Origin: an uncultured Pelagibacteraceae bacterium
GTDB lineage: Bacteria; Pseudomonadota; Alphaproteobacteria; Pelagibacterales; Pelagibacteraceae
Length of the DNA: 64,000 nt
Assembly (NCBI GenBank): GCA_902517535.1
Contig: CABYCK010000002.1
Span: 36,591-100,590 of the forward strand
Direction of reading: 5' to 3'
Shown here: in pieces, positions 1 to 64,000 of the stretch
Position numbering within the stretch: position 1 is the first letter of the stretch
How the letters are laid out: each line of letters starts with the position of its first letter
The notes under the pieces: generated by a model
Told to the model about the DNA's origin: nothing
Databases searched by the model: none
What the model saw: only the letters and a program-made list of their open reading frames with translations
Translations under genes and position numbers: made by a program

Positions 1-420
1 TTAATAGAGGCAGCTGGAAAATTCAATTTTAATTTAAAGATAGGTTGTCCAAAAAAATATTCGCCAGATAAGAGAATATTAAAATGGGCAAAAAAAAATA
101 AAGTTAATCTTCTAGTTACACATAAACCTGAGTTGGCTGTAGCAGAGTCAGATTGTATTATGACTGATAAATGGGTCTCAATGAATGACAAGGTTAATAA
201 AAAATTGAAAAAAAAGAATTTAAAGAATTATCAAGTAAATAAAAGATTAATGAGTCTTGCGAAATTAGATGCAATTTTTATGCACTGTCTGCCAGTAGGA
301 AGAGGCGAAGAGGTTACAGATGAAGTAATTGATGGAAATAAATCTGTAGTATGGACTCAGGCGCTTAACAGAATTCATGCACAAAAAAGCATAATTAATT
401 GGTGCCTAGGTTTAGGGTAA
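1..420 (+). CDS. argF: Ornithine carbamoyltransferase, C-terminal part (truncated by window start)
   Basis: Open frame from base 1; HCLPVGRGEEVTDEVIDG motif of OTCases. The ORF-track start at 133 is internal. Confidence 0.9.
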   Translation, partial: LIEAAGKFNFNLKIGCPKKYSPDKRILKWAKKNKVNLLVTHKPELAVAESDCIMTDKWVSMNDKVNKKLKKKNLKNYQVNKRLMSLAKLDAIFMHCLPVGRGEEVTDEVIDGNKSVVWTQALNRIHAQKSIINWCLGLG

Positions 421-954
421 AGGCTTTGGACTGCTACTTTTAGAGTTCATAAACAGTATAACTGAAGCTCTGTCTTTTTCTTTTCTTAAACCTGCAAATG
501 CCATTTTTGTTCCTTTAATATATGCCTGAGGTTTAATTAAATAAGAATTCATTTCTTCAAAAGTCCATTCTTTACCGTAAGCAACCATTGCTTTTGAATA
601 TTTGTAATCTCCTATTGTACCAGCTTTTCTTCCTATCACGCTCCATAGATTAGGACCTATCATGTTTTTACCATCAGTTGCTATCATATGACAGGCACTG
701 CATTTCTTAAAAACTTTTTCACCATGAGCTAGGTCACCCATTGCTAGTAATTGTTTGATATCGACTTTTTCTTGAATTTTTGTTTCTGATACAGCCTTAG
801 ATGTCGTAGAAGTTTCTAAACCCTCAATTTTATAAGCAGTCTCTTTAGGTTTATCTACATGAAAAAGAACATCAGCGAATTTTCCAATACCTATAACGAT
901 AAGCGCTGTAAGTAGAATAGCTGCAATGATTTTATTTATTTCAAAACTATCCAT
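412..954 (-). CDS. Membrane-anchored c-type cytochrome (CycM/cytochrome c552-like)
   Basis: N-terminal TM segment (IIAAILLTALIVIGIG), CSACH heme-binding motif, GPNLWSVIGRKAG and KMAFAGL typical of class I cyt c. Confidence 0.85.
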   Translation of the reverse strand: MDSFEINKIIAAILLTALIVIGIGKFADVLFHVDKPKETAYKIEGLETSTTSKAVSETKIQEKVDIKQLLAMGDLAHGEKVFKKCSACHMIATDGKNMIGPNLWSVIGRKAGTIGDYKYSKAMVAYGKEWTFEEMNSYLIKPQAYIKGTKMAFAGLRKEKDRASVILFMNSKSSSPKPLP

Positions 955-1045
955 AATTTTGATAAAACTTAATGACGTATAACACGACTACATAAAAAAA
1001 ACTTAAAATTACTTTAAATTTTTTGCGTCTTTGAGACGCATAATT

Positions 1046-1780
1046 ATGAACAAAATTGCGATAATAATACCATCTAGGCTAGACGCCCAAAGATTTCCAA
1101 ACAAACCTTTAAAACTTATAAACAATAAAGAGATGATTTTGCACGTACTTGAAGTTGCTTATAAATCAAATTTAGGAGAGGTATATGTTGCAACCCCCGA
1201 CCAAAAAATAATAGATTTAATAAAAAAATTTGGAGGAAACGCAATCAAAACGTCAAATGATCATCAAACAGGAACAGATAGAATATTTGAAGTTTTTAAG
1301 AATACCTTAAATAACAAACCTGACATCATTGTAAACCTGCAGGGTGATATGCCTAATTTAGATCCAGAGGTAATATCAAAACTTGTTTTTTATATGAAAG
1401 AAAAAAAATGTGACATTGGTACTTTAGCTAGTGATTTTAGAACAAAAAATGAAATTACAAATCCTGATGTAGTTAAGGTAGCAGTCAAAGAAAAATTTAA
1501 TAACAATATATTTCAAAATGCTTTAGATTTTTTTAGGTTAAGTGATGATCCTCCTCATAATTTATATCACCATATTGGCATTTATGCTTTTACTAACAAA
1601 GCTCTTGAAAAGTATGTTAATTTAAAAAGATCTAAGCTCGAGCTAGATAGAAAGCTTGAGCAACTTAGAGCTTTAGAAAACAATATGTCAATTCATGTTG
1701 GATTTGTAAAAACATTTCCACTAAGTGTTGACACTGAGCAAGATCTAAACGAAGTTAGGAAAATTTTGGAAAAAAAATGA
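1046..1780 (+). CDS. kdsB: 3-deoxy-manno-octulosonate cytidylyltransferase (CMP-KDO synthetase)
   Basis: IIPSRLDAQRFPNKPL, NLQGDMPNLDPE, HHIGIYAF motifs. ATG at 1046 preferred over TTG at 1031, which lies in a hairpin loop. Confidence 0.92.
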   Translation: MNKIAIIIPSRLDAQRFPNKPLKLINNKEMILHVLEVAYKSNLGEVYVATPDQKIIDLIKKFGGNAIKTSNDHQTGTDRIFEVFKNTLNNKPDIIVNLQGDMPNLDPEVISKLVFYMKEKKCDIGTLASDFRTKNEITNPDVVKVAVKEKFNNNIFQNALDFFRLSDDPPHNLYHHIGIYAFTNKALEKYVNLKRSKLELDRKLEQLRALENNMSIHVGFVKTFPLSVDTEQDLNEVRKILEKK

Positions 1781-2619
1781 AAAATTTAAAAATTGCAATT
1801 CAAGGCGAACTTGGAGCTTATTCGCATATAGCTGCAAATAATTTATTTAAAGATCCAGAAATTAAAACTTGCACGACATTTGAGGAAACTTTTAAGAAAG
1901 CTTTTGATGATGAAAATTATAAAATCATAATTCCAATTGAAAATTCTCTAGCCGGTCGAGTTGCGGACATACATTACTTATTACCTAAATACAAACTTCA
2001 AATTCATGGTGAATATTTTTTAAATGTTGAGCATAATTTGCTTTGTAAGCCAGAAGCAAAAATAGAGGATATAAAATATGTTAGAAGTCATGCTCAAGCT
2101 ATCGGACAGTGTCAAAATTTGATAAATAAAAAAAAATTCCAGTCTATAATTTCTGCAGATACGGCTGGATCAGCAAAAGATTTAGCAAAAGGAAATGATA
2201 AAACTATTGCAGCTATAGCTTCAGAGCTGTCAGCTAAAATATATAATTTGAAAATATTAGAAAAAAATATAGAAGACGAAAAAGGAAATGTCACTCGTTT
2301 TTTGATTATGGGAAAAAATCCGTTACAACCAGAATTTTCAAATGAAAAAAATTTTATCACGAGCTGTATTTTTAGATTAAAAAGTGAACCATCAGCTCTT
2401 TATAAATGTCTAGGCGGTTTTGCAACAAATCAAATAAATTTAACAAAACTTGAAAGTTTTTCTGTTAAAAATACTTTTGATCAAGCAAACTTTTATTTAG
2501 ATTTAGAAGGACACCTAGATCAACCTGGAGTTAAGAAGTCTATGGAAGAACTAGGCTTTCATACAGAAACTCTTGATATTCTAGGAGTTTATGAAGCATC
2601 AAAATTCAGGCAAAAATAG
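1777..2619 (+). CDS. pheA: Prephenate dehydratase with ACT domain
   Basis: IAIQGELGAYSHIAA, IPIENSLAGRV, NVTRFLIMG and C-terminal ACT domain (LTKLESFSVKN). Confidence 0.9.
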   Translation: MKNLKIAIQGELGAYSHIAANNLFKDPEIKTCTTFEETFKKAFDDENYKIIIPIENSLAGRVADIHYLLPKYKLQIHGEYFLNVEHNLLCKPEAKIEDIKYVRSHAQAIGQCQNLINKKKFQSIISADTAGSAKDLAKGNDKTIAAIASELSAKIYNLKILEKNIEDEKGNVTRFLIMGKNPLQPEFSNEKNFITSCIFRLKSEPSALYKCLGGFATNQINLTKLESFSVKNTFDQANFYLDLEGHLDQPGVKKSMEELGFHTETLDILGVYEASKFRQK

Positions 2620-2677
2620 TCCACAAAATTTAAATCTACCCTTGTAGTAATTAAATTGATCTTGATATACTCATATT

Positions 2678-2767
2678 GAGGTTGGCATCAGGTGGATGTT
2701 TCATAAACCCGGTCAGGTCTGAAAAGAAGCAGCCGTAGTGAAAATTATTCAGGTTGTTGCCTGCCTC
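2678..2767 (+). ncRNA. ffs: Small (4.5S-type) SRP RNA
   Basis: Conserved apical motif GGTCAGGTCTGAAAAGAAGCAGCC; terminal pairing GAGGTTGGCA with TGCCTGCCTC (8/10 matched). Ends approximate. Confidence 0.88.
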
Positions 2768-2773
2768 TTAAAA

Positions 2774-4444
2774 ATGACAAATAAAATTTTAGCACTTAAA
2801 TATAGACCGCAAGAGTTTAAAGATTTAATTGGTCAGGAAGTAATGTCTCAGACTATTACCAATGCGATTAAACTTGGTAAAACTCCGAACGCTTATCTAC
2901 TAACTGGAATAAGAGGTGTTGGAAAAACTACAACAGCAAGACTAATTGCTAAAGCTTTAAACTGCAGCAAGGATTTTTCTAAAGGAGAAAAATGTAAAAC
3001 CGATGAATATTGTCATTGCTCTGAAATTATCAATTCAAATCATATGGACATTTTAGAAATGGATGCTGCTTCAAAAACTGGTATAGATGATATAAGAGAA
3101 TTAATTGAAAACTCAAAATATAGCCCCACTAGCGCTAAGTATAAAATATTTATAATTGACGAGGTTCATATGCTTTCCAAGCAAGCTTTTAACGGGCTAC
3201 TAAAAACTTTAGAAGAACCTCCGCCGCGACTAAAATTTATTTTAGCTACAACAGAGGCAAGAAAAATACCCGCAACTATACTATCGAGGTGCCAAAGATT
3301 CGACCTTAAAAGAGTAAGCTTAGCGGAAATTTCAAAACTTTTAAAAGAAATTTCTTTGAAAGAAAAAGGAAAAATTTCAGAAGATGCAATCAAGCTGATT
3401 GGCAGAACATCAGAAGGTTCAGTTAGAGATGCCATATCTTTATTAGATAGAGCTCTTATATCAAAACCAAATCTTCAAAACAAAACTATCGAAGAAGAAG
3501 ATGTTCGAGAAATGCTTGGATTAGCCGATAGAAGTAAAATTATCGAGTTGTTTAAAGAAATATTATGCGGAGAAGAAAAAAAATCATTATCGATTTTAAA
3601 AGAACTTATAGATCAAGGAATAGATGCAAAATTATTTTTAAATGATATTTTAGAAATAATCTATCTCTTTAGTAGAAGATTAAATTTAGGCCCAATCGAG
3701 AAAGATATGACAATCTCAGAGTCCGAAATTCAATTAATTGAGAAATATTCAAAAAATATTGACATGCATGACATAGGTCTATTTTGGCAATTAACTATAA
3801 AAACAATAGATGATTTAAAGGTTGTGGGAAATGAAAATTTAACAATGGAAATGTTTGTAATGCAACTCCTTCATCTAAAAAATATTGAAAATAGAAAAGA
3901 AATTTCTGAAAATAATGTAACAAAAAATTTAGATGAAAGTTTAATAGGTGAAAATTTATCTGAAGAAGAAAATAAAAAAGACTTTACAAAACAAGTAAAA
4001 AACCAATTAAAAAATATAGATCAAGTAAAGTCAAATCCTGTAAAAAATCTATCTCCAGAAGCTAAACAAATAAAAATAGAAATTAAAAACTTTCAAGACT
4101 TAATAGACAATGCTCAAAAGGATAAAGAAATTGAACTAAAATATGATCTAGAAAGAAATGTAAAACTTGTTAGTTTTAACAAAGGGAAAATTGATATTAG
4201 TTTCAATGAAAAATTAAATAAAAATTTCATCAAAACTCTTACAGATAAATTATTGCAATGGACCGGTGAAAGGTGGATAATTTCTTTAAGCAAGAATGAT
4301 AATATAAAGAGCTTATATGAAAAAAATATTGAAGAAAAATCAAATAAATTTAATGAATTTAAAAAAACTAACAAAGCTAGGGAATTTTTTAAGTCATTTC
4401 CCGACGCTAAATTGATAAATATTTCAGAGGATAATAATGAATAA
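2774..4444 (+). CDS. dnaX: DNA polymerase III subunit gamma/tau
   Basis: ALKYRPQEFKDLIGQE, GVGKTTTARLIAKALNC, EVHMLSKQAFNGLLKTLEEPP. ORF-track start at 2738 lies inside the SRP RNA; ATG 2774 gives the canonical N-terminus. Confidence 0.95.
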   Translation: MTNKILALKYRPQEFKDLIGQEVMSQTITNAIKLGKTPNAYLLTGIRGVGKTTTARLIAKALNCSKDFSKGEKCKTDEYCHCSEIINSNHMDILEMDAASKTGIDDIRELIENSKYSPTSAKYKIFIIDEVHMLSKQAFNGLLKTLEEPPPRLKFILATTEARKIPATILSRCQRFDLKRVSLAEISKLLKEISLKEKGKISEDAIKLIGRTSEGSVRDAISLLDRALISKPNLQNKTIEEEDVREMLGLADRSKIIELFKEILCGEEKKSLSILKELIDQGIDAKLFLNDILEIIYLFSRRLNLGPIEKDMTISESEIQLIEKYSKNIDMHDIGLFWQLTIKTIDDLKVVGNENLTMEMFVMQLLHLKNIENRKEISENNVTKNLDESLIGENLSEEENKKDFTKQVKNQLKNIDQVKSNPVKNLSPEAKQIKIEIKNFQDLIDNAQKDKEIELKYDLERNVKLVSFNKGKIDISFNEKLNKNFIKTLTDKLLQWTGERWIISLSKNDNIKSLYEKNIEEKSNKFNEFKKTNKAREFFKSFPDAKLINISEDNNE

Positions 4445-4757
4445 TTTTGATGACATGTTGTCAAAGGCTAAAGCAATGCAAGACAAAATGAAACAAGTAC
4501 AAGAACAGATTAAAAATATAGAAGTTGAAGGCATTGCTGGAGGAAATTTGGTCAAAGTTATTTTGACAGGTGAATACGAATTAAAATCAATAGAAATAAG
4601 TGAAGAGGCAAAAAAAGAAGATCAACAAATTATTAATGATTTGATAATTGCAGCTTATAATAATGCGAAACAAAACTTAAAAAAAAAATCTTCAGAAGAA
4701 CTTTCTAAAGTAACAGGTGGATTAAACCTGCCTTTTGATTTAAAATTGCCTTTCTAA
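4437..4757 (+). CDS. ybaB: YbaB/EbfC family nucleoid-associated protein
   Basis: MLSKAKAMQDKMKQVQEQ; C-terminal GGLNLPFDLKLPF; dnaX-ybaB-recR synteny. Confidence 0.93.
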   Translation: MNNFDDMLSKAKAMQDKMKQVQEQIKNIEVEGIAGGNLVKVILTGEYELKSIEISEEAKKEDQQIINDLIIAAYNNAKQNLKKKSSEELSKVTGGLNLPFDLKLPF

Positions 4758-5356
4758 TGGATAATAATATTCCTGAAATTGATGAATTAATTAAACAATT
4801 TGCAAGGCTACCAGGCCTGGGCCCTAAGTCAGCCAAAAGAATAATACTTAAACTCATTCATAATAAAGATGGCATGGTTAAACCTCTGGCAAAGTCTTTA
4901 GCCCAAGTATATAAAAATGTTGTAAGATGCGATGATTGCGGGAATTTAAAAATTATAAATAAAATTTGCATATGTTCAGACGAAAATACATATGATAAAA
5001 TTTGCGTTGTTGAAAATTTAGCAGATATGTGGGTTATAGACTCAGCAAATATTTACAAAGGTCATTATCATATTCTAGGCGGAACTCTTAATTCTGGAGA
5101 AAATTATGATCAAAAAAATTTATTGATAGACTCTCTTGTTAAAAGAATAAAAAAAAATAATCTTAAAGAAGTTATCATAGCAACAAGTGCAACCGTTGAA
5201 GGTCAAACAACGGCTCACTACATTGAAGATACTGTTAAAAACGACAAGATAAAAATTACAAAATTGGCACAAGGTCTGCCAGTTGGAGGTGAAATAGAAC
5301 AGCTCGATGATGGAACATTGTTTTCAGCTTTTAAAAATCGCGTTCCGGTAACTTGA
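4757..5356 (+). CDS. recR: Recombination protein RecR
   Basis: LARLPGLGPKSAKRI-type helix-hairpin-helix, CDDCGN...CICS zinc finger, Toprim region YHILGGTLN. Confidence 0.95.
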   Translation: MDNNIPEIDELIKQFARLPGLGPKSAKRIILKLIHNKDGMVKPLAKSLAQVYKNVVRCDDCGNLKIINKICICSDENTYDKICVVENLADMWVIDSANIYKGHYHILGGTLNSGENYDQKNLLIDSLVKRIKKNNLKEVIIATSATVEGQTTAHYIEDTVKNDKIKITKLAQGLPVGGEIEQLDDGTLFSAFKNRVPVT

Positions 5357-5358
5357 TT

Positions 5359-7503
5359 TTAAGAGGAGATCTTTTTCTCTAACCTTTTTTGATGTAACAA
5401 AGGTTCAGTATATCCAGAAGGTTGGATTCTACCTTTAAACACAAGATCGCAAGCAGCTGAGAATGCTATTGAATTGTCGAAATCTTCCGACATCTTCTTA
5501 TAATTAGGATCATTTTTATTTTGATTATCAACAATTTTAGCCATTTTTTTCATAACTTCCATTACTTGTTCTTTATTACAAACATCATGATGTAACCAAT
5601 TTGCTATATGTTGAGATGATATTCTTAATGTAGCTCTATCTTCCATTAAACCAACATTATTTACATCTGGCACTTTAGAGCAACCGACACCTTGATCAAT
5701 CCATCTAACCACGTATCCCAAAATTCCTTGAGCATTATTTTCTAATTCTCGATTAATATCTTCAACAGACCAATTAGGTCTATCGGATTTTGGTATTTCA
5801 AGAAGATTATCTAATTTTGTTTTGGCTCTGGTTTTAATTTTTTTTTGCTCTTCAAAAACATTAATTTTGTGATAATGCATAGCGTGGAGTGTTGCTGCAG
5901 TTGGAGAAGGGACCCACGCACAATTAGCTCCAGATTTTAGATGTCCAATTTTTTGTTCCATCATATCTTTCATTTTATCCGGCATGGCCCACATACCTTT
6001 ACCTATTTGGGCTTTACCAGAAAAACCACAACTTAAACCAATGTCAACATTCCAGTTTTCATATGAATTAAGCCAAGTAGATTTTTTCATCTCGCCTTTA
6101 AAAATCATTGATCCGGCTTCAAAAGATGTATGCATTTCATCTCCAGTTCTGTCCAGGAATCCTGTATTAATAAAAACAATTCTATCTTTTACTTGTCTTA
6201 TACACTCTTTTAAGTTTACTGTAGTTCTTCTTTCTTCATCCATTATTCCAACTTTGATAGAGTATCTTTTAATTTTTAAAGCATCTTCTACTTTTTCAAA
6301 TAAATTATTTGTAAAAGCCACTTCTTCTGGGCCATGCATTTTTGGCTTAACTATATAAAATGAACCAGTCCTAGAATTATTTTTATTTTTAAAATCATGC
6401 AAGGCACAAAGTGTAGAAATAAAAGCGTCCAATATACCTTCGGGAATTTCAGAGCCATCTTTCAATATGACTGTAGGGTTGGTCATTAAATGCCCCACAT
6501 TTCTATTAAGCATTAATGCTCGACCATGTAATTTTAATTTCGGTCCTTCTTTTCCAGTATATTCTCTATCCGAGTTCAATTTTCTTATGAATTTCTTTCC
6601 TCCCTTTTTCATTTCGTGAACTAAATTACCTTTCATTAGTCCCAACCAATTTCTATAACATTTAATTTTATCATCAGCATCAACAGCAGCTACAGAGTCT
6701 TCGTTGTCTATAATTGTTGACAAAGCAGACTCAATTACAACATCAGATATATTGGCTTTATCATTTTTTCCGATAATATTATTTGGATCTACAATAATAT
6801 CTATATGAAGATTATTATTTTTAAATAAAATAGATTTTGGATTGGATTTTTCTCCATTATAGCCAATAAATTGATTTTTATTTTTCAATTGTTTTTTATT
6901 CTTGCCAAAGAAGAATTGAACTTCGTTATCATCTATTACAATCTTGTCAATTTTTTCCCAACTACAATTATCTAAAGGCAACGATTGATCAAGAAATTGC
7001 CTTACATAAGAGATTACTTTCCCCCCCCGATCAGGATTATAACTTCCGCCTTTTTCTCCTGATATTACATCTGTTCCGTATAGAGCGTCATATAAACTTC
7101 CCCATCGAGCGTTAGCTGCATTAAGTGCGTATCTGGCATTATCTACCGGTACCACTAATTGTGGTCCAGCAATTAGTGCAATTTCTTCATCCACATTAAG
7201 GGTGTTAATATTAAAATCCTCTTTTTCATCTACAATATAAGAAATAGATTTTAGAAAGTTTTTATATTCATTTTTGTTAAAAATCTTATTTTTATTTGCT
7301 AAGTGCCACTCATCAATTTGCTTTTGTATAGATTCTCTTTTTTTAATTAAATTTTTATTAATAGGGGCTAATTCTTGCACAACATCAGAAAAATTTTTCC
7401 AAAAATCATCAGGACCAATATTTAAGCCTGGTAAAATTTCTTCGTTTACAAAATTTAAAAAATTTGTATTAATTTTTAAATCGTTTTTAATTGTATAAGT
7501 CAT
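5359..7503 (-). CDS. glcB: Malate synthase G
   Basis: [68 protein letters not shown]. Confidence 0.96.
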
Positions 7504-7519
7504 AATGCACCAATTTTTA

Positions 7520-7661
7520 CCCCATCTGTATTGGTACCTGAGAGATTTACTCCTTCGGTGAGATTCTATCCCTTTCCAGATCTATGTTTCTTACGGTCCT
7601 TTTGCCTGAGAGTTTCCGGGGTGGTTGCTCCTTCGGCGCTATAAATTAATAGTCTCTCCCG
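7520..7661 (-). promoter_or_regulatory. Tandem glycine riboswitch upstream of malate synthase
   Basis: Reverse complement reads cGGGAGAGAC...GCGCCGAAGGAGCAA...CTCTCAGGCAAAAGGACCG (aptamer 1, about 7593-7661), then ATCTGG...CACCGAAGGAGTAA-ATCTCTCAGGTACCAATACAGAT (aptamer 2, about 7520-7583), then the glcB start. Confidence 0.93.
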
Positions 7662-7783
7662 TTTTTTTTATGATAAGTACCAAGCTAGCACATAAAGTCA
7701 AATGTTAATTAATTTAAAAATATATCGTCAATTTATTGACTTATTTTATATCTATCTGTGGTAGTATTGAAATTATAACTAAT

Positions 7784-8890
7784 ATGAAAAATTATTTAGA
7801 ATTTGAAAAAGAAATTAAAAATTTAGAAGAAAAGGTTGAAAACCTGAAAAGCCCATATGGATCAGAGGGCATCTCTGAAGTAGACACAAATAAAATAAAG
7901 AAAACTCAAGAAGAAATTAATGAAAAATTAAAACAAACATATGCCAATTTAAATAGCTGGCAAAAAACTTTAGTTGCACGTCATGAAGACAGACCGAAAG
8001 CTAATTTTTATATTAAAAAAATATTTTCTCAATTTACTCTATTGTCTGGCGACAGATACTTTGGAGATGATAAATCTGTAATAGCTGGTTTTGGTCTAAT
8101 CGATAAAAAATCAGTTTTGATAATTGGTCAAGAAAAAGGAGATGATTTAAATTCAAGAATAGAAAGAAACTTTGGAATGATGAGACCAGAAGGCTATAGA
8201 AAATGTATAAGGTTAATGAAATTAGCAGATAGATTTCAAATTCCAGTGATAAGTTTTATAGATACACCTGGTGCTTATCCAGGAATTGGTGCGGAGCAAC
8301 GAGGACAGGCATCAGCGATAGCTAACTCAATAGAACAAAGTATGTCTTTAACTGTTCCAAATATCTCTGTGATAATTGGTGAAGGAGGCTCTGGCGGAGC
8401 AATCGCTTTAGCATCTTCAAATAAAGTTATTATGTTAGAAAATTCTATTTATTCAGTTATTTCTCCTGAAGGGTGCGCTTCTATTCTTTGGAGAGATCCA
8501 AGCAAGTCACTTCAGGCAGCAGAAGCAATGAAACTAACAGCAAAAGATTTGTTAAAGCTGAAGGTTATAGATGAAGTAATTTCTGAACCGGTCGGAGGAG
8601 CTCATAGAGATCCAGATACAATAGCATCAGATATAAAACATGCTCTAATAAAAAGTTTAAATATCTTTAAAGATTTGTCTAAACAAGAAATCTACGATCA
8701 TAGAAAAACAAAATTCCTTAAAATTGGAAGAGATCAAGGATTTAGTAAATCTTCTAATTTAAGAGACTCAAGTTTAAATTATCAAAAATCAAATTTACAA
8801 AAAATTCAAGAGAACCTAATTAAATATAGATTAGTTTATCTAGGGGCTAGTTTAGTGTTGATTGCGGGTTTAATTACATCATTTTTTTAA
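7784..8890 (+). CDS. accA: Acetyl-CoA carboxylase carboxyltransferase subunit alpha, with an added C-terminal hydrophobic segment
   Basis: TPGAYPGIGAEQRGQ, GEGGSGGAIALA, YSVISPEGCASILWRD; ATG at 7784 preferred. C-terminus YRLVYLGASLVLIAGLITSFF is TM-like. Confidence 0.94.
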   Translation: MKNYLEFEKEIKNLEEKVENLKSPYGSEGISEVDTNKIKKTQEEINEKLKQTYANLNSWQKTLVARHEDRPKANFYIKKIFSQFTLLSGDRYFGDDKSVIAGFGLIDKKSVLIIGQEKGDDLNSRIERNFGMMRPEGYRKCIRLMKLADRFQIPVISFIDTPGAYPGIGAEQRGQASAIANSIEQSMSLTVPNISVIIGEGGSGGAIALASSNKVIMLENSIYSVISPEGCASILWRDPSKSLQAAEAMKLTAKDLLKLKVIDEVISEPVGGAHRDPDTIASDIKHALIKSLNIFKDLSKQEIYDHRKTKFLKIGRDQGFSKSSNLRDSSLNYQKSNLQKIQENLIKYRLVYLGASLVLIAGLITSFF

Positions 8891-8935
8891 TACTGTTGCA
8901 AAAAAGCAATTAAATACTTTTTTTCTTTCAGGTAT

Positions 8936-8965
8936 TGACATTTTGCCTACAAATCTATTTAAGTC
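8936..8965 (+). promoter_or_regulatory. Candidate promoter of csp gene
   Basis: TTGACA at 8936-8941 with an AT-rich TATTTA/TTTAAG-like -10 about 15-17 bp downstream. Confidence 0.4.
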
Positions 8966-9019
8966 TCCGAGTTAGTTAATTACTAACTAAAGTAAACAAT
9001 AAAGTAAGGAAAAGTAAAA

Positions 9020-9232
9020 ATGAGTACACTTAAAGGTAAAGTAAAATGGTTTAATGGAACTAAAGGTTATGGTTTTATTGAACGAGAAGACAAAGAAAAA
9101 GACGTGTTCGTTCACTCTTCAGCTGTAAGAGAAGCTGGTTTAAAGTATTTAAACGAAGGTGATGAATTAACGTTTGAAGTGGAGAGCACGGAAAAAGGTC
9201 CTGCTGCAGTAAAATTGCAGAAAACATCTTAA
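9020..9232 (+). CDS. Cold-shock domain protein
   Basis: [34 protein letters not shown]1/RNP2 cold-shock motifs; upstream purine-rich SD (aaggaaaag). Confidence 0.95.
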
Positions 9233-9252
9233 TTCTAATTTTCCAAAATGTA

Positions 9253-9298
9253 AATTAACGGGACACTTAGCTTTAATCAGTTTTTTGTCCCGGTAATT
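9253..9298 (+). other. Strong inverted repeat/hairpin downstream of csp
   Basis: AATTAACGGGACA (9253-9265) vs TGTCCCGGTAATT (9286-9298): 12/13 complementary, 20-nt loop; no U-tract after it. Confidence 0.6.
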
Positions 9299-9337
9299 CT
9301 TCCTTGAAAAAGACACAATTATTTCTTAAATAGTCGT

Positions 9338-9421
9338 TGATGATTAACAATTTTAAAATTTTTATACTAAACTTACATTCTCACAGAATGCACGCTAGGC
9401 TATTGCTTAGCTAATTCATCA
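9338..9421 (+). ncRNA. Candidate structured RNA of unknown class
   Basis: Outer stem TGATGATTA/TAA(T)TCATCA encloses two perfect or near-perfect hairpins: CATTCT-cac-AGAATG and GCTAGGC-tatt-GCTTAGC. Confidence 0.4.
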
Positions 9422-9432
9422 AATAATTTAAA

Positions 9433-9460
9433 TTACAAATTAATTAATAAATAATATAAT
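9433..9460 (+). promoter_or_regulatory. Candidate promoter of tRNA-His/hisS
   Basis: TTACAA (9433-9438), 16-bp spacer, perfect TATAAT (9455-9460), 10 bp before the mature tRNA 5' end. Confidence 0.5.
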
Positions 9461-9470
9461 AAGGAGTAAT

Positions 9471-9547
9471 GCAGCAGTAGCTCAGTTGGTTAGAGCACTA
9501 GTTTGTGGAACTAGGGGTCGGTGGTTCGAATCCACCCTGCTGTACCA
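9471..9547 (+). tRNA. tRNA-His (anticodon GTG), CCA encoded
   Basis: Cloverleaf: GCAGCAG/CTGCTGT acceptor, CTAGT-TTGTGGA-ACTAG anticodon arm, GGTGG-TTCGAAT-CCACC T arm, encoded ACCA. Confidence 0.96.
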
Positions 9548-9551
9548 AAAA

Positions 9552-10886
9552 ATGAAGAAAGATAAAACAAACAAACCTTCAAAAGAATTACCATTAGGGT
9601 TTGTTGATAGACAAGAAAAAGAATTACTCGTACGTGATTTTATAATTTCTAATATTAAAGAAGTTATGATTAAGTACGGATTTCAATATCTTGAAACTCC
9701 AAGTTTCGAGTATTCTGATAGTATTGGTAAATTCTTACCTGATAAAGACAGACCAGATGAAGGTATTTTTTCATTTCAAGATGAAAATAAATGGTTATCG
9801 CTAAGATACGATCTTACCGCACCTCTTGCTAGGTATATAGCAAAAAATTATTTAGAAATTCCAAAACCATTTAAGAGATATCAGTTAGGAACCGTTTGGA
9901 GAAATGAGAAACCAGGTCCTGGAAGATTTAGAGAATTTTTACAGTTCGATGCTGACTACGTAGGAACAAAAAGTTTACAAGCAGATGCCGAGTTGTGTGT
10001 TATGATTTCGGAAATTCTTGAAAAATGTGGCCTAAACAAATCAGAATATATAATAAAAATTTCATCGAGAAAAATTACTGAAAAATTATTTAACAATCTA
10101 AATGTAAACGACACTCAACAGAAGCTTAATGCCTTAAGAGCTTTAGACAAAATTGACAGACTAGGTTGGGAAAGTGTTAAACAATTACTAGGAAAGGGAA
10201 GAAAAGATAAATCAGGAGATTTTACCAAAGGAGTAAATTTAAGTTCAGAAAATATAGAAGTTATAGAAAAAGAATTAAAGAAAAAATCACCTAACTCGGA
10301 AGACTTAATAGAGATTTTAAAAATATTTAAAGATTATAATTTTAGCAATTATGAATTTGACCCATCTATCATAAGAGGCCTTGAATATTATACTGGCACT
10401 ATATTTGAGGTAAATTTAAAATTTGATGTTAAAAATAATAAAGGTCAAGTAATTCAATTCGGTTCCATTGGAGGTGGAGGTAGATATGATAATTTAGTAA
10501 ATAATTTTGGCAATTACGATGCACCCGCAACTGGCATATCTATAGGTTTAGATAGACTAGTTTACGCCTTAATGCAAAAAAAAGAATTTAAAATTAAACA
10601 ATCTAAACCAGTTGTCATCTGTGTTTTTAATAAAAAATCGATGAAAGAATATATAGGGTTACAAATAATTTTAAGAGAAGCTGGAATTAGTACTGAAATT
10701 TATCCTGGCGAGAATAAATTAAAAAAACAAATGGAATACGCAAATAAAATAAAATCCCCTGCCGTTATTCTTTATGGAGAAGATGAAATTAAATCAGGAA
10801 AACCAACCTTAAGAAACTTAAGTTCTGGTAAAGAAAAATCAATTGAAATCAAAGAATTAATTAATGAAATCAAAAAAATTATCTGA
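9552..10886 (+). CDS. hisS: Histidyl-tRNA synthetase (alphaproteobacterial type)
   Basis: LPLGFVDRQ, LRYDLTAPLARYIA, RNEKPGPGRFREFLQFDADYVG, GGGGRYDNLV. ORF-track start 9486 lies inside the tRNA. Confidence 0.94.
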   Translation: MKKDKTNKPSKELPLGFVDRQEKELLVRDFIISNIKEVMIKYGFQYLETPSFEYSDSIGKFLPDKDRPDEGIFSFQDENKWLSLRYDLTAPLARYIAKNYLEIPKPFKRYQLGTVWRNEKPGPGRFREFLQFDADYVGTKSLQADAELCVMISEILEKCGLNKSEYIIKISSRKITEKLFNNLNVNDTQQKLNALRALDKIDRLGWESVKQLLGKGRKDKSGDFTKGVNLSSENIEVIEKELKKKSPNSEDLIEILKIFKDYNFSNYEFDPSIIRGLEYYTGTIFEVNLKFDVKNNKGQVIQFGSIGGGGRYDNLVNNFGNYDAPATGISIGLDRLVYALMQKKEFKIKQSKPVVICVFNKKSMKEYIGLQIILREAGISTEIYPGENKLKKQMEYANKIKSPAVILYGEDEIKSGKPTLRNLSSGKEKSIEIKELINEIKKII

Positions 10887-11901
10887 AGCTATAATTAAAA
10901 CTTTTAAGAACAACGGTTTTGTATTGTCAGAACCGGATGTCCTATTAGACTCGGAGTATATAATTGAAAGATCAGGAGAAAAATTTAGGAGTTCCATGCT
11001 CACATTTGAGAGAGAGGATGGAAAAATTATGTGCTTAAGACCAGATCTAACAGTAGCTTCTTGTATAAATTATTTACAGAACAAGACTTCTTCAAAAATT
11101 TATTACTCTGGCCAAGCATACAGAAGATCTAACAATAAAGGTTCTAATTTTATTAACGATCAATTAGGGATTGAAATATTAGGTTCAAAAAATCAAACTC
11201 AAGATGATTTCAAGGTTATCAGTACAATTTTAAACTCTGTAAAAAAGATAAAAAATAAAAAAATACAAGTCAAGGTTGGGGATATCAGTTTATTTAAAAG
11301 TTTGATCAACGCGCTCGACATGCCTGAAAGATGGAGGCTAAGGTTAATCAGACACTTTTGGAGACCAGATTATTTTGAAGAACTTTTAAAACGACTGGAA
11401 AAAAATACAGATATCGATGCAGTTACTTTTGATAGCGATAAAAAGAGATTTTATGAGATGACAAAAGTAGAAAAGGATAAAATTATTGCTGGGAGGACAG
11501 TGTCAGAAATTTTAAAAAGGTTTGATAAAAAGATTAAGGATCCAAGATCTTTTAGCGATGGAAAAAAAATTGTTAGGATTATTAAATCCTTCTTAAAGAT
11601 AAATTGCAAATTGTCAAAATTAGATAATAAATTGTTAGATTTTGCAAAAAATAATAATCTTAAAAAAAATATTTTTAAAGATTTTAAATCAATTCAAAAC
11701 TTAAAGAAGCTTAATCAAGAAGTGAATTTTATTTCAAATTTTGGCAGAGATGTAGAGTACTACACTGGAATAGTATTTGAAGTTTTTGCAGGTAAGAAAG
11801 AAATCGCAAGAGGTGGACGTTACGATGATTTACTTAAAAGTTTAGGAGCTAAAAAAAATATTCCAGCTGTAGGAGCCGCAATTAACTTAAAAAACATATG
11901 A
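10864..11901 (+). CDS. hisZ: ATP phosphoribosyltransferase regulatory subunit
   Basis: HisRS-like fold without a full synthetase; LRPDLTVASCINYL, ARGGRYDDLLKSLG; directly followed by hisG. Confidence 0.88.
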   Translation: MKSKKLSEAIIKTFKNNGFVLSEPDVLLDSEYIIERSGEKFRSSMLTFEREDGKIMCLRPDLTVASCINYLQNKTSSKIYYSGQAYRRSNNKGSNFINDQLGIEILGSKNQTQDDFKVISTILNSVKKIKNKKIQVKVGDISLFKSLINALDMPERWRLRLIRHFWRPDYFEELLKRLEKNTDIDAVTFDSDKKRFYEMTKVEKDKIIAGRTVSEILKRFDKKIKDPRSFSDGKKIVRIIKSFLKINCKLSKLDNKLLDFAKNNNLKKNIFKDFKSIQNLKKLNQEVNFISNFGRDVEYYTGIVFEVFAGKKEIARGGRYDDLLKSLGAKKNIPAVGAAINLKNI

Positions 11902-12575
11902 AAGATTTAATTACTATAGGCCTCCCCAGCAAAGGTCGACTGAAGGATAAAGCAATAACTTTTTTTGATAACAGTGGTTTGAAAATTTTACAAAGTGAGA
12001 AAGAGAGAAATTATTTTGCGACAATAAAAGATAAGCCCAATATTAAGATCATCTTCCTACACGCTAAAGAAATCATTCAAAGATTGGGAGATGGAACTTT
12101 AGACCTAGGTATATCTGGATTAGATCTTTTAAATGAGTCTGAAAAAAATTTACGAAATAAAATCAACATTAGACGTAAACTTGATTTTGGAAATGCAAAT
12201 TTAGTAGTTGCAGTACCAGATGATTGGATTGATGTGCAGACCGTTGCTGATCTCGAAGAAGTGTCATTTGACATTAGGTCTAAAAGAAATACTAGACTAA
12301 GAGTAGCAACCAAATATCCAAATTTAACTAATGATTTTTTAATTTCAAAAGGTATTACTCAATATAAGATTATACCAAGTCTAGGAGCCACCGAAACATA
12401 TCCATTTATTGGTTCAGCTGAGATTATCACCGATATAACCTCATCAGGCAAAACCTTAAAAGATAATAATTTGAGAGTACTTAAGGATGGATTAATTTTA
12501 AAATCATCTGCATGCTTATTTATTTCGAAAAACAATAAATCAAATTTCAACTCAATATTTGATAAAATAAAATAA
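11898..12575 (+). CDS. hisG: ATP phosphoribosyltransferase catalytic subunit
   Basis: IGLPSKGRLKDKAI, DLGISGLDLL, ITDITSSGKTL. Confidence 0.93.
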   Translation: MKDLITIGLPSKGRLKDKAITFFDNSGLKILQSEKERNYFATIKDKPNIKIIFLHAKEIIQRLGDGTLDLGISGLDLLNESEKNLRNKINIRRKLDFGNANLVVAVPDDWIDVQTVADLEEVSFDIRSKRNTRLRVATKYPNLTNDFLISKGITQYKIIPSLGATETYPFIGSAEIITDITSSGKTLKDNNLRVLKDGLILKSSACLFISKNNKSNFNSIFDKIK

Positions 12576-12584
12576 TTTATTTGT

Positions 12585-13661
12585 ATGAAATTTAAATTAT
12601 ATAAAAATTCTGAAATATTTATAGTTTGCCCTGCTAATGTTGACACTGGTGGTCCCATGTGCCTTCATCAATTAGCAGATAGATTAAGAAAAAAATTTAA
12701 GAAAAAAGTCTACATGAGTTATTTTCCCTATAAATTAAAAAATCCAATTCATAAAAATTACAAACATCTAAAAATACCTTTTACGAAAAAGATTCCAGAT
12801 TTTAAGAGAAACGTTCTTATAATCCCAGAGTTTTATGAAGCAATAGAAATTTCGAAAAAATATAGAAATATTCAAAAAGGGTTGTGGTGGTTGAGTGTAG
12901 ATTTTTATTTATACCACAGGTTTATTTATAAAAATAACTCAATTTTAAGATCTATAATAAAAATTCCATATAAGATTATTTATTTAATTAATAAAATCTC
13001 ATATCATTATTTTGGAAATCTTAGTTTATTTAGATATTTAAAATTGATTTATCTAAATATTCCATTTTACAATGTCTTTAGAATTGAAAATATCGATATT
13101 AATTTATCTCACTCTGAGTACCAGTTTAAAACTTTAAAAGATAAAAATATAAATTCTAATTTTTTATCTGACTCAATCAACAATAAGTATATAATAGCAA
13201 GTAAGAAAATATCTATTAAGAATAAAAAAGATATTATTTGTTATAATCCGAGAAAAAGCTCAATTTTTTTTGAAAAATTTATAAAATTAAATCCAGACAT
13301 TAAATTTATTCCTTTAATTGGATTAAATTTAAATCAACTAATTACAATACTTTCTAAGAGTAAGATTTATATGGATTTTGGCTTTCATCCAGGACAAGAC
13401 CGTTTACCAAGAGAAGCTGCGCTACTTAAAAATTGTATCATAACAAACAAAGAGGGAAGCGCTGCCATTTTTAAAGATTTACCGATTGCTGATGAGTTTA
13501 AATTTAATGAAAGAAGAAATAGTAATAAAAAAATTAGAGAGAAAATTGACCAAATTTTTTATTCTTTTCCTAAAGAATTAGAAAAATTTAGGTCTTATAG
13601 GAAAATTCTACATTCTCAAGAAAAAAAATACATCGGTCAAATTGCAAATTTATTTGGCTGA
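12585..13661 (+). CDS. Glycosyltransferase-like protein of unknown specificity
   Basis: N-terminal NVDTGGPMCLHQLADRLR and C-terminal MDFGFHPGQDRLPREAALLKNCIITNKEGSA resemble GT-B-type donor-binding regions. Confidence 0.5.
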   Translation: MKFKLYKNSEIFIVCPANVDTGGPMCLHQLADRLRKKFKKKVYMSYFPYKLKNPIHKNYKHLKIPFTKKIPDFKRNVLIIPEFYEAIEISKKYRNIQKGLWWLSVDFYLYHRFIYKNNSILRSIIKIPYKIIYLINKISYHYFGNLSLFRYLKLIYLNIPFYNVFRIENIDINLSHSEYQFKTLKDKNINSNFLSDSINNKYIIASKKISIKNKKDIICYNPRKSSIFFEKFIKLNPDIKFIPLIGLNLNQLITILSKSKIYMDFGFHPGQDRLPREAALLKNCIITNKEGSAAIFKDLPIADEFKFNERRNSNKKIREKIDQIFYSFPKELEKFRSYRKILHSQEKKYIGQIANLFG

Positions 13662-13701
13662 GTTTTATCTATGTATTTAGAAGGCTTTAGCAGAGAAGGG
13701 A

Positions 13702-15372
<1,671 letters not shown>

Positions 15373-15379
15373 TTAAAAG

Positions 15380-15676
15380 TTATTTTTTACCCTTTGAAAT
15401 TCCCATTATGTCTGACTCTTTCATAATGCTGTATTCTTTACCGTCAATTTTTACCTCTGTTCCTGACCATTTGCCAAATAAGACTATATCTCCAACTTTT
15501 ACATCCATCGCAGTGAGCTTGCCGTTTTCATTTTTAGCTCCAGGCCCCACAGCAACTACCTCACCTTCCTGCGGTTTTTCCTTTGCGGTATCAGGAATGA
15601 TTATTCCACCAGCAGTTTTTTCCTCGCTATCTAAAACTTTAATAAGAACACGATCATGTAATGGTCTAAATTTCAT
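15380..15676 (-). CDS. groES: 10 kDa chaperonin GroES
   Basis: [43 protein letters not shown]. Confidence 0.97.
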
Positions 15677-15706
15677 ATATTTCTCCTATAAATTTTTGTG
15701 TACGCC

Positions 15707-15736
15707 TGATATGGTTAGTTTTAAGAAAATTTCAAG
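15707..15736 (-). promoter_or_regulatory. Candidate sigma32 (RpoH)-type promoter of groESL
   Basis: On the minus strand: CTTGAAA (15736-15730), 15-bp spacer, CCATATCA (15714-15707), about 30 bp before the groES start. Confidence 0.6.
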
Positions 15737-15817
15737 GGTTATTAGCATTAAAAAATAGGCTAAAACTATGTGTTTTAAGGCCTAATTTCTGATAAAATTG
15801 AAATAGGACAGAGAAAA

Positions 15818-16624
15818 TTGAAAAAATTAGAACATCTATCTGAAATATATAGCTCTTACGATACCTTCGTAATAGATTTATGGGGGGTAATGCATAACGG
15901 TATAGTTCTAAAAAATAAAGCTATAGAGGCAGTTGATCAATTAAAAAAAAATTCAAAAAAAATTGTATTTTTGTCAAACGCGCCCAGACCTAGTTTTAAA
16001 GTGATTGATTTTTTATCCAAAATGAAAATGGACAAGAAGTATCTTTCGAATGTAATGACCTCGGGGGAAGCCGCTATGCATGCTATTAATCAAAAGAAAT
16101 TTGGAAGAAGTTTTTATCATCTAGGTCCACCTAGAGATACTTCTTTATTTGAAAAAGTAAAAGACAATAGAACAAGTATCGAAACAAGTGATTTTATATT
16201 GTGTACTGGATTATTTGATAATCACGAAGAAGATTTAGAATATTATAAAAAGTTTCTAATTAAACATACTTCCAAAATATTTGTATGTACAAATCCTGAT
16301 TTAGTTGTTCACAGAGGTAATAAAGAGGAATACTGCGCTGGATATATTGCTAAGATATTTGAAAATCTTGGGGGAAAAGTAATTTATTATGGCAAACCAT
16401 ACAAAGAAATTTACAAAATGTGTTTCGAAGATGATGAAAAAGTTTTAGCAATTGGTGACAATTTGAGAACAGATATTAAAGGAGCAAATAATTTAGATAA
16501 AGACTGTCTACTTATTTCAGATGGAGTGCATCGAAAAGAATTTAATAATGAAAGTGAGCTTAAAGCACTTCTAACAAAATATAATGTAAAAGCTAATTAT
16601 TTTCAAAAAGAACTTCAATGGTAA
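15818..16624 (+). CDS. HAD-superfamily class IIA hydrolase (TIGR01459-like)
   Basis: VIDLWGVMHNG, FLSNAPRPS, YYGKPYKEIY, AIGDNLRTDIKGAN. Confidence 0.88.
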   Translation: MKKLEHLSEIYSSYDTFVIDLWGVMHNGIVLKNKAIEAVDQLKKNSKKIVFLSNAPRPSFKVIDFLSKMKMDKKYLSNVMTSGEAAMHAINQKKFGRSFYHLGPPRDTSLFEKVKDNRTSIETSDFILCTGLFDNHEEDLEYYKKFLIKHTSKIFVCTNPDLVVHRGNKEEYCAGYIAKIFENLGGKVIYYGKPYKEIYKMCFEDDEKVLAIGDNLRTDIKGANNLDKDCLLISDGVHRKEFNNESELKALLTKYNVKANYFQKELQW

Positions 16625-16625
16625 T

Positions 16626-17531
16626 ATGAAAATTTATAATAGTGTCAATTTAAATAAAAAACACTTAGACGGGGTTATAGCTATTGGAAATTTTGATGGA
16701 ATACATATAGGTCATCAAAAAGTAATTTCTCAAGCCAAAATAAAAGCAAAAAAAAATAGAATACCATTTGGTATAATGACATTTGAACCAGTCCCAGTTA
16801 TGTTTTTTAATTCAAAAATAAAAAATCACAGAATAAATTCGAATAAACAAAAAATAGATCAATTAAAAAAATTAGGCTTAGATTTTTTAATCATTGTTAA
16901 GTTTACTAAACAATTTTCATCACTATCTCCTCAACAATTTATCAAAAAAATTATTTATCAAAAAACAAGAAGTAAATTTTTATATGTCAGTAAAAATTTT
17001 AGATTTGGACACAATAGAGAGGGGAATATTCAAACATTAAAAAAATTCGAGAGTTTTTATAATTTTAAATGTATTGTAACAAAACCATTTAAAAAAAATA
17101 AAACCATTATATCTTCGACATTAATTAGAAAGAAGATTACTCAAGGTAAAATTGATGATGCTAACAAACTTTTAAAGAGAAAATGGGTTATCAAAGGAAA
17201 AGTAATAAAAGGTCAAAAGAGAGGAAGAAAAATTGGTTTTCCAACCTGTAACCTCAAATTAACTGATTATATTGTTCCTCGTCTTGGAGTTTATGCTGTT
17301 AATATAAAAGGTTTAAAATTTAACAAAAAAGGTATAGCCAATATAGGTTACAGGCCAACATTTAATGGACAAAATTTGTTGCTAGAAACAAATATATTTG
17401 GAATTAACAAAAATTTATATAATAAAGAGATTAGTATAAGTTTTAAAAGATTTATAAGACCAGAAAAGAAATTTAAAAATCTTGAACATTTAGAAAAACA
17501 AATAAAAATTGATATAATTCGAGCTAAATAA
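16626..17531 (+). CDS. ribF: Bifunctional riboflavin kinase/FAD synthetase
   Basis: IGNFDGIHIGHQKVI, STLIRKKITQGKI, GRKIGFPTCNLKL, LGVYAVNI, NIGYRPTF. Confidence 0.93.
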   Translation: MKIYNSVNLNKKHLDGVIAIGNFDGIHIGHQKVISQAKIKAKKNRIPFGIMTFEPVPVMFFNSKIKNHRINSNKQKIDQLKKLGLDFLIIVKFTKQFSSLSPQQFIKKIIYQKTRSKFLYVSKNFRFGHNREGNIQTLKKFESFYNFKCIVTKPFKKNKTIISSTLIRKKITQGKIDDANKLLKRKWVIKGKVIKGQKRGRKIGFPTCNLKLTDYIVPRLGVYAVNIKGLKFNKKGIANIGYRPTFNGQNLLLETNIFGINKNLYNKEISISFKRFIRPEKKFKNLEHLEKQIKIDIIRAK

Positions 17532-17541
17532 AAAATTAAAA

Positions 17542-20283
17542 ATGTCTAAAGATACCTTACAACTTCCTAAAACTGCTTTTTCAATGAAAGCAAGTTTACC
17601 CTCTAAAGAACCTAAAATTTTAGAAAAATGGGAAAAAAATAGGATTTTTGAAAAACTTAGAAAAAAATCAAAAGGAAAAGAAAAATTTATTTTGCATGAC
17701 GGGCCTCCTTATGCAAATGGACACATTCATATGGGAACGGCATTAAATAAAATTCTAAAAGATATGATAACACGTTTCCATCAAATGAATGGAAAAGACT
17801 CAGTTTATGTTCCGGGATGGGATTGTCATGGGCTACCCATAGAATGGAAAATTGAAGAACAATATAAAAAAAAGAAGAAAAACAAAGATGATATACCAAT
17901 TAAAGACTTTAGACAGGAATGTAGAGAATTTGCAAAAGGCTGGATTCAAGTACATATAAAAGAATTTAAAAGATTGGGTGTTGTTGGAGATTTTGAAAAC
18001 TACTACTCTACCATGAGTTATGAAGCGGAAGCTCAAATAGTTAGAGAGTTAGGCAAGTTTCTTTTAGATGGAAGTCTATATCAAGGTTTTAAACCAGTAT
18101 TATGGTCTACAGTTGAAAAAACCGCTTTAGCAGATGCTGAAGTTGAATATTTAGATCACACTTCAAATACAATTTATGTTGCTTTTAAAATTAAAGATAC
18201 TAAACAAGAATTTTTAAAAGATGCAAGTATAGTCATTTGGACAACCACTCCTTGGACAATTCCGGCAAATAAAGCTTTGGCATTCAATAGCAATATTGAT
18301 TATTCAGTAATTGAAATTGACGATTTAAATCATTTTAAAGATAAAAAGATAGTCGTAGCAGAAAACTTGATCGAGTCGATAACTAAGGTTTGTGAAATAG
18401 AAAAATATAAAGTTCTAAAAACTTTCAAAGGATCAGATTTTCTAGGAACTGTTTGTTTCCACCCCTTTAATAAAATGAATTTTGATTATGACGTACCGAT
18501 GTTAGATGCTCATTTTGTAAATCTAGAACAAGGAACCGGCATTGTTCATTGTGCACCCAGCCATGGTCCAGATGATTACAACTTATGTTTAAAAAATAAT
18601 ATACCTTCCCTTTATACAGTTGATAACGCTGGATTATACACTAAAGAAATTCCGTATTTCACAAATACTCATATCTTTAAAGCAGATAGTATTGTTATAG
18701 AAAAATTAAAAGAACAAAATAAATTATTAAAAAATGATAAATTAAATCACAGTTACCCTCACTCTTGGAGATCAAAGGCTCCTTTAATTTATAGAGCCAC
18801 TCCTCAATGGTTTATTTCAATGCAAAAAAATGATCTAAGAAACAAAGCTATTCAAGCTATTAATGATACAAATTTTTACCCTGAAAAAGGAAAAGAACGA
18901 CTGTTATCTATGATTGAGGGAAGGCCAGACTGGTGTGTTTCAAGACAAAGGGTTTGGGGGGTGCCATTGCCAATTTTTGTTAACAAAAAAACAAAAGAAC
19001 CTTTAAGAGATCAAAAGGTAATTGATAGAATAGCCTCGATTTATGAGAAACAAGGGTCAGATTGTTGGTTCACAGACAGTCCTGAGGTTTTTTTAGGAAA
19101 TGATTACGATCCAAATGATTTTGAAAAATTAAATGACATTGTTGAGGTGTGGTTTGATAGTGGATCTACACATAGTTTTGTTTTAGAGAAAAGAAAAGAT
19201 TTAAAGTGGCCAGCTGACATGTATTTAGAAGGATCTGATCAACATAGAGGATGGTTTCATTCTTCCTTGTTGGAGGCTTGTGGTACTAGAGGTAGAGCTC
19301 CCTTTAATAGTATATTATCTCACGGATTCGTAGTCGATGGAAAAGGGTTAAAAATGTCAAAATCAACAGGCAACGTAATTTCACCTGAAGACATTTTAAA
19401 AAATTATGGTGCAGATATACTTAGAGTTTGGGTGGCTGCATCTGATTATGCTGAAGATCTTAGAATTGATAAAAGTATTTTAATACAACACGCAGAATCT
19501 TATAGAAAGATAAGGAATACGTTTAGATTTATTTTAGGCAATCTTAAAGATAGTTTTAAAGAACAAAATTTTGATAAATTAAATTTCAAGGAATTCGATG
19601 AATTGGAACAATATATTTTACATAAACTTTTTGTTATTGATAAATCGGTTAAAGACAGCTTAAAAAATTATAATTTTCACAAATTATATAAAGAGATTCT
19701 AAATTTTTGTACCCTCGATCTGTCTTCATTTTATTTTGATATTAGAAAAGATGTTTTGTATTGCGATAGTCTTGACTCCAAGAAAAGAAAAGACTGCATT
19801 GTTGTTTTGAACATAATTTTAGAATGCTTATTGAAATGGTTTGCACCAATTTTAGTTTTTACAACTGATGAGATATACAGTTTAATAAAAAATAATGAAG
19901 AAAGTATACATGAGCATTCATTTGTAGCCATTCCAAATGAATGGCAAAACGATATCCTTAATGAAAAATGGAATAGATTATTTAAAATCAGACAAGAAGC
20001 AAATATAGCTATAGAAGAAAAAAGATCTAAAAAGGAAATAGGGTCTAGTCTAGAAGCAGAAATAGAACTTATAGTAGATCAAAAAAATTTTAATTTACTG
20101 GAAAATATAGATCTTTCAGAATATTTTATAACGTCAAAAGCAACTAAAGCTAAAAGTGAGAATGGTGGTGAATTGAAAATTCGAGTAGCTAAAACTAAAG
20201 GAATAAAATGTCCAAGGTGTTGGAAAATTCTCGAAAGCGCATGTAAAAGATGTGAGGTTGTGTTGAAGGGTAAGCAAATATAA
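17542..20283 (+). CDS. ileS: Isoleucyl-tRNA synthetase
   Basis: DGPPYANGHIHMGTALNKILKD, PGWDCHGLPIE, LKMSKSTGNVISP, C-terminal CPRCWKI...CKRC zinc motif. Confidence 0.97.
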   Translation: MSKDTLQLPKTAFSMKASLPSKEPKILEKWEKNRIFEKLRKKSKGKEKFILHDGPPYANGHIHMGTALNKILKDMITRFHQMNGKDSVYVPGWDCHGLPIEWKIEEQYKKKKKNKDDIPIKDFRQECREFAKGWIQVHIKEFKRLGVVGDFENYYSTMSYEAEAQIVRELGKFLLDGSLYQGFKPVLWSTVEKTALADAEVEYLDHTSNTIYVAFKIKDTKQEFLKDASIVIWTTTPWTIPANKALAFNSNIDYSVIEIDDLNHFKDKKIVVAENLIESITKVCEIEKYKVLKTFKGSDFLGTVCFHPFNKMNFDYDVPMLDAHFVNLEQGTGIVHCAPSHGPDDYNLCLKNNIPSLYTVDNAGLYTKEIPYFTNTHIFKADSIVIEKLKEQNKLLKNDKLNHSYPHSWRSKAPLIYRATPQWFISMQKNDLRNKAIQAINDTNFYPEKGKERLLSMIEGRPDWCVSRQRVWGVPLPIFVNKKTKEPLRDQKVIDRIASIYEKQGSDCWFTDSPEVFLGNDYDPNDFEKLNDIVEVWFDSGSTHSFVLEKRKDLKWPADMYLEGSDQHRGWFHSSLLEACGTRGRAPFNSILSHGFVVDGKGLKMSKSTGNVISPEDILKNYGADILRVWVAASDYAEDLRIDKSILIQHAESYRKIRNTFRFILGNLKDSFKEQNFDKLNFKEFDELEQYILHKLFVIDKSVKDSLKNYNFHKLYKEILNFCTLDLSSFYFDIRKDVLYCDSLDSKKRKDCIVVLNIILECLLKWFAPILVFTTDEIYSLIKNNEESIHEHSFVAIPNEWQNDILNEKWNRLFKIRQEANIAIEEKRSKKEIGSSLEAEIELIVDQKNFNLLENIDLSEYFITSKATKAKSENGGELKIRVAKTKGIKCPRCWKILESACKRCEVVLKGKQI

Positions 20284-20285
20284 CT

Positions 20286-20798
20286 TTGATGAAATTAATG
20301 GACCAAAAGAGATACTCAGCAGTTTTCCAAAAAAAAAATTTATTTATTTTTGCAATTATAGTTTTTACTTTCTTCTTAGATAGAGTTTCAAAAATAAAGA
20401 TTCTAAATCTACAGATTAATAATGAGACAATTTTTGTAAATGATTATTTAAATTTAAATTTAGTTTGGAATACTGGGATAGGTTTTGGTTTATTAAGCTC
20501 TGACTCTACAATATTTTATAACATAATAACTTTAATTATAGGTTTTGTTATATTTTTTCTAGCTATTTGGATAACAAAATCAAATACCACGGAAAAATTT
20601 TTTTTATCACTTATTCTTGGTGGAGCGCTCGGAAATATATATGATAGGATAATTTACTTTGCAGTTCCAGATTTCATAGACTTTCACTACAAAACTTTTC
20701 ACTGGTTTACATTTAATATCGCGGATATATTTATTACTATTGGAATATTATTAATAATTATTAAAGATTTATTTTTAAAAAATGTCAAAAATTTGTAA
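20286..20798 (+). CDS. lspA: Lipoprotein signal peptidase
   Basis: FFLDRVSKI, LNLVWNTGIGFGLL, GGALGNIYDRI, VPDFIDFHY, FNIADIFITIG. Confidence 0.93.
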   Translation: MMKLMDQKRYSAVFQKKNLFIFAIIVFTFFLDRVSKIKILNLQINNETIFVNDYLNLNLVWNTGIGFGLLSSDSTIFYNIITLIIGFVIFFLAIWITKSNTTEKFFLSLILGGALGNIYDRIIYFAVPDFIDFHYKTFHWFTFNIADIFITIGILLIIIKDLFLKNVKNL

Positions 20799-21093
20799 AA
20801 TTATTTCATTGTTTATGATTGCTATGTTCTTGCATTCGTGTGGAGGATCAGATGTTAGAAAAGTTTTAACCAATGAAAAAACAAGAACAACTGATGAATT
20901 TTTAGTAAAAAAAAGACAACCTCTTTCTTTACCTCCTAACTTCGACAAAATTCCTAAACCAGGTTCAAACAATGAAAAAAAGGGGAGTCAAGAAAATGAA
21001 ATTGATAAAATTTTAAAAATAGCAGAGGAAAATGAAGTTAAAAAAAAATCTTCAACAGTAGAGCAATCAATTTTAAATAAAATTAATAAGTGA
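20782..21093 (+). CDS. Small lipoprotein, DUF3035/BamF-like
   Basis: Lipobox LHSC, VRKVLTNEKTRTTDEFLVKKRQPLSLPPNF. Confidence 0.75.
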   Translation: MSKICKIISLFMIAMFLHSCGGSDVRKVLTNEKTRTTDEFLVKKRQPLSLPPNFDKIPKPGSNNEKKGSQENEIDKILKIAEENEVKKKSSTVEQSILNKINK

Positions 21094-22304
21094 AAAATAA
21101 AATAATCTATAAAAATTTTATTCCAAAAAAATATTTAAATAAAAAATATTCTAAACAAATTGATAAAAAATACAAAAAAGTTATAGCAAATTTAATACAA
21201 AACTTTAAATACGAAAAAGATGCAACTCATTCATTGAGCAAAGATTTTAAATTTAGTTTTAACGAAAATCATTTAAGAAAATTTAAAAAATTTAAAATAG
21301 TCGTGGTCGTTGGCATGGGCGGGTCAACATTGGGCTCACAAGCAATATATTATTCCTTAAAAGATAAAATAAATAAAAAATTTATATTTTTCGACAATTT
21401 AGATGAAAATAAAATTAAAAGTTTTAAAAAAGATTACGCTCTTGATAAAATTCTTTTTTTAATAATTTCTAAATCAGGTAACACGATTGAAACTATTTCA
21501 AATTTAGTGACTTTAAAAATATTAAAAAAAAATAAAAAGAATATAATAATAATTTCAGAAAAAAAGAACAATGGATTATATTTAATTTCAAAAAAAATGA
21601 ATCTATTTCACATAGAACACAAAGATTATATAAGTGGAAGATTCTCTGTTTTTTCTGAGGTCGGTATGATCCCAGCGTATTTAATGGGTATTAATTTGAA
21701 ATCTTTTAAAAAAAATTTATTAAATAATTTAAAAATTCAAAATAATAAATTTTTAAAAGAAAGCTCAAAAAAAATGGCTAATATCATTAAAGGAAAAAAA
21801 TTTAAGAATATAATTTTTTTAAATTACATACCCTCATTAGATAAATTTTTATATTGGAATCAGCAATTGCTCGCAGAAAGTTTAGGAAAAAACCGTATGG
21901 GGTTTTTACCTGTTGTTTCCACTGCTCCTAGAGATCACCATAGTTTGCTTCAACTTTTTTTAGATGGACCTCAAGATAAATTATTTTATATTTTTAGTAT
22001 TAATTTTAAAAAAAAAACAAAATTAAATACCACAGTATTTGGTAAGTTTTTTAAATTTTTAAATAATAAGAGTTTAGGTAAAATTAAAGATAGTCAAAAA
22101 AATGCGCTTTTAATCAAATTAAAAAAAAAAAATATACCTTATCGTGAGTTTAAGATTAATAATTCCAATTATCAAATAATTGGCCAGCTATTCTCATATT
22201 TTATGTTGGAAACAATCTTAATAGCAAAGTTAATTAATCTAGATCCTTTTGATCAGCCAGCAATTGAGCAAGTAAAAATCAATACTAAAAAATTATTGTC
22301 TTAA
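21090..22304 (+). CDS. pgi: Glucose-6-phosphate isomerase
   Basis: GMGGSTLGSQAI, ISKSGNTIET, GRFSVFSEVGMIPA; GTG start. Confidence 0.88.
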   Translation: MKNKIIYKNFIPKKYLNKKYSKQIDKKYKKVIANLIQNFKYEKDATHSLSKDFKFSFNENHLRKFKKFKIVVVVGMGGSTLGSQAIYYSLKDKINKKFIFFDNLDENKIKSFKKDYALDKILFLIISKSGNTIETISNLVTLKILKKNKKNIIIISEKKNNGLYLISKKMNLFHIEHKDYISGRFSVFSEVGMIPAYLMGINLKSFKKNLLNNLKIQNNKFLKESSKKMANIIKGKKFKNIIFLNYIPSLDKFLYWNQQLLAESLGKNRMGFLPVVSTAPRDHHSLLQLFLDGPQDKLFYIFSINFKKKTKLNTTVFGKFFKFLNNKSLGKIKDSQKNALLIKLKKKNIPYREFKINNSNYQIIGQLFSYFMLETILIAKLINLDPFDQPAIEQVKINTKKLLS

Positions 22305-22858
22305 AATTTTCCAAAGATTAATTTTGAACGGCCATATTTTCTTACTAATAATAAATCTAAAATTTTACTTAGATGTTCGTCAGATTTATTTTCTCTATGA
22401 ATTATTATTAAATGGTTTTTCTTAAATATTTTCTTTTCTTTAATTATTTTTAAGTCTTTTATAAATGTATTATGGGCAAATGGTGGGTCTAGAAAAATTA
22501 TATCAAATTTTTCACTTTTAGTTTTGTTCAAGAAACTATTTATCTCACTAAATAACACTAAGGATTTTTCATTTACTGATAGATTAAGTAGATTTTTTTC
22601 AAGAACTCTGATTGCATTTCGATCCTTATCTACAAATGTTACATTTTTTGCTTCACGAGATAAACATTCTAAGCCAAAAGACCCAATCCCAGAATATAAA
22701 TCAAGTATATTTGAATTTTTTATTTTTGTATTAAATAAATTGGAATGATTAATGATATTAAAGATATTTTCTTTAACAAAATCTTTAAGAGGTCTAATTA
22801 TCGATGATTTAAGAAATAAAATATTTTTTCCTTTTAATTTTCCACTAATTATTCTCAT
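22301..22858 (-). CDS. rsmD: 16S rRNA (guanine966-N2)-methyltransferase
   Basis: MRIISGKLKGKNI, RPLKDFVKENIFN, LDLYSGIGSFGLECLSR, IIFLDPPF. Confidence 0.92.
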   Translation of the reverse strand: MRIISGKLKGKNILFLKSSIIRPLKDFVKENIFNIINHSNLFNTKIKNSNILDLYSGIGSFGLECLSREAKNVTFVDKDRNAIRVLEKNLLNLSVNEKSLVLFSEINSFLNKTKSEKFDIIFLDPPFAHNTFIKDLKIIKEKKIFKKNHLIIIHRENKSDEHLSKILDLLLVRKYGRSKLIFGKF

Positions 22859-24123
22859 GAATTATTAATTACTCTCCAGCCAATATCCCTTCTATAAAAT
22901 CCTTTTTTCCAGTTTATCATCTTGAAAACCTTAATAATATATCTCCTAATTTCAGCAAGATCTTTTCCTAAGGAAGTGATATTCAACACTCTTCCTCCAT
23001 TAGAGACTAAATCATCTTTTATTAATTTAGTTCCAGCATGAAAAATATATGTGTCTTTTTTAAGTTTTAAATTCGTAATATTTTTAATTTTTAGATTCTT
23101 TTCATAACTACCAGGGTAGCCCTTGGAACATAAAACGATAGTCATACATTTTTCTTTTTTCCATTTAATATTGATATTCTTAATTCTATTATTTATCACA
23201 GCATTAAAAATTTTTAAGATGTCTGTTTTTAATCTTGGTAATATAACTTGGCACTCTGGGTCTCCCATTCTAACATTATATTCTATGAGATACGGTTCAT
23301 CTTTAATGATCATTAATCCTACATACAAAAAACCTGTGTAAGGGTTTTTCTTTTTTTTTAATGCATATAAAGTAGGTTTAATAATTTTTGAAATAATTTT
23401 CTTTTCGACTTTGCTATTAATGATGATTGCTGGAGAATACGCTCCCATACCACCTGTGTTTGGCCCTCTTTCTTTTTCACCTACACGTTTATGGTCTTGA
23501 GCTGTTCCAAAAAATTTAAAATTATTTTTATCTACAATCAAAAAATAACTTGCTTCTTCTCCTTTAAGAAACTCCTCGAGAATCACAGTTTTGGAACTTT
23601 TAAATTTTCCTTGAAATATTCTATTAGAAAAATTGATTACTTCTTTTTTTGTTTTGCAAATAGCCACTCCTTTTCCAGCAGCTAATCCATCTGCCTTAAC
23701 AACCACTGGTAAATTACAAGACTTTAAAAATATATCAACGTCTTTAATTTTATTGCATATTTTAAATTGGGCTGTTGGTATTTTATATTTTTTACAAATT
23801 AATTTCATAAATGCTTTTGATCCTTCTAATTGTGATGCAAATTTGTTAGGACCGAAAACTTTTATTTTATTTTTTTTAAGAAAATTAACTATTCCTTTCA
23901 CCAAAGGCTCTTCAGGACCAACTACAACTAAGTTTATTTTATGTAATTTTAGCACTTTAAGTAATTCTTTGAAATTTAAGAAATCTATTTCTATATTTTT
24001 GGCTATTTTAGAGGTGCCTGCATTTCCTGGAATACAAATTATATTATTGACTAATTTAGACTCACGTATTTTTTCACATAAAACGTGTTCTCTGCCGCCA
24101 CTCCCTATTAAAGCAATATTCAT
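22855..24123 (-). CDS. purD: Phosphoribosylamine-glycine ligase
   Basis: MNIALIGSGGREH, VGPEEPLVKGI, VKADGLAAGKGV, DHKRVGEKERGPNTGGMGAYSPA. Confidence 0.96.
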   Translation of the reverse strand: MNIALIGSGGREHVLCEKIRESKLVNNIICIPGNAGTSKIAKNIEIDFLNFKELLKVLKLHKINLVVVGPEEPLVKGIVNFLKKNKIKVFGPNKFASQLEGSKAFMKLICKKYKIPTAQFKICNKIKDVDIFLKSCNLPVVVKADGLAAGKGVAICKTKKEVINFSNRIFQGKFKSSKTVILEEFLKGEEASYFLIVDKNNFKFFGTAQDHKRVGEKERGPNTGGMGAYSPAIIINSKVEKKIISKIIKPTLYALKKKKNPYTGFLYVGLMIIKDEPYLIEYNVRMGDPECQVILPRLKTDILKIFNAVINNRIKNINIKWKKEKCMTIVLCSKGYPGSYEKNLKIKNITNLKLKKDTYIFHAGTKLIKDDLVSNGGRVLNITSLGKDLAEIRRYIIKVFKMINWKKGFYRRDIGWRVINNS

Positions 24124-24153
24124 ACAAAAAGATATATTATATATATTTTATAG

Positions 24154-24351
24154 ATGAATAAAAAAAAAGCTAAACTAAAATATAGAGAAAATTCTTTCGA
24201 TATAATTGAAGAAGGTAATTATGTTATTTGTGCTATTTCAGGTAGAGAAATTTTGTTAGAGAATTTAACTTATTGGAACGTTGAGTTACAAGAGGCTTAC
24301 TTTTCTCCAATTGAGGCTAATAACAGGTATAAAGAAATAAAACCAAAATAG
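24154..24351 (+). CDS. DUF2093 family protein
   Basis: LKYRENSFDIIEEGNYVICAISGREILLENLTYWNVELQEAYFSPIEA. Confidence 0.75.
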   Translation: MNKKKAKLKYRENSFDIIEEGNYVICAISGREILLENLTYWNVELQEAYFSPIEANNRYKEIKPK

Positions 24352-24360
24352 ATTTTTTTT

Positions 24361-25218
24361 CTATTTCCATCTGTTATGTGTCCAAATCCATTGATTAGGA
24401 TTTTTAATGATCATGTTTTCCAATACTTTATTAAGTTTTTCTGCAACTTCGATTTTATTTTTTAAAGTCGAAGGTTTAATTGGCTCATATACCTTCATTG
24501 TAAAAGAACTCTTATTTTTTCTCTCAATAAAAATTGGCACAATATCTAAATTAAATTTTAGAGCTAACTGACCTGGCAATGTTGTTGTAAGAGCCTTTTT
24601 ATTAAAAAAATTAATTCTTTCACCTTCGCTTACTCTTTGATCTACCATAAGAGCAATACTATGTTTATTATTAATATATTGAATAGCTTCTTTAACACCT
24701 GTTCGGCCTTTCTTAATTTGATTTCTGCATACAGATTTTTTTCTCAAAAATTCCATAAATGGATTTAGAAAAAAGTTGTTAAGAGGTCTATATATAGTTG
24801 CTAGATTTATTTTTTTTTTTGTAATTTCCATTGACATAAGTTCGAAATTTGCAAAATGCCCAGAAATAAAAATTACTGGCCTATTATCATCCCGTATTTT
24901 ATCGAGAATTTGGTCTCCCTCAATTTTAATATGAAAATTGTTTTTTCTAAATCTCTCTAAAAAAATATATTCGATGAAAGTCATTCCATAGTTTGACCAC
25001 ATATTAAATTTTATCTCATCTTTTTTTGACTCAGAAATAGAACTTGAAAAATAAAATAAATTTTTGTTTAGAATTTTATCGGATCTTATCATTGGACCGA
25101 TTTTTTTAAAAATAAACGAAAAAAGAGATCTACTATATGAAAGTCCAATTATTTTACCAATTATAAAAAATAGATAGATAAAAAAAGCTTCAAAAAAATA
25201 TTTTATTAATTTTATCAT
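24361..25218 (-). CDS. lpxL: Lipid A biosynthesis acyltransferase (LpxL/HtrB family)
   Basis: ISGHFANFELMSM, IYRPLNNFFLNPFME, WIWTHNRWK. Confidence 0.85.
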   Translation of the reverse strand: MIKLIKYFFEAFFIYLFFIIGKIIGLSYSRSLFSFIFKKIGPMIRSDKILNKNLFYFSSSISESKKDEIKFNMWSNYGMTFIEYIFLERFRKNNFHIKIEGDQILDKIRDDNRPVIFISGHFANFELMSMEITKKKINLATIYRPLNNFFLNPFMEFLRKKSVCRNQIKKGRTGVKEAIQYINNKHSIALMVDQRVSEGERINFFNKKALTTTLPGQLALKFNLDIVPIFIERKNKSSFTMKVYEPIKPSTLKNKIEVAEKLNKVLENMIIKNPNQWIWTHNRWK

Positions 25219-26144
25219 AAGGACTTTAAAATGAATTTTATAAAATTTTCTTCATCTATAATTTCAAGTTTTACCTTAATACATTTTACCTCTTTAAAAC
25301 CAAATTTACTTATTCTTAAGAAATCTTTTTCAGTTGTTACAAGCTCAAGATTATTCTTTAAAGAATCATCAATTAGATTTTGAATTTCTTTTTTTTGGAA
25401 TTCATAGTGATCAGGAAAAATGAATTTTTTTTTTACTTTAAAATTATTTTTTTTCAATGTCTCAAAGAAATTTTCTGGATTTCCAATTCCTGCAAATGCA
25501 AAAACATTTTTATTTTCAAAGTTATCTTTATCCAATAACAAATATTTTGAATAAAAAATTTTAATACTACTGGAAATGTTAAAAATTTTTTTTTCAAAAT
25601 CTTTATTTTTTTCTCCATTAATTAAAACTATTTGACTTTTTTTAATAGTGTTTATGTTTTCCCTCAAAGGTCCAGCAGGGAGCGTAAATCCATTTCCGAT
25701 CAATTGATTACTGTTGAAACAAATTATATTTATATCCTTTTTAACTGAATGATCTTGAAAGCCATCATCTAGTATTGCAACATCGTGATTTTTTTCTTCA
25801 GCTTTTTTAATGGCTTGATGTCTCAAACGATTTGTAAAAAGACAGTCTAAATTTTTATTAATTAACTCATGTTCATCAAAGTGATCAGAATAAAATTTTT
25901 TAATAATAGCTGGATTTTTATTATATTTGAGTAATTTTTTTGCAATGTAAATGACCAAAGGTGTTTTGCCTGTACCTCCAAGATAGATATTGCCAACACA
26001 AATTATTGGTATTTTAAAAGAACGTTGATAAACAAATTTATTTCTTATCTTAATAATTAATTGTAAAAAAAGAGAAGCTGGTAACAAGACAAAAGAAATA
26101 AGATTATATTTTTTCTCCCAGAATTTAGGTTTATTTATTTTCAT
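25215..26144 (-). CDS. lpxK: Tetraacyldisaccharide 4'-kinase
   Basis: PIICVGNIYLGGTGKTPLVIYIA, LDDGFQDHSVKKD, PAGPLRE. Confidence 0.93.
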   Translation of the reverse strand: MKINKPKFWEKKYNLISFVLLPASLFLQLIIKIRNKFVYQRSFKIPIICVGNIYLGGTGKTPLVIYIAKKLLKYNKNPAIIKKFYSDHFDEHELINKNLDCLFTNRLRHQAIKKAEEKNHDVAILDDGFQDHSVKKDINIICFNSNQLIGNGFTLPAGPLRENINTIKKSQIVLINGEKNKDFEKKIFNISSSIKIFYSKYLLLDKDNFENKNVFAFAGIGNPENFFETLKKNNFKVKKKFIFPDHYEFQKKEIQNLIDDSLKNNLELVTTEKDFLRISKFGFKEVKCIKVKLEIIDEENFIKFILKSL

Positions 26145-27412
26145 TAAAAAGAGATTTTGTTTATTTCATTATACGTATCGTTTAATATTTTTATTCCTAA
26201 ATTGTTGATTATATCCAATTGGTTTTTATTAATCTTATCTAATTTATTAAAATCATCAGTTAAATTATTTGCCAATTCTATCTCATCCTCTACCTTTGAA
26301 GATATCCCATATTCATTAAGCTGATCGTAAATTTCTTTAAAATTATATACATATGGACCATGATAAATTTTGCAACCTAGTTTAGCGGCTTCAATAGGAT
26401 TTTGCCCTGATACATGTTTTAATTTTTTAATCATAGATTTTCCCATAAAAACACTCTTACAAAAAGATAAATAATTAGAAATTACACCATATGAATTTAT
26501 TACAATAATTTCTTTGTTATCATCTATCAGTTGACTATCTGATAAAATTTGAGTTTTTAAACTTAATTTTTCACCAATCGTCTTAATTTTCTTAACTCTA
26601 TCTAAATGTCGTGGAATAATTATTGTTTTAATGTTTTTATGTATCTTTTTAATTTCTAAATGGGTTTTGAGACAGAAAACATCTTCTTTTTCATGAGTAC
26701 TTACTGCACACCAAAATTTATTATTTTTTAAAATTTCTTTATTTTTATTATCTAAATTATTTGAAATATTTTCTAAAGTTAATTTTAGATTTCCATAATA
26801 TTTTGTGTTTTTAACATTCAATTTATCTAAATATTTTTTTGACTCTTTACTTGAAGATAAGCAAATGGTAAAAGTATCAAAAATTTTCGCTGCAGATTTA
26901 GGTATCAAATTCCATCTTAAAAAAGTTTTTTTAGTAATTCTTGCGTTAAGAAGAACAATTGGAAGAGATCTTTTTTTTATTTCTAATAAAAAATTCGGCC
27001 ATATTTCCGAGTCCACAAAAAAGATTAAATTTGGAGACCATTCATCTAAGAATTTTTTAACAAGACTTAATTTGTCTATTGGCAAAAACCTATGAATTAT
27101 ATTTTTATCCCTAAAAAGTTTTTTTTTCATTAAATTAGAAGAACTGAGAGTTGTTGTTGTTATTAAAAAATCAAATTCCCTTTCTTTATTCAATTTATTA
27201 ACAAGAGGTATTATGCTGTTTAGTTCTCCTATACTAGCCGCATGAAACCAAATAAGTTTTTTTTGTTTATCTCTAAATACATTGAATGATGAACTAAATA
27301 ACTTTTCTTTAAATCTTGCTTTATCTTCCTTATTCAAAAAAGTTCTAACCAAAACGAAAATTATTATTATAGGGAATAATATATTTATTATAGATCGGTA
27401 TACTATTAACAT
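26144..27412 (-). CDS. waaA: 3-deoxy-D-manno-octulosonic acid transferase
   Basis: WFHAASIGELNSIIPL, FVDSEIWPNFL, IIPRHLDRVKKI, GQNPIEAAKLGC. Confidence 0.93.
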   Translation of the reverse strand: MLIVYRSIINILFPIIIIFVLVRTFLNKEDKARFKEKLFSSSFNVFRDKQKKLIWFHAASIGELNSIIPLVNKLNKEREFDFLITTTTLSSSNLMKKKLFRDKNIIHRFLPIDKLSLVKKFLDEWSPNLIFFVDSEIWPNFLLEIKKRSLPIVLLNARITKKTFLRWNLIPKSAAKIFDTFTICLSSSKESKKYLDKLNVKNTKYYGNLKLTLENISNNLDNKNKEILKNNKFWCAVSTHEKEDVFCLKTHLEIKKIHKNIKTIIIPRHLDRVKKIKTIGEKLSLKTQILSDSQLIDDNKEIIVINSYGVISNYLSFCKSVFMGKSMIKKLKHVSGQNPIEAAKLGCKIYHGPYVYNFKEIYDQLNEYGISSKVEDEIELANNLTDDFNKLDKINKNQLDIINNLGIKILNDTYNEINKISF

Positions 27413-29155
27413 TTACTTGAGTTGATTTTTATAAAGAGATTTGTATTGCTCACTATTTTCAATTAGCTGCTCATGTTTTCCTGAAGTGATGACTTTACCA
27501 CTTTCTAATAAGAATATTTTATCTGCATTGTGTATTGTTGACAATCTGTGAGCTATTACTATTGTTGTTCTGCCTTTTATAAGATTATTTATTGCGTTTT
27601 GAACTATTCTCTCTGACTCAGTGTCCAAAGAAGAAGTTGCTTCATCTAATAGAATTATTGGAGATTTTTTTAGTATCGCTCTAGCTATTGAAATTCTTTG
27701 TTTCTGACCACCAGATAATTTAACCCCATTTTCACCGACAATTGTTTCATATTTATTTGGGAGTTTTTCAATAAATTCGTCTGCAGCTGCAAACTTGCAT
27801 GCATTTTTAATATCTACTTCAGTCGCCAATGAGTCTGCATATGCAATGTTACTCTTTATAGTATCATCAAATAAGATTACATCTTGGCTTACTAAAGATA
27901 TTTTGCTTCTTAGAGATTTTAAATTTATCTTTTTTATGTTTTGACTATCAATTTGAATTTCACCTTCTTGCGGATCATAGAATCGAGGCAAAAGATTAAT
28001 GATTGTACTTTTACCAGCCCCACTTCTTCCAACTAAAGCTGTAATCTTGCCACCTTGGACATTTAGATTAATATTGTTAACCGCCTTATCGTCCGTAGTT
28101 TCGTATCTAAAACTAACATCTTTTAAATCTATGTCGCAATTTTTAATTTGAAGATCGGGCAAATGCAATTCATTTTTAATTTTTATTGGTTTATCAATTT
28201 CAATGTATATTCTTTTAGCTGCAGCAGCACCTTGGTATGCAACCATATTTATTGTAGCAAGAGACCTAATTGGTTGATAAGCCAACATCATCGCAGCTAA
28301 AAAAGAAAAAAAATTGTTTAATCCAAGCTCACCAGAGTTGATTAATTTCCCTGAGAAAAAAATAAAACCAGCTATCATAATACCGGTTAAAGCTTCCATT
28401 ATAGGAGTCGCTCTCAACATAATTGCTGCAACTTTAATATTTTTGTTAACTAAGTCTGATATTACAGTATCTGCATTTTCATTTTCACGATCTTCTTTTT
28501 GAAAAATTCTTATCATTCTAGATCCTCTTAAAATATCTGCTAAAAAAGCGACTAAATTTCCAGATAATTTACTTGCTTGAGTTGTTGCCTTTCCAACTTG
28601 TTTGCCTAAATTTTTTGCTAAAGCTCCCGCCAGTGGTATCATGAAAATTGCAAATGTCGCTAACTTCCAGTTTTGATAAAACATTAAACCAACTAAAAGT
28701 ATTACAGAAAATGAGTCTTTCATTAAATTTAAAATACCTGTGCTTACCAGGTGAGAAACTTGTCCAGCATCAAATTGAATATTTGAAATATATCTTCCAG
28801 AATGCCTAGCATCTAAAGTCTGAATGTCAGAAAATAAAATTGATCTAGCAATTTTTTTTTGTAATTCTCCAGAAATTCTTTGACCAACTATATTTATATT
28901 TAATCTTGCAAAATATAAAGATAATCCTTTCACTGCAAAAGTAATAATAATCGCAATAGGTATCAACCATGCTAATGTTTGGTTCTTATCAATAAATATT
29001 TTTTTTACAGCTGGATCTAACAACCAAGCAATTGCTGAAGTTGTGCCTGCAATACATATTGATAAAATTAAACATAAAAAAATTCTATTTAAATGATACT
29101 TTACGTGTTCGTCATAAAGTCTTTTTAAAGTTATTTTAAGTTCTGTAAATTCCAT
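27413..29155 (-). CDS. msbA: Lipid A export ABC transporter MsbA-like (permease + ATPase)
   Basis: ABC TM domain plus GRSGAGKSTIINLLPRFYDP, LSGGQKQRISIARAIL, ILLDEATSSLD; in the lpxL-lpxK-waaA neighbourhood. Confidence 0.88.
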   Translation of the reverse strand: MEFTELKITLKRLYDEHVKYHLNRIFLCLILSICIAGTTSAIAWLLDPAVKKIFIDKNQTLAWLIPIAIIITFAVKGLSLYFARLNINIVGQRISGELQKKIARSILFSDIQTLDARHSGRYISNIQFDAGQVSHLVSTGILNLMKDSFSVILLVGLMFYQNWKLATFAIFMIPLAGALAKNLGKQVGKATTQASKLSGNLVAFLADILRGSRMIRIFQKEDRENENADTVISDLVNKNIKVAAIMLRATPIMEALTGIMIAGFIFFSGKLINSGELGLNNFFSFLAAMMLAYQPIRSLATINMVAYQGAAAAKRIYIEIDKPIKIKNELHLPDLQIKNCDIDLKDVSFRYETTDDKAVNNINLNVQGGKITALVGRSGAGKSTIINLLPRFYDPQEGEIQIDSQNIKKINLKSLRSKISLVSQDVILFDDTIKSNIAYADSLATEVDIKNACKFAAADEFIEKLPNKYETIVGENGVKLSGGQKQRISIARAILKKSPIILLDEATSSLDTESERIVQNAINNLIKGRTTIVIAHRLSTIHNADKIFLLESGKVITSGKHEQLIENSEQYKSLYKNQLK

Positions 29156-29158
29156 GAG

Positions 29159-30013
29159 TTAAACTAGTAAGATTGATAAAAACATAAAAAAACCAGAATA
29201 ATTATTAAGCTTAAATGCTTTAAGACAATTAAAATGATTATCCTTACTGAAAATTTTGATTTGATAAATTAAAGATAAAATAAACATTAAAATGAAAAAA
29301 GTTGATAAATTTAGTCCTATATCTTTATTAAACAAATAAATGATTAGTAAAATAGCTATTAGGTAACATACAAAAACAAATACCTTTAAATTTTCTTTAA
29401 ATTTTATTGCTGCAGATTTAATTCCTATAATTTCATCGTCAGCAATATCTTGCACTCCATAAATTGTGTCATAACCCAATGTCCAAAATATGGCTGCTAA
29501 ATAGAATATGACTATTTGAAGAGATACTTGATCTAACATAGCTGTATAAGCCATAATCATCCCCCAATTAAAAGTTAAACCTAGAAATAGTTGTGGCCAA
29601 TAAGTTATTCTTTTCATAAACGGGTATGAAAAAGCAAATAGCATCGAACCAAGACCTAAAAATATAGTTTTAAGATTAAATTGAATTAGAATTAAAAAAG
29701 ATAATAAACAGAGTAAAATAATGTATATAGCAGACGTTTTTATTGAAATTTTTTCATTTGCAATTGGTCTATTTTTTGTGCGCTGAACTTGTTTGTCAAA
29801 ATCTTTATCAACAATATCATTAAATATACAACCAGCACTTCTCATTAAAATTGATCCTAAAAGAAACAGAAACAAATAATAAAAAAAAATATTCAAGTTT
29901 CCATCTAAATTGTATGCATATGCTAAACCCCACGAACAAGGCCAAAACAACAGTAAAAAACCAATTGGTTTATTTAATCTAGTTAAATTAATAAATATTT
30001 TTAAATGTTCCAT
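29159..30013 (-). CDS. ubiA: 4-hydroxybenzoate polyprenyltransferase
   Basis: RLNKPIGFLLLFWPCSWGLAYA, CIFNDIVDKDFDKQVQRTKNRPIA, GYDTIYGVQDIADD. ATG at 30013 preferred. Confidence 0.93.
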   Translation of the reverse strand: MEHLKIFINLTRLNKPIGFLLLFWPCSWGLAYAYNLDGNLNIFFYYLFLFLLGSILMRSAGCIFNDIVDKDFDKQVQRTKNRPIANEKISIKTSAIYIILLCLLSFLILIQFNLKTIFLGLGSMLFAFSYPFMKRITYWPQLFLGLTFNWGMIMAYTAMLDQVSLQIVIFYLAAIFWTLGYDTIYGVQDIADDEIIGIKSAAIKFKENLKVFVFVCYLIAILLIIYLFNKDIGLNLSTFFILMFILSLIYQIKIFSKDNHFNCLKAFKLNNYSGFFMFLSILLV

Positions 30014-30067
30014 GAAAATATGACTTGTAAATATCAAACACTATCTACATAATCAATTTGATTCGAT

Positions 30068-30478
30068 ATGGATATTGATTACACAGTAACAGCTTTAATG
30101 TTTCCCGCCATCCCCTTGATGATGACTATGTACAGTAACCGTTTTCATACTTTAAGTGCTTTAATTCGTCAAATTCACGATCAGTACACCTTTGAAAAAA
30201 AAGTTCCTCCAGAATGGGAAAATCAACTGCATGTTTTAAACAAACGAACAAATTTACTGAAATATGTGATGGGTTTCTCTGCTTTTGGATTTCTTTTTAA
30301 TATGTCTACAGTTTTAATGCTTTACTTCAATACGCTAGAGGTTGCTCGTCTTAATTTTGCGGCTTGTTGCATCTGTATGATAATCTCTATTTTTTTATTT
30401 TTACAAGAGATAAGACTTTCAAATCAAGCTTTAAAATTTCATTTAAGCGACATGGAGTCAATGAAAAAAGATTTGTAG
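30068..30478 (+). CDS. DUF2721 family membrane protein
   Basis: ALMFPAIPLMMTMYSNRFHTLSALIRQIHD; multiple TM helices. Confidence 0.75.
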   Translation: MDIDYTVTALMFPAIPLMMTMYSNRFHTLSALIRQIHDQYTFEKKVPPEWENQLHVLNKRTNLLKYVMGFSAFGFLFNMSTVLMLYFNTLEVARLNFAACCICMIISIFLFLQEIRLSNQALKFHLSDMESMKKDL

Positions 30479-30739
30479 TCAATTACTTTCTGAATTTTTT
30501 TTTTTAAATAACGAAATACCATTTTTTAATTTATGATTATAAGACTCTCTAAATGTAGTTAATTGCCATCCTTCCATTCTTTTTTGAATTTCATCTAAAT
30601 TTTTTTCCTTCCAAGTTCTATCTGTACTTTCATATTTCCAAATTTTTTTTTCTTGATCTGTTCTAGCACACCCATAACAAAAACCAGTGACTGGATCAGT
30701 TTTACAAATACTAATACATGGAGAGACTATTTTATCCAT
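30479..30739 (-). CDS. DUF1289 family small Cys-rich protein
   Basis: VSPCISICKTDPVTGFCYGCARTDQE. Confidence 0.88.
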   Translation of the reverse strand: MDKIVSPCISICKTDPVTGFCYGCARTDQEKKIWKYESTDRTWKEKNLDEIQKRMEGWQLTTFRESYNHKLKNGISLFKKKNSESN

Positions 30740-31713
30740 TACGGTATCAATATCGCAGGACCTAATAATCTTCTTGACTCTAAATCTTTATGAGCTTGCT
30801 TTGCATCAGCTAATTTATACTCTTTAAAAATTTTAATTTTTATTTTTCCAAATTTTACTTTTTCAAAAATTTCATCAGCTCCTTTTTGAAGTTCATCTCT
30901 GTTAGTAAAATAATGACCGATAGTAGGTCTTGTTAAAAAAAGACTTTTGGATTGTATATCTTTAGGTACATTTACTGGATCTAAAGGCCCAGAGGCATTT
31001 CCAAAACTTACCATCATTCCCCTAGGTTTTAGGCATGTAATTGAACCTTTAAAAGTATTTTTTCCAACTCCATCAAAAACTGCTTCAACTCCTTTATCAC
31101 TTGTTAATTTCATAACTTCTTCAGCAAAATCATTTTCTGTATAATTAATTACATGTTCGTAACCATTAGCTTTTGCAATCTCAATTTTTCCATTTGAACC
31201 TACCGTGCCAATTACTTTTGCTCCAATGCTGTTAGCCCATTGAGCAAATATTTGACCCACACCACCTGCTGCCGCATGAAATAAAATAACTTCTCCAGCC
31301 TTAAGATTGTAAGTTTTTGTTAATAGATAGTTTGTAGTCAACCCCTTAGTCATAAGTGTTGCAGCTAACTGATAAGATATCTCGTCTGGGACTTTCACAG
31401 CAATTTTTGCAGGAATAATTCTTTGTTGAGAATAAGCACCAATTGGCATTGAAGCATAAGCTATTTTATCTCCTTTATTAAATTCATTTACATTTGTACC
31501 TACTTCTTCAATTTTGCCCGCAGCTTCTAGACCAATACCGCTCGGCATTTGTAATGGGTATAAACCTGATCTATGATAAGTATCAATATAATTTAACCCT
31601 ATTGCATGATTAGTAACTTTAATTTCGTTAGGACCAGGAGAACCGACATTTACTTCTTGAAGTTCTAAAACTTCGGGACCACCATTTTTTTTGATAATTA
31701 TAGATTTAGGCAT
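30739..31713 (-). CDS. qor: Quinone oxidoreductase (zeta-crystallin-like NADPH:quinone reductase)
   Basis: NEIKVTNHAIGLNYIDTYHRSGLYP, AAAGGVGQIFAQWA, FDGVGK. Confidence 0.88.
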   Translation of the reverse strand: MPKSIIIKKNGGPEVLELQEVNVGSPGPNEIKVTNHAIGLNYIDTYHRSGLYPLQMPSGIGLEAAGKIEEVGTNVNEFNKGDKIAYASMPIGAYSQQRIIPAKIAVKVPDEISYQLAATLMTKGLTTNYLLTKTYNLKAGEVILFHAAAGGVGQIFAQWANSIGAKVIGTVGSNGKIEIAKANGYEHVINYTENDFAEEVMKLTSDKGVEAVFDGVGKNTFKGSITCLKPRGMMVSFGNASGPLDPVNVPKDIQSKSLFLTRPTIGHYFTNRDELQKGADEIFEKVKFGKIKIKIFKEYKLADAKQAHKDLESRRLLGPAILIP

Positions 31714-31737
31714 TTTTTAAGGAACGTACTTGAACTT

Positions 31738-32598
31738 TTAATATTTAGCAAATGTTCCATTATTATAGTCTTGAATAGCCTCAAGTATTTCAGCTTTTGT
31801 ATTCATGACAAATGGACCACCTCTGGCAATTGGTTCCCCTATGGGCTTTCCTGCAATAAGAAGAAATTCAGATTTTTTAATTGCTTTAGCAATAAGCTTG
31901 TTACCTCTCTCAAGTAAAATTAAACTAGAGTCATGAGTTTTATCATGTTTTTTTTCCCCAATATTCAATTCACCTTGAAGCAAATAAATGAAAGCATTGT
32001 GTCCTTCAGGTATATCAAATTTAAATTCTTTTCCTTCATTCAGAACAATATGAAAATATATTGGTTCTACGTTATGAGTGGTTAGAGGACCTTTTGCTTT
32101 TTCAAATTTACCTGCGATAACTTTAACTTTTTTCTCATTATCTAAGTGAACCCCAAGGTCTTTACCTTTCATATAGAGATACTCTGGTTTATTTTTTTTC
32201 ATTATAGCAGGCATATTTATCCAAAGTTGAAAACCTAACAATTTACCGCCTGTCATAGCAGGCATCTCAGAATGAATAATTCCTCTTCCAGTCTTCATCC
32301 ATTGAACATCACCTGGTCCCATTTTCCCTTTTGAACCAGTACTGTCTTCGTGTTCAAACTCGCCGTTCAACATATAAGTTACAGTTTCTATACCTCTATG
32401 TGGATGAGGAGGGAATCCCGCTAAATAATCATCCTTATTTTCAGATCCGAATTCATCAAGCATCAGAAATGGATCAATATAATCTGCTTCTGGTGTTCCA
32501 ATACTTCTTTTTAATTTAACTCCAGCGCCGTCTGATGATTTTAAAGCTTTAATAATTTTTTTTATTTCAATTTGGGACATTCTGGTAATATAAATCAA
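31738..32598 (-). CDS. Pirin family protein
   Basis: FLMLDEFG, FPPHPHRGIETVTYMLNGEFEHEDSTG, GRGIIHSEMP. Confidence 0.93.
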   Translation of the reverse strand: MIYITRMSQIEIKKIIKALKSSDGAGVKLKRSIGTPEADYIDPFLMLDEFGSENKDDYLAGFPPHPHRGIETVTYMLNGEFEHEDSTGSKGKMGPGDVQWMKTGRGIIHSEMPAMTGGKLLGFQLWINMPAIMKKNKPEYLYMKGKDLGVHLDNEKKVKVIAGKFEKAKGPLTTHNVEPIYFHIVLNEGKEFKFDIPEGHNAFIYLLQGELNIGEKKHDKTHDSSLILLERGNKLIAKAIKKSEFLLIAGKPIGEPIARGGPFVMNTKAEILEAIQDYNNGTFAKY

Positions 32599-33260
32599 GT
32601 TTCTACTATATCAAGTAGCTGCGATAAGTTGCCAATTTCATTTTTAGGTTGATAATCAAGGTTATCAAATTGACTTTTGTTTCTATTTACCCAAATAGAA
32701 TTATAACCATAGTTTCCTCCACCAGAAACATCCCACGTATTTGCACTTAAGAATGTAATCTCCTCAGGTTTAATTTTATATTTATTTATAGGGAGATCAT
32801 AAACTTTTGAGTCAGGTTTATAAGTTTTTACTTCCTCAATTGAAAAAAGATCATCAAACAAATCATTTAGATTATTACTTTTTACTAATTGATTTAGTAA
32901 AGCAGGAGTTCCATTCGATAGTATAGAAAGTTTAAAGTTTTTCTTTTTTAAAATTTCTAATACGTTTTTTACTTCTGGATAAGGAGATAAAACTTTATAA
33001 AGATTTAATAATTCTTTTTTCATACTCATATCAATCTCGAAAACTTTCATTGATTTATCTAAACTATCTTCTGTTATTTGCCAAAAATCTTTGTGTCTTT
33101 TCATTAAACTTCTTAGCCATGTGTATTCTAGTTGAGTTGTTCTCCAAAGGTTTGAAAAATTTTCCCACTTATCTCCAATTTTGTCTTTACATTTCTCTGC
33201 AGCCGAATTTACATCGAATAAAGTACCATAGGCATCAAACACTATTGCTTTTGACATCAT
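32595..33260 (-). CDS. Haloacid dehalogenase type II
   Basis: IVFDAYGTLFDVNSA, LRTTQLEYTWLRSLM, ILSNGTPALL, FLSANTWDVSGGGNYGY. Confidence 0.9.
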   Translation of the reverse strand: MMSKAIVFDAYGTLFDVNSAAEKCKDKIGDKWENFSNLWRTTQLEYTWLRSLMKRHKDFWQITEDSLDKSMKVFEIDMSMKKELLNLYKVLSPYPEVKNVLEILKKKNFKLSILSNGTPALLNQLVKSNNLNDLFDDLFSIEEVKTYKPDSKVYDLPINKYKIKPEEITFLSANTWDVSGGGNYGYNSIWVNRNKSQFDNLDYQPKNEIGNLSQLLDIVET

Positions 33261-33502
33261 TAATTATTAGCGTTATGAGAACCGTCACACATAGGTTGAT
33301 CATTTGTTTGTTTACAAGTACAAAAAAAAACTTTTTTTGATTGGTCGGCTTTATATACAATTGGAGAAAAAGCTGTTCCTTTATGGGATCCGTCACACAT
33401 AGGTTGTTTAGAACTTTTTCCACATGAACACCAAAAATATGATTTTCCTTCAATAACATCCACTCCGACTGGAGCATCTCCCGCTCTTTGACCTTTTGCC
33501 AT
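33260..33502 (-). CDS. CDGSH iron-sulfur domain protein with two CDGSH motifs
   Basis: CSCGKSSKQPMCDGSH and CTCKQTNDQPMCDGSH. Confidence 0.93.
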   Translation of the reverse strand: MAKGQRAGDAPVGVDVIEGKSYFWCSCGKSSKQPMCDGSHKGTAFSPIVYKADQSKKVFFCTCKQTNDQPMCDGSHNANN

Positions 33503-33552
33503 AATAAAGCTCCTTTAATTAATTTTGTTTTGTTTATAATATAAAAATAATT

Positions 33553-34269
33553 ATGAATATTAGATTATATTATCCTAACAGTATAGTTGAAAATACGACA
33601 GGACTATTATCAAAAGACCACACACATTACGTTGTAAATGTAATGAGACTTAAACGAGGATCGAATATAAATTTTTTTAATAAAAATGGTGAATGGGAGG
33701 GCGAGATAGTTTTTTTAGAAAAAGACAGAGTCGAAGTTAAGTTTTTAAAAAAAATAAAAACAAATCAAGTAACAGGTCTTTTTAATATTGAATTGGCTAT
33801 TTGTTTAGTTAAAAAAACTCCTATGGAGACAATTCTTCAAAAGGCAACGGAATTAGGAGTAAACAAAATCACTCCTATAGTTTCAGATAGGACCGAAGTA
33901 AAAGAATTAAATTATGAAAGAGCTAAGAAAATTGTTATTGAAGCTACAGAACAATCTAGCCAATTTATTCCTCCAGAAATTTCAAAAATAATTAAACTCA
34001 AAGATTTTTTAAAAAACTTAGAAGGTTCAACTAAATTATTATTTGCTGACGTAAATTCTAACTACAAACTCAAATCTGAGGATTTAAAGGTAAGTAAGTC
34101 TTTATGTATTTTGATTGGGCCGGAGGGTGATTTTTCACCTTCAGAGCGTGAGTTAATACTTGGAAGTTTGAGCGTTAAACCATTTACAATATCTAAAAAC
34201 ATTCTTAGGTCAGATACCGCTGTAATAAGCGCTATTTCATTAGTAAATTTTATCAATAAATTTCATTAA
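33553..34269 (+). CDS. rsmE: 16S rRNA (uracil1498-N3)-methyltransferase
   Basis: KATELGVNKITPIVSDRTEV, EATEQSSQFIPPEI, LIGPEGDFSPSE. Confidence 0.92.
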   Translation: MNIRLYYPNSIVENTTGLLSKDHTHYVVNVMRLKRGSNINFFNKNGEWEGEIVFLEKDRVEVKFLKKIKTNQVTGLFNIELAICLVKKTPMETILQKATELGVNKITPIVSDRTEVKELNYERAKKIVIEATEQSSQFIPPEISKIIKLKDFLKNLEGSTKLLFADVNSNYKLKSEDLKVSKSLCILIGPEGDFSPSERELILGSLSVKPFTISKNILRSDTAVISAISLVNFINKFH

Positions 34270-34320
34270 TTGTCGCATACATTGAAATTGTTAAATCATC
34301 TAAAAACTGTATAAAAACTT

Positions 34321-36752
<2,432 letters not shown>

Positions 36753-36753
36753 A

Positions 36754-37674
36754 TTGAGCCAAACATTAACAAAATTAAAAAATACCAAACTAGGCCTAGT
36801 CTTTAATTTACAATCTTTTTTTAACTTAATGAAACCAAGAGTAATGTCACTAGTTTTATTTACTTGCATGGTAGGATTATTAATTTCACCAACAAATATT
36901 TCATTATCAGCTTCTGTAGTTTCTTTACTAGCTGTAGCCATTGGATCAGGAGCTGCCGGTGCATTAAACATGTGGTATGAGTCAGACTTGGATGCTTTAA
37001 TGTCAAGAACATGTCTTAGACCTATTCCAACAGGAAAAATTAAAAAAAATCAGGCTTTATATTTTGGTATAGTTTTATCTATTTTATCAACTACAATTCT
37101 TTACTTTTCTTCTAATTTTTTATCTTCAGTTTTATTATTTTTTACAATTAGTTTTTATTTTTTTATTTACACAATATGGTTAAAAAGAAAAACTTCTCAA
37201 AATATTGTAATTGGAGGAGCAGCTGGAGCATTACCACCTGTAATTGGATGGACAATTTCAACTGGGCAAGTATCAATTGAACCAATTATATTATTTTTAA
37301 TAATATTTTTTTGGACGCCATCACATTTTTGGGCATTAAGTCTTTACAAAACAGGAGATTATAAGAAAGCCAAAATTCCAATGCTACCAGTAACGGATGG
37401 CGCTCAAAAAACTAAATTGAATATACTTATTTATGCTTTACTAATGATGCCTGCAGTTATAGCTCCATATTTTTTTAATTTAGCAAGTCTATTTTATTTA
37501 ACTGTCTCTATAATGCTTACAATTTATTACATTTACTTATGTTATAAATTATTTAAAGAGAAAAATTTAAAAAATTCAAATATGATTGCCAGAAAAATAT
37601 TTGTTTATTCGATATTTTATCTATTTATACTTTTTTTAGTGTTATTAATTGATAACTTTATTAAAATAATTTAA
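36754..37674 (+). CDS. ctaB: Protoheme IX farnesyltransferase
   Basis: LMKPRVMSLVLFT, NMWYESDLDALMSRTCLRPIP, GGAAGALPPVIGW. Confidence 0.95.
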   Translation: MSQTLTKLKNTKLGLVFNLQSFFNLMKPRVMSLVLFTCMVGLLISPTNISLSASVVSLLAVAIGSGAAGALNMWYESDLDALMSRTCLRPIPTGKIKKNQALYFGIVLSILSTTILYFSSNFLSSVLLFFTISFYFFIYTIWLKRKTSQNIVIGGAAGALPPVIGWTISTGQVSIEPIILFLIIFFWTPSHFWALSLYKTGDYKKAKIPMLPVTDGAQKTKLNILIYALLMMPAVIAPYFFNLASLFYLTVSIMLTIYYIYLCYKLFKEKNLKNSNMIARKIFVYSIFYLFILFLVLLIDNFIKII

Positions 37675-37784
37675 TGGAAAAAAAGAAAAAAAATATTATT
37701 ACTGCCATTATTCTTATTTTGTTTATGGTTTTTTTATTTATTCTTACTTTTTACAATATAGGAATTTATAACAGGGAAATATAA
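37674..37784 (+). CDS. 36-aa single-pass membrane micro-protein between ctaB and ctaG (CoxF-like position), absent from the ORF track
   Basis: ATG overlaps ctaB stop (TAATG) and TAA overlaps ctaG ATG: MEKKKKNIITAIILILFMVFLFILTFYNIGIYNREI. Confidence 0.75.
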   Translation: MEKKKKNIITAIILILFMVFLFILTFYNIGIYNREI

Positions 37785-38335
37785 TGAAAATGAATAAAAA
37801 AAAACTCACTCCACTAATATTATTATCTATTTTTTTTTTAATGTTAGGAATGTCTTTCGCAGCGGTTCCGTTATATGATTTGTTCTGTAGAGTTACAGGT
37901 TTTGGAGGAACAACCCAAAATGCTTCCAATAAGGAAATTCCAAAAATTGTTGTGAATCAAGATTACAAAATGAGATTTGACACTAATATTAATAGTGCTT
38001 TAGATTGGAAGTTTACTCCTGAGATAAAAACATTAAATTTAAAACCAGGAGAAGTACACACTGTAAAATTTTATGTGGAGAATTCTAACAATCAAATTTC
38101 TTCTGGCTCAGCGTCTTTTAATGTTTCTCCGGCACCTTTTGGTATTTATTTGAATAAGATAGGATGTTTTTGTTTTGAAAAACAAACGTTAAAAGCTGGC
38201 GAAAAGAGAGAGTTTTACTTAACATTTTTCTTGGATCCAAAAGTCGTTGATGATAATAAAACTAAAAATATAGCTGATGTAACATTATCTTTTACTTTTT
38301 TTTCATCAGATTATTTTAAAGGAGATAAAGCATAA
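37784..38335 (+). CDS. ctaG: Cytochrome c oxidase assembly protein CtaG/Cox11
   Basis: AAVPLYDLFCRVTGFGGTTQ, INKIGCFCFEKQTL-type Cu-binding CFCF motif. Confidence 0.95.
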   Translation: MKMNKKKLTPLILLSIFFLMLGMSFAAVPLYDLFCRVTGFGGTTQNASNKEIPKIVVNQDYKMRFDTNINSALDWKFTPEIKTLNLKPGEVHTVKFYVENSNNQISSGSASFNVSPAPFGIYLNKIGCFCFEKQTLKAGEKREFYLTFFLDPKVVDDNKTKNIADVTLSFTFFSSDYFKGDKA

Positions 38336-38337
38336 TC

Positions 38338-39129
38338 ATGACAACTAAAGATAAGAAACATGGATTTCATTTAGTAGACCCAAGCCCTTGGCCTATTTAT
38401 GTTTCTTTTGCAACTTTAGTTTTAGCTTTTGGCACAGTTTATTATTTTCACTCTAAAGCTCTATGGTTACTTCTAGTTGGGTTTGCTTTAGTAGTTTATG
38501 GTGCGTTCATGTGGTGGAGAGACGTTGTCGAAGAAGCAGAATTCCAAGGACATCATACACCGGTAGTTCAAATAACTCATAGATATGGAATGACACTTTT
38601 TATTGCTTCGGAAGTAATGTTTTTTGTTGCTTGGTTCTGGGCATATTTTAATGCAAGTTTATTTCCCACAGAAGCAGTGGGAGCAACTTGGCCTCCCCCT
38701 GATATTAAAACTTTTGACCCTTGGGATATTCCTTTAATTAATACTTTGATACTTCTTTTATCGGGCACAACAGTTACCTGGGCTCACCACGCTATGCTAG
38801 AAAATGATAGAAAATCTCTGGTAAACGGTTTAGTTCTTACTGTGTTTTTAGGTTTTATTTTTACTTGTTTTCAAGCTTATGAGTATCATCACGCAACTTT
38901 TACAATAGATGGAAATATTTATGGATCAACATTTTATATGGCTACAGGTTTTCATGGTTTTCACGTAATTGTCGGTACAATTTTCCTAGCGGTTTGTTTA
39001 TTTAGATGTATGAAAGGACATTCAAATTCAGAACATCACTTTGGCTTTGAAGCAGCCGCATGGTACTGGCATTTTGTAGACGTGGTTTGGCTATTCTTAT
39101 TTGCCGCAATTTATATTTGGGGAAGTTAA
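38338..39129 (+). CDS. coxC: Cytochrome c oxidase subunit III
   Basis: HLVDPSPWPI, GFHGFHVIVGTIFL, AAWYWHFVDVVWLFLF. Confidence 0.97.
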   Translation: MTTKDKKHGFHLVDPSPWPIYVSFATLVLAFGTVYYFHSKALWLLLVGFALVVYGAFMWWRDVVEEAEFQGHHTPVVQITHRYGMTLFIASEVMFFVAWFWAYFNASLFPTEAVGATWPPPDIKTFDPWDIPLINTLILLLSGTTVTWAHHAMLENDRKSLVNGLVLTVFLGFIFTCFQAYEYHHATFTIDGNIYGSTFYMATGFHGFHVIVGTIFLAVCLFRCMKGHSNSEHHFGFEAAAWYWHFVDVVWLFLFAAIYIWGS

Positions 39130-39136
39130 TCTCAAA

Positions 39137-39799
39137 TTGAAAAGAGCATTTTTATTTCAACTGTTTGTTATTTTTTTTGTAACAATATTTTGTACTTTAG
39201 GTACTTGGCAACTTTATAGACTACAATGGAAATTAGAACTTATTAGCGAAATAACTTCTGGTTTAAACTCAAGTCCAAAAGAATATTCAAATTTGATCAA
39301 AAAAAATTATCAACGAGTTGATGCTAAGGGAAAATTTAATTTTGATAAACAAATTTATCTTTATAGTTTGAATGACAATGGAAAACCTGGATATGATGTA
39401 GTAACTCCTTTTAGAACAAATAAAAACGAAAATGTTTTAATTAACAGAGGATGGATAAGTACAGAGCTTAAAGGCAATTCTAGTATAAACCCGAAAGTAA
39501 ACTCTGAGCAAAAAATTGTTGGGCTTTTGAGAGAAATTTATAAGCCAAATATCTTTAAACCAGAGAACGATCTTAAAAATAATGTATGGTTTTCAATAAA
39601 TTTAGATGATCTAAAAGAAGCTACTGGTGTACAATTTAACGAATTTGTAATTTTTTTAGAAGATAATCAAGCCAGGCTACCTCTTCCAAAAAAGATTAGC
39701 ATTGATGTGCCAAATAATCACCTTAAATATGCTATAACGTGGTATGCAATATCAATTTCGATAATTTTTTATTATTTATATTTTAGAAGAAAAAAATGA
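39137..39799 (+). CDS. SURF1 family cytochrome oxidase biogenesis protein
   Basis: GTWQLYRLQWKLELI, GYDVVTPFRTNKNENVLINRGWI, NNHLKYAITWYAI. TTG at 39137 likely start. Confidence 0.88.
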   Translation: MKRAFLFQLFVIFFVTIFCTLGTWQLYRLQWKLELISEITSGLNSSPKEYSNLIKKNYQRVDAKGKFNFDKQIYLYSLNDNGKPGYDVVTPFRTNKNENVLINRGWISTELKGNSSINPKVNSEQKIVGLLREIYKPNIFKPENDLKNNVWFSINLDDLKEATGVQFNEFVIFLEDNQARLPLPKKISIDVPNNHLKYAITWYAISISIIFYYLYFRRKK

Positions 39800-41172
39800 A
39801 TTATTTTAGCACTAGGAATAAATCTTTAAAATTTAGCTTTAAAGATATTTTCTTAAGAGGTCTTGCTCCTGGCGGGGGATTATTTTTACCTAGTGAAATT
39901 AAAAAATATACAAAAAAAGATCTAAAAAAATTAAGTGAGTTAAGTTACAACAAACTAGCAGTAGAAATAATCTATAATTTTTGTTCTAAAGAAATTCAAA
40001 AAAATGAACTAAGTTCATTGATTGAAAAGTCATATATTAGTTTTAAAGAAAATGAAGTTGTCAAACTAAAAAAAATTGGAGATATAAATCTCCTTGAACT
40101 ATATCACGGACCTACTTTGGCTTTTAAAGATGTTGCAATGCAAGTAATTGGAAATATGTATGATCATTTACAAGTTGCTAAAACTAAAACTGTTAATATC
40201 GTTGTAGCTACATCTGGAGACACAGGTTCTGCAGCAATAGCTGCGTTGAGTGATAGAAAAAATATAAATCTTTTTGTATTACATCCACATAATAAGATTT
40301 CTAATATTCAGAGAAAAATTATGACAACAATTGGAGGAGCAAATATTTACAATATAGCTATTGAAGGAACATTCGATGATTGTCAAAAAATTGTTAAAGA
40401 ACTTTTCAATGAAGATAATTTTAGAGAAAAAATAAATATGTCAGGTGTAAATTCTATTAATTGGGCAAGAATTATTTGCCAAATTGTTTATTATTTTTAT
40501 TCCTACTTTAAGTTAAAAAAGAGCAACGTTAGCTTTTCTGTACCTACTGGAAATTTTGGAGATATTTATGCTGGTTATTTTGCAAAAAAAATGGGTTTAC
40601 CAATTAATAAGTTAATAGTAGCAACTAATAAAAATGATATTTTACAGAGAGTTATCAATACTGGTGAGTACAAACCTAACACAGTCAAACAATCTATTAC
40701 TCCAAGCATGGATATCCAAGTAGCTAGTAACTTTGAAAGACTTCTTTTTTATATTTTGGATGAAAATGATAACAGCGTAAATTCTTTAATGAATGATCTT
40801 TCTTCCAAAGGTGTATTTAACTTACAAAAAAAAAAAGTTGAAAAAATAAAGAAAGATTTCGAAGGTATTAAAATTACTGATGAGGAGACAGAAAATATCA
40901 TCAAAGAAGTGTATAAAAAGCATCAGTTTATAATCGATCCTCATACTGCCACTGGATTTGGTGCGGCAAAAAAAATTAAAAATCTAGGTGATATAATTGT
41001 TCTAGGAACAGCTCATCCTTATAAATTTAATGATACTATCAAAAAAGCTATTGGAAAAAATTTAGAGATACCTGAAAATTTAAAATTGAATGTAGATAAA
41101 AAAGAAACATTTGATATTATTAAAAATTCAAATTCAGAAGTTAAAAATTATATTTTAAGTAAAATAGAATGA
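39796..41172 (+). CDS. thrC: Threonine synthase
   Basis: LYHGPTLAFKDVAMQ, VATSGDTGSAAIAA, SVPTGNFGDIYAGY. Confidence 0.94.
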   Translation: MNYFSTRNKSLKFSFKDIFLRGLAPGGGLFLPSEIKKYTKKDLKKLSELSYNKLAVEIIYNFCSKEIQKNELSSLIEKSYISFKENEVVKLKKIGDINLLELYHGPTLAFKDVAMQVIGNMYDHLQVAKTKTVNIVVATSGDTGSAAIAALSDRKNINLFVLHPHNKISNIQRKIMTTIGGANIYNIAIEGTFDDCQKIVKELFNEDNFREKINMSGVNSINWARIICQIVYYFYSYFKLKKSNVSFSVPTGNFGDIYAGYFAKKMGLPINKLIVATNKNDILQRVINTGEYKPNTVKQSITPSMDIQVASNFERLLFYILDENDNSVNSLMNDLSSKGVFNLQKKKVEKIKKDFEGIKITDEETENIIKEVYKKHQFIIDPHTATGFGAAKKIKNLGDIIVLGTAHPYKFNDTIKKAIGKNLEIPENLKLNVDKKETFDIIKNSNSEVKNYILSKIE

Positions 41173-41654
41173 AAATAAAAGCAGGGGATAGACTACCAAG
41201 TTCAGAATTATTTTATCTTGATCAAAATAACGAAGTAAAAACAATTGATATTTTAGATCTATGTAAAAAAAAAACTATTATTTTAGGCATGCCCGGAGCG
41301 TTCACTAAAACATGTTCAACACTTCATTTACCTGGTTATATAAGAAACTATGAATTGATCTTGAAAAAAGGAATTTCAAAAATTGTATGTATTGCAGTAA
41401 ACGATCCTAACGTTATGAAAGCCTGGGGTGAAAATCAAAACGCTGGAACTAAAATTTTTATGGCTGGAGATCCATTCATAAAATTTACAAAAGCTATTGG
41501 AGCTGAAGTAGACAAATCTGAGAAAGGACTAGGAATTAGATCCAATCGTTACACAATGTTCGTAGAAAATGGTGAAATAAAAAAATTAGAGGAAGAAAAA
41601 GAAACTGCAACTTGCGAGTTATCAGCTGCTGAAAATTTTTTAAAGACTATTTAG
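41169..41654 (+). CDS. Peroxiredoxin (Prx5/AhpE-like)
   Basis: GMPGAFTKTCSTLHLPGYI, VNDPNVMKAWGENQNA, RSNRYTMFVENGEI. Confidence 0.9.
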   Translation: MKIKAGDRLPSSELFYLDQNNEVKTIDILDLCKKKTIILGMPGAFTKTCSTLHLPGYIRNYELILKKGISKIVCIAVNDPNVMKAWGENQNAGTKIFMAGDPFIKFTKAIGAEVDKSEKGLGIRSNRYTMFVENGEIKKLEEEKETATCELSAAENFLKTI

Positions 41655-42072
41655 TTTTTGAAACTGCTAATTTGTCAACAAGACTATTGTATTTATCTCC
41701 CGCATGAGCTTTAACCCATTTCCAAATGACTTTATGTTTTGCACAAGAATTATCTAGTTTAACCCACAAATCTTTATTTTTCACAGGTTTCTTATTAGAA
41801 CTTTTCCAATTATTTAATTTCCATTTTTGAATCCAATCAGTAATCCCGTCTTTCACATATTTTGAATCTGTATAAATTGTTATTTCAGATTTTTTTTTTA
41901 TTTTTTTTAGAGCCATAATTGGAGCCATCAGTTCCATTCTATTATTGGTAGTTTTACTCTCTGCTCCAGAAATACTTATTTGATTAAAATCATTGTCTAA
42001 AATAATTGCAGCCCATCCCCCTTTACCGGGATTTCCCGAGCATGCACCATCAGTATAAATCTTTAGTTTCAT
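41647..42072 (-). CDS. rnhA: Ribonuclease HI
   Basis: IYTDGACSGNPGKGGWAAI, TTNNRMELMAPI, YTDSKYVKDGI, KAHAGDKYNSLVD. Confidence 0.95.
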   Translation of the reverse strand: MKLKIYTDGACSGNPGKGGWAAIILDNDFNQISISGAESKTTNNRMELMAPIMALKKIKKKSEITIYTDSKYVKDGITDWIQKWKLNNWKSSNKKPVKNKDLWVKLDNSCAKHKVIWKWVKAHAGDKYNSLVDKLAVSKTK

Positions 42073-43043
42073 TAAAAAAAATAATCCTCATGATTTTTTG
42101 CGTTTTTATGAAATTGCAATCTTTTTAGATATTCCATGGGGTCTTTAATCTTAACAATCGCACCTTCCACTGTATTTAATGCATCAAATACTCGAGTTAA
42201 TAAAAATCTTAAAGCAGCTCCTTGAGATAATACTTTAATACTACGAATCTCACTATCAGTAAGTTTTCTTATAGAAGTATATCCATCAATAAAATTTTTT
42301 GCTTTTGTGACGTTAAAACTTAAATTATTTTTTTGACCGTCAAAACATAGAGCATTAAAACAGATTGCTATTTCAAAAGCGTAAAATTCTTCACAAGAAA
42401 AGTAAAAATCAATTATACCACTAAATTTGTCTTCGATAAAAAAAATATTGTCATGAAAAAGATCTGCATGAATTATGCCTTGCGGTAAATTTTTTGGCCA
42501 ATTTTTTTCTACATCATTGAGATTTTCTTCAATTAGTTTAGGCAGATCTTTATGTATACTTGAGCATTTATCTTTAATAGAATTAAATAGTTTTCTCCAC
42601 GATTTTACCGAGAGGTCATTTTTCCTTTTTAATTTAAAGTTTTTTGTTATGTCGTGCATTTTTGCAACTTCTTTTCCTATGGATCGACAATTAGATGGAG
42701 ATAGATTTTGTTTAGCTTTTCCCTCAAGAAATGAAACGATCATTAATTTTTTCCCGTTGTAGTTTGTGAGAGCTTCATTTTGATTGTTAATAATAGGAAT
42801 AGGGCATTTAAAACTGGCTTTGTTCAGTGAAGTCATCAGCTCAGAAAAAAAAGGAAGATCTTCAGATTTAACCCTTTTTTCATAAATAGTGAGTATAAAT
42901 TTTTTTTTATTTACTGATAAAAAATAATTAGTATTTTCGATACCTTCTTCTATTCCCTTAAATCGATCTAATTTCCCCAAACTATAATATGACAATATTT
43001 CTTCTAAATTATTTTGATTAAACTTAGTATAAACGGCCATCAA
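42072..43043 (-). CDS. thrB: Homoserine kinase
   Basis: GIENTNYFLS, GIIHADLFHDNIFF, IDFYFSCEEFYAFEIAICFNALCFD (choline-kinase-like ThrB). Confidence 0.88.
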   Translation of the reverse strand: MMAVYTKFNQNNLEEILSYYSLGKLDRFKGIEEGIENTNYFLSVNKKKFILTIYEKRVKSEDLPFFSELMTSLNKASFKCPIPIINNQNEALTNYNGKKLMIVSFLEGKAKQNLSPSNCRSIGKEVAKMHDITKNFKLKRKNDLSVKSWRKLFNSIKDKCSSIHKDLPKLIEENLNDVEKNWPKNLPQGIIHADLFHDNIFFIEDKFSGIIDFYFSCEEFYAFEIAICFNALCFDGQKNNLSFNVTKAKNFIDGYTSIRKLTDSEIRSIKVLSQGAALRFLLTRVFDALNTVEGAIVKIKDPMEYLKRLQFHKNAKNHEDYFF

Positions 43044-43984
43044 TTTAACTCTTTTGGTAATTTAAAAACTACTTTTTCTTCAGCAACTATCACTTCCTCA
43101 ATTGAAACTTTTCGGTTTTTTTTAATATTATTAAGCAATTCTTGTACTAATTTTTCTGGTGCTGAAGCACCGGAAGATATTCCAATCGTATTAGATTTCT
43201 TTATTTCATTGTAGGGTATATCTTTTTCCGAATGCATTAATTGTGAATTATTACATCCAGCTTTTTTAGCAACCTCTACCAATCGAACAGAATTTGATGA
43301 ATTTCTACTTCCAACAATAAAAAACATGTCACACTTAGATGCTATTTCTTTTACTGCTGACTGCCTATTTGTCGTGGCATAACAAATATCTTCTTTAATT
43401 GGACCTTTAATTTTTGGAAACTTTATTTTCAGAATGTCAATTATTTCTGCCGTATCATCTACAGACAAAGTTGTTTGAGTAATATATGCAAGAGGTTTTT
43501 TGAAATCCTCAACATTTAAACTTTCCGCATCTTTTTTAGTTTCCACTAACTTTATAGATCCTTCTGGTAGCTGACCCATAGTTCCAATTACCTCTGGATG
43601 ATTTTTGTGACCTATTAGTAAGATTTCATAACCACCTCTGTTTAATTGTTCCGACTCCCTATGAACTTTGGACACCAAAGGACATGTAGCATCAACATAC
43701 GATAAATTTTTTAATTTTGCTTCTTCGGGGACTGATTTAGGAACACCATGAGCTGAAAAAATTACTGGTCTGCTAAAATCTTTTACATCAGATAATTCAT
43801 CAACAAAAACAGCACCCTTTTTTTTTAACTCGTCGACCACTTGTTTGTTATGGACTATCTCATGTCTTACATAAACAGGAGTGCCGAATTTATTAATAGA
43901 TTTTTCTACTATTTCTATAGCTCTTTTAACGCCTGCACAAAAACCTCTGGGAGAAGCCAAGTAAATTTTAAGTTCTTTTTTCAT
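43040..43984 (-). CDS. ispH: 4-hydroxy-3-methylbut-2-enyl diphosphate reductase
   Basis: LASPRGFCAGVKRAIEIVE, HEIVHNKQVV, DATCPLVSKVH, CYATTNRQ, GASAPEKLVQ. Confidence 0.96.
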   Translation of the reverse strand: MKKELKIYLASPRGFCAGVKRAIEIVEKSINKFGTPVYVRHEIVHNKQVVDELKKKGAVFVDELSDVKDFSRPVIFSAHGVPKSVPEEAKLKNLSYVDATCPLVSKVHRESEQLNRGGYEILLIGHKNHPEVIGTMGQLPEGSIKLVETKKDAESLNVEDFKKPLAYITQTTLSVDDTAEIIDILKIKFPKIKGPIKEDICYATTNRQSAVKEIASKCDMFFIVGSRNSSNSVRLVEVAKKAGCNNSQLMHSEKDIPYNEIKKSNTIGISSGASAPEKLVQELLNNIKKNRKVSIEEVIVAEEKVVFKLPKELN

Positions 43985-44873
43985 TTTTTTCTAAAAGGTA
44001 TTCTAGCAATATATGCGGAAAAGTAAGTGACGCCAAACCAATAAAAATTACCTTATAAATAGCCTCATCAAGCTTATAAAAATTATTTAAAAAATATATA
44101 GCGAACAAAAATATGACTCCAGTAACCAAAGTTAATGGGATTGCTCTATTTATAAATTTTTTAAGACCTGATTTTATAGATTTATCTAGATCAAAAATAA
44201 GTGTAATCGTATGTCTTATCGAGTGAAGAAAACAAAAATAAATCGTAAATGCCAAAACAGGTGTTAAAAAAAGATTTAGTATAATTATTGATAAAAAATC
44301 CATAATCATAATTCCTTTTATGTTAATGTTTTTTTGACTTGAAATGAGCAAAGAGGACAAAAAGCTTAAACATAATATCACTATTAAAAAAGGATCATTA
44401 AAAACTGTAGACTCAAATACATTGAAATTAAGAATTCTGAATATTTCATTTGTTTTATCTCTTTGCAATAATAATGGAACTAAAATTACCGATGATCCTT
44501 TAAAAAAGAATAAAATTTCAGATATTAAAAATTTTCGTTTTAAATAAAATACCGTATCCTCTTTACCAAAATGATAAGAGGCAACAATAAGAAATAAGAA
44601 TAAAACAGTATTGGGAAATATTAACCAAAAAAATATTATTAAAAAAGAAATAAATATATAAATTAAATAAAAAGAAACAGTAGATTTATAACCAAATAAT
44701 TTCAAAAGTTTTTTTCCTTTTATATTATCTAATGCTCCATGAGAAATTCCTAAAATTAGTATTAAAAATAAACAGAATATTATTGGTTCAAAATTTAGCG
44801 TTAAATAAAACGGGCTTATCAAAATGCAAAAATTAAAAAATATAACTGAGTGTTTAAAATTTATTTTTTCCAT
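43968..44873 (-). CDS. blh: Brp/Blh family beta-carotene 15,15'-monooxygenase (retinal synthesis)
   Basis: GISHGALDN, SYHFGKEDT, CFLHSIRHTI, FPHILLEYLL; polytopic; next to crtY. Confidence 0.88.
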   Translation of the reverse strand: MEKINFKHSVIFFNFCILISPFYLTLNFEPIIFCLFLILILGISHGALDNIKGKKLLKLFGYKSTVSFYLIYIFISFLIIFFWLIFPNTVLFLFLIVASYHFGKEDTVFYLKRKFLISEILFFFKGSSVILVPLLLQRDKTNEIFRILNFNVFESTVFNDPFLIVILCLSFLSSLLISSQKNINIKGIMIMDFLSIIILNLFLTPVLAFTIYFCFLHSIRHTITLIFDLDKSIKSGLKKFINRAIPLTLVTGVIFLFAIYFLNNFYKLDEAIYKVIFIGLASLTFPHILLEYLLEKNEKRT

Positions 44874-45940
44874 TAACTAAAAAGCGCCTTTATAAAAATT
44901 AATTTCGGCATTTTACTTATAATATAAATATCTTCAAAAATGTTACTTTTATTTGACAAAAATTTAATCACAGTATTCGAAGGACTTTTAAACATTTTGA
45001 AAAATATCATGGGCATTTTTTCTGGATGTTTTTTTAAAACTTGAAGAAACACTTTATCTAAGAATTGATATTTTTTTCCTAAATTGAATTTTTTAACTTT
45101 TTCAATATTATCAATATTTTTCATAATCTCTTTACTATGTTCTTGGATATTTAAAAAAGTATATCCTGTGCTTAATCTAGTCATTCCACCAGCAGATCCA
45201 ATATTGATAGTTCTTTCGTCATTTTTAAATGAAGGGTAAAATAATGGAATAGCTCCCTTTTCAGTAAAATTTATCTTATAACTTTTTATTCCAAGATTAT
45301 TTTTAATATAATTTTCTAATTGAAGATCATAATCCATAAGGCTTTGATCTTCTAAATCTGATAACCAAGTTGTTTCTATCAGAGCTTTATTTTTTTTAAA
45401 TGGTAATGTATAGAAGAAGTGCAAATCATTTCTCTGATCACAATTAAAATCCATAAGATTTATAATCTCATCATCAAAAATATCTTTTGCCGTTTCTATC
45501 TCGATACCTTGAAAGTGTTGCCACATTTCAGATTTATCTAACGCACCTTTAAAAATACTGTTAAAAATTAATGAATTTTCTGAATTAATTTCATTTATAT
45601 TTTTGAAGAAACTAATATTAGAATTAGCTGAAAGTATATAATTTATTTTTCGATAAAATTTTTCGCTGTCGATACTTTGATAGGGGAAATTTTTATTCTT
45701 TAATTCATAAGAACTATCTGAAGTATTAACTGTAAAATTATTCCAACTTTTAATTACACAATCTTCAAAGTTATGATCAAAAACTTTCCAAAAAGACCAT
45801 GTTTTATCTCTTTTGTATTCTTTACGAGTTTCAATTATAGCGAGGGTTTTGTTTTTTAATTTATTATTAATTTCAAGTTCATACGCCAAAGATAATCCTG
45901 CGCAACCCCCACCAATGATCACGTAGTCAAATTCTCTCAT
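44873..45940 (-). CDS. crtY: Lycopene beta-cyclase
   Basis: YVIIGGGCAGLSLAYEL, KTWSFWKVFDH, IEIETAKDIFD, GSAGGMTRLSTGYTF. Confidence 0.92.
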   Translation of the reverse strand: MREFDYVIIGGGCAGLSLAYELEINNKLKNKTLAIIETRKEYKRDKTWSFWKVFDHNFEDCVIKSWNNFTVNTSDSSYELKNKNFPYQSIDSEKFYRKINYILSANSNISFFKNINEINSENSLIFNSIFKGALDKSEMWQHFQGIEIETAKDIFDDEIINLMDFNCDQRNDLHFFYTLPFKKNKALIETTWLSDLEDQSLMDYDLQLENYIKNNLGIKSYKINFTEKGAIPLFYPSFKNDERTINIGSAGGMTRLSTGYTFLNIQEHSKEIMKNIDNIEKVKKFNLGKKYQFLDKVFLQVLKKHPEKMPMIFFKMFKSPSNTVIKFLSNKSNIFEDIYIISKMPKLIFIKALFS

Positions 45941-46772
45941 TTAAATTTATTTCCTCTTTTAAAATATTATGATTTATATGATTATCGTAATTTAAATTTT
46001 TAACAAACAATAACTTAGTAAAGTCAACAACAGATAAAAAAGTTTGAATTATCTTTTCAAATACTGGAACGTATATTTTTCCAGCTTTATTATAATTATC
46101 TGTATTTTTTTGCTTAAGAATATTATCGCCAATTTTTTTATAAACACGCCTTGCAACGATGACCGAAAATCTAGATCTTAATGGTATGCTACTAATGGAC
46201 AGAAAAGATTTTTCATAAAATACTTGAGACTCTTTGATAATTTTTTGAATTGATGAAAAATCATGTCTAATATATTGTCTATTACGTGCTTTATCCTCAC
46301 ATACGTCTCGGGCAATATTTGTAAGTTGCATAGCGATTCCAAGATCAATCGCTCCTTTTAAAGCTTCTTTATTATTCACTTTAAGAATTTTTGACATCAT
46401 AAGGCCAACTGTTCCTGCAACTCTATAAGTATAAACCAATAATTCTTTTTTAGAATTAATTTGAACCTTTTCCTCCAAATCGGTTTCAATCCCATCAAAC
46501 AAATCAATTACAACTTGCTTAGAAATATTTTCACTTTCAATTAAAAACCACATTTCTTTTATTATTGGTTTGGTAAAATTTTTATTTATGAAATCATTCT
46601 TAAACCTTAAAAAATTTTCTTTTTTGTTCTTAAGTTCGTTATTTTCGTCAGCTATATCATCTAAAGTTCTACAAAAATTATATAAAGATGAACATTTTTT
46701 AAATTTATTTTTTGATAAAAAAAAACTTGCCCAATAAAAAGATTTTGCGTGTTTTTCTAATAGGTTAATCAT
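45927..46772 (-). CDS. crtB: Phytoene synthase
   Basis: YNFCRTLDDIADE, YRVAGTVGLMMSKIL, AMQLTNIARDVCEDKARNRQYI. Confidence 0.93.
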   Translation of the reverse strand: MINLLEKHAKSFYWASFFLSKNKFKKCSSLYNFCRTLDDIADENNELKNKKENFLRFKNDFINKNFTKPIIKEMWFLIESENISKQVVIDLFDGIETDLEEKVQINSKKELLVYTYRVAGTVGLMMSKILKVNNKEALKGAIDLGIAMQLTNIARDVCEDKARNRQYIRHDFSSIQKIIKESQVFYEKSFLSISSIPLRSRFSVIVARRVYKKIGDNILKQKNTDNYNKAGKIYVPVFEKIIQTFLSVVDFTKLLFVKNLNYDNHINHNILKEEINLNERI

Positions 46773-48238
46773 TAAAAAAATCTATCCAATACTTTAGCAG
46801 ATGAAAGCACTCCTGGCATTCCCGCACCTGGATGTGTTCCAGCACCTACAAAATATAAATTATTAAATACCTCTGATTGGTTGTGAAATCTGAAATAAGC
46901 TGACTGAGAAAATTTTGGTTGGATTGAAAAACCCGATCCATGTAAGGTTGCTAAGTCTTTTTCAAAATAATCAGGAGTTAAATAAAAATCACTTACTACA
47001 TTTTTTTTAATTTCAGGTAACACTGATTTATCCATTTTATCTAAAATTAAATTTTTAAATTTTTCACCCTCTTTAGACCAATTTATGTTAGATAAATTAT
47101 TTGGTACTGGAACTAAAACATAAAATGCGTCCTGTCCATTTGGAGCCATACTAGGGTCTGTGGCCGAAGGTCTATGTAAATAATAACTAATATCATCAGA
47201 CAAAACTTTTTGCTCAAAAATTTTGTTCAAGTGTTTTTCATAAGAATTCCCAAAATAAATAGTGTGATGAGCTACATCACTGTATTGTTTTTTAGATCCA
47301 AAATAATAAACAAATAAACCCATAGAATAATCCATTCTTTTCATTTTTTGTTTAAACAAAAAATTGTAATTATTTTTAGACTTAATTAAATTTTGATATA
47401 CATTTGGAGGATCAGAATTACAGATTATATAATCACAATTAATAATTTCGGAATTTTTTATTTTTACTCCATGAACTTTATTATCTTTAGACATTATTTC
47501 TGTTACTTCTGAGCCTTTAATAATTTGAATATTCTCTTCTTCCATTAATTTTTCCAATGCTTTAACTACATTTCCTGTTCCTCCCATTGAGTAGTGGATA
47601 CCCCACTTTTTTTCTAAAAATAAAATTAAAGTATAAATTGATGTTGTTGTAAAAGGATTGCCACCTACTAAAAGAGGATGCATGCTAAAAACTCTTCTTA
47701 ATTTTTCATTTGAAATATAATTTGAAACTAATTGATAAACTGATTTATAACTTTTTAAAGACAACAATGATGGAACCTGTTTGAGCATAAAGGTAAGATT
47801 ATTAAACGGCTTATCTGATAAATCAGTAAAACCTTTGTTGAAAATTTTCTCTGTAAAATTAACTAAATTATTATATCCTTTGAAATCTTTGTCTGAAAAC
47901 TTCTTAACTTCTTTTTCCATTGATTTCTCATCACCAGAGTAATCAAAAGTTTGTCCATCCTTAAATACAAATCTGTACCATAAATCTAGTGGAACTATGT
48001 TAACATAATCAGAAATTCTTTTATCAAACAAGTCAAATAATTCTTCAAAAAGATATGGTGCTGTAATAACTGTCGGCCCACCATCGTAAGTAAATTCTCC
48101 CTTTTTGAAAACTCTTGCCCTGCCTCCTAAATCAGGATGCTTCTCAATTAAAGTCACATCAAAACCTTTAGCACGCAATCTTAAAGCAGATGCTAATCCG
48201 CCAAAACCTGAACCTATAACTATTATTTTTTTTGCCAT
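46772..48238 (-). CDS. crtI: Phytoene desaturase
   Basis: VIGSGFGGLASALRLRAKGFDVTLIEKHPDLGGRARVF; C-terminal GAGTHPGAGMPGVLSSAKV. Confidence 0.95.
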   Translation of the reverse strand: MAKKIIVIGSGFGGLASALRLRAKGFDVTLIEKHPDLGGRARVFKKGEFTYDGGPTVITAPYLFEELFDLFDKRISDYVNIVPLDLWYRFVFKDGQTFDYSGDEKSMEKEVKKFSDKDFKGYNNLVNFTEKIFNKGFTDLSDKPFNNLTFMLKQVPSLLSLKSYKSVYQLVSNYISNEKLRRVFSMHPLLVGGNPFTTTSIYTLILFLEKKWGIHYSMGGTGNVVKALEKLMEEENIQIIKGSEVTEIMSKDNKVHGVKIKNSEIINCDYIICNSDPPNVYQNLIKSKNNYNFLFKQKMKRMDYSMGLFVYYFGSKKQYSDVAHHTIYFGNSYEKHLNKIFEQKVLSDDISYYLHRPSATDPSMAPNGQDAFYVLVPVPNNLSNINWSKEGEKFKNLILDKMDKSVLPEIKKNVVSDFYLTPDYFEKDLATLHGSGFSIQPKFSQSAYFRFHNQSEVFNNLYFVGAGTHPGAGMPGVLSSAKVLDRFF

Positions 48239-48255
48239 TTTATTTATGGCCTATA

Positions 48256-48747
48256 CTAACTGGATTTTTTCTTAAGTGCTATTTTTGTTTCTTCGATACT
48301 AGAAAGGTAAATTTTGTCTAATTTGCTTTTATCAAGTGAATTTGTAATAAGTTTTTCTACTGACTCTATTGCTATTTTAACAGAAGCGTTTTTTATATCT
48401 TTAACTGCTTGGTTTTTTAATTGTTTAATTCTTTCCTCAGCATTTTTCTTTCTATTTTCAATTAAATTATGAAACTCTTCATTTTTTTGAATTACATTTT
48501 TCTCTGCTTCCCGATTAGCATTTTTAATCATAGATTCCACTTCATTTTTTGAATCACTAATTTTTTTTTCATTATCTGTTAAAATATTTTTAGCATCTTC
48601 TTTTAACTTTTCAGCCTCTGAGATTTGATTTTTTATATTTATAATATTTTCTTCTAAAATATTTTTAACTTTTTTGGGTATTTTAAAGTAAATTAAAATT
48701 CCTAAAAAAATAAAAAATGAAATTGTTACCCAAAAAGTTGCGTCCAT
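48256..48747 (-). CDS. atpF: ATP synthase F0 subunit b
   Basis: N-terminal TM plus long charged coiled coil; position in atpI-B-E-F'-F cluster. Confidence 0.85.
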   Translation of the reverse strand: MDATFWVTISFFIFLGILIYFKIPKKVKNILEENIINIKNQISEAEKLKEDAKNILTDNEKKISDSKNEVESMIKNANREAEKNVIQKNEEFHNLIENRKKNAEERIKQLKNQAVKDIKNASVKIAIESVEKLITNSLDKSKLDKIYLSSIEETKIALKKKSS

Positions 48748-48749
48748 TG

Positions 48750-49325
48750 TTATAAATATGTATTTATATTTTTTTTGGAGATATCTTCTACAGCTGCTCT
48801 AACACTACTTTTGTTTAATTTATCTCCTGATATATTTTCAATTATATTTAAAGTTATTTCCTCTGAAATATTTTGAATAGAAGTAATAGAATTTTTTTTA
48901 AGTTCAATTATTTCTTTTTGAGCTTTTGAAATTTCATTTTCTATTTCTTTTTCCATAATTTTTTTTTTTACTTGAATATCTTTATCTAAAAGTTTCTTAG
49001 ATTGCATATGTATTTTAGTTACTTCTTTTTTTGCATTTTCAAGTATAGCCTCATATTCTTTGAATTTTATTTCTGACAAGTCTTTAAATTTATTTGCATT
49101 ATCTAAGTCTTCTTTAATTTTGTTCTCTCTGTTGTCGAGATTATTCTTAATTTTCGGTAAATAGAATTTTGATATTGTAACGTATAGAATAATAAAAACT
49201 AAAATTAACCAAAATGCTTGAGAAGCCCAATACTTAGGATCCAGCTGAGGCATACCTGCCTCAGCTGCAAACAAATCGTTACTAATAGCCATAGATACTA
49301 TTACAAAACTTAGATAACTTTTCAT
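48750..49325 (-). CDS. ATP synthase F0 subunit b'
   Basis: MPQLDPKYWASQAFWLILVFIILYVTISKFYLPKI, typical alphaproteobacterial b'. Confidence 0.88.
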   Translation of the reverse strand: MKSYLSFVIVSMAISNDLFAAEAGMPQLDPKYWASQAFWLILVFIILYVTISKFYLPKIKNNLDNRENKIKEDLDNANKFKDLSEIKFKEYEAILENAKKEVTKIHMQSKKLLDKDIQVKKKIMEKEIENEISKAQKEIIELKKNSITSIQNISEEITLNIIENISGDKLNKSSVRAAVEDISKKNINTYL

Positions 49326-49334
49326 AATCTTTAT

Positions 49335-49562
49335 CTAAAATGCAAATAAAATAATTAAAGCCACCACTAGTCCAAACAATCCTGTTGCTTCAGCTAATGC
49401 AAATCCTAAAAGTAAATTAGGGAATTGTTTTTGAGCTGCAGATGGATTTCTCATAGCTCCTGACAAGTAGTTACCAAAAATTATTCCGATACCTACGCCA
49501 GCTCCTGCTAAAGCGATTGCAGCAAGACCTGCTCCAATCATTTTTGCCGCTTCTAACTCCAT
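49335..49562 (-). CDS. atpE: ATP synthase F0 subunit c
   Basis: AKMIGAGLAAIALAGAGVGIGIIFGNYLSGAMRNP, LGFALAEATGLFGLVVALIILF. Confidence 0.97.
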   Translation of the reverse strand: MELEAAKMIGAGLAAIALAGAGVGIGIIFGNYLSGAMRNPSAAQKQFPNLLLGFALAEATGLFGLVVALIILFAF

Positions 49563-49579
49563 TTTTCCTCCTTTATTAA

Positions 49580-50314
49580 TTAATGATGTAGATTTAATGC
49601 ATCATTCAAATAGATGCAGGTTAATATTGCAAAAACATAAGCTTGCAAAAATGCCACTAAGATTTCCAAACCAGTTAATGCTACTGAAAAACTAAGTGGC
49701 AACCACCCACCTAATATTCCTAAACTTACTACAAAACCCCCGAAAACTTTTAACATTGTGTGTCCCGCCATCATGTTTGCGAATAATCTAACTGATAAAC
49801 TTACAGGTCTGCTTAAATAAGATATAATTTCTATAACCGTTATTAACGGCAGAAGAATTGTTGGCACACCCTTGGGGACAAAAATACTTAAATATTTAAA
49901 GCCGTGTTTGATAAATCCAATAATTGTCACAGCTATAAAAATGAATAATGCCATTATTAATGTAACTATAATATGGCTAGTTACCGTAAAAGAGTAGGGA
50001 AGCATTCCTACCATATTACAAAATAAAACAAACATAAATAAACTAAATATGAAAGGGAAATAAGGTTTAGCTTTAGATCCCGCTGTATCACTAATCATTT
50101 TTGCTACAAAAGTGTAAGACATTTCTGCCAAAAGAGACAACTTATTTGGAACAATTTTTTTTTCTTTAGATCCTAAATATAAAAATAACAATATGGTAGA
50201 TGCACTAATTACCATAAATAAACTTGCGTTGGTAAAAGATAAATCAATGCCTGCTATTTTAATTTCAGGTCCAATTTTATGCACACTAAATTGTTGCATT
50301 GGATTACTAGCCAT
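49580..50314 (-). CDS. atpB: ATP synthase F0 subunit a
   Basis: LFMFVLFCNMVGMLPYSFTVTSH, SLSVRLFANMMAGHTML, LQAYVFAILTCIYLNDA. Confidence 0.97.
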   Translation of the reverse strand: MASNPMQQFSVHKIGPEIKIAGIDLSFTNASLFMVISASTILLFLYLGSKEKKIVPNKLSLLAEMSYTFVAKMISDTAGSKAKPYFPFIFSLFMFVLFCNMVGMLPYSFTVTSHIIVTLIMALFIFIAVTIIGFIKHGFKYLSIFVPKGVPTILLPLITVIEIISYLSRPVSLSVRLFANMMAGHTMLKVFGGFVVSLGILGGWLPLSFSVALTGLEILVAFLQAYVFAILTCIYLNDALNLHH

Positions 50315-50321
50315 AAAAACC

Positions 50322-50609
50322 TTAATTGTTCTCTTTTTGCATTCTGTTAGCTGCTCTTACTACATTTAACATTCCAGCGGCAGCCCCCAAAAAAAAGAAA
50401 ATTATTATTAACCAAGGTTTAGTATCAAACCAGCTATCTAAAATAAACCCAATAATTGTCCCAACACCAACTGAGGCCACTAGTTCCGTGCCTAATTTAA
50501 AGGCGTTTCCCATAAAAGAACCTCTTTTATTATCATCAGCAGGCTCATCCTTTTTAATTTTGGATTTTGCAATTTTTAGGCGAGTTTTGAAATCTTCCAT
50601 TTTCTTCAT
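50322..50609 (-). CDS. atpI: ATP synthase protein I (AtpI-like)
   Basis: GNAFKLGTELVASVGVGTIIGFILDSWFDTKPWLIIIFFFLGAAAGMLNV; upstream of atpB. Confidence 0.85.
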   Translation of the reverse strand: MKKMEDFKTRLKIAKSKIKKDEPADDNKRGSFMGNAFKLGTELVASVGVGTIIGFILDSWFDTKPWLIIIFFFLGAAAGMLNVVRAANRMQKENN

Positions 50610-50615
50610 TAGTTT

Positions 50616-53060
50616 TTACGCAACAAGTTCTTCTGCTTTTTCCAAATCAACTGCAACTAGTTGACTTATACCTTGTTCAGCCATTGTAATACCATAAAGT
50701 CTATTCATTCTAGACATTGTCAAAGCATGGTGAGTAATGATGATAAATTTTGTATTTGTGATCTTTGTTAATTCTTTTAGCAAACCACAAAATCTTGTTA
50801 CATTAGCATCGTCCAGAGGGGCATCAACTTCATCTAAAACGCAAATTGGTGAAGGGTTAACTAAAAATACTGCAAAAACAAGAGACAAGGCAGTTAACGC
50901 TTGTTCTCCTCCAGATAATAAAGTTATAGACTGAAGTCTTTTTCCAGGAGGTGAAACAAAAATTTCTAAACCAGCTTCTAAAGGATCATCAGAGTCTACC
51001 AATTCTATTTTCGCAGTACCTCCACTAAATAATTTTGTATAAACTTCATTAAATTTTCTATTAACTTTCGTAAAAGCTTCTAATAGTCTCTCTCTTCCTT
51101 TTTGATTAAGTTCATCTATACTTGTTTTTAATTTTACTATAGCAGAATAAAGATCAGCTCTATCATCTTCCATTCTTTTTATTTCAGTTTCATATTTTTT
51201 TGTTTCTTCGTCAGCTCGTAGATTTACCGAACCCAAAGACTCTCTTTGTTTTTTTATCTTTTCTACTTTTTTTGTTTGATCATCTATATTTGGAAAGTTT
51301 TCTTCAACCAAATTACTCAAATCAGATCTAGCTAATAAAGATATTTCACTTTCAATTCCCAATTCACTTTTTACAGAATATAACAAATCTTTTTTTCTAT
51401 TATCTATTCCTTCAATTGTAGCTTCATTTCTTGCTTTATTTTCTTTTAAATCTGAAAGTTTCGATTGAATTTCTTTTACATTCTGATTTATAGAATTATA
51501 TTTTTTTTCTGCTTCGATAAGTTCAATTTCAATCTCTTGATTCCTTTTTTTTGTATTTTCCAGATTTTGTAAGTTTTGACCTTTTGATGTTGCTATACGT
51601 TCAGGGTTTTTCTGATTTTCATTAAATTCAGTTTGAATCTTATCTTTTCTTATATTTAATTCAGAAATCATTTTTTCTGAATTAGATTTTAAATTTCTCC
51701 AATTTTCTAATTCTATGTCAATATTTTTTATTCTCTCCTTTCTTTTAATCGAGTCACTTTGAATTGATTTATTTTTCCCATACTTATCAGCATATTCCTC
51801 TTGAGAGAAAGTTATCTTTTTTATTAAATTTTTTAATTCTTGAAATATTTTTTTATTTAATTTTTTTTCTTCATCAATATAATTCTCTATTTTATCTAAA
51901 AGTTTATCTAATTGAACTTGCAAAATATCTAGGTTTGATTTTGACTCACCTAATTGTTTTGCAGAATTTGTCTCTACTTCTAAAAGTTGATTTTCTGTTT
52001 TTAATAGTTCCTCTTTTTCTTTTGAAATTCTTTTCTCATTTAAACTAGAGTCTAAAGATATACTTTTCTCTCTCTCTAAATCGGACTCAATTGTTTTTAT
52101 TGATTTTTCTAGCTTTATTTGTAAAGATTTGACTCGCGTTTCTTCCTCATCAAGATTACTCATATCCAAATTTAATTTTTGTAATTTTGCTGCACTCTCC
52201 ATTCTTTTATCCCTTAAAGGGCCAAGTTTTTTATTTTCTTCCTCTAAAAGAGCGTTGTTATGGTTAAAATCAATTTTTATCGCACTTATTTCATCATCTA
52301 ATTCCCCAAGTTTTTCAGCAATTTTTTTTTTGTCTTTTTCAATTTCTTGTATCTTTAAATAATATAGACCTGACTCGACTTTTTTTATTTCTTCAGAAAT
52401 TTCTTTATATCTAGTGGCTTCCTCTGCTTGTTTTTTTAAATTATCCAATTGCTTTTGCTGTTGTTTTTTTAATTCATCAGCTCTTTTTAAATTATTTTCG
52501 GCTGCATTAAGTCTCGTTTCAGCTTCATGTCTTCTTGAGTGAATTCCTGAAATACCAGCCGCCTCTTCTAGGATAGATTTTCTTTCTATTGGCTTATCTG
52601 TAACAAGATGTCCAATTTTTCCCTGACTAATTAATGATGGAGAATGAGCTCCTGTAGATAAATCAGCAAAAAGAGTTTGAACATCTCTTGCCCTAACTTC
52701 TTTGTCATTAATATAATATTTTGAACCTTTGTCTCTTTCAATTTTTCTTCTAACAGAAATTTCATCAAAGTCTTTAAACTGTTGAGAATTTTCTTTAGCT
52801 TTATTGTCCAAAAAAAGCGTTACTTCAGAGATATTTTTCGAAGGCCGGTTAGATGTTCCAGAAAAAATTACATCTTCCATTCCAGATCCCCTCATACTTT
52901 TTGCTGAATTTTCTCCCATACACCATCTTAGAGCTTCTACGATATTAGATTTACCACAACCATTTGGACCTACTATTCCAGTCAGCCCATCCTCTATATA
53001 AAAAGTTGTTTTTTCAGAAAAAGATTTAAATCCGTTAATTTCTAATTTTTTAAATTTCAT
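50616..53060 (-). CDS. smc: Chromosome segregation protein SMC, short form with no evident hinge domain
   Basis: KLEINGFKSFSEKT, GPNGCGKSNIVEALRW, LLSGGEQALTALSLVFA, VLDEVDAPLDDAN; only 814 aa. Confidence 0.93.
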   Translation of the reverse strand: MKFKKLEINGFKSFSEKTTFYIEDGLTGIVGPNGCGKSNIVEALRWCMGENSAKSMRGSGMEDVIFSGTSNRPSKNISEVTLFLDNKAKENSQQFKDFDEISVRRKIERDKGSKYYINDKEVRARDVQTLFADLSTGAHSPSLISQGKIGHLVTDKPIERKSILEEAAGISGIHSRRHEAETRLNAAENNLKRADELKKQQQKQLDNLKKQAEEATRYKEISEEIKKVESGLYYLKIQEIEKDKKKIAEKLGELDDEISAIKIDFNHNNALLEEENKKLGPLRDKRMESAAKLQKLNLDMSNLDEEETRVKSLQIKLEKSIKTIESDLEREKSISLDSSLNEKRISKEKEELLKTENQLLEVETNSAKQLGESKSNLDILQVQLDKLLDKIENYIDEEKKLNKKIFQELKNLIKKITFSQEEYADKYGKNKSIQSDSIKRKERIKNIDIELENWRNLKSNSEKMISELNIRKDKIQTEFNENQKNPERIATSKGQNLQNLENTKKRNQEIEIELIEAEKKYNSINQNVKEIQSKLSDLKENKARNEATIEGIDNRKKDLLYSVKSELGIESEISLLARSDLSNLVEENFPNIDDQTKKVEKIKKQRESLGSVNLRADEETKKYETEIKRMEDDRADLYSAIVKLKTSIDELNQKGRERLLEAFTKVNRKFNEVYTKLFSGGTAKIELVDSDDPLEAGLEIFVSPPGKRLQSITLLSGGEQALTALSLVFAVFLVNPSPICVLDEVDAPLDDANVTRFCGLLKELTKITNTKFIIITHHALTMSRMNRLYGITMAEQGISQLVAVDLEKAEELVA

Positions 53061-53654
53061 TTATAAAAATTTTTCTATCGCTTTTTTAAATATTTTATAC
53101 TCATGTTTGCCTTCATATTTTTTTTTATTAATATAAATCGTTGGTGTTGATTGAATCTTATATTGTTTTTGAGCCTGAATTCTCTCATTTAGAATGTTTT
53201 GTTGAGCATCTTCATTCTCGAGACAATCATCCATTTTTTTTTTATTTAAACCAGAATTCAATCCTATTTTTTTTAAAGATTCATTTATAATATTTATATC
53301 AGATCCTACTGCCCATTTTTTTTGCTTGTCATAAATTTCACCTAATAATTGAAAACTTTTATCGTTATCGCTGTGACACCTTACTATTAATTCAGCATTA
53401 AAAGCGGCTAAATTTAGAGGAAAACCATAATGCTCAAATTTTACAATATCTTTATCTATATAATCTGTTTTTAAATTTTCAAAAATATTTTGATGAAAAT
53501 TTGCACAATGAGGGCAAGTAAGTGAAGAAAAAACCTTGATTGTAATTTTGGCCTCCGGATTTCCAATTTTTAAAATATTTATTTCAGAGTTTGCTGAGGA
53601 AAAAATAAAAATGAAAATTAAAATTTTATAAAAAAGTTTATTCATTTCTTTCAT
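53061..53654 (-). CDS. DsbA-family periplasmic thiol oxidoreductase
   Basis: Signal peptide; GNPEAKITIKVFSSLTCPHCANFH; IQSTPTIYINKKKYEG. Confidence 0.88.
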   Translation of the reverse strand: MKEMNKLFYKILIFIFIFSSANSEINILKIGNPEAKITIKVFSSLTCPHCANFHQNIFENLKTDYIDKDIVKFEHYGFPLNLAAFNAELIVRCHSDNDKSFQLLGEIYDKQKKWAVGSDINIINESLKKIGLNSGLNKKKMDDCLENEDAQQNILNERIQAQKQYKIQSTPTIYINKKKYEGKHEYKIFKKAIEKFL

Positions 53655-54123
53655 TAAATGCTTTCAAAAAATTGTTCAGAGAATTTTTTAATTGATTGTT
53701 ATCTACTTTGTCTATTTTTTTATTTATTTCTGAGATATTTTTAATTTTTGAGCATTGATTTCGCCCTTTTTTAATTTCTTCTTGTACAATTTTTAGTGTA
53801 ATTTTATCAATACAATTAAAACCAAAAAAACTATTTATTTTATCTATAATTTCTTTTTTTTTATACTCAATTTCCAGCTCTTTTCCATGAAGAACGTTTA
53901 AGACTAGAGTGCCATCCCTCATTTCTTTTCCCATTTTAACTGTAATAGGAAAACAACAGTCTGAAATTTTTTTACTAACTATTTTTGTCCAGTTATCAAC
54001 AATGTTCGAGTAATTATATCCACCTTTTCTCAAATATTTTTTTAAAGATTTTGGTACTGAGCTTGAAAAAGGCCTCAAACCTTGTACGAAATTCTTAAAT
54101 TTATTATTATCTTTTGAATGCAT
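53638..54123 (-). CDS. DUF721 (DciA-like) family protein
   Basis: LKKYLRKGGYNYSNIVDNWTKIVSKKISDCCFPI; mutY/DUF721/DsbA/smc order. Confidence 0.75.
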   Translation of the reverse strand: MHSKDNNKFKNFVQGLRPFSSSVPKSLKKYLRKGGYNYSNIVDNWTKIVSKKISDCCFPITVKMGKEMRDGTLVLNVLHGKELEIEYKKKEIIDKINSFFGFNCIDKITLKIVQEEIKKGRNQCSKIKNISEINKKIDKVDNNQLKNSLNNFLKAFNERNE

Positions 54124-55119
54124 ATAAATTTTAATTTATCAAATAAAATTCTGAGATGGTATGATAATAATAAACGCAATTTGCCTTGGCGTGTTAACAA
54201 AAAATCACCAAAAAAGCTTTATTACAGACTTTTAAGTGAATTCATGTTGCAACAAACCCAAGTAAAGACTGTTATTCCTTATTTTTTAAAATTTACTAAA
54301 AAGTTTAAAAACTTACGCTCACTTTCTAGAAGTAGTGAAAAAAAAATAATAAAATTATGGGAGGGACTTGGTTATTATAGTAGAGCAAAAAATCTTTTGA
54401 GAACTTCCAGAATACTTGTTAAACATTACAATTCAATACTCCCTAAAACAGTTAAAGATATTAAAAAGTTACCAGGAGTAGGAGATTATACTGCAAATGC
54501 ATTATTAGGTTTAGTTTATAATAAGCCAACAATAGCTGTAGACGGAAATGTCAAAAGAGTTTTTTCAAGACTACTTAATAAAAAGCAAGACTATATCAAT
54601 TTTGATCAATTAATAGAAATGAACAAAAAAAATCTTTTTAAAACCAAAAGAAATTCAGATTTTGTAGAAGCGTTTATGGAATTCGGAGCTTTAATTTGCA
54701 AACCTAAAAACCCAAAATGCGAAATTTGCTGTTTGAAAAAAAATTGTAAATATTTAAACTCTTATAGTAAAATTAAAATTAATAAAAACAAAATGATAAA
54801 ATATAAAAACTATAACATTTTCTGTTATTTGAATAAAAGAAAACAAATTGCTTTGACTAAAAAAAACAACCTTGGTTTTCTAAATAATTTTAATTTACCT
54901 GAAATTCAAGAGACGAAAAAAAGAATAAACATTTCTAAATGGAAATTTTTAAAATCATACAAAAATTCAATTTCGAATAAAAAGCTTAATATAAATTTGT
55001 ATTATAAATTTTCAAATAAAATTCCAGAAAAATTCAAGTGGCATTATATAGAAAATAAAAAGGAATTTATTCCTACCTTTACTAAAAAAATTTTAAACCA
55101 GGTATCAACTCTTTTTTAA
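54118..55119 (+). CDS. mutY: A/G-specific adenine glycosylase
   Basis: LPWRVNKKSPKKLYYRLLSEFMLQQTQVKTVIPYF, LPGVGDYTANALLG, C-x6-C-x2-C-x5-C Fe-S motif (CKPKNPKCEICCLKKNC). Confidence 0.94.
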   Translation: MHINFNLSNKILRWYDNNKRNLPWRVNKKSPKKLYYRLLSEFMLQQTQVKTVIPYFLKFTKKFKNLRSLSRSSEKKIIKLWEGLGYYSRAKNLLRTSRILVKHYNSILPKTVKDIKKLPGVGDYTANALLGLVYNKPTIAVDGNVKRVFSRLLNKKQDYINFDQLIEMNKKNLFKTKRNSDFVEAFMEFGALICKPKNPKCEICCLKKNCKYLNSYSKIKINKNKMIKYKNYNIFCYLNKRKQIALTKKNNLGFLNNFNLPEIQETKKRINISKWKFLKSYKNSISNKKLNINLYYKFSNKIPEKFKWHYIENKKEFIPTFTKKILNQVSTLF

Positions 55120-56249
55120 TGAAAAAAAAAATAGCAATTATAGGTGCAGGCATAGCAGGACTTACACTTGCGAATTTTTTAAAAAAATTTACTAATTACG
55201 AATTTATGGTTTATGAAAAAGAGGAAAGCTTGTCTCTAGAAGAAGGTTACGGAATTCAACTAGCTGCCAATAGTATTAAAATTTTAAATGAAATAAACTT
55301 TGAGAAAATTAACAATGAGAAAATATTTAATCCAAAAAAACTAGATTTTTATAATATCAAAAATGAGAAAATATGTGATTTAGATTTATCTAAATTTAAT
55401 ACTAATGAGTCAAGATATACTACTTTACAAAGATCAATTTTAATAGAATTTTTAAAAGAAGATATCTATACCCAATATTTAAGATTTGGAAAAAAAATAA
55501 AAGAAGTTTCAGAGTTGAAAGACAAAATTTTGATAAAGTTTGATGATAATACTAATGATCTTGTAGATTTTGTCTTGGCAGCAGATGGAATTTTTTCCAA
55601 CACCAGATCCTTTTTCGAAAAGAAAAAAAATGAACCTAAATTTAAAAAGGCAATAGCTGTAAGGGTTATTTTGAATTCAAAATCTGATCTTAATATTAGT
55701 GATGAAAACATAAGTTTACTGCTGGGGAGCAACAATCATATTGTGCTTTATCCTATTAATAAAAAAAAAGAATTAAATTTGGTATGCATTATGAGATGCA
55801 AAAAATTTGATCCAGATAATACAAACCAATTAATCAAAGATTTGGTTTTAAAACAAAATCCTAAATTAAAAAATATTTTTGATAATGAGATAAAATCTTG
55901 GCCACTATATTTTACTCCAAAGATTCTTCCTTCATCTAATAAAAAAGTTTTTTATATTGGAGACGCTTTTAATGGATTTCTACCTACTTTGGCACAAGGC
56001 GCTGGGCAGTCGATAGAGAGTGCTTATGAGATATTTAATTTATTAAAGGAAACTAAATTAGACTCGTATACTTATTTTGAATTGAGATCGAAAAAAGCAA
56101 AAATTGTCAGAAGAAGATCAAATTTTAATTTTTTTACATTTCATTTTTCAAGTTCATTGATGCAAAATATTAGAAATATATTTTTAAAATTTTTAGTTAA
56201 ACGTAAAACTTTTATTGAGTTTTATTTGGGTAAAGTTTATAAAAGCTAA
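55119..56249 (+). CDS. FAD-dependent monooxygenase (UbiH/salicylate hydroxylase-like)
   Basis: IAIIGAGIAGLTLANFL, LQRSILIEFL, IGDAFNGFLPTLAQGAGQSIESAYEI. Confidence 0.85.
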   Translation: MKKKIAIIGAGIAGLTLANFLKKFTNYEFMVYEKEESLSLEEGYGIQLAANSIKILNEINFEKINNEKIFNPKKLDFYNIKNEKICDLDLSKFNTNESRYTTLQRSILIEFLKEDIYTQYLRFGKKIKEVSELKDKILIKFDDNTNDLVDFVLAADGIFSNTRSFFEKKKNEPKFKKAIAVRVILNSKSDLNISDENISLLLGSNNHIVLYPINKKKELNLVCIMRCKKFDPDNTNQLIKDLVLKQNPKLKNIFDNEIKSWPLYFTPKILPSSNKKVFYIGDAFNGFLPTLAQGAGQSIESAYEIFNLLKETKLDSYTYFELRSKKAKIVRRRSNFNFFTFHFSSSLMQNIRNIFLKFLVKRKTFIEFYLGKVYKS

Positions 56250-57319
56250 GCTTTTGTATCAGTAATAAATTTTTGTCTTAAACTATCAATAACTACTGTT
56301 GACCCATTGATATTGCAGTGCCAATAAGTCCAACCATTACAACTTTCTGCACCTATGATTTTAGCTGCAACTTTATGGATAGATCCCTCTGACTGCTTAC
56401 ATTTAATACTACCGTCAATCATAATTTTTGCGTTAATTCTTTTTTTTGGATCAAATAATGTAGTGCCTGGTTTTAATATTCCAAGTTCTACTAAAGAACC
56501 AAAAGGTATTCTTGGTTTAGACCTATTGTTTTGTAAAGTATCTAAATAATCGTCCTCTATTTTTTTAGTATTATTTATTCTATTTTGCGCTGCTTTAAAA
56601 TATTTAACATCCTTTTCAATTCCATAGAAATTTCTACCTAATTTTTTTGCTACAACAGCTGTTGTTCCAGTTCCTAAAAAGGGATCAAAGACATTATCGC
56701 CCTTATTAGTCGTAGCTAAAATAATCCGATGCAAAAGTGCCTCTGGTTTTTGTGTTGAATGAACTTTTTTTCCATTCTTTTTTAATCTTTCTTTCCCATT
56801 ACAAATTGGCAATATCCAATCAGATCTCATCTGCAAATCATCATTAAAGCACTTTAGCGATTGATAATTAAAAGTATATTTTGATTTTTTACTTTTTGAA
56901 GCCCAAATCAATGTTTCATGCGCATTAGTAAATCTTGTCCCTCTAAAATTTGGCATTGGATTGTTTTTTCTCCAAATGACGTCATTAAGAAGCCAATAGT
57001 TTAAATTTTGTAAGTGATAACCTAATCGGAAAATATTGTGATAAGAACCAATAACCCAAATGCTTCCATTGTCTTTTAGTATTCTTTTACACTCTTTTAA
57101 CCAAGACTCGCAAAATTTATCGTAGTCCTTGAAACTATTAAATTGATCCCATTTGTCGTTAACCCCATTAACCTTACTAGTATCAGGCCTGGTCAAAGTT
57201 TCACCAATTTGCATATTGTATGGGGGATCTGCAAAAACTAAATCGAAAGATTTGTTTGGAATTTTTTTTATTTCTTTAAGAGAATTTCCATTTACGATTT
57301 TGTTAATAATTTGTGACAT
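56246..57319 (-). CDS. ccrM: CcrM-type DNA adenine-N6 methyltransferase (GANTC)
   Basis: FADPPYNMQI, STQKPEALLHRIILATTNKGDNVFDPFLGTGTTAVVAKKLGR, C-terminal RKPRIPFGSLVELG-like domain. ATG 57319 preferred over TTG 57331. Confidence 0.94.
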   Translation of the reverse strand: MSQIINKIVNGNSLKEIKKIPNKSFDLVFADPPYNMQIGETLTRPDTSKVNGVNDKWDQFNSFKDYDKFCESWLKECKRILKDNGSIWVIGSYHNIFRLGYHLQNLNYWLLNDVIWRKNNPMPNFRGTRFTNAHETLIWASKSKKSKYTFNYQSLKCFNDDLQMRSDWILPICNGKERLKKNGKKVHSTQKPEALLHRIILATTNKGDNVFDPFLGTGTTAVVAKKLGRNFYGIEKDVKYFKAAQNRINNTKKIEDDYLDTLQNNRSKPRIPFGSLVELGILKPGTTLFDPKKRINAKIMIDGSIKCKQSEGSIHKVAAKIIGAESCNGWTYWHCNINGSTVVIDSLRQKFITDTKA

Positions 57320-57323
57320 CTGA

Positions 57324-57346
57324 AGATTCAACCTTAAATTGAATCT
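57324..57346 (-). promoter_or_regulatory. Paired GANTC inverted repeat in ccrM leader
   Basis: AGATTCAA-ccttaaa-TTGAATCT: perfect 8-bp arms, each containing a GANTC site, 5 bp upstream of the ccrM ATG. Confidence 0.65.
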
Positions 57347-57364
57347 AGGGTCAAATCATTTTAG

Positions 57365-57391
57365 AAAAAAAAAGATCCTTCTAGTGGAAGA
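57365..57391 (-). terminator. Candidate intrinsic terminator after rnhB
   Basis: Minus strand: CTTC-cacta-GAAG-gatc-TTTTTTTTT just after the rnhB stop. Weak stem, strong U tract. Confidence 0.45.
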
Positions 57392-57396
57392 GTGTC

Positions 57397-57957
57397 TTAG
57401 CTGGACAACATCTTGTGTATGGGTTTAAACCCTTTTCGATGATGAGAAGTTATTCCAAATTTTTTTAAACCATACATATGATCCTTGGTGCCGTAGCCAA
57501 AATTTCTTTCCCAAGCATAATTATTAAACTCTTCAGATAATTTTATCATTAATTGATCTCTGAAAACTTTAGCTACAATTGAAGCAGCACTAATAGATTT
57601 AATTTTTTCATCTCCATTTACTATTGTTTTAAAATTTTTTAAACCCTTTGGTGCAAAATTTCCATCAATTAGAATTAATTCTGGCTTAATTGACAATTTA
57701 TCTATTGCTCTTTTCATTGAGAGCAAAGCCGCCTGTAAGATATTTAAATTTAATATTTCTTTAACTGAAGATATTCCCACAGCATAAGTTGAATTAAGTT
57801 TTATATGCTTTGCTATTTCAATTCTTTTCTTAAAAGAAATTTTTTTTGAGTCTTTTAATATTTCAAGATCTATCGACTCTTTCAAAATTACAGCTGCCGA
57901 GACTACTGGTCCTGCTAAACATCCTCTACCAACTTCATCAACACCTGCAGTTATCAT
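57397..57957 (-). CDS. rnhB: Ribonuclease HII
   Basis: AGVDEVGRGCLAGPVVSAAVIL, DSKKISFKKR, SAASIVAKVFRD. Confidence 0.95.
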   Translation of the reverse strand: MITAGVDEVGRGCLAGPVVSAAVILKESIDLEILKDSKKISFKKRIEIAKHIKLNSTYAVGISSVKEILNLNILQAALLSMKRAIDKLSIKPELILIDGNFAPKGLKNFKTIVNGDEKIKSISAASIVAKVFRDQLMIKLSEEFNNYAWERNFGYGTKDHMYGLKKFGITSHHRKGFKPIHKMLSS

Positions 57958-57967
57958 AAATTTTAAT

Positions 57968-58675
57968 TTATATGTTAAGTTTAGTTTTTTTATCTCTAAT
58001 CATTTTTAGATCTATCCAAGTCATTTTTTTTTGCGCTGGCTGTCTCATCAAAAAAGCAGGATGAAAAGTTATAATTACAGAAGTCTTACATTTTCCAAAT
58101 TCTCTATCAATCCATTTTCCTCTAGCTTTTGAAATAACAATTTCATTATCTATTAAAGCATTCATTGACGTATTACCTAATAGAACTAAAATTTTAGGAT
58201 TAATTATTTCAATGTGTTTTTTAAGATAAGGGAGATATCTATTAATTTCTTCACCAGTAGGTTTTCTATTTTCTGGAGGTCTATAGTTCACTACATTTGT
58301 AATATAAACATTTTCACGATTTAAGTTTATTGAAGCCAACATTTTATCCAATAAAATTCCGGCTCGGCCTACAAAAGGGATGCCTTCTTGATCCTCATTA
58401 GCACCAGGCCCTTCACCTATGAACATTATTTTCGCTTCAGGGTTGCCGTCAGCAAAAACAATATTTTTAGCGTTTTTTTTTAACTCACAATTTTTGATAT
58501 TAGCAATCATTTTCTTAAGATTATCTAAATTTTTGGCTTTATTTCCTGATATTTGATTGAAGTTATTTTTATACCTATTTATTGATTGATTATTATAAAT
58601 TAAATTATAATTGATCAGTTTATAATACTTAATTAATTTAATTGATTTATTACTTATGTTTTTTTTTGAAGGCAT
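57968..58675 (-). CDS. Uracil-DNA glycosylase family 4/5-like protein
   Basis: IMFIGEGPGANEDQEGIPFVGRAGILLDKML, TNVVNYRPPENRKPT, HPAFLMRQPAQKK. Confidence 0.9.
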   Translation of the reverse strand: MPSKKNISNKSIKLIKYYKLINYNLIYNNQSINRYKNNFNQISGNKAKNLDNLKKMIANIKNCELKKNAKNIVFADGNPEAKIMFIGEGPGANEDQEGIPFVGRAGILLDKMLASINLNRENVYITNVVNYRPPENRKPTGEEINRYLPYLKKHIEIINPKILVLLGNTSMNALIDNEIVISKARGKWIDREFGKCKTSVIITFHPAFLMRQPAQKKMTWIDLKMIRDKKTKLNI

Positions 58676-58677
58676 TT

Positions 58678-60378
58678 ATGAAAATTATACAATTTAAGAC
58701 TAACTTTACATTACTACTTTTTTTTGTCACTGTTTTTTTTTCCACAGCGCAAGCAAAAAATTTAGAAAAATTCGACGATGGTGAAAATATTTCTAATTAT
58801 TTTTCTGGCTTATTGCAATTGAGTGAAAATAATTATGATTTATCCTACAAAAACTTTAAAAAATTAGAAGGGTTAGAGGACGAATATCCAAAATATTCAA
58901 AAAAATTTATTTATTCATTAATAAATTTAGGAAGATTTAATGAAGCTTTTAAATATTCAAAAAAACTTGAAAAAAAAGGGATGAACAGTTTTGAAAGTGA
59001 TTTAATAATAGGGATCTACTATCTTAAAAAAAAAAATTATAGTTTGTCAGAAAAGTATTTCGCTAAATTAAATAAAAAAGAAAATTCTTTTGTTTTAACT
59101 TCCTTTATTTCTGAGTCATTATTAAATTGGTCCAGCTTTAAGCGACTAAATCTTATTTCAGCGACAAATAAAATTGACATAGTAGAAGATAAATTTTCTA
59201 ATCTTAAAAAAATTCAGAGTGCCTTTCTTCATTGTTTTTATCAAAGCAATCAAACAGATGTTTATTTTAAAAAACTTATCGATGATAAAAAAACAGATTT
59301 CTCTAGATATAATTATTTTTATGCAATTTATTTGACTAATTCTATAAGAATAGAAGAGGCTAAAAAGATTATAGACTATTCTCTCGAAAAGCATCCAAGA
59401 AATATACTGTTAAAACAGTTTAAGATTGATTTACAGAATAAGAAATTTTTGCAAACTTTGAATTTCGATTGCAAAAATGTATCTCACGTAATAGCTGAAA
59501 TTTTATATATTTCTGCTAACGCTTTATCATCCCAATCATTTTACTCAATATCAAATTTTTATTTAAATCTTGCAAAATATTTAAATCCAGAATTTATAGC
59601 TTTTGAAACATTGTTAGCTGAAAATTTTTTTAGAATTGAAAATTACAATAAAGCAAAAAGAGTATATGATAAAATTAAGAAAGTTGGCCCAGCTTACTAT
59701 TGGTATTCAACTAAACAAAAAGCAAAAATTCTTAAAAAATTAAATGAAAATGATAAAGCAGTTGAATTAATGATGGAAAATTTTGAAAAATTAAAAGACA
59801 AAAGTATTTATGAAAAATTTGATTACGCAGAATTTTTAAAGAATAATAAAAAATATGAAAAATCAGTAGGATACTATTCTGAAGTTTTGAAATCAGTTAA
59901 TATAAATCATCCCATCTATGCGGAAGCTACCGACGGAAGGGGAGTTGCATTTGAAAGGTTAGGAAAATGGGCAGAGGCAGAAAAGGATTTAAAAGAATCT
60001 CTCAGAGCCGACCCTAATCAGGCTTATGTAATTAATTATTTAGCTTATTCTTGGATTGAAAAAGGCATAAATATAGAAAAATCTTTAGGAATGTTAAAAA
60101 AAGCAAATGAATTAAAATCTGACGATCCTTATATCATCGATTCTTTAGGTTGGGCTTTGTATAAATTAAAAAAATATCAAGAGGCAAAAAAGTATTTACA
60201 AATGGCCGTTCAATTATTGCCAGCAGACCCAGTTATCAATGATCACTTCGGAGATGTTTTGTGGATGAATAATAAAAAATTACAAGCCAGATATTATTGG
60301 AATTATGTCTTAAAACTTGATGAGACCGAAGATGAATTAAAAGATAGTATTATAATTAAACTATCATCAGGCATATAA
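58678..60378 (+). CDS. Secreted/periplasmic TPR-repeat protein
   Basis: Signal peptide MKIIQFKTNFTLLLFFVTVFFSTAQA from ATG 58678; TPR units near the C-terminus (GRGVAFERLGKWAEAEKDLKESLRADPNQAYVINYLAYSWIEKG). Confidence 0.83.
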   Translation: MKIIQFKTNFTLLLFFVTVFFSTAQAKNLEKFDDGENISNYFSGLLQLSENNYDLSYKNFKKLEGLEDEYPKYSKKFIYSLINLGRFNEAFKYSKKLEKKGMNSFESDLIIGIYYLKKKNYSLSEKYFAKLNKKENSFVLTSFISESLLNWSSFKRLNLISATNKIDIVEDKFSNLKKIQSAFLHCFYQSNQTDVYFKKLIDDKKTDFSRYNYFYAIYLTNSIRIEEAKKIIDYSLEKHPRNILLKQFKIDLQNKKFLQTLNFDCKNVSHVIAEILYISANALSSQSFYSISNFYLNLAKYLNPEFIAFETLLAENFFRIENYNKAKRVYDKIKKVGPAYYWYSTKQKAKILKKLNENDKAVELMMENFEKLKDKSIYEKFDYAEFLKNNKKYEKSVGYYSEVLKSVNINHPIYAEATDGRGVAFERLGKWAEAEKDLKESLRADPNQAYVINYLAYSWIEKGINIEKSLGMLKKANELKSDDPYIIDSLGWALYKLKKYQEAKKYLQMAVQLLPADPVINDHFGDVLWMNNKKLQARYYWNYVLKLDETEDELKDSIIIKLSSGI

Positions 60379-60379
60379 A

Positions 60380-61219
60380 ATGCTTCTTAAATCTTTTTCA
60401 AAAATTAATTTAACATTAAATGTTACGAAAAAACAAAAAAATGGCTTACATGATATTCAATCTTATTATTGTTTAATTGATTTACATGACAAAATAAGAA
60501 TATCAATTAATAATAAAAAAAAAGACAATATAAAATTTAAAGGCAGATTTTCTAGATTTATTGACAAAAAAAAAAATTCAGTCAACAAAACTTTAAATAT
60601 TTTGAGAAAGAAAAAATTAATTTCAAAATATTATTCAATCGTTATAAAAAAAGAAATACCAGTGTTTGCTGGATTAGGGGGTGGCACAAGTAATGCTGCA
60701 TTTATAGCCAAGTATTTATTAGAAAATAAAGATTTCAGTAAAAGCGTTATCAAAACGCTTGAACATCAAATTGGATCTGATTTTAGATTATTTTTTTACA
60801 ATCAAGGCTATGTGAGCAATTTGAAGACAATTATAAACATAGAAAAAAAACATAAGTTATATTTTTTATTAGTTTTCCCACGGATTAAATGTTCCACAAG
60901 GCTAATTTATTCAAAAATTAATAAATATTCAAAAAAATCTAACTACCAACTGCAAAAAACCAAAAATAAAACAAAATTTTTAAATTTAATCAAAAACAAA
61001 AAAAACGATTTACAATCTGTCGTAGAAAAAAAACACCCAATTATTAAAAAGATTATAAGAGAAATTGAACAAAAGAAAGGATGTCACTTTTCAAGAATGA
61101 CTGGCTCTGGGTCAGTTTGTTACGCAGTGTTTTCAAGTGAAAAAACAGCAAAAACAACATTAAAGAATGTAAAACGAAAATTTCCATATTTATGGTTATC
61201 TTTTGCAAAAACTGTTTAA
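60380..61219 (+). CDS. ispE: 4-diphosphocytidyl-2-C-methyl-D-erythritol kinase
   Basis: SFSKINLTLNVTKKQKNGLHDIQS, KEIPVFAGLGGGTSNAAFIA, MTGSGSVCYAVF. Confidence 0.9.
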   Translation: MLLKSFSKINLTLNVTKKQKNGLHDIQSYYCLIDLHDKIRISINNKKKDNIKFKGRFSRFIDKKKNSVNKTLNILRKKKLISKYYSIVIKKEIPVFAGLGGGTSNAAFIAKYLLENKDFSKSVIKTLEHQIGSDFRLFFYNQGYVSNLKTIINIEKKHKLYFLLVFPRIKCSTRLIYSKINKYSKKSNYQLQKTKNKTKFLNLIKNKKNDLQSVVEKKHPIIKKIIREIEQKKGCHFSRMTGSGSVCYAVFSSEKTAKTTLKNVKRKFPYLWLSFAKTV

Positions 61220-61254
61220 TTTTTCAGATTTATGATATATCAAAATCAAAACAC

Positions 61255-61328
61255 TGGGGCATAGCCAAGCGGTAAGGCAGCGGTTTTTGATACCGCCATC
61301 CTAGGTTCGAATCCTAGTGCCCCAGCCA
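61255..61328 (+). tRNA. tRNA-Gln (anticodon TTG), CCA encoded
   Basis: TGGGGCA/TGCCCCA acceptor, GCGGT-TTTTGAT-ACCGC anticodon arm, CTAGG-TTCGAAT-CCTAG T arm, encoded GCCA. Confidence 0.96.
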
Positions 61329-61334
61329 GCATTT

Positions 61335-62588
61335 ATGTTGAATTTAAATCTTATTAAAAAAGTAAAAAATATATTCTTTCCTTTTTACAGAAATAGCGAC
61401 TTGAAACTACTTTTTAAAATTTTACAAAAAGATCTCTATGATAAACGAGTAATAATGTTTGTAGGTGGGTGTGTAAGAAAATATTTAACAAAGGAGGAAA
61501 TAGATGACATAGATGTTGCCACTTCACTAACTACTACACAAATAAAAGAGAAATTAAGAGATACGAAATTTAAGATTCATGACAGTGGAACAAAACACGG
61601 AACTGTGACAATTATTTCTGAAAAATTAAAAATAGAAATAACGACTTTGAGAAAAGATATTAGAACTTACGGTAGACATGCCGAAGTAGAATATATCAAT
61701 GATTGGCAAATAGACTCTGAGAGAAGAGATTTTACAATCAATGCTATATATTTGGATATAAACGGCAAAATTTTTGACCCACAAAATGGTTATGCTGACC
61801 TTAAAGATAAAACTTTAAAATTTATTGGAGATCCACAAAAAAGAATTTCAGAGGATTATTTAAGAATTATTCGATTTTTAAGATTTGCTTTAGATTATAA
61901 AATTAAAGATGATCAGAAAACTTTTGAAGCAATTAAATTAAATTTAGACGGAATTAAAAAGATTTCTAAGGAGAGAATATTAAGTGAATTATTTAAAATT
62001 TTAAAATCAAAAAAATTTATCTATATTAATCAAAACAAAGAATTAAGTGAAATATTTTTATTAATTTTTCCAGAGTTTAAGTACTTAGAAAGATTAAATA
62101 AATTAATCAAAATTAAGAATCTAGAAAATTTTTCTACATTGCTTTTGTTAGCAATATTATTAATTGACGAAAGTAACAACCATGAGTACTTTGCTCACAA
62201 GTATAATGTGAGCAACGAATTAAATGAGTCATTAAATTTACTAGCAAAAAATTTTTTACATTTAATTGAAAAAAGAAATTTTTTCGCAAAAGATTTGAAA
62301 AAAAATATTTATTTATATGGAAAAAATCACTTAGAATTATTAAATATTCTAAATTTTTCTATCACTAAGTCTTTTAAAATTGATCAATTTTTAAATATTA
62401 TGAAAGATATTGAAAAAACAAATGTACCTGTTTTTCCTTATGATGGAAACTTTCTAAAAAAACAAGGATTTAAAGAGGGAGTTATTTTAGGAAAAGTGCT
62501 AAAAAAAATAGAATTAGAATGGATAAAAAATAATTTTAATATATCAGAGGAAAAAATTCTAAAAATTATTAAAGAGCACATTAATTAA
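61335..62588 (+). CDS. cca: CCA tRNA nucleotidyltransferase / poly(A) polymerase family
   Basis: MFVGGCVRKYLTKEEIDDIDVATSL, HGTVTII, RRDFTINAIYLDINGKIFDPQNGYADL. ORF-track start 61317 lies in the tRNA. Confidence 0.92.
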   Translation: MLNLNLIKKVKNIFFPFYRNSDLKLLFKILQKDLYDKRVIMFVGGCVRKYLTKEEIDDIDVATSLTTTQIKEKLRDTKFKIHDSGTKHGTVTIISEKLKIEITTLRKDIRTYGRHAEVEYINDWQIDSERRDFTINAIYLDINGKIFDPQNGYADLKDKTLKFIGDPQKRISEDYLRIIRFLRFALDYKIKDDQKTFEAIKLNLDGIKKISKERILSELFKILKSKKFIYINQNKELSEIFLLIFPEFKYLERLNKLIKIKNLENFSTLLLLAILLIDESNNHEYFAHKYNVSNELNESLNLLAKNFLHLIEKRNFFAKDLKKNIYLYGKNHLELLNILNFSITKSFKIDQFLNIMKDIEKTNVPVFPYDGNFLKKQGFKEGVILGKVLKKIELEWIKNNFNISEEKILKIIKEHIN

Positions 62589-63061
62589 ATATACTCTACT
62601 TTTAATATTTCAAAATTCCTTTCGCCTGAGGGAGTAGCAACACTTATCAAATCTCCCTTATTTTTCCCTATCAAAGCTTTTCCGATTGGACTTTTAAAAA
62701 ATATCAAATTTTTTTTGATATCAGCTTCATCTTGACCTACAAGTTTATAAGAAATATTTTTTTTTTCGTCTAAATCTTGAACTTTCACAGTGGACCCAAA
62801 TATAACTTTTCCCTCATTTTCAATTTTAGTAACGTCAATCACATTTGCTCTAGCGATTAAATCATTTATAGCTATTACTCTACTTTCTAAAAGTGACTGC
62901 TGTTCTTTAGCTGCATGATATTCTGCATTTTCTTTTAAATCTCCATGGGATCTTGCTTCGGCTATTGCTGCCACAATTTTAGGCCTTTGAACATTCTTTA
63001 GATCCTCCAATTCAGATTTCAAATTTTTTAAACCACTAACTGTAATTGGCTCTTTATCCAT
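62585..63061 (-). CDS. greA: Transcription elongation factor GreA
   Basis: LKSELEDLKNVQRPKIVAAIAEARSHGDLKENAEYHAAKEQQ. Confidence 0.96.
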   Translation of the reverse strand: MDKEPITVSGLKNLKSELEDLKNVQRPKIVAAIAEARSHGDLKENAEYHAAKEQQSLLESRVIAINDLIARANVIDVTKIENEGKVIFGSTVKVQDLDEKKNISYKLVGQDEADIKKNLIFFKSPIGKALIGKNKGDLISVATPSGERNFEILKVEYI

Positions 63062-63067
63062 TTATTT

Positions 63068-63892
63068 TTATTTCCATTTTGCTTTAGGAGGTAGTGACAT
63101 TAAAATTGAGTCAATATTTCCCCCAGAGAATAATCCAAACTTGGTCCCTCTGTCATATAAAAGATTAAATTCAACATATCTCCCTCTTTTAAATAATTGT
63201 TTTTCTTTATCGTTTTCGTTCCACTTCAAATTTTTTTTTCTATTAATAATCTTTTTTGAAATATCTATAAATGCCAAACCTAATGCTCTAACAAATTTGA
63301 AGTTTTCAATCCAGTTTTTAGTCTCGTAATCAAAAAAAATCCCCCCAATACCTCTAGTTTCTTTTCTGTGTGGTAAAAAAAAGTATTTATCACACCAGGT
63401 TTTATATTTTTTATAATTCTTATTATTTTGATTGCAAACTTTTTTAAGCATAGCATGCACCATCTCTTTTTCTTTAAAATCCCTATGACTTGGAGTTACA
63501 TCCATCCCGCCACCAAACCACTCTTTAGAAGTAACTATAAATCTTGTATTAAAATGCATTGCAGGTATTTTTGGATTTTTCATATGAGCAACAACAGATA
63601 CTCCTGAAGCCCAGTAAATTCCTTTTTTACTCGCACCTAATATCCTAGACCTAAACTCTTTTTTAAATTTACCTGAAACCGTTGACTTGTTGACTCCAAC
63701 TTTTTCAAAAATTTTTCCATTTGAAAGCACAAATGATGTCCCTCCACCATTTTTTGAATTTTTTTTGTTCCAAATTCTTTTAATAAATTTCTTTTGTCCC
63801 CCATCAATATTTTCAAATTCTTTGCAAATTAGACTTTGTAAATAGGAAAACCAACTATCAGAAATCTTTTTTCTAAAGTTTGAATTTAACAT
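63068..63892 (-). CDS. hemF: Oxygen-dependent coproporphyrinogen III oxidase
   Basis: GVNKSTVSGKF, MHFNTRFIVTSKEWFGGGMDVTP, RGIGGIFFDY, RGRYVEFNLLYDRGTKFGL. Confidence 0.95.
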   Translation of the reverse strand: MLNSNFRKKISDSWFSYLQSLICKEFENIDGGQKKFIKRIWNKKNSKNGGGTSFVLSNGKIFEKVGVNKSTVSGKFKKEFRSRILGASKKGIYWASGVSVVAHMKNPKIPAMHFNTRFIVTSKEWFGGGMDVTPSHRDFKEKEMVHAMLKKVCNQNNKNYKKYKTWCDKYFFLPHRKETRGIGGIFFDYETKNWIENFKFVRALGLAFIDISKKIINRKKNLKWNENDKEKQLFKRGRYVEFNLLYDRGTKFGLFSGGNIDSILMSLPPKAKWK

Positions 63893-64000
63893 TATTTTAT
63901 CAACTTCGTTTGTCGCAAAGCTTCAGATACTGAAATTGCTACTGCTGTAGCAACATTAAGAGAACGAGCTTTTTTATTTATTGGAATCTTTAATTTATTT
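63892..64000 (-). CDS. trmL: tRNA 2'-O-methyltransferase of the SpoU/TrmL family, C-terminus (truncated by window end)
   Basis: Minus-strand translation NKLKIPINKKARSLNVATAVAISVSEALRQTKLIK*: conserved SLNVATAVAI motif. Confidence 0.82.
   Translation of the reverse strand, partial: NKLKIPINKKARSLNVATAVAISVSEALRQTKLIK

Follow-up and report, generated by a model that had tools for sequence, protein, structure and literature searches.

The 64,000-nucleotide stretch of DNA analysed here (the window), from an uncultured Pelagibacteraceae bacterium, carries in the gap between csp and tRNA-His a short open reading frame with three histidine codons, placed directly 5' of the genes tRNA-His, hisS, hisZ and hisG (Table 1). 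The original prediction had assigned to this gap a structured RNA that no ORF explained; this last point was mistaken, the structure being spanned by a frame of 24 codons, which is shorter than the usual length cut-offs. Both inner hairpins sit within its codons, and the last 12 codons consist of hairpin 1, the His codon CAC and hairpin 2. The encoded peptide matched none of the known protein families in NCBIfam and Pfam. A repeated element is ruled out, for the hairpin 2 pattern is found at one place per genome and the leader occurs once in the window's own genome. The window is SAR11 DNA: the close relatives of its hisS belong to uncultured Pelagibacteraceae and to strain HIMB058. The tRNA-His has A73, and G-1 is not encoded, as in the derived alphaproteobacterial type that has been described from SAR11 (PMC3937112). 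The window also holds two ordinary Rfam matches, a glycine riboswitch (7584-7671, minus strand) and a small SRP RNA (2677-2771, plus strand).

Table 1. Features of the csp/tRNA-His gap and of the genes that follow it (window coordinates)
Feature	Position	Strand	Basis or remark
Leader promoter-like site: TTGAAA (9304-9309), 16-nt spacer, TTAAATA (9326-9332)	9304-9332	+	Position-specific conservation
Possible outer stem: TGATGA (9338-9343) with TCATCA (9416-9421)	9338-9421	+	Native pairing better than permuted
Leader ORF, 24 aa: MINNFKIFILNLHSHRMHARLLLS, then stop	9340-9414	+	Start, stop and frame constant in all loci read; profile matches; pN/pS
Three His codons of the leader ORF	9376-9378, 9382-9384, 9391-9393	+	
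Hairpin 1: CATTCT-CAC-AGAATG	9376-9390	+	Compensatory changes; inside the ORF
Spacer CAC (3 nt) between the hairpins	9391-9393	+	
Hairpin 2: GCTAGGC-TATT-GCTTAGC	9394-9411	+	Begins directly after the last His codon, ends at the stop codon
tRNA-His promoter-like site: ATTACA-17-TATAAT	9432-9460	+	10/12 consensus match
tRNA-His (GTG anticodon)	9471-9547	+	ARAGORN and Rfam
hisS, histidyl-tRNA synthetase	9552-10886	+	ORF; ATG 4 nt past the tRNA CCA end
hisZ-like gene (ATP phosphoribosyltransferase regulatory subunit)	10864-11901	+	ORF; named from sequence and gene order
hisG-like gene (ATP phosphoribosyltransferase)	11898-12575	+	ORF; named from sequence and gene order

The three stems of the original prediction were all found where it had placed them. 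The segment 9338-9421 has a folding energy of -17.9 kcal/mol, where dinucleotide shuffles give -7.3 +/- 2.2 (z -4.8, none of 200 as good), and the intergenic region as a whole, which matches no Rfam family other than tRNA, gives z -3.3. Comparison gives good support to the two inner hairpins. Among 26 distinct sequences, related and uncorrected for phylogeny, paired cells reach 96.4% with two-sided changes in 8 cells, which none of 500 shuffles attained, and with the partner shifted by 1-3 columns pairing falls to 18-40%. The two-sided changes all fall within hairpin 1; hairpin 2 varies one-sidedly in this set, and the case for it is therefore made by its substituted sequences in other genera and by a recoding test. 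Synonymous recoding of the window ORF weakens the fold (z -3.2 over the full ORF, with 2 of 2000 recodings as good), and none of 2000 recodings of the hairpin 2 codons folds as well; the test agrees in other genera, being strong where both hairpins exist and weaker elsewhere. The outer stem, originally given as TGATGATTA (9338-9346) with TAATTCATCA (9412-9421), would join the start-codon region to the stretch just 3' of the stop codon. Comparison is suggestive only: native pairing scores -4.09 against -3.69 +/- 0.07 kcal/mol for permuted partners, with relatedness uncontrolled, and the stem is part of the minimum free energy structure in 123 of 164 loci, again uncorrected for relatedness. If real, it could restrict the leader to one ribosome.

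In an alignment of 68 distinct copies of the region, the ATG and the stop codon are constant and gaps within the ORF come in multiples of three; start and stop are likewise constant over 248 loci, 164 of them distinct. As estimated from related sequences and uncorrected for phylogeny, pN/pS is 0.19 for the last 12 codons and about 0.8, hence nearly unconstrained, for the N-terminal part. The share of His codons in the leaders far exceeds the 1% background of the neighbouring genes. Since recoding weakens the folds and the last 12 codons show a pN/pS of this order, both layers, peptide and RNA structure, appear to be under selection.

Of the 169 genomes of the genus, 142 gave a match to the intergenic region, mostly over nearly its whole length, and hisS is absent from all six of the checked assemblies of the genus that gave no leader hit. 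Profile E-values for the leader reach 1e-15 within the genus and mostly lie below 1e-4 in a second one; weak hits within frames of 240-260 aa, obtained in an order-wide search, were set aside as unrelated. Throughout the family (12 genera), a leader ORF stands at every readable tRNA-His/hisS junction. The peptides diverge between genera, keeping two to six His codons (SHRHHLHAG.., NHTHHHTHAKH.., NAKHHFAHA..), and in other genera they end, just before the stop, in HSHRVHARLLLS, NAKHHFAHARLLLS, THRHHFHAGCTLAI, STHRHHPHAEHALSY, NHTHHHTHAKHGLGN or RHSHHLMHAKHMLG. Divergent members of the largest genus have leaders ending in THRHFHAG, KHRHINHAG or STHRICLHSL, and a few leaders, for instance one ending in NIYHLTHAKQKLGN, have two His codons only. 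Constant across genera are the His codons, the last of which is CAY, and a hairpin beginning right at that codon. Hairpin 2 is present in every leader locus read, even where its sequence has been replaced: most leaders carry GCTRRGC-nnnn-GCTTRGC, others GCTGGC/GCTAGC and a third group ATAGCC/GGCTAT, and the hairpin loop sometimes contains the stop codon. Hairpin 1 occurs as CATTCT/AGAATG, CACTCT/AGAGTG, CACACT/AGTGTG or TGCAAAA/TTTTGCA, and in several genera it was not predicted. Comparison thus establishes, at the level of sequence, an in-frame ORF, His codons in every genus, tRNA-His and hisS always lying 3', and a selected hairpin at the last His codon.

In the sister family of the order, the leader lies directly before hisS, without an intervening tRNA, and is an ORF of 11 codons (e.g. 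MFKFKHHHYHI or MIVFTHHHIHI, then stop), whose stop codon is followed at once by a hairpin and then by a CCCCUUUUU-like sequence. Judged by its sequence, this arrangement closely resembles the textbook form of a His leader and lends support to reading the window ORF in that way too. A CCCC(C)U-rich stretch, 3' of the sister-family hairpin and before hisS, is conserved. Upstream of hisS at 28 other alphaproteobacterial loci no comparable leader was found, only three long chance ORFs.

As to transcription, a -35-like element at -36 to -31 and a -10-like element at -14 to -8 relative to the ATG recur in the 164 distinct loci. Such promoter-like spacing would place the start of transcription at the ATG or one or two bases from it, and no Shine-Dalgarno sequence precedes the leader ATG in the window; the leader mRNA probably begins at the ATG, i.e. 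it is leaderless. Promoter-like matches near the site that precedes tRNA-His are no commoner than in shuffles. On the csp side, a hairpin with a variable loop (9258-9293, GGGACA...TGTCCC) is conserved in many relatives and is replaced in other genera by hairpins with a U-run; it is probably the end of the csp transcript, and is consistent with a csp unit ending 5' of the leader. At every one of the 249 tRNA-His loci the hisS ATG comes 3-5 nt after the tRNA CCA end, with no room for a Shine-Dalgarno sequence. Given so narrow a gap, hisS must be translated either as a nearly leaderless message after excision of the tRNA or from a transcript still holding it.

The ORF is likely a ribosome-mediated histidine leader, short and probably leaderless, which would control the tRNA-His-hisS-hisZ-hisG operon in cis. 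Its translation would sense charged tRNA-His through ribosome stalling. With charged tRNA-His scarce, a ribosome would wait on the His codons and hold hairpin 2 open, along with either hairpin 1 or the outer stem, thereby allowing more tRNA, more synthetase and more of the first enzyme of histidine biosynthesis to be made; with charged tRNA-His plentiful, it would clear the ORF, the hairpins would form and expression would fall, either by Rho-dependent or paused termination or by RNA processing and decay. Rho is encoded. A more specific version, which we put forward tentatively and think possible rather than probable, dispenses with a terminator and joins the downstream tRNA gene with the leaderless His ORF and the hairpin fixed at its last His codon: RNA processing, or else factor-dependent termination, would depend on where the ribosome stands, and cutting out tRNA-His would yield the nearly leaderless hisS message.

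Two features of a classical his attenuator are present, namely an ORF with control codons (two to six His codons in every leader read) and cognate genes downstream; a U-run intrinsic terminator and a mutually exclusive antiterminator were not found. No terminator-like site was seen between the leader and the genes, and when the 5' arm of hairpin 2 was made unavailable, no competing partner shared across genera appeared. The 3' arm, so released, can pair with the D arm of the tRNA in a few loci but not in other genera, and mutually exclusive structures of the classical kind were dropped. Because these two defining features were sought and not found, the leader is not classed as a classical attenuator; it is regarded as a variant ribosome-mediated leader, as neither a terminator, a consistent antiterminator nor a Shine-Dalgarno sequence was found and as leader and synthetase are separated by a tRNA gene. 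It might still be argued that terminator and antiterminator hairpins escaped recognition by the searches, for instance a terminator lacking a U-run, and the sister family, with its His leader, hairpin and CCCCUUUUU-like sequence, as well as the suitability of such a design for the genes controlled, speak for it. Yet the missing terminator-like site, the lack of a cross-genus partner for the blocked arm and the absence of competition between hairpins 1 and 2 make this reading unlikely. A T-box riboswitch was rejected: with the E limit raised to 10, its covariance model still matched nothing.

Even less probable is the free-standing structured non-coding RNA first proposed, in which the ORF would be incidental. 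What stands of that proposal is a real and conserved structure, with compensatory changes and without an Rfam family, and the locus does have a promoter-like site of its own; but the constant start codon, stop codon and frame, gap lengths divisible by three, the low pN/pS of the last 12 codons and the persistence of His codons as the sequence changes point instead to the folded coding sequence of a leader peptide. A small peptide acting in trans, or using its histidines to bind metal, in place of a cis sensor, would account for the purifying selection on the C-terminal residues, and the leader peptide peTrpL of Sinorhizobium, which acts in trans, is a precedent (PMC7298713). Across genera, however, only the His codons and the geometry of the hairpin persist, the tails LLLSL, GCTLAI or AG before the stop being merely the residues that each hairpin encodes, and the N-terminal half is nearly unconstrained; we give this possibility very little weight.

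Enteric bacteria, bacilli and other groups are known to have His leaders (PMC2965389, PMC9413887). Like hisL of enteric bacteria, the SAR11 leader is a short ORF with His codons before histidine genes and with hairpins beside the control codons; unlike it, the SAR11 leader has its hairpins within the ORF, probably has no Shine-Dalgarno sequence, showed no terminator or antiterminator, matches no Rfam family and would control tRNA-His-hisS-hisZ-hisG. In bacilli, a histidine leader peptide before hisZ and a hisS paralogue was found through intrinsic terminators (PMC2965389); a His-codon ORF before hisS or hisZ is common to both, whereas the SAR11 leader lacks the intrinsic terminator and is separated from hisS by a tRNA gene. 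The trpL leader RNA of Sinorhizobium meliloti, another alphaproteobacterial leader ORF, starts at its ATG (PMC7298713), as is predicted for the SAR11 leader, but it responds to tryptophan and has terminator and antiterminator structures (PMC7298713). A survey of structured RNAs in Candidatus Pelagibacter ubique, concerned with conserved intergenic structures in the same group of organisms, excluded intergenic regions containing tRNAs from its ranked list (PMC2704228), where the present locus would accordingly not appear, and this may be why the leader went unreported; no mention of the locus was found in its main text, and a partial search of the literature found no earlier description of a SAR11 His leader.

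To sum up, the locus would put a tRNA gene, the cognate synthetase and the opening step of the amino-acid pathway under one signal, and it offers a compact test case of a leader that seemingly works without a terminator, a consistent antiterminator or a Shine-Dalgarno sequence; if the terminator-free design were true, one switch would set both the supply of tRNA and that of synthetase. SAR11 bacteria rank with the most abundant cells of the ocean and are generally regarded as poor in gene regulation. The order-wide retention of an amino-acid leader suggests that SAR11 has kept control of this kind.
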